From the NCBI GenBank assembly GCA_027081405.1, contig JALWKO010000078.1:1-64000 (forward strand): a DNA stretch of 64,000 nucleotides. Direction: 5' to 3'. The position numbers and the translations under genes were made by a program. Shown here piece after piece: positions 1 through 64,000 of this stretch. This DNA is from Campylobacteraceae bacterium. GTDB lineage: Bacteria > Campylobacterota > Campylobacteria > Campylobacterales > Sulfurovaceae. The notes beneath the pieces were generated by a model. The model did no database searches, was not told the DNA's origin, and saw only the letters and a program-made list of their open reading frames with translations. Within the stretch, counting starts at the first letter, position 1, and every line of letters begins with the position of its first letter.

Positions 1-1
1 T

Positions 2-634
2 CCTTCCGCCGAGACCGAAAAACCCTCCCGGACTCCCCCCGCCCAAAGCGCCCCGACCGGCGGAGCGTCCGACCGGGGAGCCCTCGCTTTCGAGAAACTC
101 AAGGAGAAACTCTACGACCGGGACTACGATCTGGGCAGCTGTTTTGAGCGGTGCATCCACTACCGGAGCTTCGACGGCTCTGCACTCACCTGGGAATCCT
201 CGGCCCAGGGGGAGGACCGGAAACTTCTGGTGCGCCACTGGAGTCTGATCCGCACCTTCGTCCAGGAGATCTTCGGCCTCGAAACCCAGATCGTCAACAT
301 CCCCGCCCCTCGGCAGGAGGCACCCGCGGAGGGCGAAAGGGATCGGGAAGGGGATAAAAAAAAAGTCCCCGATGAGGAGGGCTCCGGCGTAACGGCAGAA
401 GCGGAAAAGGCCGAGAGCCCCGAAGCGAAGCAGGAGTGCGCGCTCCCCGAAAACGCCCGCACCTCCGGCACCGTCGAAGCCGAAGAACTCCCTTCCAGCT
501 GCATGAACCCCGACACCGGAAGCTCGGAGGCCTCCCGGGAGATCGATCCCGAATCGCTCCTGGAAGAGCCGATGATCAAAGAGGCGATCGAGCGCTTCCG
601 CCCCAAAAAGGTCCGCATCCGCCGCAAAAGCTGA
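2..634 (+). CDS. dnaX: DNA polymerase III subunit gamma/tau, C-terminal part (5' truncated by window edge)
   Basis: Open frame from base 2: ...LAFEKLKEKLYDRDYDLGSCFERCIHYRSFDG...LVRHWSLIRTFVQEIFGLETQI...; resembles the epsilonproteobacterial DnaX C-terminus. Confidence 0.55.
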   Translation, partial: PSAETEKPSRTPPAQSAPTGGASDRGALAFEKLKEKLYDRDYDLGSCFERCIHYRSFDGSALTWESSAQGEDRKLLVRHWSLIRTFVQEIFGLETQIVNIPAPRQEAPAEGERDREGDKKKVPDEEGSGVTAEAEKAESPEAKQECALPENARTSGTVEAEELPSSCMNPDTGSSEASREIDPESLLEEPMIKEAIERFRPKKVRIRRKS

Positions 635-715
635 GCCCGGCGCGCGCACGCATTATGGTAAAATGATTGCCTCAATTTTCCAGCCCCTTCCGTAGAGGGG
701 GCACAGGAGCCTACG

Positions 716-1660
716 ATGCGGCACTTTCTGACCCTTCGCGATTTCACCCGGGACGAACTGCAGGAGATGATCGACCTGGCGATCAAGATCAAGGCCCAGA
801 CCAAAGCGGGCGAATACGTCCCCTACCTCAAAAACCAGACCCTGGCGATGATTTTCGAAAAGAGCTCCACCCGGACCCGGGTGAGCTTCGAGACCGGAAT
901 CTACCAACTGGGAGGTACCGGACTCTTCCTCTCCAGCCGGGACATCCAGCTGGGGCGGGGCGAACCGATGAAAGACACCGCCCGGGTGATCAGCCGCATG
1001 GTGGACATGGTGATGATCCGCACCTTCGAGCAGAGCAAACTCGAGGAGTTCGCCCGCTACTCCCGTGTCCCCGTCATCAACGGCCTGACCGACAGCTTCC
1101 ATCCGGTCCAGCTCATGACCGACTATCTGACGATGCTCGAATTCGGCAAGACCGACCCGGTAGTCGCTTATGTGGGCGACGGCAACAACATGGCCCACTC
1201 CTGGCTCTACCTGGCGGCGATTATGGGCTTCGAGCTCCGCCTCGCCACCCCCAAAGGGTACGAATGCGATCCGGCGATCGTCCTGGAGGCGGAGCGCCTT
1301 GCCGAAAAATACGGCGGCAAACTGCTCCTGGGCTACGATCCCGTCGGCGCGGTAGAGGATGCCGACGTGGTCACCACCGATACCTGGGTGAGCATGGGGC
1401 AGGAGGACGAAAAAGAAAAGCGCATCCGCGACTTCGCCGGCTTCATGGTCGATGGCAAACTCATGTCCCACGCCAAAAACGATGCCATCTTACTCCACTG
1501 CCTCCCGGCCTACCGGGGCTACGAAGTGAGCGAAGAGGTCTTCGAAGCGCACGCCGAGGAGATCTTCACCGAAGCCGAAAACCGCCTCCATGCCCAAAAA
1601 GGGATCATGGTCTGGCTCGACGCCCATCGTTCCGACGGGCAAGAGAAGAGTGAGGAGTGA
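716..1660 (+). CDS. argF: Ornithine carbamoyltransferase
   Basis: [29 protein letters not shown] motifs; the C-terminal SEE* is encoded by a GAGTGAG repeat. Confidence 0.95.
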
Positions 1661-1872
1661 GATCGTGGACAAGATTCGTCGTTTGAGATTTGTCGGCAGT
1701 CGGCAGTCGGCAGTCGGCAAAGAGAAAGTCGCCAGTCGCCAGTCGCCGGTCGCCAGTCGTGTTGCCTTCGGCAACGCACCAAAATCCAAAATCCAAAATC
1801 CAAAATCCATCATCAAACTCGTTGCGAAGCAACGCCTACCGAAATTCTCCATTCTCCATTCTCCATTCTCAA
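1648..1872. repeat. Heptad-hairpin element A: GAGTGAG x2 (1648-1661), GTCGGCA x4 (1692-1719), GTCGCCA x4 (1728-1755), hairpin GTTGCC-TTC-GGCAAC (1761-1775), AAAATCC x4 (1781-1808), hairpin GTTGC-GAA-GCAAC (1821-1833), TTCTCCA x4 (1845-1872)
   Basis: Read directly; tandem 7-bp units, four per array. Confidence 0.93.
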
Positions 1873-1891
1873 TTCCCCGAAAGGCTTCCTT

Positions 1892-3262
1892 TTGAACCGA
1901 ACCATCGATCTGGAAAAATTCAGCCGGTACTCCCGCCCCGGGCCCCGCTACACCAGCTATCCCACCGCGCTGGAGTTCAGCGGGGATTTCCCCTATGAGC
2001 GCTACGTGGAATATCTCGAAACGGGCCGAAGCCCCCTCTCGATCTACGTCCACCTCCCCTTTTGCCGGAGCGCGTGCTATTTTTGCGGCTGCAACGTGGT
2101 CTTCACCTCCAAGGAGGAGAAACTCAGCGAATACGCCCGCTACCTCAAACGGGAGATCGACATCCTCGCCCGCCATATCGACACCGACCGGGAGGTGATC
2201 CAGTTCCATTTCGGCGGGGGGACCCCCACCTACTACAAAGCCTTCGAACTCGACGCCATCATGTCGCATCTCAAAAAGACCTTCCCCCGCTGGAGCGAAG
2301 ACGCCGAGATCAGCGTGGAGATCGATCCGCGCTTCTTCAACGAAGATCACATGAAGGTCTTCCGGGAACACGGCTTTAATCGGGTGAGCTTCGGGGTTCA
2401 GGATTTCGATCCGAAGGTGCAGGAGGAGATCCACCGCCACCAACCCTACGAGACCACCAAGGCCGCCGTGGACCTGGCCCGAAAATACGGGATCGAGAGC
2501 GTCAATACCGATCTGATCTATGGTCTGCCTTACCAGACGCTGGAGAGCTTCCGGCGGACCCTGGAGCTGGCCCGTAGCCTCGATCCCGATCGGCTGGCGG
2601 TGTTCAACTACGCCCACGTGCCGTGGCTCAAAAAAACCATGCGCAAATTCGACGAGACCACGATTCCCGCCCCGGAGGTGAAGCTGGCGATTTTGCAGCA
2701 CACCATCGGCTACCTCACTTCCGAGGGGTACGAAATGATCGGGATGGACCATTTCGCCAAACCCGAAGACGAACTCTTCGCCGCGATCGAAAAAGGGGAG
2801 CTGCATCGCAACTTCCAGGGATATACCACCAAAGGGGGTGCCAACCTCATCGGCATCGGTCTGACGAGCATCGGCGAAGGGGAACGCTACTACGCCCAGA
2901 ACACCAAAAAAATGGCCGAATACGAAGCGGCCATCGACGCGGGACGCCTCCCCTACGAGCGAGGGGTGGAACTCAGCGACGACGACGTGATCCGCAAAAG
3001 CGTCATCATGGAGCTGATGGCCAACTTCAGTATCGACATCCCCCGAGTGGAGCGGGAGTTCGGGATCGATTTCGGTGACTATTTCGCCGACGCGCTGAAG
3101 AAACTGCAGGAATTCGTCGACGCGGATCTGGTGGAGATCACCAAAGAGCGCATCCGGGTCAATCTCACCGGAACCCTCCTGATCCGCAACATCGCCATGC
3201 CCTTCGACGCCTACATGAACAAGTACGAAGGCAATAAAAAAAGTTTCAGTAAAACGGTGTAA
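1892..3262 (+). CDS. hemN: Oxygen-independent coproporphyrinogen III oxidase (TTG start)
   Basis: Radical SAM motif CRSACYFCGCN; GPRYTSYPTA N-terminus. Confidence 0.93.
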   Translation: MNRTIDLEKFSRYSRPGPRYTSYPTALEFSGDFPYERYVEYLETGRSPLSIYVHLPFCRSACYFCGCNVVFTSKEEKLSEYARYLKREIDILARHIDTDREVIQFHFGGGTPTYYKAFELDAIMSHLKKTFPRWSEDAEISVEIDPRFFNEDHMKVFREHGFNRVSFGVQDFDPKVQEEIHRHQPYETTKAAVDLARKYGIESVNTDLIYGLPYQTLESFRRTLELARSLDPDRLAVFNYAHVPWLKKTMRKFDETTIPAPEVKLAILQHTIGYLTSEGYEMIGMDHFAKPEDELFAAIEKGELHRNFQGYTTKGGANLIGIGLTSIGEGERYYAQNTKKMAEYEAAIDAGRLPYERGVELSDDDVIRKSVIMELMANFSIDIPRVEREFGIDFGDYFADALKKLQEFVDADLVEITKERIRVNLTGTLLIRNIAMPFDAYMNKYEGNKKSFSKTV

Positions 3263-3266
3263 TCAA

Positions 3267-3294
3267 TTGAGAATGGAAAATTGAGAATGGAGAA
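3267..3294. repeat. Heptad element D: TTGAGAA/TGGAAAA/TTGAGAA/TGGAGAA (4 units, 28 bp)
   Basis: Tandem 7-bp units between hemN stop (3260-3262) and downstream start codon (3287). Confidence 0.85.
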
Positions 3295-4576
3295 TTCCGA
3301 AAAATTCCACTTCACCGCCATCAGCGACGCTTGCATCAAATGCGGCAAATGCATCCCCGGGTGCACCATCCACCTGATCAATCCCGACGAGACCACCTCT
3401 CCCCGGGGCTTCATCGATCTGCTGGGGGCCTACGAGCGGGGGGAGCTAGAGCTGGATCGAAACGCCAAAGAGATCTTTGAGAGCTGTTTTTTGTGCACCC
3501 ACTGCACCGAGGTCTGCCCCAACTCGCTCCCGACCGATATGGTGATCGAAGAGGTCCGCCGGGACATCGCCGAGAAATTCGGGATCGCCTGGTTCAAGCG
3601 GGCTTTTTTCACCCTCCTGCGCCACCGGAAACTGATGGACTGGATGATGAAGCTGGGCTACACCTTCCGCACCTGCGGCTTCAAAGAAGAACCGTCCAAA
3701 GGGGGGATGATCCCCCGCTTCCCCCTCCCCATCGTCAAGAGCGGCCGTCTGCTGCCCAGCCTGGGGAAAACCAGCTTTCTCAACAAATACCCCGAGGAGA
3801 TCCCCCACGGGGGCAAGCGGCGGGTGGCGATCTTCATCGGGTGCCTGGCCAACTACAACTACACCACGATCGGCGACAGCCTGGTGGAGATCCTCGAAAC
3901 CCTCGGCATCGACGTCTTCATCCCCAAAAAGCAGATGTGCTGCGCCGCCCCGGCCTATTTCACCGGTGACTTCTACACCGTCGAAACCCTGGCCAAACGG
4001 AACATCGAATATTTCGAAAGCTTCATCGACGAAGTTGAAGCGATCATCATCCCCGAAGCGACCTGTTCGGCGATGATCAAACACGATTGGGAGGTCTTTT
4101 TCCGCAACCGGGGGATGGAGGAGTGGGCCGAGCGGGCCCGCAGACTCAACGAAAAGATCTTCATGGCCACCGAATGGCTGGCCGAGCATACCGATCTGAC
4201 GGAGCGCCTGGCCGCCACAGGGACCCGAATGCCCCGGAGTGTGACCTACCACGACGCCTGCCACGCCCGAAAGGTCCAGGGGATCTGGCAGCAGCCCCGC
4301 ACCCTCCTGCGCCAGAACTACGAGATCAAAGAGATGAGCGACCCCAACCGCTGCTGCGGTTTCGGCGGCGTGACCATGCAGACGGAAAAATACCATCTGG
4401 CTGAAGCCGCCGGCAAGCCCAAAGCGGCCATGATCGATGAGACCGGTGCCCAGATCGTCAGTGCCGAGTGCAGCGCCTGCCGGATGCAGATCTCCAACTC
4501 TCTGCATCAGGCCGACGTGGACGTGGTTTTCAAAAATCCCGTGGAACTCATCGCCGAAGCACTCCGAAAACGCTGA
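3287..4576 (+). CDS. (Fe-S)-binding oxidoreductase with two 4Fe-4S motifs and CCG domains (GlcF/HdrD-like)
   Basis: CIKCGKCIPGC, CFLCTHCTEVCP, CCGFGG motifs; ORF opens at 3281 (TTG), ATG at 3287 lies in the heptad array. Confidence 0.8.
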   Translation: MENSEKFHFTAISDACIKCGKCIPGCTIHLINPDETTSPRGFIDLLGAYERGELELDRNAKEIFESCFLCTHCTEVCPNSLPTDMVIEEVRRDIAEKFGIAWFKRAFFTLLRHRKLMDWMMKLGYTFRTCGFKEEPSKGGMIPRFPLPIVKSGRLLPSLGKTSFLNKYPEEIPHGGKRRVAIFIGCLANYNYTTIGDSLVEILETLGIDVFIPKKQMCCAAPAYFTGDFYTVETLAKRNIEYFESFIDEVEAIIIPEATCSAMIKHDWEVFFRNRGMEEWAERARRLNEKIFMATEWLAEHTDLTERLAATGTRMPRSVTYHDACHARKVQGIWQQPRTLLRQNYEIKEMSDPNRCCGFGGVTMQTEKYHLAEAAGKPKAAMIDETGAQIVSAECSACRMQISNSLHQADVDVVFKNPVELIAEALRKR

Positions 4577-4688
4577 CGTTTCACTCCCGGCACCGATGCC
4601 GCGCGGTTAATGCGTCGCTAATGCTTGATTTGATATACTCATCCAATCTTTTTGAACGATGGATCAATAGATAGAGAAGGATGGGATA

Positions 4689-5519
4689 GTGATTCGAAAA
4701 TGTCTCTTTCCGGCTGCCGGATACGGCACCCGTTTCCTCCCCGCTACCAAAGCGACCCCCAAGGAGATGCTCCCGGTACTGACCAAGCCGCTCATCCAGT
4801 ACGGCGTGGAGGAGGCTCTAGAAGCCGGTATCACTACCATGGCCATCGTCACGGGACGGGGCAAGCGCGCCATCGAAGATCATTTCGACATCAGCTACGA
4901 ATTGGAGCATCAGATCAAAGGGACTTCCAAAGAACCTCTTCTGCGTGAAATTCGGGATCTCATCGAACAATGTACCTTCTCTTATACGCGCCAACGGGAG
5001 ATGAAAGGTCTCGGCCATGCCATCCTCACCGGTGAAACCCTCATCGGAAGTGAACCTTTCGCCGTCATCCTGGCCGACGACCTGTGCACCAATGGACACG
5101 GCGACGGGGTCCTTCGCCAGATGGTTCAGCTTTTCAACGAACATCAATGCTCTATCGTCGCCGTCGAAGAGGTTCCTCACGAAGAAGTATCCAAATACGG
5201 CGTCGTAGCCGTCGAACCGATGGAAAACAATTCTGATCTCTATCGAGTCCGTGACATGGTCGAAAAACCCGATCCCGAGGAAGCCCCTAGCCGACTCGCC
5301 ATCATCGGCCGCTACATCCTCACCCCTGATATTTTCGACATCCTTCGCCGTACACCCCCGGGGAAAGGAGGCGAAATCCAGATCACCGACGCCCTGCGCG
5401 AACAGGCCCGAAACGGCAAGGTCCTCGCCTATCGCTTCCGAGGGAAACGCTTCGATTGCGGATCAGTTGTAGGATTCGTGGAAGCGACGAATTATTTTTA
5501 CGATCGAATCTCCGAGTGA
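4689..5519 (+). CDS. galU: UTP--glucose-1-phosphate uridylyltransferase
   Basis: FPAAGYGTRFLPATKATPKEMLPV. Confidence 0.93.
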   Translation: MIRKCLFPAAGYGTRFLPATKATPKEMLPVLTKPLIQYGVEEALEAGITTMAIVTGRGKRAIEDHFDISYELEHQIKGTSKEPLLREIRDLIEQCTFSYTRQREMKGLGHAILTGETLIGSEPFAVILADDLCTNGHGDGVLRQMVQLFNEHQCSIVAVEEVPHEEVSKYGVVAVEPMENNSDLYRVRDMVEKPDPEEAPSRLAIIGRYILTPDIFDILRRTPPGKGGEIQITDALREQARNGKVLAYRFRGKRFDCGSVVGFVEATNYFYDRISE

Positions 5520-5539
5520 CACACAATGTCTGAAGGCTT

Positions 5540-6808
5540 ATGTTGTTTTCGAAAATATCGAATCATATTCAGTCTCAGGATAATAAACGTCTATTAAAAA
5601 ACTATTTTTACCTAGTTGTTGTTCAAGGATCCAATTTTCTGCTACCACTGATTTTACTCCCCTACCTTGTACGGACATTGGGGCCGGAAAAATTCGGCCT
5701 GGTCATGTTTGCCCAATCTTTTATCATGTTCTTTAATATTATTGTAGATTTTGGCTTTTCGTTATCCGGCGTCCGCGAAATTTCTATACATCGAGATGAT
5801 CGAAAAAAGCTTGAAGAAATTTTCAATGCGATTATGACAATCAAATTGATTTTGATGTTTTTCTCGTTTATGCTGCTTTTGCTAACGATAAACGCCTTTG
5901 ATAAATTTTCTTCTCATAAGATCCTATACGTTTACACTTATACCTGGGTCCTTGGGCAGATGCTTTTTCCGGTATGGTTCTTTCAGGGAATGGAACATAT
6001 GAAATTTATCACAATTCTTAGAATATCGGCACAATCAGTTGCTTTGTTTCTTATTGTCCTTTTTGTCAAATCACCATCAGACTACACTCTGGTTCCTCTC
6101 ATTAACTCTTTTGGTTTTATATTTAGTGGCATTATGGCACTTTATATTGTACGGAACAAATATCAGATACATATAGGACTAGAAACCGTATCGGTAATCA
6201 AAAGATACTTTTCGGAAAGTTTTCATTTTTTTCTTTCCAGAGCAGCAGTATCAGTATATACGAACAGTAATGTTTTTGTATTGGGCCTTGTCACGACGAA
6301 CACTATCGTCGGCTACTACTCAATTGCCGAAAAGCTTTATATTGCGTTACAAAATTTGTATTCTCCCATTGTAAATGTCCTATATCCCTATATTGCCAAA
6401 AAGCAAAATATTGCATTATTCAAAAAAATCTTTTATATCGTCATAATTATGAATATAGCAGCTATTGTGGTCTTGTATTTCATGTCACCATGGTTGGTTA
6501 AGCTCATAGCCGGACAGAATATAGAGCTATCCACTCAACTGTTCCGTCTGTTTCTGGTCCCGGCTTTGATGGTTATCCCTACGATTTTGCTTGGCTACCC
6601 ATTCCTCGCAGCGCTCGGTTATCAACACTATGCAAACTATAGCGTCGTGGCCGGAGCCGTAATGCATATTGTGACACTAGGGATACTCTATTTTATGCAT
6701 ATAATCAGTCCATTTACGGTAATATATGCACTGTGTTTGACCGAGTTAGTCGTGTTTGCCATCCGCATCTATGGCGTACGTGCGAACCATCTATGGAGTG
6801 CTCAATGA
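5540..6808 (+). CDS. Polysaccharide flippase (Wzx-like)
   Basis: Multi-TM protein; LLPLILLPYLVRTLGPEKFGL. Confidence 0.8.
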   Translation: MLFSKISNHIQSQDNKRLLKNYFYLVVVQGSNFLLPLILLPYLVRTLGPEKFGLVMFAQSFIMFFNIIVDFGFSLSGVREISIHRDDRKKLEEIFNAIMTIKLILMFFSFMLLLLTINAFDKFSSHKILYVYTYTWVLGQMLFPVWFFQGMEHMKFITILRISAQSVALFLIVLFVKSPSDYTLVPLINSFGFIFSGIMALYIVRNKYQIHIGLETVSVIKRYFSESFHFFLSRAAVSVYTNSNVFVLGLVTTNTIVGYYSIAEKLYIALQNLYSPIVNVLYPYIAKKQNIALFKKIFYIVIIMNIAAIVVLYFMSPWLVKLIAGQNIELSTQLFRLFLVPALMVIPTILLGYPFLAALGYQHYANYSVVAGAVMHIVTLGILYFMHIISPFTVIYALCLTELVVFAIRIYGVRANHLWSAQ

Positions 6809-7266
6809 AAAGCAAAACTGTTATCACCTATGGCACCTTTGATCTGTTTCATATCGGGCACTTGAATTTACTAAAGCGGGCGAAGTCATTTGGCGATAGA
6901 CTGATTGTAGCGGTCTCTACCGATGAATTCAACCTTCAAAAAGGGAAAAAAACTATCATACCTTATGATCAACGTGCAGAAATTGTTGCAAATATAAAGT
7001 GTGTCGATGCTGTAATACCGGAAAAAACATGGGATCAGAAAATCGAAGATATAAAAAAATATAATGTTGATACTTTTGTTATTGGGGAGGATTGGAAAGG
7101 AAAATTCGATTTCTTAAACGATTACTGCAATGTGGTCTATTTGCCAAGAACAGAAGGTATATCGACGACTCAGCTCAAAAGCACTTTGGCAAAAATCAGT
7201 GTATCCAAAGAAGAAATATTGAAAGCGTTTGATGTATTAGAACAGCTCCGAAAGGATCTTGGGTAG
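6805..7266 (+). CDS. Glycerol-3-phosphate cytidylyltransferase-like (TagD family)
   Basis: TYGTFDLFHIGHLNLLKRAK; start ATG 6805 overlaps previous stop. Confidence 0.85.
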   Translation: MKSKTVITYGTFDLFHIGHLNLLKRAKSFGDRLIVAVSTDEFNLQKGKKTIIPYDQRAEIVANIKCVDAVIPEKTWDQKIEDIKKYNVDTFVIGEDWKGKFDFLNDYCNVVYLPRTEGISTTQLKSTLAKISVSKEEILKAFDVLEQLRKDLG

Positions 7267-8372
7267 TGCGAAAGCATCTTTTTAAACTTGTCTACTCGAC
7301 TTTTATCGCTATATTTTTGTGGCCGATTTATTTTCTGAGTGGCCTCATTCCAAGAAATCCAAAAAAAATGGCACTTGGAACTCACACAGATAGCTATTCA
7401 GGCAATGTAAAAGCGATATTCCAACGAAAAGAATTTTTCCCTTCCTATAGAAAAATTTTCATTTACAAATCACGTATCGTAAAAGATAAAATAGAAAAAG
7501 AAAACCCTAAAGGTGAAGCCTACTATTATTTGAGTTTCAAAGGCATATATCATACTATAACAAGCAAATGTCATATCTATTCTAGCTATCCATCTGATAT
7601 TAATTTTTGGCTCTCGCGTGGCTCTACACGTTTTAATGTATGGCATGGTACACCCCTTAAAAAAATAGAAAGAGACGTTACAACCGGGTTCTACGCGCTG
7701 AAAAACAAATATGAAAAAATCCTCAAATACATTTATCCTCATTTATATGTCAAGCCGGATAGACTGCTCGTATCTTCTCCCTATGAAGAAGAATGTTTCA
7801 AAAGTGCTTTTGCGGTAGATGAAGACTCCTTTATACGAGCATATCCACCCCGATTGCAGTTCTTAAAAAGAAAAAATGAACAAACTGAAGAAAAGATTAT
7901 ACTTTATGCACCGACATGGCGTGATGATGGTAGTTTTGCTCTGAAAGACTATCTGGATCTGGATGAATTTAATACATTTCTCTTGAGTCATGACATGACT
8001 ATGATCGTCAAACCACACCCTTCCGACAAATCAAAGCATATAGATAAAGAATATTCCAATATAATACTTGCCGACAAAAACGAAGACGTTTATGACATTC
8101 TTGTGAAATGTAACATATTGATTACCGACTATTCATCAATGATGTTCGAGGCTATGTACTTAAAAATAAAAACGCTTTTATTTTGCCCAGATTATAAACA
8201 ATACATAACGAAAAATCGCGGATTCTATCAAGATATGTCAGCATGGTCATTCACTATTTCGTTTAATGAAAACCAATTAATTGAAGAACTTCAAAAGAAA
8301 GTTGATATATTTCATACCGATAGTCAATATATGCCCTACAATGCATTAATTCAGGAAGTATTGAAATGTTAA
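7266..8372 (+). CDS. CDP-glycerol glycerophosphotransferase family protein (TagB/F-like)
   Basis: NVWHGTPLKKIE, YAPTWRDDG, LITDYSSMMFE motifs. Confidence 0.85.
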   Translation: MRKHLFKLVYSTFIAIFLWPIYFLSGLIPRNPKKMALGTHTDSYSGNVKAIFQRKEFFPSYRKIFIYKSRIVKDKIEKENPKGEAYYYLSFKGIYHTITSKCHIYSSYPSDINFWLSRGSTRFNVWHGTPLKKIERDVTTGFYALKNKYEKILKYIYPHLYVKPDRLLVSSPYEEECFKSAFAVDEDSFIRAYPPRLQFLKRKNEQTEEKIILYAPTWRDDGSFALKDYLDLDEFNTFLLSHDMTMIVKPHPSDKSKHIDKEYSNIILADKNEDVYDILVKCNILITDYSSMMFEAMYLKIKTLLFCPDYKQYITKNRGFYQDMSAWSFTISFNENQLIEELQKKVDIFHTDSQYMPYNALIQEVLKC

Positions 8373-9733
8373 CCAACAATCTAAGAATTAAACATATTTT
8401 ATTTTTTTTAAAAATTATGTTTGTAATCATTTTTATAACTTTATCGATATCTACTACAATTTCTAAACTTGAGTCTAACAATGTAGTGGATTATTTTCTG
8501 CTTTCAATATTCATTTTTATATTACTTCTAGATATCTACTTAACACCAAAAAAATCCTATTTGAATTTACTTATTTATCTCACCATTGCATTAAACATAA
8601 TCGGGGTTTTCATAATCGAACACGATCCACACCCCTTTTATCTTTATGAAGTTGAACAATGGACAGGATATGCTGGCAGCATACCTTATTTGTTACTTGT
8701 TCAATTCTTTTTTGTTCAAGGAATCAATTTTGCATTGAATGAACGAAAACTTCCATATTACTTTGATACAAGAGTGATATTTAAATATAGCTTTCTTTTT
8801 CTTCTCTCGATTTTACTTACTTTCACTTATTTGCAGATATTCATTCACAAACCTGCTCCCATCCTCGGAGTTGATCGGTTTGTATATGACAAGTTGATTC
8901 TAGGTCCTTACGGACGGATTACCAACCTTTTGTTTTACTTTTCCTTAGGATTAGGCATACTCTTTTTCAAAGAGAAAAAAAAACTTTACTTGCTCCTACT
9001 CGCATTAATAGAATTAGCCTTTTTTCTGAAAGGTCACAAATTTTGGAATTTTGTGCAGATACTCTTTTTATTCACTATTCCATATGTCGCATACATAAAC
9101 AATAAAAAAATTTTACGGACCCTTGTTGGTTTTTCAGTTTTTGTCATAGTTGCTATATTCATCGCAGTAAAAATCAATCTTTACTACTTTCCATCTTTCC
9201 AACCTTACGAATACGTCAAGCAAAGAGCCGCACAGGAGGGTCAACTATGGTGGTCAACCTATAAAAATTATCCTGAAAGGCTTCGATTTGATGAGGCGCT
9301 AGATGAGTTTAATAAATACTTTCATTTAAATTATAACAATCAATACGAAATCGGGATGTATAAAATGATGTATCTTAATACAACACCTAAACGATTTGAA
9401 TGGAAAATTTCTAAACTCTCTAGATACGTTTACTCCACACCTGCACTGTTATACTATTATTTTGGAATTATTGGTGCTTTGATATTGCTAATGCTTTTTG
9501 GTATCATCTGGGGCCTATGGTTAAGATTCGTGATATTTACTATAATACAGGGGAATTTACTGCAGTCCATTCTGTTATCCAGGCTTTTCTATATTTTCAG
9601 GAAGGCTTTTAAAGATGGAGATATATATAAACTATTCAGTGTAGAGTTTTTAGTTATTATTATTTTCATAGCTATTATCTATATTATTACAGAAATTATG
9701 ACTACCAATAATAAACTGTCTTACAAGGAATAA
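8366..9733 (+). CDS. Multi-TM protein, possible O-antigen/repeat-unit polymerase (Wzy-like)
   Basis: Hydrophobic multi-span ORF in polysaccharide locus. Confidence 0.5.
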   Translation: MLTNNLRIKHILFFLKIMFVIIFITLSISTTISKLESNNVVDYFLLSIFIFILLLDIYLTPKKSYLNLLIYLTIALNIIGVFIIEHDPHPFYLYEVEQWTGYAGSIPYLLLVQFFFVQGINFALNERKLPYYFDTRVIFKYSFLFLLSILLTFTYLQIFIHKPAPILGVDRFVYDKLILGPYGRITNLLFYFSLGLGILFFKEKKKLYLLLLALIELAFFLKGHKFWNFVQILFLFTIPYVAYINNKKILRTLVGFSVFVIVAIFIAVKINLYYFPSFQPYEYVKQRAAQEGQLWWSTYKNYPERLRFDEALDEFNKYFHLNYNNQYEIGMYKMMYLNTTPKRFEWKISKLSRYVYSTPALLYYYFGIIGALILLMLFGIIWGLWLRFVIFTIIQGNLLQSILLSRLFYIFRKAFKDGDIYKLFSVEFLVIIIFIAIIYIITEIMTTNNKLSYKE

Positions 9734-9734
9734 T

Positions 9735-10883
9735 ATGTTTGATGTTATCACTGTAGGAGCGGGACTGTCGGGTATAGTGCTTGCGGAGCGGCTATCGAGT
9801 GTCAGCAATAAAAAGATCCTTTTGCTTGATAGGCGCAATACCATCGGAGGAAATTGCTATGACGAGAAAAACGAAGTCAACATCTTGATCCACAAATACG
9901 GACCCCACCTTTTCCATACCGACAACAAAGCAGTCGTCGATTATCTCTCCAACTTTACTGAGTGGGAGGTATACAACCACAAGGTATTGGCCTATATTGA
10001 CGGCCGGGAAGTTCCGATCCCTTTTAACTTCAATACGCTTTATCAAGTCTTCCCTCCAGAACTAGCGAAAAAACTCGAGCAAAAGCTTCTTGCTGCCTAT
10101 CCCTACAATTCCAAGGTTCCTATTCTGGAACTCAAACAGTCCGCTGATGAGGATCTGCAATTTCTAGCCGACTATATCTATGAAAAAATTTTCGTCAACT
10201 ATACCGCCAAACAGTGGGGAATGAAACCCGAAGAGATCGACGCTGCAGTCACGGCACGGGTTCCTGTTTTCATCGGGCGGGACGATCGCTATTTCAACGA
10301 TACCTATCAAATGCTCCCCATACGGGGCTATACGGAAATGTTCCGAAACATGCTGGATCACCCCAATATCAAACTGATGCTCAACACAGACTTTAAAGAG
10401 GTTTGTGAACTCAAAGACGGAAAATTCTATCTCTTTGGTCAACCGTTTGACGGGCAGGTGATCTACACCGGTCAAATCGATGAACTCTTTGCGTATCGAT
10501 TCGGTGAACTGCCCTATCGAAGTGTGCGAATGGAGTTTGAGACTCTTTCGCGCCGATGGTATCAGGATGCCGCGACCGTCAACTATCCCAACCAATACGC
10601 CTTTACCCGCATCACCGAATTCAAACACATCCATCCGATCGACAGTGATCAAACGACAATTCTCAAAGAATATCCCGAGCCCTACGTCATCGGCAAAAAT
10701 ACCCCCTACTACCCGGTCTTTACCGGCGAAAATCAACGAAAATATGCTCAATACAAGGATCTCGCGGCACAAATCCCCAATCTCACGCTTGTCGGACGTT
10801 TAGCTGAATATCGGTATTATGACATGGATGATGCGGTTGCGAACGCTCTCGACATCTTTGAAGACATGAAGGAAAAGCTATGA
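9735..10883 (+). CDS. glf: UDP-galactopyranose mutase
   Basis: VGAGLSGIVLAERL, GPHLFHTDN, TRITEFKH motifs. Confidence 0.93.
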   Translation: MFDVITVGAGLSGIVLAERLSSVSNKKILLLDRRNTIGGNCYDEKNEVNILIHKYGPHLFHTDNKAVVDYLSNFTEWEVYNHKVLAYIDGREVPIPFNFNTLYQVFPPELAKKLEQKLLAAYPYNSKVPILELKQSADEDLQFLADYIYEKIFVNYTAKQWGMKPEEIDAAVTARVPVFIGRDDRYFNDTYQMLPIRGYTEMFRNMLDHPNIKLMLNTDFKEVCELKDGKFYLFGQPFDGQVIYTGQIDELFAYRFGELPYRSVRMEFETLSRRWYQDAATVNYPNQYAFTRITEFKHIHPIDSDQTTILKEYPEPYVIGKNTPYYPVFTGENQRKYAQYKDLAAQIPNLTLVGRLAEYRYYDMDDAVANALDIFEDMKEKL

Positions 10884-11647
10884 TAAAGATAGCCGTATTT
10901 GTTGCCACCCATAAACCATATGAGTTTCCTTCTGATGACATGTATATTCCCATGCAAGTGGGATGTAGCCTTGCAAGTGAGGATTTTGGCTATGCCAAAG
11001 ACAATGATACAGAAGATAATATTTCCCATAAAAATCCGTACTACTGTGAGCTAACTGCACTTTATCAAATCTGGAAAAATGAAATATATAAATCGTACGA
11101 CTATATCGGATTGTGTCATTATAGAAGATATTTTTCTGGAAAAAAACTGTCGTTCGAAGGCAAAAAAATTCTAGATTATTCAGTAGCAAAAGAATTACTT
11201 AAGCAATATGATGCGATTTTACCAAAAAAAAGAAATTATATTATTGAAACTGTCTATTCTCATTACTGTAATGCACACTATAAGCAGGACATGGATTTAG
11301 TTTATGAAATTATACGAACCAAATATCCGGAATATTTTACATCACTGAAAGAAGTCTTGAATTCACGATCGCTCCATCTTTTCAATATGTTTATATTAAA
11401 AAGACAAGATTTTGATAGATATATGGAATGGATTTTTGGAATATTAAGTGAAGTCGAGAAGCAAATAGATATTGACAATTACGATGATTATCAGAAACGC
11501 GTATTTGGATTTCTTTCAGAAAGGCTTTTTAATGTATGGATCAAAAAAAACAATTTAAAAATTAAACATTTGAATGTAGAAAATATCGAGGGAGAAAATT
11601 TACTTTTGAAAGCCTATGGGCTTATAAAAAGGAAACTGAAAGGATGA
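10880..11647 (+). CDS. DUF4422-type capsular polysaccharide glycosyltransferase
   Basis: FVATHKPYE..., NPYYCELTALYQIWKN, GLCHYRRYF. Confidence 0.8.
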   Translation: MIKIAVFVATHKPYEFPSDDMYIPMQVGCSLASEDFGYAKDNDTEDNISHKNPYYCELTALYQIWKNEIYKSYDYIGLCHYRRYFSGKKLSFEGKKILDYSVAKELLKQYDAILPKKRNYIIETVYSHYCNAHYKQDMDLVYEIIRTKYPEYFTSLKEVLNSRSLHLFNMFILKRQDFDRYMEWIFGILSEVEKQIDIDNYDDYQKRVFGFLSERLFNVWIKKNNLKIKHLNVENIEGENLLLKAYGLIKRKLKG

Positions 11648-12963
11648 ATGTGACTACACTGATTACCAGCATATTATTTATAATAGCAGACATTGAAGCT
11701 ATCATCCTTTCTATATTGACGGCTTATTATATTCGAGGTACCATTGACTTTATTCCGCATCACACACAAAGTTTAAACACATATCTACTTTTTCTCCCTA
11801 TCTATATGGTACCCGTCGCGCTTTTTGGATATGAAGGCCTTTATACAAAGCGATTTGATTTTTGGCATGAGACAAGACTTACAATCAAAGGAGTTCTCTT
11901 TAGTGCGATCATCGTATTTGCATATTTAGCCATAAGTAAACACGTTCAAAATTATTCACGAGTAGCACTCTTGCTTACGTTCCTAATAATGTCTATTTAC
12001 ATTCCGATTGAAAAATTAATCATGAAACGCCTCCTTTGGAAATTGGGCTTATGGAAAACTCCTGCAAAAATTTATGCAAAAGATCAATTTTTAAAAGAAA
12101 AAATATTAAAAAACCCATACCTTGGCTATGCAGATTCAATCACCGATAATGCTTCATCTGTTTTTATAAATTCAAAAAACTTCGATCCTGACGAAATAAA
12201 AATAATTGTCGAAAAAGAGCTAAAAAATAATCATGAAGTACATTTCATTCCAATTATAAATAATTTCGATTTGACCCATACTCATCAATATTTTCTTTTT
12301 AATGCTCGCACCAACTTCATCGTATTCCAAAATCGTCTCAATAGCAAACTCAGGCGCACATTACAGACTGTTTTTAATTATATATTAGCAATTCTACTTT
12401 TGCCCATCCTGCTCCCCATAATAGCAGTCCTTGCTGTTTTGATCAAGCGCGAATCACCAGGTCCTGTATTTTTCAAACATATTCGTATAGGAAAAAATGG
12501 CAAGGAAATACCAACTTACAAATTCCGAAGCATGTATTCAGATGCAAAGGAACGGTTGGAATCTCTTTTGGCTTCAGATCCTGAAATCCGTAAAGAATGG
12601 GAAACAAATTTTAAGCTAAAAAACGATCCAAGAGTTACAAAAATCGGTGCCTTCCTTCGGAAGACATCTTTGGATGAGCTTCCGCAAATATTCAATGTAT
12701 TGCGAGGCGAAATGAACTTCGTCGGCCCTAGGCCTGTCATAAAAGAAGAATTGGAACGTTATTACGGAGACGACGCACAGTATTATTATATGGTAAAACC
12801 TGGTATTACAGGGCTTTGGCAAGTAAGTGGACGTAGTGACACCGATTATGATTACCGTGTAAAGACGGATAAATGGTATGTTCTTAATTGGTCGCTTTGG
12901 CTCGATATCGTTATATTGTTTAAAACAGTCAAGGTCGTTCTCAAAAAAGAAGGTGCGTATTAA
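11644..12963 (+). CDS. Undecaprenyl-phosphate sugar phosphotransferase (WbaP/WcaJ-type)
   Basis: KRESPGPVFFKHIRIGKNGK, RKTSLDELPQIFNVLRGEMNFVGPRP, KPGITGLWQVSGR. Confidence 0.92.
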   Translation: MNVTTLITSILFIIADIEAIILSILTAYYIRGTIDFIPHHTQSLNTYLLFLPIYMVPVALFGYEGLYTKRFDFWHETRLTIKGVLFSAIIVFAYLAISKHVQNYSRVALLLTFLIMSIYIPIEKLIMKRLLWKLGLWKTPAKIYAKDQFLKEKILKNPYLGYADSITDNASSVFINSKNFDPDEIKIIVEKELKNNHEVHFIPIINNFDLTHTHQYFLFNARTNFIVFQNRLNSKLRRTLQTVFNYILAILLLPILLPIIAVLAVLIKRESPGPVFFKHIRIGKNGKEIPTYKFRSMYSDAKERLESLLASDPEIRKEWETNFKLKNDPRVTKIGAFLRKTSLDELPQIFNVLRGEMNFVGPRPVIKEELERYYGDDAQYYYMVKPGITGLWQVSGRSDTDYDYRVKTDKWYVLNWSLWLDIVILFKTVKVVLKKEGAY

Positions 12964-12987
12964 TCCAAATCAATAAAAAGGAAGCCC

Positions 12988-14199
12988 ATGCATAACGGTT
13001 CAAATGACAAGCAAAAGACTACGGAAATATTGCCTTCATATGGATATATGCCTTATTGCCCACCTCAAGAAGATACAGTAGATTTTCGGGAGCTTTGGAA
13101 GATACTGAAGCAACACAAGAGAACTATTCTTTGGACAACGCTATTTTTTGTTTCCATTGCATTGCTCTATTTATTGCTCGCTCATCCAAAATATGAAGCC
13201 AAAGCCACCGTAGCTATCGGGAAAATGCTCATCAAAACTTCCAGTGGCACTCTTCAAGAAAAGTATTTTGAAGATGCCAAGCGTATCAAAGCTATGCTTG
13301 ACGTGGAATACGACACTGCAGGGAAATACCGTGACAAAAATACTACTGCGTATATTGATTCCATCACAATCCCACGAAAGACAAAAGGCCTTCTTGTCAT
13401 CACTGCGTTAGGAGAAAGCAATCTCGTAGCCACAAATATGCTGCACAGCCCGGTCAATGAACTTGTCCAGCGGGGAGAGTTGTATCTCAAAAGCATTTTG
13501 GATGTAAAAAGGAATAAACTCAAAACCATCGAATCCAACATCGCCTATCTGAAAAACGTGCGTCTTATTCAGTTGAAAAAGCAACTTCAGCTCGTACACA
13601 CCGTTGATCTGAAGAAAATCGATGAAAAAATATCAACTATCCAAACTGTAGATATTCCTACGATTACACATAAAATCGATGTAATTACATCTGAAATTCA
13701 GAAAAAACGACAAACGATCGACCGATTAACAAAGCAGATCCTTCCAGCAGCGAAAAAAGATCCGGCACTTGGAACTATGGCTTCCATACAACTTGCCAAC
13801 CTTCAAAACGACATCGAAAGACTCGTACAAAGATTATTGGATCTACAAAAGAAAAAAGAGACTTTGCAAAAACTGACAATACCTGATCTCAAAAAACAGA
13901 AAACTGCAATATTGGAACAAAAAATCCCAAAAATACAAGCTCAAATCCAACATTTGGCAAATATCGAAATCCCGAAACTTCGGACACAAATCGAAGATCT
14001 CAAAACGTCAATGGCGCCTCCATATCTTGTCAGCACACATCTTGTCGGTGAAATCCGCATACATGACAAGCCGGTGAAACCGCAAAAGGCACTGATTCTT
14101 GTCGTATCTCTCGTCACCGGATTGATGTTTGGAGTATTTTTCGCTTTTTTCCGCGAATACCTACAAAAAGAAGAAACTCAATCACAAATGGACAAATGA
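12988..14199 (+). CDS. Chain-length determinant (Wzz-like) protein with extended coiled coil
   Basis: N- and C-terminal TM segments, coiled-coil middle, end of polysaccharide locus. Confidence 0.7.
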   Translation: MHNGSNDKQKTTEILPSYGYMPYCPPQEDTVDFRELWKILKQHKRTILWTTLFFVSIALLYLLLAHPKYEAKATVAIGKMLIKTSSGTLQEKYFEDAKRIKAMLDVEYDTAGKYRDKNTTAYIDSITIPRKTKGLLVITALGESNLVATNMLHSPVNELVQRGELYLKSILDVKRNKLKTIESNIAYLKNVRLIQLKKQLQLVHTVDLKKIDEKISTIQTVDIPTITHKIDVITSEIQKKRQTIDRLTKQILPAAKKDPALGTMASIQLANLQNDIERLVQRLLDLQKKKETLQKLTIPDLKKQKTAILEQKIPKIQAQIQHLANIEIPKLRTQIEDLKTSMAPPYLVSTHLVGEIRIHDKPVKPQKALILVVSLVTGLMFGVFFAFFREYLQKEETQSQMDK

Positions 14200-14209
14200 G
14201 AATGATTTC

Positions 14210-15433
14210 TCAGTCGATGATCACCTCGAAGACATTCTCTCCCGTCTCTTTGTCGTAGCGGTAGCGGAATCCGTATCCCAGTTTCTCCAGAATGTTGGCG
14301 ACGATGTAAAGCCCCAGTCCGAATCCGTGGCTCCGTTTCTCCTCCTGGCTGAAAGGCTCGGTGTAATAGGACAGATCCTCTTTGAGCGGTTCGCCGATGG
14401 AGCGCACTTCGATCCGGTTCCCCACACTCTGAAGCCGGACATGGTGGTCTGGGCTGTATTTGATCCCATTGTCCATGAGGTTCTTGAACACCAACGCCAA
14501 GAGCTTCACGTCGGTACGCAGCGGACGGTCGACAATCCGGATCTCGTACTTCTCCCGATCGGCCATCAAAACCCGTTCGGTCCGCTCGATCACCGCCTGC
14601 AGTGTGGCATCCTCGCGGGTGGGCTCGAAATTGTACATCGTGATCCGCTCCACCTCCGCTAGATCGCTGATGAGCTCATTCATCCGCTCGAAAGCGTTGG
14701 TCAAAACTTTCCGAGCCATTTCGTCGTCGATCGTCTCGATAACGATCCGCCCCTTGGTGATGGGGGTTTTGAGCTCGTGCATGATATTGCGCATGAAGAG
14801 GTTCTTGGAGCTCATTAGTTGCTTGATGTGGCGGATCGCCTTGTCAAAGCTCCGGGCGATCCGGCCGATCTCATCATCCCCTGTCTCCTCGATCCGTACG
14901 TCCAGATCTCCCGCTGCGAATTGCTCGATCTGGTGATGAAGCCGCTTGAGAGGGTAGAGTTTGCGCAGCACCATCACATACATGAAAAGCAGCAAAAGTA
15001 CCAAAACCGTCGCAATCGTCAGGATCAGTTCATAGATATAATCCTGCGGGTGGAGATCTTGGAGCATCACATCGTAATCATATCGCTCCACGAAGACGTA
15101 ATAGTGCCGTTTGGTGCGGAACACTCGGACGATGCCATAGACCGATCGTCCGCTAAAAATGGTCACCCCTTCTTTTTCGATCTCCTTTTTGACCGTATTG
15201 GGATCGATCGGCCGGAGATGATAGGTGCGTAGCAGTTTCCGATAGGCCGTGGAGTTTTGGTCGAATTCTTCCCGTGTGAGGAAATGATCGGCGATGATCT
15301 TGTAGCGGTTGATCTGCTGCAGATGGCGCTGCTCCTTCCCCGAAGAGAGGAGGTAGTAAAACGTCGCCCCCAGGACCACGAGCGCGATGATAAAGAGGGT
15401 ATGGATGAAAGTGGTGACCGAGACGTTTTTCAT
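14210..15433 (-). CDS. Sensor histidine kinase (ArsS-like)
   Basis: HAMP, MHELKTPITKGRI H-box, FGLGLYIV G-box. Confidence 0.88.
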   Translation of the reverse strand: MKNVSVTTFIHTLFIIALVVLGATFYYLLSSGKEQRHLQQINRYKIIADHFLTREEFDQNSTAYRKLLRTYHLRPIDPNTVKKEIEKEGVTIFSGRSVYGIVRVFRTKRHYYVFVERYDYDVMLQDLHPQDYIYELILTIATVLVLLLLFMYVMVLRKLYPLKRLHHQIEQFAAGDLDVRIEETGDDEIGRIARSFDKAIRHIKQLMSSKNLFMRNIMHELKTPITKGRIVIETIDDEMARKVLTNAFERMNELISDLAEVERITMYNFEPTREDATLQAVIERTERVLMADREKYEIRIVDRPLRTDVKLLALVFKNLMDNGIKYSPDHHVRLQSVGNRIEVRSIGEPLKEDLSYYTEPFSQEEKRSHGFGLGLYIVANILEKLGYGFRYRYDKETGENVFEVIID

Positions 15434-15440
15434 GGACGGC

Positions 15441-16133
15441 TCAGACCTTGTCGGTCAGGAGATACCCCACTCCCCGGACGGGACGGATGTATTGATGGTC
15501 GGGGTCGTGTTTGGCGATTTTGTGTCGGATCCGGGAGATGATCACGTCGATGTTTTTGACCGAGCTCGAGTCGTCGATGTGTTCGCTCTCATAGAGCAGC
15601 TGCTCTCTGGATACCGCAGCGTTCATGTGCTGGATCAGCATCGAGAGTACGTCGAATTCCGCCGCGGTTAGATCAAGGGGGATCCCCTTGAAGCGGATGA
15701 CGCGCCCTTCTTTGTCCAACTCGAAGATTCCGGGCTCCTCTTTTTTCTGCCCCCGCTTCCCCCCGGTCCGTCTCAGAATCGTCTTGATCCGGGTGACCAG
15801 TTCCCTCGGATCGTAGGGTTTGGGCATGTAGTCGTCCGCCCCCCGCTCCATCCCGATCACCTTGTCGGTGATGTCGTTGCGGGCCGAAGAAATGATGATG
15901 GGTATGTCGGAGTGTTCTCTGATTTTCTCGACCACCTCCAGACCGTCCATCCCTGGCAAAGTCAGATCGAGGATCACCAGATCGAATGGTTTCTGGGTCA
16001 GCATCGAAAGCCCCAGATAGGGATCTTCCACCGTCGTCACCTCCATCCCGTATCGTTCTAGGTAGTTCGCTAGCACCATCGCCAGCTCGGGATCGTCCTC
16101 GATGATGAGGATTTTCATCTTTTCACCGTCCAT
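15441..16133 (-). CDS. OmpR-family response regulator
   Basis: KILIIEDDPELAMVLANYL receiver and winged-helix C-terminus; adjacent to kinase. Confidence 0.9.
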   Translation of the reverse strand: MDGEKMKILIIEDDPELAMVLANYLERYGMEVTTVEDPYLGLSMLTQKPFDLVILDLTLPGMDGLEVVEKIREHSDIPIIISSARNDITDKVIGMERGADDYMPKPYDPRELVTRIKTILRRTGGKRGQKKEEPGIFELDKEGRVIRFKGIPLDLTAAEFDVLSMLIQHMNAAVSREQLLYESEHIDDSSSVKNIDVIISRIRHKIAKHDPDHQYIRPVRGVGYLLTDKV

Positions 16134-16186
16134 CGCACGCTCCTTTGTTTCAACTATCTTACCATTGCCCCATAAAAAGGGCAAAT

Positions 16187-17278
16187 TCACTCTTCAGCCG
16201 GCACCGCTCCTCCCGTCGCGGCATAGGCCAGATAAATCCGCGTCGCGGCAAAGAGAAACGTGGTGATCGCGGGCCCTAAGATCATCCCCCAGAAGCCGTA
16301 TGTGCTCATCCCCGCCAAGATCGAAAAGAAAATCACCAATTCATTCATCCCCTCGGTCTGGTGCAACAGCCCCTCCTTGATCGCCTTGATGATCACCGGT
16401 TTGACAAACGTATCGGCGACGATGGAGATCATCCCCACCGAATAGACCACGATCAAGATCGCCTCTTTGGATCCGTGGACCCCCCAGGCATACAGCGAAA
16501 GCGGTAGCCAGACCAGCACCCCGCCGACGACCGGGATCAACGAGGCGAACCCGTACACCGCTCCGAGCAAAAGCCCGTCATACCCAAAATAGCTCACGAA
16601 GATTCCAAAAAGGAATCCTTCGAAAATCGCCGTAATGATAATCGAATAGAACACCACCTCCATCGTGGAAGTCACCTCCGCGATCATCTGACGACTCTCC
16701 TCGGAGCCGGCGGGGATGAGTGCCTCGACAAGTTCGAAGAAACGTTCCTGATAGTACACGATCGCCGCATAGAAGACGATCACGAATCCCAGATCCTTCA
16801 AAAAGCCGATCCCTTTGCTGCCGAATTTCGTCAGAAAGAGCGACACCCCTTTGAGGTACGGCAATACCTTGTCGGCCTGGAGATATTCGTCGGCCCATTT
16901 GTTCAGATAGGGCACGTGATCGGCCAGACTTCTGGCCTTTTCAAAGACACTTCGGATCGTCTCCTTGTCAATGCGCGTCAGATACTCCACCCCCGTCGTG
17001 GCGATATAGACGATGGGGGATAGGATCAACACCGTCAGGAGGATCACCATGATGACGGTCACGAGCTTTCGGGAGTGGACCCGACGAGCCACCTCCAGCG
17101 TTAGGTTACTCGTGGCCATCGCAAGGAGGGCTGCTACCACCATCGACAGGAGAAAAGGGGCATAAATGCTATACGCCCCCCACAGTGCCAGTGCAAAAAG
17201 TACCAATACGAAAAAAATGTTTCGGTTCTCAGCCAAAGAGACCTCCTTCGGGGGGCGGAGCGAGTCGGAAAAGCTCAT
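16187..17278 (-). CDS. AI-2E family transporter (PerM-like)
   Basis: Multi-[27 protein letters not shown]. Confidence 0.85.
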
Positions 17279-18239
17279 AGGTTTTTGGGGTGGCGATCCG
17301 CCCCCTGGCGGTCCGCTCGATATAGCCGTTGGCGATCAAATAGGGTTCGATCACCTCTTCGATCGTCCCCTCGTCTTCACTCAGGGCCGCGGCGATGGTC
17401 CCCAACCCCATCGGGCGCCCTCGAGCCGAGACGAGCAGCTCCAGGAGCTTCAAGTCGAGTTCGTCGAAGCCCACGTGATTGACCCCCAGCTGATCGAGGC
17501 CGTAGTGGGCGGTCTCCAAAGAGATCACCGGCTCGTCGGCCACCTCGGCGAAATCCCGCACCCGGCGCAGCAGCCGCAGGGCGATCCGGGGGGTCCCCCG
17601 ACTCCGGCGGGCGATCTCCAAAGCCGCGTCTTTGTCGATGGCACTACCGAGTTTCGCGGCGGCTTGCGTCACGATCCGCGCCAGCTCCTCGGGGGTGTAA
17701 AACTCCATGCGAAAATGCATTCCGAACCGATCCCGCAGCGGGTTGGAGAGCATACCAGCTCGGGTCGTGGCCCCGATCAGGGTGAAACGGGGTAGATCGA
17801 TCTTGACCGCCTGGGCTGCGGGACCGCTGCCGATAATGATATCGAGGCGGAAATCCTCCATCGCCGGATAGAGGATCTCCTCCACCGCAGGAGAGAGGCG
17901 GTGGATCTCGTCGATGAAGAGGATGTCCCCCTCCTCCACGTTGGTCAGCAACGCGGCCAGATCGCCCGATTTTTCGATCATCGGAGCGGCGGTGGTTTTG
18001 ATCGTGGCGCCCATCTCCGATGCGATGATGTTGGCCAGTGTGGTTTTCCCCAGCCCCGGCGGTCCGAAAAAGAGGATGTGATCGAGCGCTTCGCTCCGTT
18101 TCACGCTCGCCTGGATGAAGACCTGGAGATTTTTTTTGATTTTCTCCTGCCCGATGTATTCGTCCCAGCGCCCGGGACGGAGGGAACGCTCGAAATTCCC
18201 CTCCCCCTCGAAACGTTCGATCTCGACGACTCTTTCCAT
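17229..18239 (-). CDS. ruvB: Holliday junction branch migration helicase RuvB
   Basis: [50 protein letters not shown]. Confidence 0.96.
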
Positions 18240-18242
18240 CAG

Positions 18243-18545
18243 TTCGCTCCTTTGGGAGCGAAAATGAGGAATGAGGAATGAGGAGTGAGGAAACGATTTT
18301 TGATGGGGAATGGAGAATTGGGAATGGAGAATTTCAGAATGCGTTGCAAGACAACGCTACTAGCGACTTGCGACTTGCGATTTGCGGCTCTCTTTCTGCC
18401 GACTGCCGACAGCCTACTGCCAATAAATCTCAAATGACGAAAAGTGCCGTAGGTGCTCTCAATGACCAATGACCAATGACCAATGACCACTAATGGCGCT
18501 GAAAGCGCCATCGGTTCCTCATTCCTCACTCCTTACTCCTCACTC
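18243..18545. repeat. Heptad-hairpin element B: hairpin TTCGCTCC..GGAGCGAA (18243-18262); AATGAGG x4 (18263-18290); AATGGAG-type x4 (18302-18329); hairpin GCGTTG..CAACGC (18341-18357); ACTTGCG x4 (18359-18386); TGCCGAC-type x4 (18397-18424); AATGACC x4 (18461-18488); hairpin ATGGCGCT-GAA-AGCGCCAT (18493-18511); TTCCTCA-type x4 (18515-18542)
   Basis: Read directly; six 28-bp arrays; outermost arrays are inverted relative to each other. Confidence 0.93.
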
Positions 18546-19356
18546 AATAGCTGTGTTCCGCATCGGGGAAGGTCCGGTTTTTGACCTCCTCCCGGTATTG
18601 GCGGAGCCCTTCGCGGATCAGGCGGGCCCCTTCTAGGTAGCGTTTGACGAATTTGGGCTTGAACGCCTCGAAAAATCCGAACATGTCGCTCCAGACGAGC
18701 ACCTGGCCGTCGGTCCCGTTTCCGGCGCCGATCCCGATCGTGGGGATCTCGACGCTTCGGGTGATCTCGCTTGCCAGGGAGGAGACCATTCCCTCCAGCA
18801 AGAGGGCGAATGCCCCCGCCTGCTGCAGCGCCAGGGCATCCTCGATCAGTCGGGCCGCCTCCTCTTCGGTGCGCCCCTGGACCCGATATCCCCCTTCGGC
18901 CCGGACCGACTGGGGACGCAGCCCGATATGGGCCACGACGGGGATCCCGTTTTCCGAAAGGATCCGTACTACGTCGGCTTTTTCGGCTCCCCCCTCCACT
19001 TTGACCGCTTCGGCGCAGGTTTCCCGAAAGACCCGCGTGGCGTTCTCCAGCGCCTGCTCCGGGGTCGCGTAGGTCCCAAACGGCATATCGAAAACGATCA
19101 GCGCGCGGTGGGCCCCTTTGCAGACCGCTTTGGTGTGGTAGAGCATCTGATCGAGGGTGGCGCTGAGGGTGTCGGGCTCGGCGTAAAAGCTCATGTTGAG
19201 GCTGTCTCCGACGAGGATCATCTCCACCTCGGGATCGAATATCCCCGCAAACAGCGCGTCGTACGCGGTGATCATCACCACCGGTTCACGCCCTTTCATC
19301 TCCCGGACGGTCCGGACGGTGACTTTCTTCCCGCTGGGGGAGCTCTGCATACTCAT
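18544..19356 (-). CDS. panB: 3-methyl-2-oxobutanoate hydroxymethyltransferase
   Basis: MITAYDALFAGIFD, LVGDSLNM, AHIGLRPQSV, GIGAGNGTDGQVLVWSDM. Confidence 0.95.
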   Translation of the reverse strand: MSMQSSPSGKKVTVRTVREMKGREPVVMITAYDALFAGIFDPEVEMILVGDSLNMSFYAEPDTLSATLDQMLYHTKAVCKGAHRALIVFDMPFGTYATPEQALENATRVFRETCAEAVKVEGGAEKADVVRILSENGIPVVAHIGLRPQSVRAEGGYRVQGRTEEEAARLIEDALALQQAGAFALLLEGMVSSLASEITRSVEIPTIGIGAGNGTDGQVLVWSDMFGFFEAFKPKFVKRYLEGARLIREGLRQYREEVKNRTFPDAEHSY

Positions 19357-19427
19357 CGAAACTCCTTGCGATGCTCCATGGATCGTGAGGTATTTTATCC
19401 TAAATTAGTATAATACCCCCAATTTCG

Positions 19428-20189
19428 TTGCACTCCAAGGAACTGCCCGTGAAACGACTCGTCGCCTATCTCACCACCGGTTATCCCGATCCCGGATTCA
19501 CCGTCGATCTGGCCCACGCCCTGGCCGAGGCGGGGGTCGACACCCTGGAGCTGGGGATTCCCTTTTCCGATCCGATGGCCGACGGCCCGGTGATCGAGAG
19601 CGCCAACCTCAAGGCGCTGCAGCGGGGATTCAAAATGGCCGAACTTTTCGAACTCTCCCGTCAAATCGCCCCGAAGATCGAAACGCTCTGGATGGGGTAT
19701 TTCAACCCCTTCTACCATCTGGGGATGGGGCGTTTCGTCCGGGAGGCCGTCGATGCGGGGGTCAAGGGGTTCATCATCCCCGACCTGCCTTTTGAAGAGG
19801 CGCAACCCTACAAGCCGATGCTCCGGGAAGCCGGCCTCGATCTGATCGACTTCATCGCCCCCACCGACACCCCCGAGCGGATCGGGATGATCGCTGCCGA
19901 CGCCCGGCGTTTCATCTATCTGGTCGCCTACGCCGGGATCACCGGAAGCGCCCGGCGCGAGTCGCTCGAGGAGGTGATCGGGCAGATCCGCCGCCATACC
20001 GATACGCCGGTCTACGTGGGCTTCGGCGTCAATCCCGAAACGGCCCGGGAAAAAGCCCGCGGCGTAGACGGCGTCATCGTCGGATCGGCCTTCATCAAAG
20101 TGCTGCTGGACGATTCGCTGAGCTTGCAGGAAAAGATCCGCACCGTCACCGCGATGGCGCGGGAAATCAAAGAAAAAATCAACGAATAA
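19428..20189 (+). CDS. trpA: Tryptophan synthase alpha chain
   Basis: YLTTGYPDP, LELGIPFSDPMADGPVI, GFGVNPETA. Confidence 0.95.
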   Translation: MHSKELPVKRLVAYLTTGYPDPGFTVDLAHALAEAGVDTLELGIPFSDPMADGPVIESANLKALQRGFKMAELFELSRQIAPKIETLWMGYFNPFYHLGMGRFVREAVDAGVKGFIIPDLPFEEAQPYKPMLREAGLDLIDFIAPTDTPERIGMIAADARRFIYLVAYAGITGSARRESLEEVIGQIRRHTDTPVYVGFGVNPETAREKARGVDGVIVGSAFIKVLLDDSLSLQEKIRTVTAMAREIKEKINE

Positions 20190-20214
20190 GCGTTCCCCGC
20201 GAAAAGGGGAGGCT

Positions 20215-20463
20215 TTAGGGGCGCCGGGAGAGGTAGCGCTCCAGCGCTTTGCGCTGGGCGGGAGAGATACGGGGGCGTTTGATCGTACATCCGCGTTTGT
20301 CGACAATGGCAAAAAACGGCGTGTTTGGGCAGCGATCATAGCGATCCAGCACCCCATCGAGGTCTTTGTCATGCCAATTCGCGCGGATCTGACGATGGTG
20401 ATGTCCCCGAGCGGCCAAGAGCGAAAGACCGGCGATGGCCAGGAGAACGAGTGCCCGAATCAT
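20215..20463 (-). CDS. Small exported protein with a thrombospondin type-3-like D-rich motif
   Basis: Signal sequence; DKDLDGVLDRYDRCPNTP. Confidence 0.6.
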   Translation of the reverse strand: MIRALVLLAIAGLSLLAARGHHHRQIRANWHDKDLDGVLDRYDRCPNTPFFAIVDKRGCTIKRPRISPAQRKALERYLSRRP

Positions 20464-22025
20464 CGGTGCCCTCCTCCCATACCGCCCATGCCGCCGAAGC
20501 CTCCGTCAGAATCGCTTCCGTGATCTCCGCCGAAGCCTCCCATTCCGCCGAAGCCTCCCATTCCGCCGGAGTTTCCGGCTCCCGAAGAGCCTCCGTGACC
20601 GCCATGGCCACCGTGCCCTCCGGAATTTCCGAAGCCTCCCATTCCGCCGAAAGCTCCCGTTGCTCCGGAAGTTCCATGACTGCTATGAGATCCAAAACCG
20701 CCCATACTTCCGTGATGTCCGCCGACCGATCCGCGATGTCCGTAACCGCGATGTCCGTAACCGCGGGAACTGTGTGCCCCGTGATGACCGAAATGATCGC
20801 CAAGGACATCCAACGGACTGGGGTGAGACGCTCCGCGATGCGAGCTGAGTGCGCCGAGTGCGGCGTTCATACCGGCACGGGCGTGTTGGTGGGCGCTTTG
20901 ATGCATCCCGTGTGCCCACGAATGGGCCGTTTGATGCATAGCATGAACCTGCTCGTGCATCGCATGGGCTTGCGCATGGGCATGTTGTGCTGTCGTTTGC
21001 GCATGGGTTTGTGCCCGGCTTTGCACCCGGGCATGCATCGCGGCGGCCCGTTCCTGAACGCTCTGACGCACCTGGGCGATCGCCGCTTGTTGTTGTTCGA
21101 CGTTCATCGCGGCGATCTGGGATTTGATCCGGTTCATGATCGCATAGGCTTGCGAAGGCGGAACGCTACGCAACTGGGCGATCAAGCCGTCGATCGCATG
21201 GTGGGTACTATCCTGTGCGGCATGCTGCGACCCGTCCGTATGCGCTTGCCCGCGGGAATCGGAAGCGCTTTGATTCTGTGCTTGAGTGTGGGATCCGGAA
21301 TGCTCCTGCGCGCTTCCCGAATGACTCTGCGCGGTGTTCGCATCCGTTTGGGTCTCGTCAGAATCGCCGGTTGCATGGGAGTCATGTCCCTCCGCACTGT
21401 CGTGGCCGGAAGCTGCCTGAGCCGAATCGGCGTTGGTCGACGTATCAGACGGTGCGTTTCCCCGATCGGTTCCACTGTGACCGAGTGCCGCCCCCATGCC
21501 GTGTTGGGCCGCCTGTGCGGCGGTATCTATCCCTTGCTGTGCCGATTGGGCGGCTGTTTGCATGCCGCTGTGGGCCGCTTCATGGGCATGTTCCATCCCC
21601 TCCTGAGCCGCGGCCTGAGCGCTTTGCGTCCCTTGCATCGCCGCCGCTTGGGCGTTCGTCATTCCCACATGCGCGGCGTTATGGGCACTTTGTGCTCCCG
21701 TAGCGGCCGCCGAGCGTTCTGCGGCACGTTGAGCCTCTGAACCGTCGTTTGCGGAACTTTCCCCGTCAGCGGATGCGGCATGAGTGTCTGCACTTTGATC
21801 TCCCGACCGATCCTGGGAAGCTCCCCGATCCGACTGCGTCGTTTGTGCGTCTGCTTGGGAATTTTGCGCGTTTGCAGCGGTCGAAGCGCTATCGTGTACG
21901 CTTGTCGCATCGCCTTGGGCATTGTGCGCACTGGTATCTCCGCCAGGCCCTGCCATCAAAATGGGCGAGGCTGCCAGCAATGCCGCCAATACGGCGGCGG
22001 CGCGTTTGTGTTTCATTATCATCAT
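20460..22025 (-). CDS. Secreted low-complexity Ala/Gln/His/Gly-rich protein with 11-residue repeats
   Basis: Signal peptide MKHKRAAAVLAALLAASPILMA; six 11-aa repeats; Gly/His-rich C-terminus. Confidence 0.7.
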   Translation of the reverse strand: MMIMKHKRAAAVLAALLAASPILMAGPGGDTSAHNAQGDATSVHDSASTAANAQNSQADAQTTQSDRGASQDRSGDQSADTHAASADGESSANDGSEAQRAAERSAAATGAQSAHNAAHVGMTNAQAAAMQGTQSAQAAAQEGMEHAHEAAHSGMQTAAQSAQQGIDTAAQAAQHGMGAALGHSGTDRGNAPSDTSTNADSAQAASGHDSAEGHDSHATGDSDETQTDANTAQSHSGSAQEHSGSHTQAQNQSASDSRGQAHTDGSQHAAQDSTHHAIDGLIAQLRSVPPSQAYAIMNRIKSQIAAMNVEQQQAAIAQVRQSVQERAAAMHARVQSRAQTHAQTTAQHAHAQAHAMHEQVHAMHQTAHSWAHGMHQSAHQHARAGMNAALGALSSHRGASHPSPLDVLGDHFGHHGAHSSRGYGHRGYGHRGSVGGHHGSMGGFGSHSSHGTSGATGAFGGMGGFGNSGGHGGHGGHGGSSGAGNSGGMGGFGGMGGFGGDHGSDSDGGFGGMGGMGGGHR

Positions 22026-22069
22026 GCACTCCTTTTGATTTTGGATGGTGCAAGTATGACGCGTCCGGC

Positions 22070-23134
22070 TTACCCCGCCATTACCCGGTGCAGATCGAGA
22101 CGGAAACGGCTCCCCTCACCGGGGGTACTCTCGACCGAAATCCCGATCCCCAGGACGTCGCAGAACTTTTTGACGATGTGCAATCCCAGTCCCAATCCCC
22201 GGTCCCCCTCCCGGTAATGGCGCTCGAAAATCCGTTCGGGGTGTTCGATCCCTTTACCCGTGTCTTCGACGACGAGCACGCCGTTTTCGTATCCGATCCG
22301 CACTTCCCCTCCGGGGCGGTTGTATTTGCCTGCATTGTCCAGAAGGTTGTCGACGATCCGCTCGAAGGCTTCTTTGTTGGTCCGCACCTTCAGGTCAGGG
22401 AAATCTCCCAACATGTATCGGATCCCCCGGGAAGCGTACAGCACCCCGAAACGGTCACAGCGGGAAGCGAGCAGTTCCCGGAGCGAAAAAGTCTCCACGG
22501 CCAGTGGATGGCGATCAAGAAAGGAGCGGAGGTTTTTTTGCATCCCGTCGATCGTATCGAGGCTCTCCTCCATCCGTCGCACCACCCGGTCGTCCGACCC
22601 GAGCCGGCGCCGAAGCAAACCGAGATTGATCCGCAGCGTGCTTAGCGGGGTATTGACGTCGTGCAAAAGATCCCGGACGAACTCTTCGTTGAGCTCGAGG
22701 GCCCGCTTCAGCGGGTAAAGGGCATACAGAGAAAAAAGTGCCGACAATGCCGCGATCAAAAAGAAAAATAGCGGTACGGTGGAGAAAAGTTCCCGTCTCA
22801 GGGTGGCAATCCGCTTTTTGTATCGATCGGATCCGAGTGTGAGGACCAACACATAGTTGCGGCTCCCCGGTATCGCAAACCGTGCGTGCACCCCCTTCCG
22901 ATCGTGTCGCAACACCCCAAGCGCTTTGTGCACGTCGGCGGAATCGAACGATACATCAAAAGCCGTACCCGTAGGCCGGAAGCTGAAAATCCGCATCTCC
23001 TGCAAGATTCGGTGATCGAGTTTTTTCTGCGCCTCCCGGTAGTTCCGATAGAGGACGAATGCGTAAAAAAGCCCCATCAGGAGAAAAAAGAGTGCGAAAC
23101 TTTTGAGAAAAGATTCCCGCTCATGCGTTTTCAA
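22070..23134 (-). CDS. Sensor histidine kinase
   Basis: LLHDVNTPLSTLRINL H-box, NAGKYNRPGG, GLGLGLHIV. Confidence 0.88.
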   Translation of the reverse strand: MKTHERESFLKSFALFFLLMGLFYAFVLYRNYREAQKKLDHRILQEMRIFSFRPTGTAFDVSFDSADVHKALGVLRHDRKGVHARFAIPGSRNYVLVLTLGSDRYKKRIATLRRELFSTVPLFFFLIAALSALFSLYALYPLKRALELNEEFVRDLLHDVNTPLSTLRINLGLLRRRLGSDDRVVRRMEESLDTIDGMQKNLRSFLDRHPLAVETFSLRELLASRCDRFGVLYASRGIRYMLGDFPDLKVRTNKEAFERIVDNLLDNAGKYNRPGGEVRIGYENGVLVVEDTGKGIEHPERIFERHYREGDRGLGLGLHIVKKFCDVLGIGISVESTPGEGSRFRLDLHRVMAG

Positions 23135-23759
23135 GGCGATACCCCACTCCCCGCACCGCCTCGATCGCGAGGGGAAGTTTTTTCTTGAGTTTGGCGATCG
23201 TCACCCGCAATCCGTTGGTACTTGGATGTTCCATCGCCTCCATCAATTCGTCATAGGGAACCACCTCTCCTATGCGGCGGAGCAGCGTACCGAGGATTCG
23301 GCGCTGCACCTCTCCCAGGACGTAACGTTCCCCTTCGTCGGTGTGCACCTCCCCCGTATCGGGATCGAAACGAAATGATCCGTACCGGATCGTCCCTCTT
23401 TCCCGTTCAGGGAAAAAACGGCGGATCCGCAGCACGAGTTCTTCGGGATCGAAGGGTTTTTTGAGATAGTCCACGGCCCCCAGATCGAATCCCCGGGCGA
23501 TCGAAGCGATATCGCTCATGGCGGAAATATAGATCGCCGGGGTGGTATCGTCGGCCTCTTTGAGGAATCGGAGCACCTCGAATCCGTCCACATCGGGGAC
23601 ATTGATATCGAGAATATACAGATCGAAGCGCCGCTCGAAGGTCCGGTCGAAGACCGCTTCTCCCGAAGCGACCGACTCCACCCTGTGCCCCTCCAGTTCC
23701 AGATAGTCGCGAAGACTCTCGGCAAGATTGTAATCGTCTTCGAGAAGCAAAATTTCCAT
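23121..23759 (-). CDS. OmpR-family response regulator
   Basis: EILLLEDDYNLAESLRDYLELEGH, LDINVPDVDGF. Confidence 0.9.
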   Translation of the reverse strand: MEILLLEDDYNLAESLRDYLELEGHRVESVASGEAVFDRTFERRFDLYILDINVPDVDGFEVLRFLKEADDTTPAIYISAMSDIASIARGFDLGAVDYLKKPFDPEELVLRIRRFFPERERGTIRYGSFRFDPDTGEVHTDEGERYVLGEVQRRILGTLLRRIGEVVPYDELMEAMEHPSTNGLRVTIAKLKKKLPLAIEAVRGVGYRLENA

Positions 23760-23846
23760 AGGGGGAGTATAACACTTCCCCCTTACCGACCCGTTACCCG
23801 GGAATAAATGGGTTATAATGGGGCAAAAAAAGGCGAAATCCGCACC

Positions 23847-25064
23847 ATGAAGCGTCGGGGTTTGGTGATTGTGGGGATTGGATTGGTTGCATTCGTACTG
23901 ATCGGCCTACGGATCACCCATCGCCCCCCCTCTCCCCGTTCGGCTCAAGCAACCGCGCCACATCCGGCCAAAACGCCCATCGCCCCTCCCAAAAAACATT
24001 CCCCCAAAACCGTCAAGCCTTCTCCTCTCGTTCATAAAACGGCTCCGAACCCTACGAAACGGCATGCACTCCCGCCACTGGTATACATCCTCTCCTCCGA
24101 TCCCGCTTCGGTGATTGAATCGTTCCAACGGCAGGGGATCGACGTCTGGAGCGGAGATTATCTGTTCCTTCCCTCTCCGGTACGCCCCGGTTGGATCCGC
24201 CCTCCCGCCGGAATTTCAGTGCATGAATTTTTGCGACGGATCAACGATTTTCCCCGGGAAAAGACCCGCCGGGTCGTCATGTACGCCGGAGACTCTCTGG
24301 ACGATTTCATCCCCCGATTCGCTAGGCAGACCCGTATGGATCCCAAAGCGTTGCTCGAAGAGTATTACCGCCACAGCCCCTACATCGAGGGGGGGATCCT
24401 GGCGGGGTATTATCGCCTCCCTTATCGCCTGAGTCCCGCCCCGGCGATGGCTTATCTGACGGAGACGAGCGAACGGACGTTTCGGGAAATTTCCGAACGC
24501 CATCTGGGGCGCTACGATCCTGCCGAATTCCGACGCTATCTGATCATCGCGTCGATCATCCAGCGGGAGACCTGGCGGCGAAGCGAAATGCCCAAAATCT
24601 CTGCGGTGATCTACAACCGCCTGGCCAAAAATATGAAACTCCAGCTCGACGCCACCCTCAACTACGGCCCCTGGTCCCACAAAAAAGTCACCCCCGAACG
24701 GATCCGAACCGATCGGAGCCGGTTCAATACCTATCGTTACTACGGACTTCCCCCTTTGCCGCTTGGGAGCGTCTCCGAATCGGCCCTCGAAGCGGCGTTC
24801 CGTCCGGCGAAAACCGACGCACTCTATTTCGTCAGGGGGAAAAACGGACGCCATATTTTCAGCCGTACCTATACCCAACACGAATCGTGGATCCACCGCC
24901 GCATCGCCACGCACAAATCCCATCGGGCAACATCCAGGCACCCCGACTCGTCCGACGAACAGCCGGAAAACGCCGTCGACAACCTCGTCAATTCCCTCCG
25001 TCCCCCGCCGACACCCCCTTTGGGTATAATCCCGAAGAATCCACCCCAACGGACACGAGAATGA
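23847..25064 (+). CDS. mltG: Endolytic murein transglycosylase
   Basis: YceG-type: [51 protein letters not shown]. Confidence 0.88.
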
Positions 25065-26296
25065 CGCACGCTACGACAAACGAATTCTACATCCCCACCT
25101 CTTCCCCGTTCGATCCCGACGAAAACGGCCACTTCGGGATCTTCGGCGGGCGCTACGTCCCCGAAACCCTCATGCCGATCCTCGAAGAACTCAAAAAAGA
25201 CTACGAAGCGGTCCGTTTCGACCCGGAGTTCTGGAAAGAGGTGGACTACTACTACCGCCACTATGTCGGCCGACCCAGTCCTCTCTATTTCGCCGAAAAC
25301 CTCTCCCGGGAGACCGGAGCGCGCATCTACCTCAAGCGCGAAGACCTCAACCACACCGGCGCCCACAAGATCAACCATACCGTCGCCCAGGCGATCCTCG
25401 CCAAGCGGCTGGGCAAAAAGAAGATCATCGCCGAGACCGGCGCGGGACAGCACGGAGTGGCCACCGCCACCGTCGCGGCGCTTTTCGGTCTGGAGTGCGA
25501 GATCTTCATGGGGGCCAAAGACGTGGCCCGCCAGGAGCTCAACGTCTTCCGGATGAAACTGCTCGGCGCCAAAGTCCACGCCGTCCAAAGCGGTTCACGG
25601 ACCCTCAAAGACGCTATGAACGACGCCATCCGCCACTGGGTCACCCACGCCCGGGACACCTTCTACGTCATCGGCACCGTCGCCGGCCCTCACCCTTACC
25701 CGATGATGATCCGGGACATCCAGAGCATCATCGGCTGGGAAGCCAAACGGCAAATCAAGCAGGCCGAAGGGCGTCTGCCCGATCACGTCATCGCCTGCAT
25801 CGGAGGAGGGTCCAACGCCATCGGGATCTTCAACCACTTCCTCACCGAAGAGGAGGTCGAGTGCATCGGGATCGAAGCGGGCGGCCTGGGGCTGGACTCC
25901 AAGCACGGCGCCAGCCTGGCCAAAGGCTCCCCGGGAGTGCTCCACGGCCAGATGAGCTACCTGCTCCAGGACGAGGACGGCCAGATCCTGGAAGCCCACT
26001 CCATCAGCGCCGGCCTGGACTATCCCGGTATCGGCCCCGAACACGCCTATCTCAAAGAGCGGGGCACGGTCCGCTACGACCACATCACCGACCGGGAAGC
26101 TTTGGATGCCTTCGTATGGCTCAGCCAGAAAGAGGGGATCATCCCGGCGTTTGAAAGCTCCCACGCCGTGGCGTACCTCAAAAAGATGCAGCCCGAAGAG
26201 CTGGCGGGCAAGCTGATCCTCATCAACCTCTCCGGACGGGGGGACAAGGATATGATTCAAGCGAAAGAGCTCCTCGACTTCGGCGGAGCCGAATGA
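25061..26296 (+). CDS. trpB: Tryptophan synthase beta chain
   Basis: [47 protein letters not shown]. Confidence 0.96.
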
Positions 26297-26298
26297 GA

Positions 26299-26326
26299 TT
26301 CTAGAAACTAGTAACTAGTAACTAGA
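26299..26326. repeat. Heptad element C, left array: AACTAGT-type x4
   Basis: TTCTAGA AACTAGT AACTAGT AACTAGA. Confidence 0.9.
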
Positions 26327-26342
26327 TTTTGAAAGGTTAAAT

Positions 26343-26681
26343 GTGCTCTGTGAGAAATTGGATGTTTGGAAAAGATCGGCAGCGTTATCATCTGAACTCT
26401 ATATCTACTTTCGTGATATTAAAGACTACGGTTTCAAAGATCAAATCACACGAGCCGGGCTCTCAATACCCAGCAATATAGCCGAAGGAGTGGAACGTGC
26501 CACAGACAAAGAAACTATCCGTTTTCTCAATATCGCTCAGGGATCTTGTGCCGAGCTCAAGACCCAGATCTACATCGGAATGAAGATAGAGTATATAGAT
26601 CGAGAAACCGGAAAAAAGTGGATCAGAGAATTGGAAGAAATCCACAAAATGATCGGAGGCTTGAAAAAAGCACAAACGTAG
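26343..26681 (+). CDS. Four-helix-bundle protein (S23 / 23S rRNA intervening-sequence protein family, TIGR02436-like)
   Basis: LDVWKRSAALSSELYIYF...GFKDQITRAGLSIPSNIAEGVERATDKETIRFLNIAQGSCAELKTQI. Confidence 0.88.
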   Translation: MLCEKLDVWKRSAALSSELYIYFRDIKDYGFKDQITRAGLSIPSNIAEGVERATDKETIRFLNIAQGSCAELKTQIYIGMKIEYIDRETGKKWIRELEEIHKMIGGLKKAQT

Positions 26682-26785
26682 AAACAAGAGACAAGTAACT
26701 AGTAACTAGAAAGTGCTAAGTTGGGTTTTGACACTTCCAGCTCCCTGACCTTCTCTAGTCTCTAGTTACTTGTTACTAGTTACTC
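26682..26785. repeat. Heptad element C, right arrays: AAACAAG/AGACAAG/TAACTAG/TAACTAG (26682-26709) and inverted TTCTCTA/GTCTCTA/GTTACTT/GTTACTA/GTTACTC (26751-26785)
   Basis: Read directly. Confidence 0.9.
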
Positions 26786-26798
26786 AAAAAGGATCCCT

Positions 26799-28283
26799 AT
26801 GAAAACCATCAAATTTTACGAAAAACTCCTCAACGAAATCGAAGCCGACGTCGAGATCGTCATCGTCGTCAACAAAAACTTCGACCAGCGCTTCTGCGAC
26901 GAAGAAAAAGATCTCCTCAAAGAGGCGGGCTTTTCCGGTGAGCAGGACGAGACCTGTCTCCTGGCCGAAAAGCGCAAGATTTTCGTCGGGGCCGACTCCA
27001 TCAAGAGTGCCGATATCCGCTCCGCCGCCGCCAACGCCGTGCGGGCCCTGGAGGGCAAAGGATACAAAATCGCCAAGATGGGCAGCTATATGAGCCACCC
27101 CACCTGTACCGCCACGTTGCGGGCCCAGGCCGAAGGGTTGCTGCTGGGAGGCTACCGTTTCGATCGCTACAAAAGCAAAAAGAACGACAAGCATCTGCAC
27201 AAAGTCCGCATCTCCCTGGAGGAGTACAACGGCTACGAACTCGACATTCCCGCCGCCCAGCGGGCGATCGACAAGGGCATCGTCAGCGCCGAAGCGACCA
27301 ATTTCGTCCGGGACATCGTCAACACCGCACCCGACGACTGCTACCCCGAGACGATGGCCCGGATCGCCCGGGAACTGGCCGAGAAAGAGGCGCACCTGAG
27401 CGTTGAAGTCCTCGATCGTGACGCGATGCGCAAAGAGGGGATGAACGCCCTGCTGGCCGTCGCCCGGGCCAGCCGCCACGAGCCGCGGCTCATCCACCTG
27501 AGCTACATCCCCAAGGAGAAGCCCGTCGCCACCGTCAGCCTGGTGGGCAAGGGGCTCACCTACGACAGCGGGGGACTGAGCCTCAAACCCTCTGAGTATA
27601 TGGTGACGATGAAAGCCGACAAAAGCGGCGGTTCGACAGTGCTGGGAATCCTCAAGGCCGTCGCCGAACTCCATCTGCCCGTCGAGGTCCACGGTTTCAT
27701 CGGCGCGGTGGAGAACATGATCGGCGGCGACGCCTACAAACCCGACGACGTGCTGCGGGCCAAAAACGGCAAAACGATCGAAGTGCGCAACACCGACGCC
27801 GAAGGACGCCTGGTCCTGGCCGACGTGCTCTGCTACGCCCAGGAGAAGGTCAAAGCCGACTACCTCTTCGATCTGGCCACCCTCACCGGTGCCTGCGTCG
27901 TGGGCGTGGGACAATATACCAGCGGCGTCATGGGATTCGCCGCCGAACCGGTGGAGCGGGTCCTCTACGCCGCCAACACCCTCGCCGGCGAACTGGCCAC
28001 GAAACTGGACTTCAACCGTTTCCTGCGCAAAACCCTCAAAAGCGAGATCGCCGACATCTGCAACATCTCCAACACCCGCTACGGCGGGGCGATCACCGCG
28101 GCGATGTTCCTTGGGGAATTCATCGACGAAGAATACAAAGAGAAGTGGGCCCACATCGACATCGCCGGCCCCGCTTTCGTCGAGCACCCCTGGGGGGAGA
28201 ATCCCCACGGCGCCAGCGGTGCGGGAGTGCGGACGATCATCCGGCTCCTGGAGAAACTCGCCCGGGGGGAGGCGCACAAATAA
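26799..28283 (+). CDS. pepA: Leucyl aminopeptidase (M17)
   Basis: VGKGLTYDSGGLSLKPS, NTDAEGRLVLADVL. Confidence 0.95.
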   Translation: MKTIKFYEKLLNEIEADVEIVIVVNKNFDQRFCDEEKDLLKEAGFSGEQDETCLLAEKRKIFVGADSIKSADIRSAAANAVRALEGKGYKIAKMGSYMSHPTCTATLRAQAEGLLLGGYRFDRYKSKKNDKHLHKVRISLEEYNGYELDIPAAQRAIDKGIVSAEATNFVRDIVNTAPDDCYPETMARIARELAEKEAHLSVEVLDRDAMRKEGMNALLAVARASRHEPRLIHLSYIPKEKPVATVSLVGKGLTYDSGGLSLKPSEYMVTMKADKSGGSTVLGILKAVAELHLPVEVHGFIGAVENMIGGDAYKPDDVLRAKNGKTIEVRNTDAEGRLVLADVLCYAQEKVKADYLFDLATLTGACVVGVGQYTSGVMGFAAEPVERVLYAANTLAGELATKLDFNRFLRKTLKSEIADICNISNTRYGGAITAAMFLGEFIDEEYKEKWAHIDIAGPAFVEHPWGENPHGASGAGVRTIIRLLEKLARGEAHK

Positions 28284-28518
28284 CCGTCCTTTCCCTCTTT
28301 ATGGCCTTTACGGCCTCTTTTTCGTTTGCCTTCATTAACCTTTGATTCTCCCGTTTTCTTCTCTCAAAACGACCATTTTTCGGGATTTTCAAAAAGAAAA
28401 AACTTCTTAAAACAAAAAATTTCCTCAACTTTCTGACGAATTAAATAACTTTTCGTGCTATTATTTCGTCATACGGCATCGTCATCTGTGCAAAAACGGA
28501 AGGGAAAAGGATGCGAAG

Positions 28519-28743
28519 ATGAAGATTCGAAGCCTTCCTCGAAAAATCTTCGATTTTTACCAAGAGGGGTTTGCCTCGATGCGCCTAGGCAAAAAACTCT
28601 GGCTCATCGTCGCCGTCAAACTCTTTGTCCTCTATGTGGTGATCAAACTCCTCTTTTTCCCCGATGTAATGCAAGAGCAATTCTCCAACGACACCCAACG
28701 CAGCGATTTTGTCCTGCGACAACTCACCCAAGGAGCACGATAA
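28519..28743 (+). CDS. DUF4492 family small membrane protein
   Basis: IFDFYQEGFASMRLGKKLWLIVAVKLFV; directly precedes cydA. Confidence 0.75.
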   Translation: MKIRSLPRKIFDFYQEGFASMRLGKKLWLIVAVKLFVLYVVIKLLFFPDVMQEQFSNDTQRSDFVLRQLTQGAR

Positions 28744-30284
28744 TGGGACACATCGACCCTTCACTCGTCGACTGGTCACGGGCCCAGTTCGCTCTGACAG
28801 CTCTGTATCACTGGATCTTCGTCCCTCTCACCCTGGGGCTGACCTTCATCGTCGCCATCATGGAGACCATCTACGTCAAAACCAGCGATGAATGGTGGAA
28901 AAAAACCACCCGGTTCTGGATGGGCCTGCTGGCGATCAACTTCGCCATCGGATTGGCTACGGGGATCATCATGGAGTTCGAATTCGGGACCAACTGGTCC
29001 AACTACTCCTGGATCGTCGGAGATATCTTCGGCGCTCCACTGGCCATCGAGGGGATCATGGCCTTTTTCATGGAGTCCACATTCTTCGCCGTGATGTTCT
29101 TCGGCTGGGACAAGGTGAGCAAACGCTTCCACCTGCTCTCCACCTGGCTGGTGGCCATCGGTTCCAACCTCTCAGCGCTTTGGATCCTGGTAGCCAACGG
29201 CTGGATGCAGCACCCGGTGGGGATGCGTTTCAACCCCGACACCGCCCGCAACGAGATGGTGAGCTTCTGGGATGTGCTCTTCAACCCCAACGCCTACACC
29301 AAATTCCTCCACACCATCAGCAGCGGCTACGTGCTGGCCTCCCTTTTCGTTATCGGGGTGAGCAGCTGGTATCTCCTGCGCAAACGGGAGATCAAATTCG
29401 CCAAACGCTCCATCGTCGTGGCCGCAAGCTTCGGGCTATTGGTGTCGCTTTTCAACCTCACCACGGGAGACGACTCGGCCCGCCAGATCGCCGTCGATCA
29501 GCCGATGAAACTGGCGGCAATGGAGGGGCTTTACGAAGGGAAACCGGGCGCCGAGATCGTCGCATTCGGTATCCTCAATCCCGACAAGAAGCTCCGAGAC
29601 TCCACCGATCCCTTCCTCTTCAAGGTTGCGATCCCCGAGGGGCTCTCGCTGCTGAGCTATCACCGACTCGATGCCTATGTCCCCGGAATCCATCAGCTCG
29701 TAGACGGCAGCAAAGAGCACAATATCCTTAGCGTCGCCGAAAAGATGAAGCGGGGGCGCAAAGCAGTCGAGGCCCTCGCCGCCTACAAAGTGGCCCAAAA
29801 GGCAGGAGACAAAGAAGCGATGAAACAGGCGCTCGCAACCTTCCGGCACTACAGCGCCTATCTGGGCTACGGCTATCTCAAGAATCCCGAACAGGCGGTC
29901 CCGCCGGTGGCTACGACCTTCTACGCCTTCCACACGATGGTGGGGCTTGGAACCTGGTTTATCCTGCTCTTTTTCCTGATCCTCTACGCCGCCATAACCG
30001 ATCGGCTTCAGAAGCTGCGCTGGCTGCTCTGGGCGGGAGTGATCTCCCTGCCCCTGGGGTATGTGGCCCAGGAGGCGGGCTGGATCACCGCCGAGGTGGG
30101 GCGCCAACCCTGGGCGATCCAGGATATGCTGCCGGTGGGCATGGCTACTTCCAATCTCAGCACCTCACCGGTCATGCTGACTTTCTGGCTCTTTGCCATC
30201 CTCTTCACCGCGCTGCTCATCGCCGAGGTGAAGATCATGACGGCCCAGATCAAAATCGGACCCAAGGAGCACGATCATGTTTGA
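28743..30284 (+). CDS. cydA: Cytochrome bd ubiquinol oxidase subunit I
   Basis: DWSRAQFALTALYHWIFVPLTLGLTF; GRQPWAIQDMLP. Confidence 0.95.
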   Translation: MGHIDPSLVDWSRAQFALTALYHWIFVPLTLGLTFIVAIMETIYVKTSDEWWKKTTRFWMGLLAINFAIGLATGIIMEFEFGTNWSNYSWIVGDIFGAPLAIEGIMAFFMESTFFAVMFFGWDKVSKRFHLLSTWLVAIGSNLSALWILVANGWMQHPVGMRFNPDTARNEMVSFWDVLFNPNAYTKFLHTISSGYVLASLFVIGVSSWYLLRKREIKFAKRSIVVAASFGLLVSLFNLTTGDDSARQIAVDQPMKLAAMEGLYEGKPGAEIVAFGILNPDKKLRDSTDPFLFKVAIPEGLSLLSYHRLDAYVPGIHQLVDGSKEHNILSVAEKMKRGRKAVEALAAYKVAQKAGDKEAMKQALATFRHYSAYLGYGYLKNPEQAVPPVATTFYAFHTMVGLGTWFILLFFLILYAAITDRLQKLRWLLWAGVISLPLGYVAQEAGWITAEVGRQPWAIQDMLPVGMATSNLSTSPVMLTFWLFAILFTALLIAEVKIMTAQIKIGPKEHDHV

Positions 30285-31407
30285 AAAACTCTCCTATCTC
30301 ACCCTCCAGGAGTACTGGTGGTTTCTTATCGGATTGCTGGGTGCGCTCTTTGTCTTCATGACCTTCGTCCAGGGGGGGCAGACCCTGCTCTATCGCCTGG
30401 GCAAGAGCGAAGCAGAGCGTGATCTGATCGTCAACGCCCTGGGACGCAAATGGGAGCTGACTTTTACCACCCTGGTGATGTTCGGCGGCGCGCTCTTTGC
30501 CGCGTTCCCGCTCTTTTATGCCGTCAGTTTCGGCGGAGCCTACTACGTTTGGATGGCGATTCTTTTTTGTTTCATCCTCCAGGCGGTGGCCTACGAATAT
30601 CGCAAAAAACCGGGCAATCTCTATGGAGAGCGGACCTATGAAATCTTCCTCTTCATCAACGGTTCGCTGGGGATCATCCTCATCGGTATCGCTCTGGGGA
30701 CCCTCTTTACCGGCGGGCATTTCGTCGTCAACGATAATCACCTCTCCCACTGGACCCGTTCCAGCTACGGCCTGGAGGCGGTGCTCAACCCCTTCAACGT
30801 CGCCTTCGGACTGATGCTTTTTTTCCTCGCCCGAATCCTGGCCGCACTCTATCTCATCGACACCGTCGACGAAGCGGCAATCATCGCTCGAGCCCGCAGC
30901 GTCCTCAAGATCGAGACGATCCTCTTTTTGATCCTCTTTCTCTATGTGGCGGGAAGCATCGTGAGCATGAGCGGATACGGCTACGATCCCCAGACGTTCA
31001 AGGTCGCGATCGTGCCCCACAAATTCATGCACAACCTCGTCGCCATGCCTTTGGTCGCCGCTTCGTTACTGCTGGGGGCGGTGCTTTTGCTCGTCGGCAT
31101 CGGGATGGATCTTTTCACCCGTTACGACAAAGGGATCTGGCCCGCCGGGCTGGGGGTGGTCCTGGTGGTCCTTTCGCTCTTTTCGATCCTGGGGTACAAC
31201 CACACCGTCTTCTACCCCTCTTTGGACGATCCGCAAAGCTCCCTGACGATCCGAAACGCATCGGGTAGCCGCTATACCCTGGTGGCCATGTCCTACGTCT
31301 CACTGATGGTTCCCCTCGTTCTGGGGTACATCATCGCGGTCTGGCGGGCGATGAACCGCCACAAAATGACCCTGCAGGAGGTCGAAAACGACCCACACCA
31401 CTACTAA
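30277..31407 (+). CDS. cydB: Cytochrome bd ubiquinol oxidase subunit II
   Basis: FVQGGQTLLYRLGKSEAERDLIVNALGRKWELTFTTLVMFGGALFAAFP; overlaps cydA end. Confidence 0.93.
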   Translation: MFEKLSYLTLQEYWWFLIGLLGALFVFMTFVQGGQTLLYRLGKSEAERDLIVNALGRKWELTFTTLVMFGGALFAAFPLFYAVSFGGAYYVWMAILFCFILQAVAYEYRKKPGNLYGERTYEIFLFINGSLGIILIGIALGTLFTGGHFVVNDNHLSHWTRSSYGLEAVLNPFNVAFGLMLFFLARILAALYLIDTVDEAAIIARARSVLKIETILFLILFLYVAGSIVSMSGYGYDPQTFKVAIVPHKFMHNLVAMPLVAASLLLGAVLLLVGIGMDLFTRYDKGIWPAGLGVVLVVLSLFSILGYNHTVFYPSLDDPQSSLTIRNASGSRYTLVAMSYVSLMVPLVLGYIIAVWRAMNRHKMTLQEVENDPHHY

Positions 31408-31421
31408 GAAGGAGCATAACA

Positions 31422-31613
31422 ATGGACTATACTGACGCCATCATCTGGTACCTCTCCTGGCCGGTTTTGATCTACGTCGCCTACCGATTCGTCTGGCTCA
31501 ACATCCGGCACCATGCCAGGATGGAAAAGCTGACAGCCCTCGAAGAGCATGTCGGGGATACATGGCAAGAACAGGATCCTCTGTTGCAAGAGAATCCCGA
31601 CGAGGAAAAGTAA
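31422..31613 (+). CDS. Small membrane protein at the end of the cyd operon
   Basis: 63 aa with one TM helix, 14 bp after cydB. Confidence 0.55.
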   Translation: MDYTDAIIWYLSWPVLIYVAYRFVWLNIRHHARMEKLTALEEHVGDTWQEQDPLLQENPDEEK

Positions 31614-31710
31614 CATCCCCATTCAACCATGAAAACTTCAGATTCACTTCCGAATCCGAAGTGACAGGTTTGACGCTCTTTCGATAAACTTTCATTCAAA
31701 AAAAGTTTCC

Positions 31711-32409
31711 ATGGGGTTCTATCTCAAAAAACTGATCGCCTATCTCCTCGATCCCCTCTCCGTCGTTTTCATTCTCCTGTTTCTTGCGCTTTGGTTTCTC
31801 TATAGAAATCGGCGGAAACCGGCTCTTGGCTTCCTGACAGGCTCGATCGTACTGCTCTTTCTCTTTAGCTACAAACCCTTTAGTTATGCCCTGATACACC
31901 CGCTTGAATCCCGATATCCGAAACTGCAAAATCCACCGAAAAATATCCACAATATTATTTTCCTCGGCGGTAACCTGGAGCGCCGGGGATGGGAGCTGCT
32001 GCGGCAGCATCATCTTCTACCCCATGCCCGCATTATCACGACCGGATATAAAGGGGATTCCTTCGAGAGCGAAGCACGGAAAAACAAACGGATCTTCGCC
32101 GAATCGGGTATCGCCTCCCGGCAGATCCTCCCCCTCGATCGGCCCAGAGACACCGCCGAAGAGGCACAAGCGATCAAGACGCTTTTGGGTACCGAACCCT
32201 TCATTCTCGTCACCGCCGCGTTTCATATGCCTCGAGCGATGATGATTTTCCGGCATGAAGGGCTCCGTCCGATACCGGCACCCGCCGATTTGCCCCAAAA
32301 GCGCAAACGGTTCTGGACGATCCCGCCGGGGATCAAATATTTCGATCAGACCCGTAAAGCCCTCCACGAATACCTGGGAATTTTGTGGTTGAAAATCAAG
32401 GGGTATTGA
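31711..32409 (+). CDS. YdcF/ElyC/SanA-like DUF218 membrane protein
   Basis: IIFLGGNLERRGWELLRQ..., RDTAEEAQAIKTLLG, VTAAFHMPRAMMIF. Confidence 0.85.
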   Translation: MGFYLKKLIAYLLDPLSVVFILLFLALWFLYRNRRKPALGFLTGSIVLLFLFSYKPFSYALIHPLESRYPKLQNPPKNIHNIIFLGGNLERRGWELLRQHHLLPHARIITTGYKGDSFESEARKNKRIFAESGIASRQILPLDRPRDTAEEAQAIKTLLGTEPFILVTAAFHMPRAMMIFRHEGLRPIPAPADLPQKRKRFWTIPPGIKYFDQTRKALHEYLGILWLKIKGY

Positions 32410-32427
32410 TACGATCAGGTTGTACGG

Positions 32428-33852
32428 TCACGTACCGACGCAACGATCCCCCATCGCCACGGGATATCCCCGACTTGCGGCGATCCGGCGAGCCCGCTCG
32501 GCCAGTTCCTCTTCCTTCACATCTGTAAGTTGCGGAATCTGCCAGAGCATCGCTTCGTCCCGGATTTCCGAAGATTCCCCATGATCCAGATCCCTCAGAA
32601 TCTCCCGGGCCATGTCGGTGACCGAAGATACTTTGACGATCTCGCAGCGGGCATATCCCGGCAACGGGAAGGCCACCTCCGCCACTCGCAGCGTAGGGTC
32701 CTCCCCCGGAATCTGCTGGGCTCCAAAGAGCGGCGGCCCGCCCACCGTCGCCTCGGAAAAATCGGGGAGAAAACGGGCCAGATGGGCAATAGCCCGCCGG
32801 GTGCGCTCGTTGCGCTCGTGCGGCTTCCACCCTTTGTCGATCTTTTCCAGAAAATGTGCGGGCAATCGAGGCTGGCTCGTTTGCGGAGCGCTTTCGACCA
32901 GGCCGTCGGGGTAGAGGGTGATCTGCTGCGTCATCCCGTGCAGCTGCACGTAGCCCCCCGGATAAGGAGTAAACTGCCCCATCCCCCGAGGAGTCCCCCG
33001 CTCTCCGTGGAAGATCACTTCGGGCCAGAGGCTCTCGCGCTCGGCCCAATGGGAGGTATAGGCGGCCTTGAACTCCACCATCCGCCGTTCCCGAACCCCC
33101 AGCATATCGTCGATCTCCCCGGTGCGGAAACCCGTGGCGTTGATGAGGTAGTCGCACTCGATCGCTCCGTCGAACGCCCCTTCACACTCCACCCTGAAGC
33201 CTGTGCCTCTACGGCTCACATCGACCACCTGCGTCTCCCGCAAAATCCTCACGTTGGAGATCGCCTCCAGCGCCAGCCCCGCCCCGGCGGCGAGACGGAA
33301 GAGGTTGATCCCGTACTCCTGCACCAGGATCAGCGGATACTGCACCCGATCCAAATCCAGGTGACGCGCCAGGGGGATCATCCATTCCCGGGCGTCTCGG
33401 GGCCTCTCCACCGCTTCCCGCTGCGCCAGGCTTTCGATCTCTTCGCGCTCAAAAAGGCGAAAATACTCCGCGGGCTCCCCCAGCACCATCCGGCCGGGAT
33501 CCTCGGCCACCATACGGGCATAAGCCTCCCGCAACAGCTCCAGTCGCCTCAGAAGCTCCATAGGTTTCCCGGAGTCCTCCGTCGGCACGGCGATCACCGT
33601 CGGACGGCGGTCGATGGCGAAGGGGTAAAGCCGGGCAAAATCGATCGACTGACGCAGCAGGCTTAGACACTGAGCATCGTCGATCTCCCGGTAGAGATTT
33701 CCCCCGGCGTGTAGATGACAAAATGGGGGTCCCGCTACCAGGGTGGGCTGCCGCTCGATCAGCGTCAATTCCTTGCCCAGCTTTCCCAGCAGCAGTGCCG
33801 CGCTCACCCCGGCAACCCCGCCGCCGACGATGACGATCCGATCTCTGCTCAT
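32428..33852 (-). CDS. FAD-dependent oxidoreductase
   Basis: RIVIVGGGVAGVSAALLLGKLGKELTLIER; start overlaps gph stop. Confidence 0.8.
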   Translation of the reverse strand: MSRDRIVIVGGGVAGVSAALLLGKLGKELTLIERQPTLVAGPPFCHLHAGGNLYREIDDAQCLSLLRQSIDFARLYPFAIDRRPTVIAVPTEDSGKPMELLRRLELLREAYARMVAEDPGRMVLGEPAEYFRLFEREEIESLAQREAVERPRDAREWMIPLARHLDLDRVQYPLILVQEYGINLFRLAAGAGLALEAISNVRILRETQVVDVSRRGTGFRVECEGAFDGAIECDYLINATGFRTGEIDDMLGVRERRMVEFKAAYTSHWAERESLWPEVIFHGERGTPRGMGQFTPYPGGYVQLHGMTQQITLYPDGLVESAPQTSQPRLPAHFLEKIDKGWKPHERNERTRRAIAHLARFLPDFSEATVGGPPLFGAQQIPGEDPTLRVAEVAFPLPGYARCEIVKVSSVTDMAREILRDLDHGESSEIRDEAMLWQIPQLTDVKEEELAERARRIAASRGYPVAMGDRCVGT

Positions 33853-34547
33853 CGGTCCCGATCCCCCTCGTCGCCCCCGAAAAAGAGCAAAATTTCTCCG
33901 AAACGCTCCACCACCGCATCGGCCCCCAGCTCCCGCACCGATCGGCCCGCGTCGTAGCCGTAGGCCACGGCGATGACGGGGATCCCCGCCGCCCGAGCCG
34001 CCAGGATGTCGTTGGACGAATCGCCGATCATCACCGCCTGCTCGGGTCGGCATCCCGACGCTTCGCAACAGTGTAGCAACGGCAGGGGATCGGGCTTTTT
34101 GCGGGGCAGATCCTCCCCTCCCACCACCTGCTCGAAAAACGCATCGATCCCCAGGTTTTCGAGGATCGGAGCGACGAACTGGGAGGGTTTGTTGGTGACG
34201 ATCGCCATCCGGTACCCCCGCTCCCTGAACTTCACAAGCGTCTCTTCGACCCCGGGATAAAGCCCCGTCGCATCGTTGAGCACCGCCGCGTAACGCTCCA
34301 GAAAAAGCTCCAGCGCCCGTGTAAAAAGCTCTTTTTCGGGCTCCCGGTCGATCTCCCGTTTGCCCAGCAATCCCCGCTTCAGCAGCATCGCCGCGCCGTT
34401 GCCGATCCAGGTGCGAACCATCGCCTCGTCGTAGGTGGGCAGATCCAGTTCCCGCAAGGTGGCGTTGAGGGCTTTGGTCAGGTCGGGTACGCTGTCGATC
34501 AGGGTACCGTCCAGATCGAAAAGGAGCAGTTCTTTATCGCGAAACAT
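33849..34547 (-). CDS. gph: Phosphoglycolate phosphatase (HAD family)
   Basis: LLFDLDGTLIDSVPDL, IVTNKPSQF, MIGDSSNDILAA. Confidence 0.88.
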   Translation of the reverse strand: MFRDKELLLFDLDGTLIDSVPDLTKALNATLRELDLPTYDEAMVRTWIGNGAAMLLKRGLLGKREIDREPEKELFTRALELFLERYAAVLNDATGLYPGVEETLVKFRERGYRMAIVTNKPSQFVAPILENLGIDAFFEQVVGGEDLPRKKPDPLPLLHCCEASGCRPEQAVMIGDSSNDILAARAAGIPVIAVAYGYDAGRSVRELGADAVVERFGEILLFFGGDEGDRDR

Positions 34548-34680
34548 CGAAAAATCCTGAGAATTTTTGGCAGATATATAGCGAAAATGGTTCCCCGCAT
34601 CAAGCATACCGGACGAGACTCCACGAACGGTACATACCGATTCCGCTATAATCTCTTATCTCAAACGATAAGGAAAACCG

Positions 34681-35076
34681 ATGAAGCGAGCCGTTTTCGT
34701 GCTTCTGGGGCTCCTGTTCTTCGGCGGATTCGCCGCCGCGGCCGGATGGCTGCATGACTACGACGAAGGATTGGAAAAAGCCCAAAAAGAGCACAAACTC
34801 GTTTTGATGATGTACGTCAAAAAGACCTGACCGGTCTGCAATCGGATGGAACAGGCTGTTCTACCACAAAAAGAGGTTGCGGACTTCCTGGCGAAGCACT
34901 TCGTCACGGTCGTTCTGGACATCGACGACGACATGCTCCCCGAGGGATACGGCTATTTCGCCGTACCGACCTTCTATGTCGTCGACGCCAACGGCACCAA
35001 ACTCGATCGGGCCGTCGGAGGCGCCGACGCTCCCACGTTTCTCCGTTTTCTCAAGCGCTTCGTCCCGGGGTCCTGA
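34681..35076 (+). CDS. Candidate selenoprotein: exported thioredoxin-fold protein with in-frame TGA (34828-34830) in a U-P-V-C motif
   Basis: MKRAVFVLLGLLFFGGFAAAAGWLHDYDEGLEKAQKEHKLVLMMYVKKT-[TGA]-PVCNRMEQAVLPQKEVADFLAKHFVTVVLDIDDDMLPEGYGYFAVPTFYVVDANG...; the homologous fold continues in the same frame after TGA. Confidence 0.75.
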
Positions 35077-35315
35077 CGATCCCCGGGGCCGCGTCACTCA
35101 ATCTCCCATTCTCCCAATTTCCTATGACGTGTCCACCGTCAACCTGGTACACAGCCATTGACAAAAAAACCATCTTCCAGGGATTCCGGGAATGATCGGA
35201 TGGAGTAGTCGTCCTACGTTCATAATTCTTTATGAAACTTTTGTCCTTAACATTTATTTAAGCTTTTGAGTTCTATCATAGATTTGGGTTAGAAACATTA
35301 CCAAAGGAGGGAAAA

Positions 35316-35837
35316 ATGGCTTCCGATCGTTTCGTACTCGCTGTATTGGAAAACACGGAAAAAGACAAGCTCACGCCGCTGGTTCAGGCGCTCATCGACA
35401 GCGGTGTATCCAAAGAAAACGTATCGGTTCTAAGCAGAATCGAAGAGGAAGAAAAAATCGAAGATGCCGAAATCAAGGCAGCCGAACGGAAAATCCTCAA
35501 CTGGAGTGAATGGGGAGCTCTGTCCGGCGGTCTTCTGGGGCTGTTGATCGGAGCGGTCGTATTCACCGCTCCGATCGCCGGTACGGTCGCGGCGGCAGGG
35601 GCCTCGCTGACCGGAGCGATCAACGGCCTCATCGGCGGTGCCGTGGTAGGAGGTGCCCTGTTTGGAGTCGCCGACGGCCTTATCGAATGGGGAGTGGGAG
35701 CCGAAGACGCCAAGCGGCTCGAAAAGCTTCTCGAAGAGGGGAAAATCCTGCTTATGGTCAAAACCGACGAGGAAAAGGCCGCCCAAATCGAAGAGACACT
35801 CCGTTCCAACGGTGCCCAATCGACCGAAATCCTCTAA
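35316..35837 (+). CDS. Glycine-zipper membrane protein, general-stress-like
   Basis: GALSGGLLGLLIGAVV...GLIGGAVVGGALFG; ORF with upstream aaggagg ribosome binding site. Confidence 0.6.
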   Translation: MASDRFVLAVLENTEKDKLTPLVQALIDSGVSKENVSVLSRIEEEEKIEDAEIKAAERKILNWSEWGALSGGLLGLLIGAVVFTAPIAGTVAAAGASLTGAINGLIGGAVVGGALFGVADGLIEWGVGAEDAKRLEKLLEEGKILLMVKTDEEKAAQIEETLRSNGAQSTEIL

Positions 35838-35875
35838 AACACCCTCCGGAAGCTATCTTTCCGGAGGGTGTTTCT
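35837..35875. terminator. Bidirectional rho-independent-like terminator
   Basis: AAAACACCCTCCGGAA gctatct TTCCGGAGGGTGTTT. Confidence 0.8.
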
Positions 35876-36005
35876 CCTCGTCGGCAAGGTCTTTTCGCCG
35901 CCCTTCGTCGTCGAATTTGCGCTGAAAATTCCCCCGAACGATGGCGAACGTAATCCATGCAAAGACCACCATCGCCACGATATACAAAATGTCACCGAAT
36001 TTCAT
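35853..36005 (-). CDS. Small single-TM protein, 50 aa
   Basis: MKFGDILYIVAMVVFAWITFAIVRGNFQRKFDDEGRRKDLADEEKHPPER*; not in ORF track. Confidence 0.5.
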   Translation of the reverse strand: MKFGDILYIVAMVVFAWITFAIVRGNFQRKFDDEGRRKDLADEEKHPPER

Positions 36006-36032
36006 CAACACCCCCTAAACATAAAAAACACC

Positions 36033-36074
36033 ATCCATAATCCTTCATCCAAAATCCAAAATCCTCAATCCTCC
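36033..36074. repeat. Heptad element E: ATCCAAA-type x6
   Basis: ATCCATA ATCCTTC ATCCAAA ATCCAAA ATCCTCA ATCCTCC; overlaps 3' end of trmL. Confidence 0.88.
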
Positions 36075-36518
36075 ACATTGCCGCACCCCCTCATAGGCCA
36101 CGATCCCCACGGCGACGGAGAGATTGAGGCTCCGCCCTTTCGGGCCCATGGGGATCGTCACGCACCGCTCGGGGTGATCGTGGATCAGCGTTTCAGGAAG
36201 CCCCGCCGTCTCCGAACCAAAAAGCAGCCAGTCTCCGGGCCGATACTCCGCTTCCCAGTAGGGTCGGGTCGTTTTGGTCGTCGCCAGATGGAAACGCCCG
36301 TCGACCGGATGGGCCCGCAAAAACGCCTCCAGCGACTCCCAGACCCTCAGATCCAGCTCTTTCCAGTAGTCCAGTCCCGCCCGGCGCACCGCCTTTTGGC
36401 CGATGTCGAACCCCAGGGGCTCGATCAGATGCAGCCGTGCCCCCAGATTGACGCAGAGCCGCCCGATATTGCCGGTATTGGGCGGAATCTGGGGAGAGAC
36501 AAGGACGATGTTGAACAT
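36045..36518 (-). CDS. trmL: tRNA (cytidine(34)-2'-O)-methyltransferase (SPOUT)
   Basis: IVLVSPQIPPNTGNIGRLCVNLGARLHLIEPLGF, FGSETAGLP. Confidence 0.9.
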   Translation of the reverse strand: MFNIVLVSPQIPPNTGNIGRLCVNLGARLHLIEPLGFDIGQKAVRRAGLDYWKELDLRVWESLEAFLRAHPVDGRFHLATTKTTRPYWEAEYRPGDWLLFGSETAGLPETLIHDHPERCVTIPMGPKGRSLNLSVAVGIVAYEGVRQCGGLRILDFG

Positions 36519-36535
36519 GGGCTAACGCAGACGGT

Positions 36536-36868
36536 TCAAGTTTTCGACAATGAAATTAAGGTGTCGATTCTCATCGAGAGCCGCGTACCGATCACGTTCC
36601 ACACCTCTTCCTCGTCGACACCGAAATATTCATGGATCAAAACGTTGCGAAAATCGACGATGGGCCGATGCTCTTTGGTGAAATGACCGCTATCGATCAG
36701 GTTCTTCATCCCTTCACCGATAATTTCGAACTCCCGAATTACGCTATCCCATGCAACAAAGTCGTATTTCAACTCCTGCGCATCTCGGAAAGCCGAAGCC
36801 ACATGATCGATCTTGAGCACCGCAACGAAAATATCGAAAAGGAAAAGTTCCGGCAGGCGTTTAGACAT
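36536..36868 (-). CDS. HepT-like ribonuclease toxin (DUF86)
   Basis: FRNVLIHEYFGV matches the RX4HXY motif; paired with MntA-like gene. Confidence 0.85.
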   Translation of the reverse strand: MSKRLPELFLFDIFVAVLKIDHVASAFRDAQELKYDFVAWDSVIREFEIIGEGMKNLIDSGHFTKEHRPIVDFRNVLIHEYFGVDEEEVWNVIGTRLSMRIDTLISLSKT

Positions 36869-37151
36869 AAATCAGATCGTTCTCGATGCGCTTGCGTATC
36901 ACCGGGCGGATCGAGTCGAAATATCCCAGATCCACCTTTTTTCCCAATTGCCGTTCCAAAAAATATTTCGCTTCCGCCCTTTTGAAATAATCTTTGCTTC
37001 GGCTCCGTAGAATCACCAGATCGATATCACTCCCATCCGTCCCGTCGTCGCGTGCCGTACTACCAAAAAGTGCGATCGCTTCGATCCCATAGCGACGGGA
37101 AAGCGCTTCTTTGTTCTTGCGCAGGATATGAAGAACGGTTTCTCGTTTCAT
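36861..37151 (-). CDS. MntA-like nucleotidyltransferase antitoxin
   Basis: IALFGSTARDDGTDGSDIDLVIL (GSX10DXD). Confidence 0.87.
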   Translation of the reverse strand: MKRETVLHILRKNKEALSRRYGIEAIALFGSTARDDGTDGSDIDLVILRSRSKDYFKRAEAKYFLERQLGKKVDLGYFDSIRPVIRKRIENDLIYV

Positions 37152-37199
37152 AGGATCATTGTAACAAATCTCTCAAAGCGGTTCCTGCCATCGCAACTT

Positions 37200-37529
37200 T
37201 CAAACCGGAATATGAATAATCTTCCCCGTTTCACAATCCTCTATTACATCGAGAATCAGAGCTTTGAGCGGGAGCAGATCGTGAAATCGATTGGAGGGAG
37301 AACGCAAAACAACAGTCCCAAACGGTTGACGATTTAGCGCGTGTTGATACTCCATATTGCCGTCGATAGTAATAAAACAGTCTATTTCCCGTTTGGCCAA
37401 TTCTTCCAGGAGATCGTAATCACTATAACCGGACAGTCCAAGCTGGGGAACGGTATAAGCTTCATAATTTTCAGGAAAAACAGTCCGAAGCTTTTTGGGT
37501 AGACATTCGTCGATAATAATGCGCTTCAT
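37200..37529 (-). CDS. DUF5615 PIN-like putative toxin
   Basis: IIIDECLPKKL...SDYDLLEELAKREIDCFITIDGNMEYQ. Confidence 0.8.
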   Translation of the reverse strand: MKRIIIDECLPKKLRTVFPENYEAYTVPQLGLSGYSDYDLLEELAKREIDCFITIDGNMEYQHALNRQPFGTVVLRSPSNRFHDLLPLKALILDVIEDCETGKIIHIPV

Positions 37530-37531
37530 TA

Positions 37532-37741
37532 TCAGGCGGCGGATTCACTTTCGACGATCGTTTCCGCTTTTTGAAGGACTTCACGCACCTGTTCAAAACT
37601 GACGGTGGGAAAATCTTCCAGAAAATCTTTGACACTCTCTCCGGCCTTGAGGTAATCAAAAAGATTGCGCACCGGAACCCGTGTCCCTTTGAAAACCATC
37701 ACGCCACCCATCTTTTTTTCATTGACTTCAACGGCATTCAT
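37532..37741 (-). CDS. DUF433 antitoxin-like protein
   Basis: GGVMVFKGTRVPVRNLFDYLKAGESVKDFLEDFPTVS. Confidence 0.85.
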   Translation of the reverse strand: MNAVEVNEKKMGGVMVFKGTRVPVRNLFDYLKAGESVKDFLEDFPTVSFEQVREVLQKAETIVESESAA

Positions 37742-37775
37742 TCGGCACTCCTTTGTCAACGATTATAACTTATTC

Positions 37776-38612
37776 TCAAAAGACAATGGTCTTGTTGCCG
37801 TGGATGAAGACCCGGTCGTTGAGGACCAGATTGAGCGCCCGGGCGAGGACCACTTTTTCCACGTCCCGGCCGGCGCGCTGCATATCCCGCCAGTCGAAGC
37901 GGTGGTTGACCGGGATCACATCCTGGGCGATGATGGGCCCCTCGTCCAGATCGTCGGTGACGAAATGGGCCGTCGCGCCGATGATCTTGACCCCCCGTTC
38001 GTAGGCCTGCTTGTAGGGGTTGGCCCCGATGAAGGCGGGGAGGAAGGAGTGGTGGATATTGAGGATCTTCCCCGGATAGCGCGCGACGAATTCGGGAGTG
38101 AGGATCCGCATGTATTTGGCCAGCACGATATAGTCCAGGTCGTAGCGTCCCAGAATCTCCAGGGTCTTCGCTTCGTGTTCGGCCCGGCTGAGACCGTCGG
38201 CGGGAACGTGAAAAAACGGCACATCAAAGCGTTCCACCAGATCCCGCAATACGTCACGGTTGGCGATCACCGCTTCGATCTCGGCATCGAGCTCCCCGTC
38301 GGCATGGCGGATGAGGATGTCGCCGAGCGCATGGGACTCTTTGGTAGCCATCAGGACGATCCGCTTGCGGCGGGGGGTGATCACCCGGATGTGGGCCCCC
38401 TGCGGCATCTCTTTCTCTAGCGCCCGGCGAAGCACCTCTTCGTCGAACGATCCGGTCACCACCGAACGCATAAAAAACTTCCCCGTCTCTTTGTCGACGA
38501 ACTCCCGGTTGCTGTCGACGTTGAGCCCCGTTTCGAAAAAGACTTTGGAGATCCGGTAGACGAGCCCCCGCTCGTCGTTGCAGTCGATCAGTACCCGTGC
38601 CCGCTCGGCCAT
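37776..38612 (-). CDS. purU: Formyltetrahydrofolate deformylase
   Basis: VLIDCNDERGLVYRIS, ILNIHHSFLPAFIGANPYKQAYERGVKIIGATAHFV. Confidence 0.93.
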   Translation of the reverse strand: MAERARVLIDCNDERGLVYRISKVFFETGLNVDSNREFVDKETGKFFMRSVVTGSFDEEVLRRALEKEMPQGAHIRVITPRRKRIVLMATKESHALGDILIRHADGELDAEIEAVIANRDVLRDLVERFDVPFFHVPADGLSRAEHEAKTLEILGRYDLDYIVLAKYMRILTPEFVARYPGKILNIHHSFLPAFIGANPYKQAYERGVKIIGATAHFVTDDLDEGPIIAQDVIPVNHRFDWRDMQRAGRDVEKVVLARALNLVLNDRVFIHGNKTIVF

Positions 38613-38673
38613 CCGCGGCTCCTCGTTTTTGGCGAAATTATATCCAAACGCTATACTGTCGATAAAAAACGCC

Positions 38674-39471
38674 ATGCCTCTCTACGACCCCGACAAACGC
38701 CCCCACAAGCGGGTCGTCCCCACGCAGGACGGCTCGACGACGCTCTATTCGGCCGAATTCGACGAATGCTACCACTCCACCCGGGACGGGGCGCTCAACG
38801 AATCGCTACGCAAACACGTCGAACCGGCTTTCGCTCTCCAAAACGGGGCCACCCGACTGACGATCCTGGACGTCTGCTTCGGCCTGGGATACAACACCCT
38901 CGCCACCCTCTGGTACCGGATGCGTCTCCCCCGACCGCCCGAAGTACGGATCCTCTCCCCCGAACTGGACCGGGAGCTGGTCGCTTCCCTCGAAGGCTTC
39001 GACTACCCCGAAGCCTTCGCCCCGTTGCGGCCGGTCATCGCCCAAATCGCCCGCACCGGCCGTTACGAGGGGGACGGGATCCAAATCGACGTCCTTTTCG
39101 GCGATGCCCGCGAAATCCTGGAGACGATCGACACTTCCGTCGACATCGTCTATCAGGACCCCTTCAGTCCCAAAAAGAATCCCCTCCTGTGGACCCGGGA
39201 GTATTTCGCCCAGATCCGCCGGATCGCCTCGGAGCGGATGATCCTCACCACCTATTCCAGCGCCACGCCGGTGCGGATGGGGATGTATGAGAACGGTTTC
39301 TTGCTCTACGAACCCCCGAGCGCCGGGGTGCGCCCCGGGACGATCGCTGCGCTGCGCCCCCTCGATCTGCCCCCCATCGACATGGAGCTCAAAAAACGGC
39401 GCAATCCCGCCGCGGCCAGCCTCGAAGACGCCCGGTTTTTCCAGGGGGATACCGGAACCGAACCCCGCTAA
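38674..39471 (+). CDS. MnmC-like (DUF752) SAM-dependent methyltransferase
   Basis: DVCFGLGYNTLATLW, DIVYQDPFSPKKNPLLWT. Confidence 0.8.
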   Translation: MPLYDPDKRPHKRVVPTQDGSTTLYSAEFDECYHSTRDGALNESLRKHVEPAFALQNGATRLTILDVCFGLGYNTLATLWYRMRLPRPPEVRILSPELDRELVASLEGFDYPEAFAPLRPVIAQIARTGRYEGDGIQIDVLFGDAREILETIDTSVDIVYQDPFSPKKNPLLWTREYFAQIRRIASERMILTTYSSATPVRMGMYENGFLLYEPPSAGVRPGTIAALRPLDLPPIDMELKKRRNPAAASLEDARFFQGDTGTEPR

Positions 39472-39544
39472 CCGCCCCTTAACCCCCTTTTGGATAGACT
39501 ATCGCCGATTATCATACGATTTCCATCAGTATCCGGAGTTTTTC

Positions 39545-40465
39545 ATGACCGAAGCCAAATACATCTGGATGGACGGGGAGCTGGTCCCCTGGGGGGAAGC
39601 AAAAGTCCACGTCCTGACCCACACCCTCCACTACGGAAACGCCGTATTCGAGGGGACCCGTGCCTATCAGACAGCCGACGGACTGGCGATCTTCCGTCTC
39701 GAAGATCACTGCCGCCGCCTTTACAACAGCGCCAAAATCGTCGCCATCGAGCCCAACCTCGACTACGAGACCGTCAAACAGGCCCACATCGAGCTGCTGC
39801 GGGCCAACGAGTTCAGCGGCAACGTCTACATCCGCCCCCTGATCTACCTCGGCTACGGCGTCATGGGGCTCTACCACAAACACGCCCCGGTCAACACCAT
39901 GATCGCCGCCTGGGAGTGGGGAGCCTATCTGGGGGAAGAGGGGCTGGAAAACGGAATCCGGGTCTGCACCTCCTCCATCACCCGCAACCCCAACCGCTCC
40001 ACCTTCGGCAAGGCCAAAGCGGCAGCCAACTACCTCAACAGCCAGATGGCCAAATACGAAGCGATCGAAAACGGCTTCGAGGAGGCGCTGATGCTGGATG
40101 AAAACGGCTTCGCCGCCGAAGGGACCGGTGAGTGCCTCTTCATCGTCCGAAACGGCAGGCTGATCACCCCGCCCAACGACAACTCCCTGGAGTCGATCAC
40201 CCAGGCGACGGTACTGGAGCTGGCCCGGGACATGGGGATCGAGATCGAACGGCGCAACATCACCCGGGACGAGATCTACATCTGCGACGAAGCCTTCTTC
40301 ACCGGCACCGCGGCCGAACTCACCCCCATCAACTCCCTCGATCACCGCACGATCAGCAACGGCCGCCGCGGCGAACTCACCGAGAAACTCCAAAAAGCCT
40401 ATTTCGACGTGGTTTACGGCCGGAACGAAAAGTACCGGCACTACCTGACCTTCGTCAATGCATAA
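39545..40465 (+). CDS. ilvE: Branched-chain amino acid aminotransferase
   Basis: WMDGELVPWGEAKVHVLTHTLHYGNAVFEGTRAY. Confidence 0.95.
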   Translation: MTEAKYIWMDGELVPWGEAKVHVLTHTLHYGNAVFEGTRAYQTADGLAIFRLEDHCRRLYNSAKIVAIEPNLDYETVKQAHIELLRANEFSGNVYIRPLIYLGYGVMGLYHKHAPVNTMIAAWEWGAYLGEEGLENGIRVCTSSITRNPNRSTFGKAKAAANYLNSQMAKYEAIENGFEEALMLDENGFAAEGTGECLFIVRNGRLITPPNDNSLESITQATVLELARDMGIEIERRNITRDEIYICDEAFFTGTAAELTPINSLDHRTISNGRRGELTEKLQKAYFDVVYGRNEKYRHYLTFVNA

Positions 40466-40495
40466 GAAGAGTTACAAAAATCGCGGATCTTATGA

Positions 40496-40501
40496 TATAA
40501 T
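40496..40501 (+). promoter_or_regulatory. Putative -10 box TATAAT (with TTACAA at about -35) upstream of the hairpin RNA
   Basis: TTACAA (40472-40477), 18-nt spacer, TATAAT. Confidence 0.5.
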
Positions 40502-40511
40502 CGGGTTATCA

Positions 40512-40572
40512 AACCTCCGGGCGATCCCCCGCAAACGCAATGCACTGCGGGGCAGTACCCCGGAGGTTTTTT
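40512..40572 (+). ncRNA. Candidate structured leader/sRNA with intrinsic terminator
   Basis: AACCTCCGGG (40512-40521) pairs CCCGGAGGTT (40559-40568); inner stem CCCCGCA (40527-40533)/TGCGGGG (40546-40552); T6 run at 40567-40572. Confidence 0.55.
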
Positions 40573-40588
40573 GCGTTATGGAGCCACG

Positions 40589-41287
40589 ATGCAGGAACGT
40601 TTGGCCATATTGATCGATCTTGATTTTTTCCTTCGACGATACCGCCGCCACGTTCGCGATGCGCTATCTACAGACGCTTCCCCCGAAGAGATCGCACACT
40701 ATTATGCCGGGTTGATTCGAAAACATGTCGAAGGGCATCGTAAGTACAAAAACCAATCGCACACGCTTTATCGCGTCTATATTTATGATTCTCCGCCGCT
40801 AAACAAAAAAATGGAACACCCCAAAACACGGGAAAGCATCGACTTGTCCAAAAGTGCAACTGCACAAATGCGCAATCATCTCCATGATAATATCCGTCAG
40901 ATGCCGATGACGGCATTGAGGCTGGGGACTCTGGATGAGAGCGGGGCCCATTGGACCCTCAAAAACCGGAAACGATACAATAAATTCCTTCGGGGAGAAA
41001 TCACCGTCGATCAAATCGATGAAGAGGAATACCGGATCGAGGTCACCCAAAAACAGGTCGATATGAAAATCGGAATCGACATCACCTGGCTTAGCCTCAA
41101 ACAACTTGTCGATCGAATCGTTCTGATCTCGGGAGATAGCGATTTCGTCCCAGCCGCCAAATTGGCGCGAAAAGAAGGGATCACATTTATCCTCGATCCC
41201 CTTCGTCAACAGGTCCGACCCGAACTTTCCGAGCATATCGATCTGCTTCGAACACCGAATATTTTGGATGAAGGAAAACTCGCATGA
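40589..41287 (+). CDS. NYN-domain (LabA/DUF88-like, PIN-fold) protein
   Basis: [47 protein letters not shown]. Confidence 0.85.
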
Positions 41288-41946
41288 CCATCGACTGGAC
41301 CAAAACCCCCCTCCTTCCCGCCATCGCCCAGGATGCCCGCACGGGCGACGTGCTGATGCTGGCCTATATGAACGAAGAGGCCTACCGTCTGACGCTGGAG
41401 ACGGGATACGCCCACTACTACAGCCGATCCCGCCAGCGGATCTGGAAAAAGGGAGAAAGCTCCGGCAACACCCAGAAGGTCGTCGATCTGCTCATCGACT
41501 GCGACGCCGATACGATCCTGCTGAAAGTGGAGCAACAAGGAGTCGCCTGCCACACCGGGCGCAAAAGCTGCTTTTTCACCTCCGTCACCCGAGGAGAAAC
41601 GATCGCCGAACCCCAGATCGACCCCGCACAGCTCTACGGTGTCGTCGACACCCTCTACCACACCATCCTGGAGCGCAAAGCTTCCGGGGGAGAAAAATCC
41701 TGGACCCGAAAGCTGCTCGGCGACAAAGCGCTGCTGCTGAGCAAGATCCGGGAGGAAGCCGATGAACTGGCTACCGCGATCGAGTGCGAAAGCGACGAAC
41801 AGGTGATCTACGAAGCGGCCGATCTGCTCTATCACGCACTCGTGGGGCTGGGATCCCGGGAGATCTCCCCCGACCGGGTGCGGCAGGAGCTGGCCCGGCG
41901 TTTCGGAATGAGCGGGATCGAGGAGAAAGAGGCCCGAAAAAAGTGA
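41284..41946 (+). CDS. hisIE: Bifunctional phosphoribosyl-AMP cyclohydrolase / phosphoribosyl-ATP pyrophosphatase
   Basis: [36 protein letters not shown]; HisE C-terminal domain. Confidence 0.95.
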
Positions 41947-41962
41947 TTTTTCGGGCCTCTTT
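41928..41962 (+). terminator. Rho-independent-like terminator after hisIE
   Basis: AGAGGCCCGAAAAA..TTTTTCGGGCCTCT. Confidence 0.8.
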
Positions 41963-41963
41963 C

Positions 41964-42008
41964 GTCATTGGTCATTAGTCATTTTACGCCCGTCGGGCGC
42001 AGTCATTG
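41964..42008. repeat. Heptad element F: GTCATTG/GTCATTA/GTCATTT, hairpin CGCCC-GTC-GGGCG, GTCATTG (3+1 units)
   Basis: Read directly. Confidence 0.85.
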
Positions 42009-42100
42009 GTGGACGGACGATCCATAGAAGAAAACGAGAAAGGCCGATAGATCTGTGCCAAGCATGACACCTTTGGAAAGACGACAGTGCCTCGTGTTTC

Positions 42101-42130
42101 CTTTTTCTTTGTCGCGAAACAAAGAAAAAG
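42101..42130. repeat. Perfect 12-bp inverted repeat CTTTTTCTTTGT-cgcgaa-ACAAAGAAAAAG
   Basis: Read directly. Confidence 0.9.
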
Positions 42131-42154
42131 AATCATTAGAGAATTAGGTCAAAT

Positions 42155-43375
42155 ATGTCCTACCGCAGCAACAACCTCAAAAACGCCCTGCACGGCTTTT
42201 TCCTCTCGGTGGCCACTACCGTCGCCGAACCCTCCACGATTCTCCCCCTGATCGTCCACCATTTCACGTCCAATTCGATCGTCGTGGGGCTGTTCGCGTC
42301 CTTGCTGCGGGGCGGAGCGATCCTGATCCAACTCATCGCGGCGTTCTACGCCCAGAGTTACGAGCGGGTGATGCCCTATCTGCGGATCGTTTTCGTATTC
42401 CGCTTTCTCTTTTGGTTTCTCATCGGAGCGGCGATCCATTTTGCCGGCGATCGCCATCCACTCCTTACCCTCTGGCTCATCGGATTCGGACTTTTTGGCT
42501 TCAGTTTCGTCGCCGGATTCGGGGGGATCTATTTCCGAGAGATCCTGGCCAAGGTCTTCGATCCGACCCAGCGGGGGCGGACGATGGCCAACCGCCAGAT
42601 GGTCTCCTCCCTCGGTGCGATCCTCAGCGGCGGGGTGGCCGGATGGGTGCTCAGCCACTATCCTCCGCCGGAGAGTTATGCCCGGCTGTTCATGTTCAGC
42701 GCGCTGATCATGGCGCCAGGGCTCCTCGCCTTCGCGACGATTCAGGAACCCCCGAAGCGAAACACGAGTCCCCGGGAAGAACGCTTCGGCCAATTCCTCC
42801 GAAACGCCGCGGCAACGCTTCGTAGCGACCGGTTGCTGCGGCTCGAGATCCTCGCTTCCTTCTTGGGCTACTCTTTTTATCTGGCCCTCCCTTTCGTCAT
42901 CCTCCGGGCCAAAGAGAGCTTCACACTCAGCGGCTGGGTCGTAGGGGGGCTCATCACCGTCCAGATGATCGGCAGCGTCGTGGGCAATCTGCTGCTGTGG
43001 AAGCATTTCGGCACCCGGTACGGACGGATGATGCAAACCGCCTACGCCCTGATGGGGACGGCGTTCGCTATCGCCCTGGCGGCGACGAGTGCGTGGGAAT
43101 ACGGACTGATCTTTTTTCTGGTCGGTATGGGGATCGACGGCTTTCGCAACTCCGATATGAACCTGGTCATCGAGATCGCCCCCGAAGCCAAACGCCCCGT
43201 CTACGTGGCAATCCAGTCGACCCTCGTTTCGCTGGGGCTTTTCTTTTCGATCCCCGGCGGTGCGATCCTCCAGGCATGGGGATACACGGTGCTCTATGGG
43301 ATCACCCTCCTTCTCATTGCGGCGGGGATCGCCGTGACCGTCCCTCTGCGCCGGGCGCTGGGGGAAACGCAGTAG
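42155..43375 (+). CDS. MFS transporter
   Basis: About 12 TM hydrophobic pattern; FGGIYFREILAKVFDPTQRGRTMANRQM. Confidence 0.8.
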   Translation: MSYRSNNLKNALHGFFLSVATTVAEPSTILPLIVHHFTSNSIVVGLFASLLRGGAILIQLIAAFYAQSYERVMPYLRIVFVFRFLFWFLIGAAIHFAGDRHPLLTLWLIGFGLFGFSFVAGFGGIYFREILAKVFDPTQRGRTMANRQMVSSLGAILSGGVAGWVLSHYPPPESYARLFMFSALIMAPGLLAFATIQEPPKRNTSPREERFGQFLRNAAATLRSDRLLRLEILASFLGYSFYLALPFVILRAKESFTLSGWVVGGLITVQMIGSVVGNLLLWKHFGTRYGRMMQTAYALMGTAFAIALAATSAWEYGLIFFLVGMGIDGFRNSDMNLVIEIAPEAKRPVYVAIQSTLVSLGLFFSIPGGAILQAWGYTVLYGITLLLIAAGIAVTVPLRRALGETQ

Positions 43376-43380
43376 CGCGC

Positions 43381-43968
43381 CTACTCCACCTCGCCGTCCT
43401 TCCGGGACTCGGCACGGGCGAAAAACTCCCGCACCATCTCCTCGAATCGGCGCATCCGTTCGTCCCCTTTGGGGAGCTCACGGCGCAGTCGTGCCATCTC
43501 TTCCAGAAACGCTTCGACCCCCTCGGGGAGGGTACGCTCCACCCGACGGCGGAGCTCCCTGGCGAAGGCGGGAGAGGCCCCCGAGGTGGAAAAAGCCACC
43601 GTCAGATTGCCCCGACGGAGGTAGGAGGGGAAGATGAAATCGCAGTAGCGGGTATCGTCGACCGAATTGACCAGCGTTCGTGCGTCGCGGGTCTCTTCGA
43701 AAATCTGCCGGTGCAGATCGGGAGTATCGGTAGCGATGACGGCGATATCGTAGTCGCATGCTTCGCGGCTCCGATACGGACGCAGTTCGATCGGCAGTCC
43801 CGCATCGGCGGCCAACGCACGGACCCGATCGCCCGCTTCGATCGCCACGATCGTGATGCGATCGGTAAAATCGAGGAGCTTTTCGAGCTTGTCGGCGGCG
43901 ATCGTCCCGCCGCCGACGAGGAGGATCCGTTTCCTTTCCAGAGAAAGGAAGGCGGGGAAATAGGCCAT
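43381..43968 (-). CDS. Precorrin-2 dehydrogenase/sirohydrochlorin ferrochelatase (siroheme synthase N-terminal type)
   Basis: FLSLERKRILLVGGGTIAADKLEKLLDF, STSGASPAFARELRRRVE. Confidence 0.88.
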   Translation of the reverse strand: MAYFPAFLSLERKRILLVGGGTIAADKLEKLLDFTDRITIVAIEAGDRVRALAADAGLPIELRPYRSREACDYDIAVIATDTPDLHRQIFEETRDARTLVNSVDDTRYCDFIFPSYLRRGNLTVAFSTSGASPAFARELRRRVERTLPEGVEAFLEEMARLRRELPKGDERMRRFEEMVREFFARAESRKDGEVE

Positions 43969-44324
43969 CAGAGCTTTTTCTTCAGATCCCCGTGGTAGAC
44001 CACGGTGGCGGGGTCGATCTCCTCTTCGGTACACCGCTGCAAAAGGTCGGGAACCTCGGGGGCCTCATCAAGCTCCTTCATCGCCGCATCCAGGTCCTCC
44101 TGATAACTCATCATCATCTCGGCCGATACCACATGGGGGGCCCGCTGGATCTCCATCAGTTTGGCAATCTCTCCGTTGACGTCGGGGGCCTCGATCGTCA
44201 CGACGATCTTCCCTCGTTCTTTGTCGCCGAAATGGTACTCGCACACGTCGCTCTCTTCACACCAGGCCTTGACGCTGTCGAAATATTTGGGGCTGCATTG
44301 GATCACGATACTAGAAACGTTCAT
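43968..44324 (-). CDS. napD: NapD chaperone
   Basis: NVSSIVIQCSP...GKIVVTIEAPDVNGEIAKLMEIQRAPHVVSAEMMMSYQEDLD. Confidence 0.85.
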   Translation of the reverse strand: MNVSSIVIQCSPKYFDSVKAWCEESDVCEYHFGDKERGKIVVTIEAPDVNGEIAKLMEIQRAPHVVSAEMMMSYQEDLDAAMKELDEAPEVPDLLQRCTEEEIDPATVVYHGDLKKKL

Positions 44325-44338
44325 TTTTTCTCCCTTTC

Positions 44339-45289
44339 CTACGGTAGTTTCCACATCATCACCACAGGATCGTGACTGGCGGAAAAGAGGGTTTTACCGT
44401 CTTCGAAGACGATCCGGGTAAGGATGCTTTTTTGCCCTTTGAGCAGGTAGCGGGGGCTCCGGGTGCCCAAATCGTACACGGTGATGGAATTGTCGGCGTG
44501 CATCGCGTAAGCCGCCAACCGGGCATCCGGAGAGAGAGCGGCGGCATAGACGAGAAAATCGCTCTTGAAATACCCCTTCTCCCCGGTTGCTAGATTGGCG
44601 TAGGATGCCCGACGGTCCTGCCCTCCGGCGACGACCCAATCCTTGCGGATGTCGACGCTGAAGACATTGTCCACATGGACCCCTTCGATGGTTTGGAGGA
44701 TTTTGCCCGTTTTCGTATCCAAGACGCTCACGACCCCGCTCTCATCCCCAAACACCGCCCGTCTGCGCGCCGCATCCAGCGCGAAATCGGAAAATTTCGA
44801 TCCGCCGATCTTGCGGCGGTAGATCTCTTTTTTCGTCGGGATCTCGTAAAGCACCGCTTCGTTGCCCAAGGTGGCGTAGAGGATGTGGTCTTTGTCGATG
44901 AAACGGGCTTTGATGATCGTGTGGCGATCGGCGGCGCCGAAAATCCGCGTCGCTTTTCCCCCTTCCAGGATCCGCAGATCGCTGAATCCCCCCTTCCCGC
45001 TGTCGCTGAGGATCAGATAGCGCCCGTCGATCCCGTCGACGCTGAATACCTTGTCGTCGATCTTGTCCCCCATGAAGTCGGTAATCTGGGGGAGGTGAAA
45101 GAGGGTTTCGAGGCGGAGGGTTTTCAGATCGAGACGCTGCAGACTCCCGTGATCGGTCCCCATCAGGAGCGCACCGTCGCGGATCACGAGATCGTTGACC
45201 GCCCCGTCGGCCTCGATCTGCCGTACGGGAGTCAGAGTACCAGCCCCCAGCACCGTGAGCACACAGAGCAACGCCAGGAGCGTTCTCAT
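44339..45289 (-). CDS. napL: NapL-like periplasmic WD40-type protein
   Basis: Signal peptide, beta-propeller-like repeats, position in nap cluster. Confidence 0.75.
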   Translation of the reverse strand: MRTLLALLCVLTVLGAGTLTPVRQIEADGAVNDLVIRDGALLMGTDHGSLQRLDLKTLRLETLFHLPQITDFMGDKIDDKVFSVDGIDGRYLILSDSGKGGFSDLRILEGGKATRIFGAADRHTIIKARFIDKDHILYATLGNEAVLYEIPTKKEIYRRKIGGSKFSDFALDAARRRAVFGDESGVVSVLDTKTGKILQTIEGVHVDNVFSVDIRKDWVVAGGQDRRASYANLATGEKGYFKSDFLVYAAALSPDARLAAYAMHADNSITVYDLGTRSPRYLLKGQKSILTRIVFEDGKTLFSASHDPVVMMWKLP

Positions 45290-45660
45290 GCCCCCTCCTC
45301 GGCTTCGAGGGCCAATCGTTCCAGTACCTCCAGGATCCGCTCGGCGATCGCCTCTTCGTCCAGGTCGCAACGGATCCCGAAGAGATCCTCCTCCGCATCG
45401 AGAACGTCCGCGAACTCCTCCACTTCCCGGAGGAGGCCGGGGAGTTTCCCGAAGCGCTCCTCCCCCACCGCTTCACGGACCCGGTCGGGGATGTAGGCCA
45501 TCCAATTGTATTCGGTGGGGTCGACCACCTCGGCCTCGTCGGCTTCTTCTTCGACGTTGGGATCGACCACGACGAAAAAGCGCCGCTCGTCGAGATCTTC
45601 ATCTCCTACCCGTTTTAGCAGCGTCGGACAAAGTGCGTTCAATCGTTCTTTTTCGTCCAT
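45286..45660 (-). CDS. Acidic hypothetical protein in nap cluster
   Basis: 124-aa E/D-rich ORF overlapping napL start. Confidence 0.6.
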   Translation of the reverse strand: MDEKERLNALCPTLLKRVGDEDLDERRFFVVVDPNVEEEADEAEVVDPTEYNWMAYIPDRVREAVGEERFGKLPGLLREVEEFADVLDAEEDLFGIRCDLDEEAIAERILEVLERLALEAEEGA

Positions 45661-45701
45661 CGTCTCCCTTTCGTTGCGGTCTTGTCGTCAGAGCTATTGT
45701 A

Positions 45702-46205
45702 TCACAGCCGTTGCGGTATCGGTTCCCATCCGATCGCATCTGTGGGGCAGCGTCCCATGCACCATCCACATCCGGTGCAACGTTCCGGATCGATCACTGG
45801 CTCGAACATCCCCCGAAAAAGGATCGCATCCTCCAGGCAGGGCTCTTTGCACGAAAAACAGATCGATCCGTGGTGGGCCAGGCACGCGGAGCGGTCGATC
45901 CGGAACCGGGCCGCAATCCGCTCCGGCCCCTCCGAAACGAGGACCCCTTCGGGGCACGCCAGGGCGCACGCTTCGCAAAACATACACCCCCTCGTCCCAA
46001 ACGACACTGCGGGAGCCCCCTCCTCGTCGACGGCGAGAATCCCCTCTTCGCAGACCCCGATGCACGCTTTGGATTCGCATGCCGTACAGCGGCTGTGAAA
46101 AAGGGAGTCGTCCCGGGCATAGGGAGGACGAAGCTTCCGGACCTCTCCATCGTCCGCGATGACCGGAGCGGCCAGCGCACGGAAAAAGGCCCGCCGATCC
46201 TCCAC
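45702..46205 (-). CDS. napF: Ferredoxin-type protein NapF
   Basis: Three to four Cys clusters (CTACESKACIGVC, CMFCEACALACP, CTGCGWCMGRCP). Confidence 0.85.
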   Translation of the reverse strand: MEDRRAFFRALAAPVIADDGEVRKLRPPYARDDSLFHSRCTACESKACIGVCEEGILAVDEEGAPAVSFGTRGCMFCEACALACPEGVLVSEGPERIAARFRIDRSACLAHHGSICFSCKEPCLEDAILFRGMFEPVIDPERCTGCGWCMGRCPTDAIGWEPIPQRL

Positions 46206-46874
46206 TTACTGGACCCCCTCGTCGATCACTTTGATCAGATTGGAGCGCTTTTTGAGCTTGTCACTGGTGAAATCGGGCTTGAAGGTATTGCCCACCAGCG
46301 GTTTGACGTTGGCCTGGGGGACGTGGCACTGGGTACAATTGAAACGGGCCGGGTTGAGCCGCTTGAGCTTTTTGAATTTAGCGATTTTCACGTCAGTCGC
46401 ATTGACGACGATTTTTCCGTCTTTGACGATATTGCCGTTTTTATCCAGCTTGGTATCGGGCCGGAAGTCGGTAAAGTGGGACTCGGGAATCGGCGTCGCT
46501 CCTACCCCTTTGGCCGCGGCGGGCATGTGGCACCCCAGACAGGCGTTGTTTTTGGCGGTAATGGGGACCAGTCCGTCGATGCTATGAGGGATCAGCGGCG
46601 GCGCGTTGACGTAGGAGCGTTCGAACCGGGGCGCCGCTCCCGGTGCGGGACGTTTGTATTCCACCGGCGGAAGATTGCCCACGGCACTATTGAGTCCGCT
46701 TCCCCGCAGCCCCAGTTCCTCCTCGGTGACCACTTTCTTGGCCCCCAGATCCTCTTTTTTGATCAGTTCGGGGCTGGAGGCGTCTTTGTTGATGTTGACG
46801 TATTCCTGCCCCGCCAGCGCTACCGCACTCGCGGCGACCGCTCCGATCAGAACGGTTTTGATGGTTTTCTTCAT
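46206..46874 (-). CDS. napB: Periplasmic nitrate reductase di-heme cytochrome subunit
   Basis: NNACLGCHMPAAAKG, FNCTQCHVPQANVKPLVGN. Confidence 0.93.
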   Translation of the reverse strand: MKKTIKTVLIGAVAASAVALAGQEYVNINKDASSPELIKKEDLGAKKVVTEEELGLRGSGLNSAVGNLPPVEYKRPAPGAAPRFERSYVNAPPLIPHSIDGLVPITAKNNACLGCHMPAAAKGVGATPIPESHFTDFRPDTKLDKNGNIVKDGKIVVNATDVKIAKFKKLKRLNPARFNCTQCHVPQANVKPLVGNTFKPDFTSDKLKKRSNLIKVIDEGVQ

Positions 46875-47734
46875 GCTTTTCCTCCCTTGTTGGATTCGAG
46901 TATGTTACGCAACGAAAAGCCCAGGGCGTCGTCGTCGCAGACGTCGACGCAGCGACCGCAGTTGGTACACTCCTTGCGGGTGACGAACGCGCTTCGCTTT
47001 CCGATCATTCCCAGGACTTCCACCTCCGGACAGACCGTTTTGCATTTCATGCACAGGGTGCAGTTGTCGCTGTTGTGCTTGACCCGTATGAGGCTGTATT
47101 TTCCGATCAGCGAATGGACGCCTCCCAACGGGCAGATGTGCCCGCACCAGCCGTTTTTGACGGCAAAGAGATCGAAGAAAAAGATCGCCGCCAGCAACCC
47201 CAGCCCCGCACCGAAGCTGAAGACCACTCCCCCTTTGAGGGCCGCGGCACCGAAAACGACGTTCCGGTTGAAGATCGTGATCGGACTGATCACCTCGAAC
47301 GCCGCCAGTCCGCTCACCGCGGATACGATCAGCGCCAGGACGATCAGGTAGTACCGGAGATTCCGGCTGATCCAGATCTTCCGCTCGATCCGGTCGATCA
47401 GCAGTTTGCGACGCAGCCAGGCCGCCAGATCGGTCACCAGGTTGACCGGGCAGACCCAACTGCAAAACGCCCGTCCGCCGATCAGTCCGTAAAAGAGCAC
47501 GATCAGCGCAGCGCCGACGAGGACGTTGACCCCCACCACGGCGCCCGTGGCGAAAATCTGCAGCACCGCGAACGGATCGGCCAGCGGAACCGTATCGAAG
47601 AGCCGGGAGGCGGAGAGATCCCCGCGCAGGATCTTCCACCCCCACCAGTTCCCCGCTCCGTAGAGAAAGAGCAGCCCCAGTTGGACCACCCGCCGAAGGA
47701 CCAGATATTTGACGTTGCTCCAGCGCATCCTCAA
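46871..47734 (-). CDS. napH: NapH quinol dehydrogenase membrane component
   Basis: CSWVCPVNLVTDLAAWLRRKL, CGHICPLGG, CMKCKTVCPE, CTNCGRCVDVC. Confidence 0.93.
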   Translation of the reverse strand: MRMRWSNVKYLVLRRVVQLGLLFLYGAGNWWGWKILRGDLSASRLFDTVPLADPFAVLQIFATGAVVGVNVLVGAALIVLFYGLIGGRAFCSWVCPVNLVTDLAAWLRRKLLIDRIERKIWISRNLRYYLIVLALIVSAVSGLAAFEVISPITIFNRNVVFGAAALKGGVVFSFGAGLGLLAAIFFFDLFAVKNGWCGHICPLGGVHSLIGKYSLIRVKHNSDNCTLCMKCKTVCPEVEVLGMIGKRSAFVTRKECTNCGRCVDVCDDDALGFSLRNILESNKGGKA

Positions 47735-48582
47735 TACTCCAGCCCTTTGTTGAGATAGTCCATCGGGTTTTGCGAACTCCGCTCGTCATGGGTCGTCACG
47801 TCCTTGCCGACCCGTTCCTGGACCCGCTGCTGATCTTTTTTGTCCCACCCCTTGACGTAATGGGCCCCCGGTTTGCCCAGGGCGATCTCGCGGGGGAGGA
47901 CGAAAATGGCCGGTTTTTCGGTCACGCATGCCTTTTCGCACATTCCGCAGCCGGTACAGTCGTACATGCTCACCACCGGCTTGAGGAAAGCGTGCTTTCC
48001 GGTCCGCTCGTTTTTGTCGTATTCGAGCCGGATCGCCTTGTCCATCAGGGGACAGGCGCGGTAGCAGGCGTCACACTGCAATCCCCAGAAGGCGATGCAG
48101 GAGTTGCTGTCCACCACCGCCAGCCCCATCCGCATCATCGTATAGTCCAGCTCCCCGGTTTTGGGATTGGTCACTTTCGATACGTCCAGGGCCCCCGTCG
48201 GGCAGGCGGTCACACAGGGGATGTCGTCGCACATGTAGCACGGGACGTCCCGGGGCTTGAAAAACGGCGTCCCGATCGTCACGTCGTCCTGGGCCCGCGC
48301 CATCTTGAGGGTGCCGGGCCGAGGCTTGAGGGTGTCGCGATCGAGATTGCTCGGACGGTGCAGACAGGCTTCGGCACACAACCCGCACTTGATGCAGGTC
48401 TTGAGAAAGTCGGGCTCGTCCAGCGCCGCGGGGGGCCGCAGCGTCAGGGGTGAGCTTTTGGCTTTCTCGGTGTACCCGGCCCAGATCAATCCCCCCATGA
48501 TCCCCAACCCGGCCGTATAGGCCAGATCGGTCAGAAATCTCCGGCGGGGAGTGATGGGCCGTTTCGTTTCCTTGTCTGCCAC
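47731..48582 (-). CDS. napG: NapG ferredoxin-type protein
   Basis: RRRFLTDLAYTAGLGIMGGLIWAGY Tat-like signal; four 4Fe-4S motifs. Confidence 0.93.
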   Translation of the reverse strand: MADKETKRPITPRRRFLTDLAYTAGLGIMGGLIWAGYTEKAKSSPLTLRPPAALDEPDFLKTCIKCGLCAEACLHRPSNLDRDTLKPRPGTLKMARAQDDVTIGTPFFKPRDVPCYMCDDIPCVTACPTGALDVSKVTNPKTGELDYTMMRMGLAVVDSNSCIAFWGLQCDACYRACPLMDKAIRLEYDKNERTGKHAFLKPVVSMYDCTGCGMCEKACVTEKPAIFVLPREIALGKPGAHYVKGWDKKDQQRVQERVGKDVTTHDERSSQNPMDYLNKGLEY

Positions 48583-48603
48583 GGACGATCCTTCATACGC
48601 TCA

Positions 48604-51438
48604 TCAGGCTTTGTAGATCTTGACCGCACACTTCTTGTAGTCGGTCTGCTTGGACATCGGACAGGTCGCATCCAGCGTGACCTTGTTGATCAGTACCCGC
48701 TCGTCGAACCAGGGGACGAAGACCAGCCCTCTGGGGGGCCGGTTCCGTCCGCGGGTTTCGATGCGCACCTTCACCTTGCCGCGGCGCGACTCGACCCAGA
48801 CCAGGTCGCCGTTTTTGAGCCCTCTGGCTTTGGCGTCTTTGGGGTTCATGTAGCACAGCGCCTCGGGGACGGCCCGGAAGAGCTCGGGGACCCGCATGGT
48901 CATCGTACCGCTGTGCCAGTGCTCCAGCACCCGTCCCGTACAGAGCCAAGTGTCGTACTCTTTGTCGGGCATTTCCGGCGGATCCATATAGGGGCGAGCG
49001 AAGATTTTGGCTTTGTTGGCCAGGGACTTTTTGGTCTTCTCCTTGACGCCCCGCAGGTCTCCGCTGGGGAGTTTCTTGGCCAGGGGACCGTAGAAGGCGA
49101 AGTCTTTGAGCCCCGCTTCCTTGGCGTGTTTGGCCGCATAGGGGTCGTACTTGACGTTGAAGCGCCAGAAGGTCTCCTTGCCGTTGACAACGGGCCATTT
49201 GAGTCCCCGCACCTTGTGGTAGGTGACGAAGTCGGCCAGGTCATGGCCGTGGCCCCGGCCGAAGCTGGCGTACTCCTCCCAGAGATACTGATGGATCATG
49301 AAGCCGTAGCCTTTGAAAACCTTGCCGTCACTGCCGACGACATTCCGGCTGTCTCCGAGACATTCACTGTTGTCAAAACCTTTTTGCGGGAAGCTATTGA
49401 GATCAATGGGATAGTTTTTCTTGGCCCGCTCGTTGGCGAAAAGGATCTCGTACATGGTCGTATCGGGCTTGTATCCCATTTTTTGCGCTTGTTTACGCAC
49501 GTCGGGGAGCTTCTTGCCGTTGCGCAGCGTATAGGGGCCCCATAGATCGTCGATGGTGAAGCGCTTGGAGAGCTCGACCCACTGCCAGGTGTCACTCATC
49601 GCTTCGCCGACGGGAAGTACCTGCTGACGCCAGTGCTGGGTCCGGCGCTCGGCGTTTCCGTAGGCCCCCCACTTCTCGTAGATCATCGCACTAGGCAGAA
49701 CCAGATCGGAGACCATCGCCGAAATTCCGGGATACCCGTCGGAGGTGACGATGAAAACATCCATCTCCCGAGCCGCCTTGATCCAGTGGCGGGCGTTGGC
49801 GCTGTCCTGGTAGGGGTTGCAGACGTTGACCCAGGCGAATTTGACCACACCGTCCTCGATGTCCCGATGGATCTTCATGATGTGCTGGTTGCCCACCGGG
49901 TTGAGGGTCCCTTCGGGGATGTGCCAGATCTTTTCGGCGATCTTGCGATGTTTTGGGTTTTTGACCATCATATCCGCCGGCAGACGGTGGGCGAAAGTCC
50001 CCACTTCGCGGGCGGTACCGCAGGCCGAGGGCTGACCGGTAAGCGAATAGGCGCCGTTGCCCGGTTTGGCCTGCTTATTGAGGAGGAAGTGGACGTTGTA
50101 GCTGAGGGTGTTGTCCCAGCTTCCCCGGGTGTGCTGGTTCATCCCCATCGTCCAGAAAGAAACCACTTTGCGGTCTTTCTCGATATAGAGATTGGCCAGA
50201 TCCTGGAGTTTTTTCTTGAAGCTCTCCAGCGACTCGTCCGGATCCCCTTTGGCGATCTTGGCGACATAGTCGAGGGTGTAGGGCTCCAGCGATTTTTTGT
50301 ACTCCTCGAAGCTGATCATCCAGTGTTTGAGGGTACCTGCGGTGTTTTTCATCTCGTCGCCCTCTTTATAGCCGTAGGGCTCCAGGGCGGGCCCTTCGAG
50401 ATCGCTCACTTTCTTGGCCATCTCTTTTTGGATGATCTGCATCTCTTTGGCGCTGTATTTACCGGCCGATCCGTCGGGACGCACTGGCGTGAGGGATTTT
50501 TCCCCCTTGCGCCGCATCCCGTATCCGATATTCACCGGACCGACAGCGAAAACGATGTGTTCCTTGACGAAATCCCAGTCGATCGCCTCGGGGTGGTTGT
50601 AGACGATCTCCCGGGCGATGTAGTTCCAGATCGCCAGGTCGGTCTGAGGCCGGAAGATGATCTCGAAGTCGGCGATATCGGAACTTCGGGTCCGATAGGT
50701 GGTGAGGTTGACCACCTTGACCCGCTCGGGGTCGGAGAGCTTGCGATCCGATACCCGCGACCAGAGGATCGGGTGCATCTCGGCCATGTTCGATCCCCAA
50801 CTGATGATCGTATCGGTCAGCTCGATATCGTCGTAGCATCCGCTGGGCTCGTCGATCCCAAAGGTCTGATAAAAGCCTACAACCGCCGAGGCCATACAGT
50901 GACGGGCGTTGGGGTCGATGGCATTGGAGCGGAAGCCCGCTTTCATCATCTTTTGGGCGGCATACCCTTCCATAATCGTGTATTGTCCCGATCCGAAAAC
51001 AGCGACCCCTTCGGGGCCGCTTTCTTTGAGGGCCTTGCGGATGTGTTTTTCCATCTCGTCGAAGGCCCGTTTCCAACTGACGGGGCGGAATTTGCCGTGC
51101 TTGTCGAACTCCCCTTTGTCGTTCATTCGCAAAAGAGGTTTTTTCAAACGGTCGGCACCGTACATGATCTTGGCCGTGAAGTACCCTTTGATACAGTTCA
51201 GGCCCCGGTTGACCGGAGCGGCGGGATCCCCTTTGACAGCGACGATTTTTCCGTTTTTCGTCGCCACCATGATCCCGCATCCGGTACCGCAGAAGCGGCA
51301 GACCGCTTTGTCCCAGCGCCAGCCCTCCTCACCTTTGGCCGCGGCCGCTTTGACCTCGTCGGGGACCGAAATCCCGACGGCGCTCGCGGCGGCTGCGGCG
51401 GCCGTACTCTTCAGAAAGTCGCGTCGATTCATTCCCAT
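48604..51438 (-). CDS. napA: Periplasmic nitrate reductase catalytic subunit
   Basis: [23 protein letters not shown] Tat signal, [37 protein letters not shown]. Confidence 0.96.
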
Positions 51439-51497
51439 TCTAACCTCCTGTGTGTTGCGGGATGGAGCTATTGTATCGCTTCGCCGAGGGGAAAGAA

Positions 51498-51511
51498 TTG
51501 ACATAAATCAA
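51498..51511. promoter_or_regulatory. FNR-type box TTGACATAAATCAA upstream of napA
   Basis: 9/10 match to TTGAT-N4-ATCAA, 60 bp before napA start. Confidence 0.7.
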
Positions 51512-51577
51512 TCTGGGTTCTAATAGTCATAAGTATCTTTGATCGTTTGACTTTCGAAAAAATTTTTTCTTTTCTCC

Positions 51578-51591
51578 TTGATGGAAATCAA
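51578..51591. promoter_or_regulatory. FNR-type box TTGATGGAAATCAA upstream of NirDL
   Basis: Exact match to TTGAT-N4-ATCAA. Confidence 0.75.
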
Positions 51592-51660
51592 CTCCGATTT
51601 CACCGCCAAGGGGTACAATGGATCTGTATGGAATACGAAATAACCGGAGGTTATGGGACG

Positions 51661-52674
51661 ATGGAAAAAGAGCTGCTTTTTTCGATCCAAAACGACTTTC
51701 CCCTCCAGCCGCGGCCCTTCGAAACACTGGCGAAGCGGCTTCATAGCGACGAAGAGACCGTCCTCGACACGCTTCGCCACCTCAAAGAGGAGGGGATCAT
51801 TCGCCAGACCTCCGCAATCTTCGACACCAAAAAACTGGGCTACACCTCCTCCCTCGTCGCTTTTCGGGTCGATCCCAAGCGGATCGAGGAGGCCGCCGAA
51901 GTGATCAACGCCCATCCGGGCGTGAGCCACAACTACGAACGGACCCACCGTTTCAACCTCTGGTTCACACTCGCCGTCCCCCCCGAAAGCAGCCTGGGGC
52001 TTGAGGGGACGATCCGGGAACTGGCCCGGCGTGCCCGAGCCGAAGCGGTCATCACCCTGCCGACGATCCGCATGTTCAAAATCGCGGTCAAACTCGACAC
52101 CACCGGCAATCAGGCGAAAAAGGAGCAAATACGCCACCACACCCCGGCCAAGAAGATCAAGATGACGGCCCGCCATTTCGCCGTCGTACGGGAACTGCAA
52201 AAAGACATCCCCCTCGTCCCTGAGCCGTTCGCTCCGGCGGCGAAGCGCCTCGGAATGGACTACGAGGAGCTGTTCGCCATCGCCCGAGAGCTCAAGGAAG
52301 CAGGGGTGATGCGCCGTTTCGCGGCGATTCTGAACCACCGACGCGCCGGGTTTTCGGCCAACGCGATGAGTGTCTGGAACGTCCCTGACGAAGAAGCCGA
52401 ATCGATCGGCCGCACCATCGCGGGCTACAGTGCCGTGAGCCACTGCTATCTCCGTCCGCGCGCACCGGAATGGTCCTACAACCTTTTTGCGATGGTTCAT
52501 GCCAAAAGCCGTGAAGAGTGCGACGCGATCATCGAGGAGATCGCCGCCGAAACGGGCCTGAAAGACTACGACCGCCTCTACTCGACACGGGAATTCAAGA
52601 AACAACGGATCGTCTATTTCGATCCGGCTTTCGAGCGGTGGGAAGAGGAAGCGTTGGAGTCGCTCAGCGCGTAA
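51661..52674 (+). CDS. Siroheme decarboxylase, fused NirD/L-G/H type (AhbA/B-like, two Lrp/AsnC-like halves)
   Basis: Two tandem homologous halves (FPLQPRPFETLAKRL / IPLVPEPFAPAAKRLG; RRFAAILNHRRAGFSANAMSVW). Confidence 0.85.
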   Translation: MEKELLFSIQNDFPLQPRPFETLAKRLHSDEETVLDTLRHLKEEGIIRQTSAIFDTKKLGYTSSLVAFRVDPKRIEEAAEVINAHPGVSHNYERTHRFNLWFTLAVPPESSLGLEGTIRELARRARAEAVITLPTIRMFKIAVKLDTTGNQAKKEQIRHHTPAKKIKMTARHFAVVRELQKDIPLVPEPFAPAAKRLGMDYEELFAIARELKEAGVMRRFAAILNHRRAGFSANAMSVWNVPDEEAESIGRTIAGYSAVSHCYLRPRAPEWSYNLFAMVHAKSREECDAIIEEIAAETGLKDYDRLYSTREFKKQRIVYFDPAFERWEEEALESLSA

Positions 52675-52681
52675 ACGGCTC

Positions 52682-53383
52682 TTATTCCAGCCCCATTTCC
52701 CGTTTGAAATCGGCGATACAGTGGGTACAGGTGCGAACTTTGTTGTTTTCGATCGTCTCTTCAAGAGCCTGCGGATCGAGGATCCGCACGTGGTGATGAC
52801 CGTCCATCGCGATGATCCCGCTTTTTTTCATTTTCTTGAAGATCCGGGAGAGGGTTTCGGGGGTGAGGTTGAGGATCGAAGCGATCTCGTTGTATTTGAG
52901 TTTGCCGAACATTTCGGGGTTTTCCAGAAGGAGTTTGGCCACCTTGGCCTCGGAAGAAAAGATCGTCTCTTTCTGGATCAGTGCCGAAAGGACCATGATC
53001 TTGGAGGTGAGAGATTTGATGATCTCCAGGGAAAAGGCGCTGTTGGAGAGATTTTTGTAGATGAACTCATAGGGAATGAGCGCCATTTTCCCGTCGGTGA
53101 CGAATTCGCAGGTGGCCGGAAACGGCATCCGCTCGAAACAGGCGTACTCCCCCACCGCGGCAGGGGCGTCGAAACGGTTGATCTGCACCTGGGTCCCCTT
53201 GGGGGAGGTTTTGTAGAGTTTGACGGTCCCTTCCAGTACCACGTAGAGGTACTCTCCCCGATCCCCTTCGTAGAAGACGATGCTCTCTTTGCCGTAACTG
53301 CGGACGATCGCGTTTTCCCGGATCTCCTGCAGGTGGTCCTCCGAGAGCTTGGAAAAGAGGGGAACTTCCCGCAACTTGTACAT
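52682..53383 (-). CDS. Crp/Fnr-family transcriptional regulator
   Basis: cNMP-binding-like domain; HTH IASILNLTPETLSRIFKKMKKSG with ExxSR as in FNR. Confidence 0.88.
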   Translation of the reverse strand: MYKLREVPLFSKLSEDHLQEIRENAIVRSYGKESIVFYEGDRGEYLYVVLEGTVKLYKTSPKGTQVQINRFDAPAAVGEYACFERMPFPATCEFVTDGKMALIPYEFIYKNLSNSAFSLEIIKSLTSKIMVLSALIQKETIFSSEAKVAKLLLENPEMFGKLKYNEIASILNLTPETLSRIFKKMKKSGIIAMDGHHHVRILDPQALEETIENNKVRTCTHCIADFKREMGLE

Positions 53384-53409
53384 TCCGCCCCTTTCGGTCC
53401 GAATTTTCG

Positions 53410-54165
53410 TCATTGTAGCGAAGTTTCTCCTTCCCCTTCGTACCATCGCAACACTCCTCTGAGTTCCACCACCCGTCCCACGACGATGAGAGCCGGGGTG
53501 GGAAGGGCCGCCTCGCGGACCCGATCCACGATCGTCCCAAGGGTCCCGACGACGGTCCGCTGCTCGGGGGTGGTCCCCCGGGAGATCACCGCCACGGGGG
53601 TATCGGCCTCCCGACCGATACGCAGCAGATTCGCCACGATGTTGTGGAGATTGTGCAACCCCATCAAAAAGACGATCGTTTCGTCGCTTTTCATGCTCTC
53701 CCAATCGACCTGGGACTGGGCTTTGTTGGGGGTTTCGTGTCCGGTGACCACCCGGAAGGAGACCGCCACCCCCCGATGGGTAACCGGAATCCCCGCATAG
53801 GCGGGCACCGAGATCGCGGATGTGACCCCGGGGATGAATTCGTATGCGATCCTCCGCTCTTTGAGAAAGGCGGCCTCCTCCCCTCCCCGACCGAAAACCA
53901 GCGGATCGCCCCCCTTGAGCCGTACGACGGTGTCGTATTGGAGCGCTTTTTGGTAGATCACTTCGTTGATCTGATCCTGCGGGAGAGTGTGTTTGCCGTC
54001 TTCCTTGCCCACGTAGACCAGTTCGCACCCCTCTTTGGCCTCTTTGAGGATTTCGGGATTGGCCAGCCGGTCGTAGATGATCACGTCGGCCTCCCGGACG
54101 ACCCGGAGGGCCTTGAGGGTCAGCAGTTCGATGTCGCCGGGACCGGCACCGGTGAGATAGACCAT
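53410..54165 (-). CDS. cobA: Uroporphyrinogen-III C-methyltransferase
   Basis: VYLTGAGPGDIELLTLKALRVVREADVIIYDRL, RLKGGDPLVFGRGGEE. Confidence 0.95.
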   Translation of the reverse strand: MVYLTGAGPGDIELLTLKALRVVREADVIIYDRLANPEILKEAKEGCELVYVGKEDGKHTLPQDQINEVIYQKALQYDTVVRLKGGDPLVFGRGGEEAAFLKERRIAYEFIPGVTSAISVPAYAGIPVTHRGVAVSFRVVTGHETPNKAQSQVDWESMKSDETIVFLMGLHNLHNIVANLLRIGREADTPVAVISRGTTPEQRTVVGTLGTIVDRVREAALPTPALIVVGRVVELRGVLRWYEGEGETSLQ

Positions 54166-54176
54166 TTATGCTCCTT

Positions 54177-54364
54177 CTTCGCCTGCGGCGAAAATTATTG
54201 GTTATTTGTCATTGGTCATTGGGAAAAGAGTTCCATGCCCACCCGTTTTGCGGGACCGAAGTCCCGCCTCCCAAAAAGTGCGGCAAAGCCGCACCCCAAA
54301 ACTCTTCACTCTTCACTCTTCACTCCTCACTCTTCACTTGTTATCTCAGCTCGGCTGAGATAAC
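54177..54364. repeat. Heptad-hairpin element G: hairpin TTCGCC-TGC-GGCGAA; GTCATTG-type x4 (54194-54221); hairpin GCGGGAC-CGAA-GTCCCGC (54250-54267); hairpin GTGCGGC-AAA-GCCGCAC (54278-54294); ACTCTTC-type x5 (54301-54335); hairpin GTTATCTCAGC-TCG-GCTGAGATAAC (54340-54364)
   Basis: Read directly. Confidence 0.92.
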
Positions 54365-55454
54365 ACGACGGGTCCTCGGCCCAGAGATCGCCGTGGATCG
54401 CCCAGGCGCGACTGCGGCTTCCGCCGTTGCAGATGTCGATCATGCCGCATTCGGCACATTTTCCCGAAATTCTCCGGGGATGTTCCCGAAGCCGGGCAAG
54501 CAGGTCGTTCCCCTCGTCCAGCCAGATCTCGCTGAAGGGCCGTTCGGTCATGTTCCCGATCGTAACGGGGAAGAAAGGATCGGGTTTGACGTTGCCTTTC
54601 CAGTCGATATTGACCAGTTTGCGTCCGGCGCTGTTGCCACCCCAGCTGCGCAGCCGCCGCTCCATCTCGTCCCGAAGTTCGGGGTAGCGCTCGCCGAACT
54701 TTTCCAAAAAAAGGATCGCATCCATCTCCATGTTTCCGGTGACGATGTCGATCTTGCGCCCTTCCTCCCGGTACCGGAAGGCTTTGTCGATGATGAACTC
54801 GACGAATTTCCGCCGCTCCTCGGGAGAGATGTCGATCTTGAGGTTCTCCAGACCCCGACCGCTGTAAACCAGATGGGAAATGTAGATTTTGTTCACGCCG
54901 ATTCGCTCGGCCAGATCGAAAATATCGTAGAAGCTCCCCTTGGTCTCCCCGGTCAAAGTGAAACGGATCCCCGCATTGCCGCCGTGGCGCTGGATCAGGG
55001 CGATCGCATCGAGACTGCGGCGGTAGGCCCCCTCCAGTCCCCGAAACGCGTCATGGACCGCTTCGATCCCGTCGATGCTGATACCGATATAGTTGAAGGT
55101 TTCGATGATCCGGTCGACGTTTTTTTCGTTGATATACAGACCGTTGGTCGAAAGGTAGGTGACGATCCCCACCGCTCGCATCGCCTCGGCGATCGTGAAG
55201 ATGTCCTTGCGGATCAGGGGCTCCCCGCCGCTGAAGATCACAAAACGGATCCCGGCTTTGCGCAGTTCGGGGATCGAGGAGAGGATGAAATCGGTGCTCA
55301 GAAAATCTTCGCTGTTGGGATCGGCGTAGCTGTAGCAATGACGACAGGCCAGGTTGCAGCGATTGGTGAAGTTCCAGATGGCGATGGCGCCCTCCAAAGA
55401 GCGCTCGCGCCGCCCTTCGACGACTGCATCGATCAAATTGGAGAGGCGAAACAT
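54327..55454 (-). CDS. nirJ: Radical SAM heme d1 biosynthesis protein NirJ
   Basis: IWNFTNRCNLACRHCYSYADP; SPASM-like Cys near C-terminus; neighbours nirF/nirC. Confidence 0.88.
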   Translation of the reverse strand: MFRLSNLIDAVVEGRRERSLEGAIAIWNFTNRCNLACRHCYSYADPNSEDFLSTDFILSSIPELRKAGIRFVIFSGGEPLIRKDIFTIAEAMRAVGIVTYLSTNGLYINEKNVDRIIETFNYIGISIDGIEAVHDAFRGLEGAYRRSLDAIALIQRHGGNAGIRFTLTGETKGSFYDIFDLAERIGVNKIYISHLVYSGRGLENLKIDISPEERRKFVEFIIDKAFRYREEGRKIDIVTGNMEMDAILFLEKFGERYPELRDEMERRLRSWGGNSAGRKLVNIDWKGNVKPDPFFPVTIGNMTERPFSEIWLDEGNDLLARLREHPRRISGKCAECGMIDICNGGSRSRAWAIHGDLWAEDPSCYLSRAEITSEE

Positions 55455-56594
55455 TCAATGATCCGCTTTGCCAATTTTCGAAGCCGATCGGTCGGGAGCT
55501 TCAAAAAGGAAAATCCCCGAAGGTTTGGGAACGGGCCAGGAGAAATGTTTCCACCATTTTTTCGGATCGGGATCCGAAACGTTATACGCCAATACTTCGT
55601 TTTGGGTATTGACGCTGAAGTAGAGTTCGGGATTGTCTTTGGACCAGCGCAGGTGCAAAATCCAGCCCGGGAATTTGAACGTGCGGGCGATTTGGAAGGT
55701 GTTGGTATCGATGATCTGCACATAAGGAAAATCTCGACCGCTGAAGCTCACCGCCAGCCACTTTTTGTCTGGGCTGAGGGTCGTGAAGACCGGATTGCCC
55801 TTGACGGCAATGGAGGTGACCGGCTTGAAATCGTGATCGAAGACGAAGACCTTTTTTGCCCCCACGGCGGGGACGAAGAAATAGCGATCCGAAATGCTCC
55901 AGAATCCGAAATGGGGCACTTTGAGGATTCGATCCTTTTTGCCCAGATTGAGGGGGATTTTTTTGTATTGCATCGTATCGAGATTGAGCAGCCCCACGTC
56001 GGGAGAGTTGAAAAGTCCGGCGACATAGAGGTTTTTGTGAATCATCGCGTCGAAGGGGACTTTGCCGATATTTTCAAACTTTTTATAAAGGACAAAATGG
56101 GGTTTGCCCTTGCCGGCATTCTCATCCTTCATTACCCAGATCTGATCGGCATCCATCAGCTCGAAGATCAGATAGTTTTTGTAGTTCTTGATCCCCACGT
56201 TGCGGCTGCCGGTTTGGATGCTCTGGATCGGGTTGAGATCCCGATCGAGGACTTCGACCGTTTTGTTGTCGTAGTTGGCCACCGCCAGATAGTTGGGCCC
56301 GATGATGAATCCGATGGCGCTTTTGGAGGTTTTGTATTCCTTGAGCTTTTTGTCGTGGATGGGATCGAACTTGATCACGTATCCGTCCCGGGTGATCACA
56401 TAGCCGTCGTTGTCCCGGAACTTCACCACGGCGTGGTTGAAGTTGTGCATATGTTTGATCTCGTCGACGAGGAGGTTATGATCGATCACCGCCAGGGCGG
56501 AGTTTTCCCGCTCAACGACGAAGATCTTCTCCCGAGCGCTCAACGAGGCGAAAATTCCAGTCAGTATCAACAAAACAGAAAGTACACGTTTCAT
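55455..56594 (-). CDS. nirF: NirF-like heme d1 biosynthesis beta-propeller
   Basis: EKIFVVERENSALAVIDHNLLVDEIKHMHNFNHAVVKFRDNDGYVITRDGYVIKFD. Confidence 0.85.
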   Translation of the reverse strand: MKRVLSVLLILTGIFASLSAREKIFVVERENSALAVIDHNLLVDEIKHMHNFNHAVVKFRDNDGYVITRDGYVIKFDPIHDKKLKEYKTSKSAIGFIIGPNYLAVANYDNKTVEVLDRDLNPIQSIQTGSRNVGIKNYKNYLIFELMDADQIWVMKDENAGKGKPHFVLYKKFENIGKVPFDAMIHKNLYVAGLFNSPDVGLLNLDTMQYKKIPLNLGKKDRILKVPHFGFWSISDRYFFVPAVGAKKVFVFDHDFKPVTSIAVKGNPVFTTLSPDKKWLAVSFSGRDFPYVQIIDTNTFQIARTFKFPGWILHLRWSKDNPELYFSVNTQNEVLAYNVSDPDPKKWWKHFSWPVPKPSGIFLFEAPDRSASKIGKADH

Positions 56595-56917
56595 TTTTTG
56601 TCCTTGAAGGAGAGAATATAGTCGGTCAGCGCTTCGATCTGAGTGGCATTGAGGTCATTGAAAGCGGGCATGGAGTTGCGGCGGTAGCCCAGGGTTTTGG
56701 AGACGCTTTCGGGATCGACGATCTGAGCCATGATCTGCTCCCGACTTCTATGATTGGCAATGGATCGAAACGAAGGGCCGAAGGCTTCGGCAGTCTGATG
56801 GTGACATCCCCAGCAGTAGGCTTTGAAGAGTTTCTCACCGGCCGACGGTTCTGCGGCCAAAAGATAAGCTCCACTCAGCAACACTCCCGCGATCCAATGC
56901 CACGCATTCCTCATCAT
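56591..56917 (-). CDS. c-type cytochrome (NirC-like)
   Basis: Signal peptide, CWGCH motif, NSMPAFNDLNATQIEALTDYI. Confidence 0.82.
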   Translation of the reverse strand: MMRNAWHWIAGVLLSGAYLLAAEPSAGEKLFKAYCWGCHHQTAEAFGPSFRSIANHRSREQIMAQIVDPESVSKTLGYRRNSMPAFNDLNATQIEALTDYILSFKDKK

Positions 56918-56977
56918 GTGCCTCCATCAGAACACCGTGTTTGAGGAAATCATAGCACTCTTTGGGTAAGTACCCCT

Positions 56978-56991
56978 TGATGGGAATCAAA
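56978..56991. promoter_or_regulatory. FNR-type box TTGATGGGAATCAA upstream of the nirC-like gene
   Basis: Exact match to TTGAT-N4-ATCAA. Confidence 0.75.
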
Positions 56992-57200
56992 TGGAAAACA
57001 GCTCGTTACGATTCGGAGGAGTTATGATCGGAAGTGTTGTCGGAACGTTTTTTTCGGATGGATTCACAAAACGGTCGTGTACGTTTCACGTTACGCAGTG
57101 TGTGGATCATGGCACGCATCTGTGCCACGAGGGTGTCTGCGCCGGTGTGCTCTCGATCCTTTTCGTCCGAAGAGCGAGGCGGCGCAAGGAGTTTCATGGT

Positions 57201-57470
57201 CTATTCCTGCACGATTTTTGCCGAACCGGAGACGGTACAGACCAACTTGTCCGAGTTGCTGTAGTGGAAAATGCGAATTTTGGTCCCTTCTTCGCTTGCC
57301 ACTACCTTGTGGCCTGCGGGAACCGACACGGCTGCAGAGGAGTCATTTAGATCTTTCGCGTATTGCGGCACATCCAGTCCACCCGCATGCTTACCGTGAC
57401 ATCCACTCAGCATCAACGTCGCCGAAGCGATCAGCCCCGCGACGACAATCTTCCGTTGTGCCGTATTCAT
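57201..57470 (-). CDS. Small lipoprotein
   Basis: Lipobox LMLSGC; 89 aa. Confidence 0.65.
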   Translation of the reverse strand: MNTAQRKIVVAGLIASATLMLSGCHGKHAGGLDVPQYAKDLNDSSAAVSVPAGHKVVASEEGTKIRIFHYSNSDKLVCTVSGSAKIVQE

Positions 57471-59950
57471 TGTTTCTCTCCCAACATTACCGATTCATCT
57501 TTGTTGACGACCACGTCATCCACGATGACGCGCGTCGCACCGTCATGCTCATCCATCTCGTCGGTGTTCGTTTTGCGGATATATACCCGCGTTCCGTTAC
57601 CGAAGGGCTGAGCATCCTTGGAGGTAGGATCGACTACTTCACATCCTTCTCCGACAAATTTCGTTACGACCTGACCTTGGGCATCGACCAAAACATCGGC
57701 ACGATATGCTTGACATTCCGCCGCTACCGTATTGTTCTGGTCGTCCACTTTGACTTCCGCCGTTACAATCCGACTTCCGTTGTCATCCTTTTTGACATCC
57801 AGCGACGCTTCACCGACCGAAAGCAGGTCATCTTCTACCACTACAGCCGTAGCCGCGGTGATCGTAGCATTTCCTTCGCCGCTGGTGTTGTCATCGCTTC
57901 CGCTACCGTTGTTGTCAGCTACTTCCGGATAGACCTCATAGCCGATAACCGTTTCGTTGTCATCTCCCTTGATCGGGCGGATGGTGAAATCAGGGGTGAG
58001 CGGATCACCGCCGAACGAAGGCTCTTCACCGTCAGTCGCACCGTCTCCGTCACTGTCGGGGTTCGTCAGACTGGTTCCATTGGCGATCTCGTCCCCGTCT
58101 CGTACACCATCTCCGTCACTATCGGGATTCAACGGATCGGTTCCGTAATGTGCTTCATCGACATCACTGACACCGTCGTTGTCGTCGTCAGGATCGATTG
58201 CGTTGGGAATACCGTCACCATCCGCATCCTTCGCTCCGCCATCAACCGGATCGTTTCCGTTCTTCGGATCGGTTCCGTTGGCGATCTCCTGCTCATCGCT
58301 GATTCCGTCGCCGTCGTCGTCCAGATCGTACGCGTCGGTGATGCCGTCGCCGTCGGTGTCGGTCTTGCCGGCATCGGTTCCCTCGACTCCGTCGTCATCG
58401 GCGTCGGCCTCGTCACGGATACCGTCATGGTCCTTGTCGTTGTAATCGTCGGTGCCGTCGCCGTCTACGTCCGCGTCGGCCCCGTCGTTGATGCCGTCGC
58501 CGTCGGTGTCGATGTTGGCATTGTTGGGATCAAACTGATCCAGCAGTCCGTCCTTGTCATTGTCGGTGGCATCATAGCCCTGGGTAGTCTCGCTCGACTC
58601 GTTACCCGCAGCATCCTTGGCCTTGACCTTCACGTCCCCGCTGGTCTGGGGCTTGTCTGAGGTGACGGAATAGTTGCCGTTGTCATCGACGGTCGCCTGC
58701 TTGGTACTGCCGTCGGGGAAGGTCACCGTGACGGTGGTCCCTTTCATCCCGGTTCCGCTGACGGTCACCGTACCATCATCATGCCCGACGGCCGAATCGA
58801 TGGTGGGCGTCATCGCAGCGGCATTGACCGCATTGATCATATCTTGAACTTCTTGAGCGGTTGCCGGATTGGAGAACGCATCGGGATTGTTATTGATATA
58901 GTCCTGATATTGATCTTCAAACCCTTCGATCGCTCCGCTTACGCCGTCGATCGAGTTGTACTCCTGAGCGTTCAGATGGGCATCAGGAATCTCTCCGTCC
59001 GCATCTTTCCCAATCGTTTCGAGCAACGTATAGGCACGGCTAAGCAGGGCGAAGGTCACCCCATCGGGCAAATCGACCTGACCGTAGAAAAAATCGCCGT
59101 TTTGTTTGAGGACGATCGGCGTTTCATCCGCGAAGCTTCCGTCTTTGTCGGTATCGACGACGATTAGATAGTTGGAAGTCCCCGCTGTCAGAGGAGGAAG
59201 GCTGTAGTTGGGGTTGTTGGTATTGAACTGGATCCAGGTACCGGTGACGTTGCCGGTATTCTGCACTTTCCAGATCCGCTTGCTACTCTGATATCCGCCG
59301 GGAGCATTTTGATCGTCCCATTCAGCAGGACCGTTATTGTGCCCCCAGACGAGATACTGCCCGTCCTGAAGCTGCGGACGATTCTGATCCAGGTTGGATG
59401 AGACAAAGTCGTCGTTGGTGGAGATGACGACGACGCCGTCTTCTTTGGTCGACCCGGAGACCCGCTGATCGAGTCCCGAACCCGAATCGTAAGCGATCCC
59501 CGCTACCGAGTTGACGTAGGGATCGTTGGCCTGCATATCAAAGACGGTATTGCCGTGGGAATCGACATAAGTGGTGATCCCCTCCAGGTTGATCCCGAAT
59601 TTGAGCGAGAGATAGCTCTCGACCCGCAGACGCTCCTCTTCGGTGAGGGCTCGGTTGTAGTTATTGGCCTTGAGTTCATAATGGGCCGTATCCCCGTTGT
59701 TGGGATCAGGGTCCTTGGTAAAGGTCGATCCGCTTTGCTGATCGACCCAAGTGTTCGGACTGCACCCTTCCGTATTACAATCCAGCCCCTTGTCGGCCTG
59801 CATCCACATCACGAGGCCGCTTTCGACCCCACCTGGAGCAGCGGCGAAAACCCAACTGCCCCCATCAAGATCGTGGCGGCAACGTAACTCAACCGAATGA
59901 ATCTCCGAATTCCTCCTATCCGTTTCATTCCGAGAGCCTGGGCTCCACCT
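57467..59950 (-). pseudogene. Large exported surface protein with thrombospondin type-3 repeats; signal peptide is in a different frame (see findings)
   Basis: Body ORF 57467-60007 with D-G-D repeats; signal peptide MKRIGGIRRFIRLSYVAATILMG lies in an adjacent frame, apparent 1-nt shift at a G5 tract (5 C on + strand, about 59858-59863). Confidence 0.6.
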
Positions 59951-60175
59951 CGTATCCCTGTTTGCCCGTCTTGAACAACAAACGGATTGTTCCTTTTTAC
60001 AGAACACCGTATTAGCATTTTTCAGAACAAATTTTATCCCTTCCTTAAATTGTTTCTTTTATCGAACATTTTTGTCTTTTTCTCTATCACTTAATCGGAT
60101 TTGCATTTCCGCGCCCGTTTTATGGGCTTTCTTGCAAAAATTGCAGCGTCAAGGAGAATCGCGTTACAATACTTC

Positions 60176-61861
60176 ATGGAACCGAATTCGCCGATCAAAC
60201 CCAACAAGATCGAACGGCTCAAAACCCGGCTCCAGCCCTGCGACTACGACCTCGCTTCGGTCAACTGGCTCCATCCCGACGACGAGAGCCGTTTCTATCT
60301 CAAAAACTTCGGCATCTACAACATCAAACTCCGCCCCGAGACCTGGATGATCCGTCTCCGTTTCGACGGAGGGATCCTCGATGCCGACCGGCTCGCATCG
60401 GTCGCCCGCATCGCCCGGAGGGAAGGGCTCCGGATCCTCCTGAGCACGCGTGCCCAGATGGAGCTGCACGATCTGACACCCCGACGGGTCTACCCCGTCT
60501 GGAGCGAACTCCGCGAAGCGGGTCTGACGAGCCTCCAGACCCTCACCGACAATCTGCGGGGAATCCTGATCGATCCCCTCGACGATTGTGCCCCCGATCG
60601 CCGGATCGAATGCCGCCCCATTCTCGAGCGGCTGCAAGGCACCTACGTCGACGTCCCCGAATGGATCGGCACCCTTCCGCGCAAATTCAATGCGGCCCTC
60701 ATCGGGCGGGAAACCCCCTCCTTCAACCCCTGGGGGCAGGACCTGCTGCTGGCTCTGGCACAAAAAGGGGGAGAATGGGGGTTCAACCTCTATCTCGGGG
60801 GGAAAAACAGCGAAACGGCCCGGGATGCCGACATTTTCTGCACCCCGGAGGAGGCTTGCGCACTCTTCGGGGCGGTGCTGGAGGTCTACCGCCGTCACGG
60901 TCTACGCGGCAGCCGGGCCAAGACCAGCCTCCATCACCTCATCGAATCGGCAGGAATCGGGCAGGTTCGTCACTGGATCGAAGAGGCTTTGGAGCACGAA
61001 CTCCCCTCGGCAGGGAAGCTTCGGATGCGCAGCAGCGCGGAAAATCTCGATCATCTCCTTCCGATCCGACGATTCGGCCGCCACGGGGAGATCGACCCAG
61101 AGACCCTGCACGAAGCGGCCCGGGAAGCCCGCACCCAAAACCTCACCCTCCGCCTCACCCCCCGCCAGGAACTCTGGCTCTTCGACCCCATCGCCATCCA
61201 AAAATCATCTTCCATCCTTAATTCTCAATCCTCAATTCTCAATTCTCCATCTGCTCCCAAAGGGAGCGTTACCGCCTGCGCCGGCTCGCGCTACTGCCCC
61301 CTCGCGCTCTGGGAGATCAAGCCCGATGCACGGCATCTCCCCCTCGGGATCCTCACCCGGCGGGGGATCCGGGTAGGAATGAGCGGCTGCCTCAAAGGGT
61401 GCGGCCGCCACCACCACGCCGACATCGGACTGGTGGGGCTGCGGAGCAACGCCTTCGGACCGACGGAACGGGCGCTGCGGGTTTTCGTCGGAGCGCTGGA
61501 AGCACCCGATCCGGCACCGGCGCGGCTGCTTTTTTACGCCGTGCCCGAACGCTCCGCAGCCCGACTGTTCAAAGTCATCGCCCAGGACTACGAACGATCG
61601 AGAGCCTCCTCTTTTGGGGAATTCAGCCGCACGGTCCTGCGCCGCTACGACGAAGAGACCCTGACGCTCTGGTATCTGCTACGGCAACTGGACGGAATCA
61701 CGCAAGAGACGCAACGACAATTTTTCGATGGTGACGAGGATACGCTACGAGAAGCGCTCCGGGCCCTTCCCGCCTTCCCAAAGGAGGCGAGACAGATCTC
61801 CGAAGCGATCTCCCTGCTGAGCCATCGGCTATGGGACAAAACGGGGTGGAGTGAGGAGTGA
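60176..61861 (+). CDS. Siroheme/4Fe-4S nitrite or sulfite reductase family protein carrying an in-frame heptad insertion
   Basis: TACAGSRYCPLALWEIK and GCLKGCGRHHHADIGLVG cluster-binding motifs. Confidence 0.85.
   Translation: MEPNSPIKPNKIERLKTRLQPCDYDLASVNWLHPDDESRFYLKNFGIYNIKLRPETWMIRLRFDGGILDADRLASVARIARREGLRILLSTRAQMELHDLTPRRVYPVWSELREAGLTSLQTLTDNLRGILIDPLDDCAPDRRIECRPILERLQGTYVDVPEWIGTLPRKFNAALIGRETPSFNPWGQDLLLALAQKGGEWGFNLYLGGKNSETARDADIFCTPEEACALFGAVLEVYRRHGLRGSRAKTSLHHLIESAGIGQVRHWIEEALEHELPSAGKLRMRSSAENLDHLLPIRRFGRHGEIDPETLHEAAREARTQNLTLRLTPRQELWLFDPIAIQKSSSILNSQSSILNSPSAPKGSVTACAGSRYCPLALWEIKPDARHLPLGILTRRGIRVGMSGCLKGCGRHHHADIGLVGLRSNAFGPTERALRVFVGALEAPDPAPARLLFYAVPERSAARLFKVIAQDYERSRASSFGEFSRTVLRRYDEETLTLWYLLRQLDGITQETQRQFFDGDEDTLREALRALPAFPKEARQISEAISLLSHRLWDKTGWSEE
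61212..61267. repeat. Heptad-hairpin element H inside a CDS: CAATTCT-type x6 (61212-61253) plus hairpin GCTCCC-AAA-GGGAGC (61253-61267)
   Basis: Read directly; encodes ...SSSILNSQSSILNSPSAPKGS. Confidence 0.9.
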
Positions 61862-61975
61862 GGAGTGAGGAGTGAGGAGTGAGGAGTTTAAACTAGCAGA
61901 TAAATTTTGTCAAGGCTCCAATTCTCTATTCTCAATCCTCCATTCTCCATGCTCCATCCGAAAGCTCCACTTTCG
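61849..61975. repeat. Heptad-hairpin element I: GAGTGAG x5 (61849-61883), CAATTCT/CCATTCT-type x6 (61919-61960), hairpin CGAAAG-CTCCA-CTTTCG (61959-61975)
   Basis: Read directly. Confidence 0.92.
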
Positions 61976-63046
61976 TCAGTATCCATAATCGACGATCCGG
62001 CCGCTGAGACTCTTGAGGAAGGCCACGGTGTCGTTGATTTCCGAAGGGGTGAATTGCCGACCCAGCTGATACTTGCTCATGATCCGCACCGCCTCGTGCA
62101 GATCCCGGACCGAACCGTTGTGAAAATACGGTGCGGTGCGGGCCACGTTGCGCAGCACCGGAACCCGGAAAAAATCCCTCCCCTCCCGTCCGTGGAAATC
62201 CCCCACGTTGTCGAAGGGAAATTCGCTCGTTTTCCAATGGAATCGAGGGGTGAACGAAAATCCCAGGTAGTCGTCTACGTACCGGCGCAGAGGAAAGCGC
62301 TTGACGAACTGCCCCCCGACGCTGATCCCGGCGTGACATCCGGCGCAGCCCCGGGCCATGAAGAGCGTCATCCCCCGCTTGGCCGCCGGCGAAAGGGCGC
62401 TGTCGTTCCCGTCCAGAAATTCGTCGAACGCCCCCCGGGTCAGAAGGGTCCGCTCATAAGCGCCGATGGCCCGCCGGATGTTTGCAAACGTGACATTGTT
62501 CTCCCCGAATACCTGCGCGAACATTTTGCGGTAGCGGGGATTTTTTGAAAGCCGCTCCACCGCCTCTTTGGGAGTGAGGTTCATCTCGAACGGCGCCTGG
62601 ATCGGCCCGCCGGCCTGCTCCTCGACGGTGTGGACCCGCCCGTCCCAAAATTCGAACTTCTCCAACGCTGCGTTGAGTACCATAGGGGAGTTGAGATGGT
62701 GGGGATTGATGCGCCCTTTGTAACCGATAGCTGCGGGACGATTGTCGTCTCCCCCTTCGGAGAGAATGTGGCAGCTCGCACAGCTGACCGTCCGATCCCG
62801 GGAGAGGATCGGATCGAAATAGAGTGCTTTTCCCAAAGCCACCTTTTCGGGCGTGATCGGATTGTCCGGGGTGTCGACCAGCTTCCGCATCCCTTCGCGG
62901 GTGCGGGGGATGGAATGCAGATTGTGCCGCGCCGCTTCGATCCGTAACTGGGCATCGTCCCATACCGGATCGGGCGGAGGGGGGAAGATCCTGGGGAGCG
63001 AAGCGATCCCGAAGAGTACCGCCAGGGTGATCAAAAGGGGACGCAT
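61976..63046 (-). CDS. Di-heme cytochrome c peroxidase/MauG family protein
   Basis: CASCH and CAGCH motifs; ALGKALYFDPILSRDRTVSCASCH. Confidence 0.92.
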   Translation of the reverse strand: MRPLLITLAVLFGIASLPRIFPPPPDPVWDDAQLRIEAARHNLHSIPRTREGMRKLVDTPDNPITPEKVALGKALYFDPILSRDRTVSCASCHILSEGGDDNRPAAIGYKGRINPHHLNSPMVLNAALEKFEFWDGRVHTVEEQAGGPIQAPFEMNLTPKEAVERLSKNPRYRKMFAQVFGENNVTFANIRRAIGAYERTLLTRGAFDEFLDGNDSALSPAAKRGMTLFMARGCAGCHAGISVGGQFVKRFPLRRYVDDYLGFSFTPRFHWKTSEFPFDNVGDFHGREGRDFFRVPVLRNVARTAPYFHNGSVRDLHEAVRIMSKYQLGRQFTPSEINDTVAFLKSLSGRIVDYGY

Positions 63047-63145
63047 GGGACACCTCCCGTTTTTTCCGATTATAGATCGAACCGATCATTGTGATCAATG
63101 CCTTTTTGGCACGATCGGGAGAAAACGGGAGCACGATTGGGAGTT

Positions 63146-63994
63146 TCACCCGAAAGGTCGGGCCGCTTTGGGGTGGATGCCGTAGTGATCGAAAAAGAGC
63201 CGGCTGAAATGGCCCGCATGACGATAGCCCACTCGGCGTGCCACCTCGCCGACGCGCAACTCCCCCGATCGAAGCAGCCGGTTGGCCTCTTCGAGGCGCC
63301 GGAGGGTGACGAAACGGTGGATCGTCATCCCGTAGCGCCGTTTGAACGCCCGCTTGAGCAGCCATTCGTTGCTCCGACACAACCGGGCCAGTTCGGGAAT
63401 CGTCGGCGGATCGGCATATCGGCGCAGCAAAATTTCCCGAGCCCGGGAGCTCACACGGAGCTCTTCGCTGCCGAGCTCCGGATCGTCCCGCTCCCACTCC
63501 AGCAGATCGAGCCGGTGCAGCAGCAGTTCCAGGACCCGATGCTCGGTCGCCAGCCTACTGAGGCGCGTACGACGGCTCGCCCGCCCGATCCGATCGAGGA
63601 GATAATCCCCCAGCCGATCCAGGGGATCGATCCCGAGAATCCGCACCCCCCTGACCGCATCCGTCGTTTCCACCAGTCGGGAAACCGGATCGTCGGCCTC
63701 CTGGCGATACCGCCGGAGAAAAAAATCGGCCACGAACAGCGTAGCGCTCCGGTGCCTCTCCCCGGAGCATTCCACCCGGATTTCCGAGGGACCCGCCGCC
63801 AACACGCCCCCTACTCCGGCACCGATTTCGACGGTGTGGTCGAACGTGTCGATCCGGACGCTTCCGGACGAAACCAGCGGCAGGACCAGCATCCGATCCC
63901 AATTTTCGACGCGGCGGCGGAATGGCTCCGGAAGCGTCCCCTGCGTCTCCATCATCACCAGACCTCCCGCCACATCGAGCCGCCGGAGGACCAA
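63146..63994 (-). CDS. AraC-family transcriptional regulator
   Basis: C-terminal AraC HTH: LARLCRSNEWLLKRAFKRRYGMTIHRFVTLRRLEEANRLL...VGYRHAGHFSRLF. Confidence 0.9.
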   Translation of the reverse strand: MVLRRLDVAGGLVMMETQGTLPEPFRRRVENWDRMLVLPLVSSGSVRIDTFDHTVEIGAGVGGVLAAGPSEIRVECSGERHRSATLFVADFFLRRYRQEADDPVSRLVETTDAVRGVRILGIDPLDRLGDYLLDRIGRASRRTRLSRLATEHRVLELLLHRLDLLEWERDDPELGSEELRVSSRAREILLRRYADPPTIPELARLCRSNEWLLKRAFKRRYGMTIHRFVTLRRLEEANRLLRSGELRVGEVARRVGYRHAGHFSRLFFDHYGIHPKAARPFG

Positions 63995-64000
63995 CCCCGG

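Follow-up and report, generated by a model that had tools for sequence, protein, structure and literature searches.

The gap between trpB and pepA in the window (the whole 64,000-nucleotide stretch of DNA analysed here) is filled by a cassette made up of a single small gene and three arrays of tandem heptads (Table 1), and all three genes, the inserted one and its two neighbours, are read from the + strand. The small gene matches the PF05635 profile with 115.8 bits (cut-off 33.8) and also matches NF008912/TIGR02436; PF05635 is the sole Pfam match of the cassette, which encodes no transposase or integrase of its own. No rRNA match was found anywhere in the window.

Table 1. Heptad arrays, cassette components and host genes in the window
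Feature	Position	Strand	Remarks
Four solo heptad arrays (GTCGGCA, AGTCGCC, CCAAAAT, ATTCTCC), argF-hemN gap	1692..1875		gap clean in PF05635-poor relatives
Short heptad array, AATGGAG type	3265..3296		
Five-array heptad cluster, panB-ruvB gap	18263..18545		outermost pair reverse-complementary
trpB (PALP family), upstream host gene	25064..26296	+	co-directional; profile match
Left arm, heptad array CTAGAAACTAGTAACTAGTAACTAG, AACTAGT type	26301..26325	+	starts a few nt past the trpB stop codon
PF05635/TIGR02436 ('S23', 23S rRNA IVP) gene, 112 aa, four-helix bundle	26343..26681	+	profile match and model
Second AACTAGT-type array	26682..26709	+	directly 3' of the PF05635 gene; direction ambiguous (ACTAGT core self-complementary)
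Right arm, inverted heptad array TCTCTAGTCTCTAGTTACTTGTTACTAGTTACT	26752..26784	+	stops just short of the pepA ribosome-binding site
pepA (M17 leucyl aminopeptidase), downstream host gene	26799..28283	+	co-directional; profile match
Solo heptad array ACTCTTC x5.4	54301..54338		
Solo heptad array, ATCCTCA type	61214..61251		
Two adjacent heptad arrays, GGAGTGA x5.7 then CTCCATT x5.9 (G-rich first, C-rich second)	61848..61957		

A sequence-only reading of this DNA had described heptad arrays on both sides of the gene and taken the whole for a repeat-bounded cassette, an interpretation that is partly supported. The flanking arrays were confirmed. An array with the same orientation as the left one, reported on the right-hand side, does lie there, but its direction is nearly ambiguous because the AACTAGT unit holds the self-complementary ACTAGT. 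The idea that the arms might be duplicated targets did not hold, since left and right arms are inverted relative to each other and therefore resemble a hairpin stem. In the predicted fold of the cassette the arms are paired (z=-2.9), and their arm score, defined below, is 38.

All arrays that a simple detector for periods 4 to 13 recovered in the window, nine in total, have a period of 7; in 610 kb of related loci there were 106 period-7 arrays and at most five of any period not divisible by 7. Period-8 (octad) arrays do occur in some genomes (G091, G067, G115, G078 and G053), so that the rule of a 7-nt period, strong as it is, has exceptions; in G067 (L278) an octad array forms the left flank of a PF05635 gene. 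The window also contains, at 20460-22025 on the - strand, a 521-aa open reading frame of low complexity, with abundant His, Gly, Ala, Gln and Ser residues and tandem repeats inside it.

Structures of the S23/IVP family have been solved since 2006-2007, and its function is unassigned. The AlphaFold model of the window protein (pLDDT 96.5) matches Xcc0516 (2gsc) and BT_0352 (2rld) and, more weakly, the accessory protein Avd of diversity-generating retroelements (DGRs; 4dwl, TM 0.77-0.80). Two residues, E48 and E71, never vary among 147 proteins, and two more, Q34 and R37, hardly do. In the literature that PMC4990558 cites on this point, the X. campestris protein is a toroidal pentamer. The kinship to bAvd cited as established in the sequence-only reading stands as far as the fold, and probably the pentameric ring, but goes no further: the window protein scores 21.1 bits against the Avd profile NF033474 (cut-off 80), Avd requires a reverse transcriptase and TR/VR, and inverted arms are missing from L027 and L029, two true relatives of DGR Avd (scores of 17 and 13).

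Inverted heptad arms around PF05635 genes

Most of the roughly 70 PF05635 loci that we fetched from Campylobacterota have an array upstream of the gene and its reverse complement downstream. The heptad is specific to the locus (GAATGAG, GATTTTG, GTAGCGG, AATGGTG, GTCGTTG and others), both arms of a locus change together, and at most loci other than the one in the window the direction is clear, the two arms being plain reverse complements. The arm score aligns the left flank with the reverse complement of the right flank. At a threshold of at least 30 points, 61% of 69 Campylobacterota loci passed, compared with 2.9% of mismatched flanks from different loci (permutation p=1e-4). Among 81 loci of other phyla (Gammaproteobacteria, Verrucomicrobia, Bacteroidota, Planctomycetes, Clostridia, Desulfobacterota-type MAGs and others) the figures were 51% and 1.2%. 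Other genes in those loci reached the threshold in 1.4% (Campylobacterota) and 3.6% (other phyla) of cases, and gene by gene matched inverted arms accompanied 51-65% of PF05635 genes but 1-4% of others. With the detectors used here, clear arms were not detected at a third to a half of PF05635 loci, which counts against the explanation that we favour below. The possibility that any small gene might serve as cargo was rejected, as arms flank only 4-6% of the other genes of <160 aa there.

Array density falls from 3.06 per kb at up to 100 bp from a PF05635 gene to about 0.1 per kb from 300 bp outwards, so that heptad enrichment near S23 genes elsewhere, which the sequence-only reading had put forward as a check, was indeed observed. 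An inverted partner was found for 90% of arrays within 250 bp of a PF05635 gene and for 13% of other arrays, with a control value of 5%. Inverted array pairs spaced 250-700 bp apart enclosed a PF05635 gene in 34 of 37 cases, a figure not used as evidence because most loci had been selected for PF05635. PF05635 loci share with RAYT genes the placement of a gene between inverted copies of its repeat, and with DNA transposons and MITEs the terminal inverted repeats.

The genes have a strong directional bias: 51 of 55 are co-directional with the upstream gene, compared with a background of 63% (p=4e-7), and they often begin <100 nt from the stop codon of that gene. Proteins at least 85% identical at one site shared their heptad in all 18 pairs (100%). 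Between different sites, heptads agreed with at most one mismatch in 50% of pairs of 70-85% identity, compared with about 1.5% below 50% identity (permutation p=0.002), a test that involves about two independent families. As the high-identity pairs come from few lineages, the joint change of protein and heptad across sites is suggestive only.

Filled sites, empty sites and solo arrays

Insertion boundaries could be read at trpB-pepA and at two sites on Nostoc plasmids. At trpB-pepA, AACTAGT arms and the gene are common to the window genome (G000), G007 and G009. The arms are of GTCGCAA type in G001 and G011, where the protein is 80% identical, and of ACGTGCT sequence in G005, where it is 60% identical; the site holds a GTAGTGG hairpin without the gene in G006 and G002, and no insert in G003. 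The Nostoc sites lie in a three-gene operon with 15 occurrences and identities of up to 95%. One of its stop-start junctions consists of 3 nt only (GTT or ATT) in six plasmids and is filled with arms and gene in pNsp_a, pC052_D, pNPM1, pNPUN01 and pNPUN02; the next junction holds a cassette in pNsp_c only, with a different protein and GGGAAAA heptads. In pNPM1 the PF05635 gene is itself broken by a further insert bearing a heptad array. Empty sites in relatives, which the sequence-only reading had suggested looking for, thus exist both in G003 and on the Nostoc plasmids, where a 3-nt gap in one plasmid corresponds to a cassette in its sisters. A possible 5-6 nt duplication, TTCTA, at the first Nostoc site is confounded by the arm's own heptad, TTCTGAC, and target-site duplication was not evident at the second. 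Plasmid duplicates of Nostoc 7120 and Calothrix, considered for defining the element ends, were dropped because of their long shared backbone homology.

The argF-hemN and panB-ruvB gaps are short clean spacers in the PF05635-poor or -negative genomes G003, G008 and G012 (as is argF-hemN in G004), and contain up to seven arrays of varied heptads in PF05635-rich species. Upstream of hemN in G010 (L256), the argF-hemN spacer holds a decayed PF05635 gene, and the window species has solo arrays only there. In several species the outermost pair of arrays in panB-ruvB still matches. A type III-B CRISPR operon on a Picosynechococcus plasmid has a PF05635 gene with short inverted arms between its cas10 and cmr3 genes (L296, 3986-4342). 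Element insertion would explain why PF05635 genes are found between unrelated operon genes, and insertions such as that at cas10-cmr3 may account for the listing of PF05635 genes beside rare CRISPR systems (PMC10910872).

The window genome contains six PF05635 genes, and its genus relatives between none and eight. Genome-wide heptad counts were obtained from patterns, which cover only TGA or AGT cores in four units, and from random stretches. Across 150 genomes of the order, at least three pattern matches were present in 36 of 46 PF05635-positive genomes vs 13 of 104 negative ones (Fisher p=5e-15), and matches correlated with PF05635 copy number (Spearman 0.68); when labels were shuffled within families only, the association persisted (p=5e-5). 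Random stretches yielded 14 period-7 arrays in 342 kb from positive genomes vs one low-complexity array in 324 kb from negative ones. The association between heptads and PF05635 at the genome level is correlational. Extragenic dispersal of the repeat is confined to genomes that have the gene, with exceptions in both directions: few heptads despite the gene in G016, G023, G070 and G099, and some heptads without it in G046 and G148. Two further genomes lacking PF05635 were noted, G152 with a long perfect array of about 22 TGACTGC units (C1:458977-459133) and G161 with many AGT-core matches.

Other candidate partners fared less well. Reverse transcriptases (PF00078) were not associated with heptads across the 150 genomes (OR 0.69, p=0.44), RVT_1 is absent from heptad-rich genomes, and the remark that no reverse transcriptase is visible in the window proved true of the whole window genome. 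A Y1/RAYT transposase as the true driver was rejected, being weakly associated (OR 3.0), absent from the heptad-rich G138 and not found in G129. G011 carries (on C1) full-length Y1 (IS200-type) transposase genes, seven in number and with identical scores, which reflect a recent burst that has nothing to do with heptads. A phage origin was dismissed after 0 matches in 50,697 phage records.

Most arrays away from PF05635 genes are unpaired "solo arms", often with a heptad that also occurs in a PF05635 arm of their own genome. Their lengths peak at about 27-32 nt, or about four units, like those of gene arms. An arm with a matching heptad exists in the same genome for 54% of them, compared with 26% for arms of other genomes and 13% for shuffled heptads. 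They are mostly not decayed hairpin pairs, as an inverted partner accompanies 13%. Neighbouring arrays within one spacer followed the order G-rich then C-rich 25 times and the reverse once, alongside 26 like-like pairs; since the former order is identical on both strands, the arrays point towards each other. Left gene arms are 33% G and 5% C, and right arms are their mirror image.

Copies in 23S rRNA genes and other heptameric repeats

Intervening sequences (IVSs) carrying an S23/IVP open reading frame occur in the 23S rRNA genes of Leptospira, Coxiella and Brucella, and it is chiefly from such rRNA inserts that the gene has been known so far. In our set, G099 has three identical-scoring PF05635 copies and zero heptad pattern matches elsewhere in its genome. 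The copy that we fetched lies inside a 23S rRNA gene (Rfam LSU at 778-4343 of L267, PF05635 gene at 2260-2599, same strand), within a stem built of ACAGATT heptads, CGGAATACAGATTACAGAATACAGATTACAG, whose arms are paired in the predicted fold (z=-8.4). The presence of the same heptad stem in this copy indicates that rRNA IVSs and intergenic cassettes share one design. Together with the sense orientation of the genes, the rRNA copies point to elements that live in transcripts.

IVSs resemble the window cassette in protein family and in layout, with the gene in the loop of a terminal inverted-repeat stem of about 28 bp, a length reported for Coxiella, where GACAGAT heptameric repeats stand ahead of the S23p start (PMC4990558). 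IVSs are reported to take the place of tetraloops of rRNA helices, and RNase III to excise them in Coxiella and others, with no ligation afterwards (PMC4990558). Unlike IVSs, the window cassette and most others occupy intergenic spacers. In the literature that we found, a general heptad rule, solo arms and a genome-wide association are undescribed for IVSs; the heptamers of one IVS were thus known before, and as a rule extending to intergenic genes they are seemingly new, in that we did not find it in any paper. rRNA intervening sequences would be recast as a single niche within the range of a broader element.

Many bacterial genomes contain an unexplained excess of heptameric tandem repeats (PMC4692102). 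Named examples are the cyanobacterial STRR, the GGGAATC repeats of Xanthomonas, which form 70-75 convergent inverted pairs (PMC4692102), the TAACTGA repeats of Beggiatoaceae (PMC4679880), and the TDNGATT/NNTGAGT heptads on both strands of the P6b stem of Nostoc trnL (PMC4476775). In Vibrio salinus (L178), about ten units of TCAGTTA, the reverse complement of the Beggiatoaceae heptad, form the left flank of a PF05635 gene. The window arrays have the same makeup as such heptameric SSRs and STRRs, namely intergenic 7-nt units joined head to tail, but the papers describing those repeats name no protein partner, PF05635 lying outside their scope. In our literature search, which had few subscription journals in scope, no paper linked heptad repeats to a PF05635 protein. 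Our results, all of them computational, tie the S23/IVP family and heptameric repeats together across phyla and, since the genomes strewn with heptads are those with PF05635, the family probably supplies the protein partner so far lacking for a widespread class of DNA repeats in bacteria.

A candidate hairpin element and its alternatives

The explanation that we favour, and consider somewhat likelier to be right than wrong, is a small hairpin element in which the four-helix-bundle protein works on behalf of the heptad arms, in the manner of REP/RAYT systems and in the absence of a known transposase. In both cases a single gene is framed by a short repeat in inverted copies, and the repeat is found dispersed between genes in the genomes carrying the gene. 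In contrast to RAYT, a Y1/HUH transposase, PF05635 is a four-helix bundle without an HUH nuclease, and its repeat is a tandem heptad array of locus-specific sequence, whereas REP is a fixed palindrome. The element consists of a left heptad arm, the PF05635 gene in the loop and a right arm that is the reverse complement of the left, and its positions and the empty sites show that it enters, in sense direction, a transcribed spacer (typically just past a stop codon within an operon) or an rRNA hairpin loop. In RNA the arms (about 28-31 bp, four heptads) would pair, leaving the gene in the loop, and in rRNA copies RNase III cuts the stem (PMC4990558). The protein, translated from the loop, may assemble into a toroidal pentamer that acts in trans and recognises its own heptad, single-stranded or as a hairpin, as the joint change of protein and heptad suggests. 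With the help of host enzymes, arms and at times whole cassettes would then spread by copying to further spacers, where solo arms of about four units remain, a step to which the genome-wide association and the heptads of solo arms point. The two arms may be kept alike by template switching within the hairpin. The PF05635 fold is not known to contain a catalytic motif for mobility, which counts against this explanation, as does the report that the Coxiella S23 protein appeared not to be produced in vivo (PMC4990558).

The same layout could instead serve the host, with PF05635 proteins as RNA-binding regulators, heptads as their selected sites in mRNA leaders and spacers, and the inverted arms as an autoregulatory hairpin. 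Sense orientation and operon position agree with this, arms that are G-rich on the 5' side and C-rich on the 3' side would suit a reader of RNA, the gene is kept at orthologous sites across species with its arms still complementary, and translational regulation has been proposed for the TAACTGA heptads (MacGregor 2015; PMC4679880). We nevertheless consider it unlikely, as the heptad is replaced wholesale between close relatives at one site, relatives manage with clean gaps of 3-40 nt, copy number varies from 0 to 8 in one genus, the cassette also sits inside rRNA and the cas10-cmr3 operon, and solo arrays adjoin unrelated genes. The absence of arrays from the PF05635-negative sister species G003 and G012 weighs against a passenger role, in which replication slippage in certain lineages and template switching in hairpins would make the arrays and PF05635 genes, inert towards the repeats, would merely survive best there. 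Template switching would explain joint arm change and homogeneous units, and such a role would accommodate the PF05635-negative genomes with heptads and the octad or hexad arrays of a few genomes; at the same time slippage predicts neither a fixed period of 7 nor a peak at about four units, and solo heptads match arms of the same genome, so that a passenger role appears quite improbable.

A retroelement of the DGR or retron kind, with a reverse transcriptase that acts in trans and PF05635 as its Avd-like helper, would draw on the shared Avd fold and the weak Avd profile match described above. It is largely refuted, and in our estimate hardly credible any longer: RVT_1 proteins are missing from the window genome and from the heptad-rich G011, G138 and G157, reverse transcriptases do not follow heptads across the 150 genomes, and true Avd loci have no heptad arms.

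The favoured hairpin element can be extended to a wider proposal, to which we give somewhat less than an even chance. PF05635 would then define a bacteria-wide class of mobile hairpins whose sole protein, a ring-forming four-helix bundle and reader of a heptad code, would drive the heptameric repeats observed over decades in cyanobacteria, Xanthomonas, Beggiatoaceae and others; rRNA IVSs would be the subset residing in rRNA hairpin loops, and new copies would enter existing hairpin loops. Such entry would explain why neighbouring arrays almost always face each other (25 vs 1).

Spacers with heptad arrays have other recurrent features. Small GC-rich palindromes, GCGTTGC-nnn-GCAACGC and GGCGC-tttca-GCGCC, lie between arrays (window 1760-1843, 18334-18358, 18490-18515 and 54236-54300; L228-L234), and C-rich arrays often have CCGAAA in front; the same spacers of related species carry both the palindromes and CCGAAA.

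Follow-up and report, generated by a model that had tools for sequence, protein, structure and literature searches.

The window, i.e. the whole stretch of 64,000 nucleotides that was analysed, carries on its forward strand at positions 34681-35076 a gene whose product is best explained as a secreted thioredoxin-fold selenoprotein, synthesized under the direction of a SECIS element and probably acting as a periplasmic reductase. This overall reading, deduced from sequence comparisons, is regarded as highly probable, and the UGA codon at 34828-34830 is almost certainly read as selenocysteine.

Reading frame and domain structure of the UGA-containing gene

Translation placed the ATG codon at 34681, the TGA at 34828-34830 and a terminal TGA at 35074-35076 in the same frame of the forward strand, with the TGA at 34828-34830 as the single internal stop codon of any kind. 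When this TGA is taken as selenocysteine (U), the deduced product is MKRAVFVLLGLLFFGGFAAAAGWLHDYDEGLEKAQKEHKLVLMMYVKKT-U-PVCNRMEQ...AVPTFYVVDANG...VPGS, comprising 131 amino acids with selenocysteine at residue 50. The TGA occupies the first position of the thioredoxin motif CxxC, which thus reads U-P-V-C, and the product is referred to here as the UPVC protein. The complete frame is absent from the list of open reading frames of at least 80 amino acids generated with translation table 11. The preliminary description of this DNA had proposed that a UGA codon interrupts a single thioredoxin gene overlooked by ORF calling, and this proposal agrees with the reading frame, with a Pfam match across the TGA and with the data from 16 genomes. 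The following features were assigned to the region:

34670-34674, forward strand: Shine-Dalgarno-like sequence AAGGA, 6 nt upstream of the ATG, as read from the sequence.
34681-35076, forward strand: coding region of the predicted selenoprotein of 131 amino acids, according to translation, Pfam match across the TGA, homologues and dN below dS.
34681-34743, forward strand: predicted N-terminal Sec signal peptide, approximately residues 1-21, MKRAVFVLLGLLFFGGFAAAA, recognized by eye from its KR, the hydrophobic core and the small residues that close it, and from the similar N-termini of homologues.
34828-34830, forward strand: UGA codon predicted to be read as selenocysteine (U50), according to the aligned TGA in 16 genomes and Cys in distant homologues.
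34837-34839, forward strand: codon of the putative resolving Cys (C53) of U-P-V-C, invariant in an alignment of 17 sequences.
34848-34862, forward strand: likely SECIS hairpin, according to pairing in 13 sequences, RNAalifold, rare codons and synonymous-site conservation.
34966-34968, forward strand: codon of the cis-Pro (P96) in AVPTF, invariant in the alignment of 17 sequences and located with an AlphaFold model.

A promoter scan of the forward strand yielded no pair of -35 and -10 elements; a TATAAT sequence at 34647-34652 was spotted by eye.

The joined frame matched the Pfam family Thioredoxin_2 (PF13098) with E=6.3e-11 and a score of 43 bits, which is above the gathering score of 27, and the match spans the TGA. 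The part downstream of the TGA alone matched Thioredoxin_2 with E=3.3e-6, and the part upstream alone gave no thioredoxin match in Pfam. An AlphaFold model, calculated with homologues containing selenocysteine and cysteine as input, showed one continuous thioredoxin fold with a mean pLDDT of 87.6, in which a strand (residues 40-46) is followed by the active-site helix (residues 51-60), with residue 50 directly preceding the helix. According to the alignment and the model, the redox motif U50/C53 is located at the start of the first long helix and the cis-Pro loop at P96. The improvement of the Pfam match upon joining and the continuous fold thus confirm the earlier view that both parts form one thioredoxin domain, and the cis-Pro loop that had been noticed corresponds to the invariant P96 of AVPTF. 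The signal-like N-terminus was recognized by eye, both in the UPVC protein and in its homologues.

Conservation and distribution of the UGA codon

The alignment of homologues showed TGA at this site in 16 genomes from two families, down to a protein identity of 42%. This set comprises 9 of the 13 sampled genomes of the genus (the source genome and eight others with proteins 66-84% identical to the query), two genomes of a second genus of the same family (48-57% identity) and five genomes of a second family (42-48% identity). One of the carriers, G025, whose genome is complete (2,101,285 bases), has a copy with 73% identity. The inspected distant homologues, with at most 45% identity, have Cys at the position of the selenocysteine, often within a CPEC motif, and Trp, Arg or another stop codon was never observed there among the inspected homologues. 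Six homologues had been flagged for an internal TAA or TAG; all six have Cys at this position, the stop codon being the terminal one. The assignment of the TGA to the N-terminal Cys position of CxxC, as well as the expectation that homologues would have TGA or Cys rather than Trp or Arg at this site, was borne out by these data.

On both sides of the TGA dN was well below dS, substitutions being mostly synonymous; for instance, a comparison of the L018 sequence with the query gave dN/dS values of 0.03/0.82 before and 0.11/1.01 after the TGA. These observations bear on the explanation that the TGA results from a nonsense mutation, from the decay of a pseudogene or from a sequencing error that converted a Cys codon into TGA. 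TGA is indeed one base away from TGC and TGT, and the source genome was assembled as a draft with 91 contigs. However, 16 genomes from two families, each assembled separately, share this TGA, which is more than chance, and the frame continues beyond it under constraint and free of further stop codons. Since the TGA is conserved and dN is below dS, mutation or error is excluded for practical purposes, and the probability assigned to it is negligible.

In a phylogenetic tree with 20 Cys homologues, one branch separated the selenocysteine-containing sequences from the Cys forms (support 83/97; recovered in 79% of bootstrap trees). This topology allows, and does not prove, a single origin of the selenocysteine form.

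Selenocysteine machinery of the source genome

The source genome (1.93 Mb in 91 contigs, 99.97% complete) was searched for the components of selenocysteine incorporation. Profile searches detected a tRNA-Sec gene with UCA anticodon (60.3 bits; gathering score 47), SelB (289.6 bits; cut-off 242) and SelA (526 bits; cut-off 268), encoded within 6 kb on one contig of 13.5 kb (L058, G000:C52, 2729-8612), with the tRNA-Sec gene on the forward strand and selB and selA on the reverse strand. SelD is encoded elsewhere in the genome (358 bits; L065, G000:C19:4377-5294), so that all four genes selA, selB, selC and selD, the search for which had been suggested at the outset, are present. The selD gene likewise contains an in-frame TGA, close to the N-terminus (KAAGUAAKLG), with a 6-bp hairpin containing a GGG loop 17 nt downstream, and the SelD protein of this genome is probably itself a selenoprotein, as deduced from its sequence.

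Of the 16 UGA carriers, 13 had a SelB score over the cut-off, among them every one of the 12 genomes with a completeness of at least 90%; the three remaining carriers (G084, G278 and G283) are drafts that are 75-89% complete. Among the sampled genomes with close Cys homologues, SelB exceeded the cut-off in only four of 16. Moreover, four genomes had a SelB match and no close copy of the UGA-containing thioredoxin gene (G005, G280 and G044 with scores over the cut-off, G284 with 241.8 of 242.25 bits), indicating that the gene is patchily distributed even among users of selenocysteine.

A leaky stop codon, read through as another amino acid by Trp or Arg recoding or by a near-cognate tRNA, would in principle give the same open frame. 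This explanation is at odds with the Cys residues of the inspected homologues, with the complete selenocysteine machinery, with the occurrence of SelB in all well-assembled carriers and with the SECIS-like hairpin that follows the UGA. In addition, long ORFs end most often in TGA, which closes 63 of the 113 mechanically derived ORFs of at least 150 amino acids in the window, and the data therefore look like recoding rather than a changed genetic code. Insertion of an amino acid other than selenocysteine is accordingly considered very improbable.

A likely SECIS hairpin downstream of the UGA codon

The preliminary description had suggested a bacterial SECIS element directly after the TGA, formed by the stem CGGTCTG/CAGGCTG at 34832-34838/34852-34858. 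A SECIS-like hairpin was indeed found, although it is built from another stem, which overlaps the 3' arm of the suggested one and excludes it. The conserved hairpin 5'-GGAACA GGC UGUUCU-3' comprises a stem of 6 bp (34848-34853/34857-34862) and the apical loop GGC (34854-34856) and is located 23 nt after the UGA; a further U-A pair (34847/34863) is present in some Nitratifractor sequences, including that of the window. Pairing was observed in 78 of 78 cells over 13 distinct sequences, compared with 50-63% in slid controls. One compensatory pair (22/34) was detected, being G-C in seven sequences and A-U in six; covariation on both sides is limited to this pair, and both of its changes also alter amino acids. 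The RNAalifold consensus picked the hairpin at 34848-34862 unprompted.

The coding constraint points to the same element. The codons GCT, GTT, CTA and CCA, which start within the hairpin and end shortly behind it, account for 9, 7, 3 and 5%, respectively, in neighbouring genes, and their joint frequency of 1e-5 makes this combination rare in the genome. Between the two groups of sequences, the identity of codons for the same amino acid was 83% at the hairpin versus 34% elsewhere (column permutation, p about 1e-5).

With respect to folding energy, the minimum free energy structure of the 50-nt window segment (-10.7 kcal/mol) contains the hairpin, and the window sequence lies within the energy limit published for the 50-nt region, whereas the sequences of the second family (-3.3 to -5.1) lie outside it. 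In the second family the hairpin is rich in A-U pairs and has little stability by itself, with -1.5 kcal/mol for the 21-mer, which is not below the values of shuffled sequences. The element at 34848-34862 fits the bacterial SECIS model (PMC13188914) and shares its design of 6 bp and a loop starting with GG with the selD hairpin of the same genome. As in the present case, epsilonproteobacterial selenoproteins were described in the main text of PMC4607533 to have a common SECIS hairpin of 5/6 bp with an invariant G in the loop. Judged from these sequence features, the hairpin at 34848-34862 is likely the SECIS element.

The originally suggested stem, or a larger fold containing it, might serve as SECIS element of the same selenoprotein. 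The repeat is present in the window, where as a short fragment it folds at least as well as the conserved hairpin; when cut to 31 nt, the fragments from the window and from L018 had a minimum free energy of -8.1 kcal/mol, and the most stable structure computed for the 50-nt region of L018, L047 and L049 is formed by this stem. It is, however, not conserved and devoid of covariation: two pairs are mismatched in the second family, no pair has changed on both sides, and pairing in the alignment, examined with nine and then 13 distinct sequences, was 86.8% of cells compared with 86.0% in shuffles. Furthermore, its first arm starts only 1 nt after the UGA, and the consensus fold prefers the other hairpin. 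A SECIS function of this stem is thus rated as improbable.

The window was also scanned for UGA codons in long frames followed, at a distance of 16-37 nt, by a hairpin of at least 6 bp with a GG or GU loop. Four places were found, and a recognizable protein domain was present only at the UPVC gene; the three other candidates were without Pfam match and lie across plausible genes encoded on the opposite strand or in a different frame. The pattern of UGA and hairpin yielded no match in viral contigs.

Fold relationships and proposed role of the UPVC protein

The best Foldseek matches in the PDB, among them 2ju5, 4ip1 and 1vrs, were DsbH and a cytochrome c biogenesis-related domain, closely followed by the C-terminal domains of DsbD. 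The NCBIfam model of DsbH (NF043050) was matched weakly, with E=3.7e-6 and 27 bits compared with a cut-off of 190. The source genome additionally contains a DsbD-like frame of approximately 670 amino acids with DsbD_TM (1.8e-79) and Thioredoxin_2 domains. Since the fold matches are disulfide oxidoreductases and a DsbD-like protein is present, a role as periplasmic disulfide reductase is favoured; by analogy with these proteins, we consider it moderately probable, and the modelled fold does not settle the choice between reductase, oxidase and isomerase.

According to the proposed mechanism, which is suggested by the conservation and the machinery described above, SelB would bring Sec-tRNA(Sec) to the UGA at 34828-34830 under the direction of the GGC-loop hairpin 23 nt downstream, and the ribosome would continue to the TGA at 35074. 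The protein would probably reach the periplasm and act there as a disulfide reductase of the DsbH/DsbD-gamma type, with Sec50 and Cys53 as its redox pair. The fold resemblance makes it plausible that the DsbD-like protein of the same genome recharges this pair, with direction, donor and substrate being presumed. Compared with the Cys forms of related bacteria, the more reactive selenolate that replaces the first Cys might make the protein work faster or withstand over-oxidation better.

In other families, selenocysteine is often used for the reduction of peroxides, and the UPVC protein might accordingly act chiefly as a peroxidase-like or as a metal- or selenium-handling redox protein. This function is rather unlikely, as the best family and fold matches are Thioredoxin_2, DsbH and the C-terminal domain of DsbD, and UxxC together with the cis-Pro represents the thioredoxin arrangement rather than the TxxU motif of peroxiredoxins.

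A dedicated redox partner was searched for among the neighbouring genes and was found neither in Nitratifractor nor in the second family. The Nitratifractor gene is flanked by genes for a HAD phosphatase and a FAD oxidoreductase on one side and for a DUF1269-like protein on the other, the neighbours in the second family are nitrilase, pentapeptide and DUF302 genes, and the gene order differs between the families. The downstream gene in the window (35316-35837, forward strand) has a sub-threshold match to DUF1269, and it keeps its place beside the UGA-containing gene in the Nitratifractor relatives that were opened (L060, L099). Elsewhere in the window, the reverse strand at 20460-22025 contains a repeat-rich ORF of 521 amino acids (Ala, His, Ser, Gln and Gly) that reads like a low-complexity secreted protein.

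Comparison with known thioredoxin-like proteins and selenoproteins

A predicted selenoprotein family designated 'Thiol:disulfide interchange protein', with the domain PF13098 and the motif UxxC, has already been tabulated (PMC9312934, PMC13188914). The UPVC protein resembles this family in the best-hit Pfam domain and in the UxxC motif with selenocysteine first, this likeness to the listed family (representative WP_011366075.1) being one of domain and motif by description. PF13098 is broad, and the shared domain therefore does not imply common descent within one selenoprotein family. According to PMC4607533, the epsilonproteobacterial selenoproteome includes one annotated thioredoxin besides formate dehydrogenase, SelD, SelW and DUF466; neither Nitratifractor nor Sulfurovum is mentioned in the main text of that paper.

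The exported thioredoxin-like Cys forms of Campylobacterota (CPEC; for example L024, L027 and L028) have the same length, the N-terminal signal, an NYMK-like helix and the VPTF/IPTF loop in common with the UPVC protein, to which they are 38-45% identical. They differ by Cys in place of selenocysteine and by their position on the other side of the branch separating both forms, and they come mostly from genomes without SelB over the cut-off. DsbH, a Chlamydia-type disulfide reductase, and the gamma domain of DsbD show the best likeness in fold, but the UPVC protein is free-standing rather than a domain of DsbD, and selenocysteine replaces the first Cys. None of the models of NCBIfam release 20 was passed by the UPVC group, the best scores being far below the cut-offs. 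The selenoprotein models Trx7/PDZ (NF041199), TsoB (NF045694) and VPGUxxT (NF041383) reflect distant thioredoxin-fold homology, with 19-25 bits compared with cut-offs of 275-805, and differ from the UPVC protein in architecture and selenocysteine motif.

The source genome moreover encodes a fusion protein that combines a cytochrome c-like domain with a thioredoxin domain of the Cys type (L002, G000:C29:34451-34768, reverse strand); this protein is distantly related to the UPVC protein, and a similar one is present in G041 (L042).

Implications for selenoproteins of Campylobacterota

On the basis of its sequence, the UPVC protein can soundly be regarded as a fresh instance of an already known selenoprotein type, namely PF13098 with UxxC. 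It may also represent an uncatalogued subfamily of exported thioredoxin-like selenoproteins, restricted to a few genera of Campylobacterota, in which selenocysteine would have arisen a single time from a CPEC-type ancestor, or have been transferred between families, along with a conserved SECIS element of its own, for service in a periplasmic disulfide reductase; this wider proposal is tentative, its chances being somewhat short of even. ORF calling cuts the gene to 49 residues or overlooks it, and the group, comprising at least 16 genomes, is therefore likely mis-annotated. The UPVC protein is a well-supported addition to the small set of Campylobacterota selenoproteins, and it is apparently exported, with a predicted role in periplasmic thiol chemistry. 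The close relatives with Cys and selenocysteine in neighbouring genera provide a natural system for examining the benefit of selenocysteine to a periplasmic thioredoxin.
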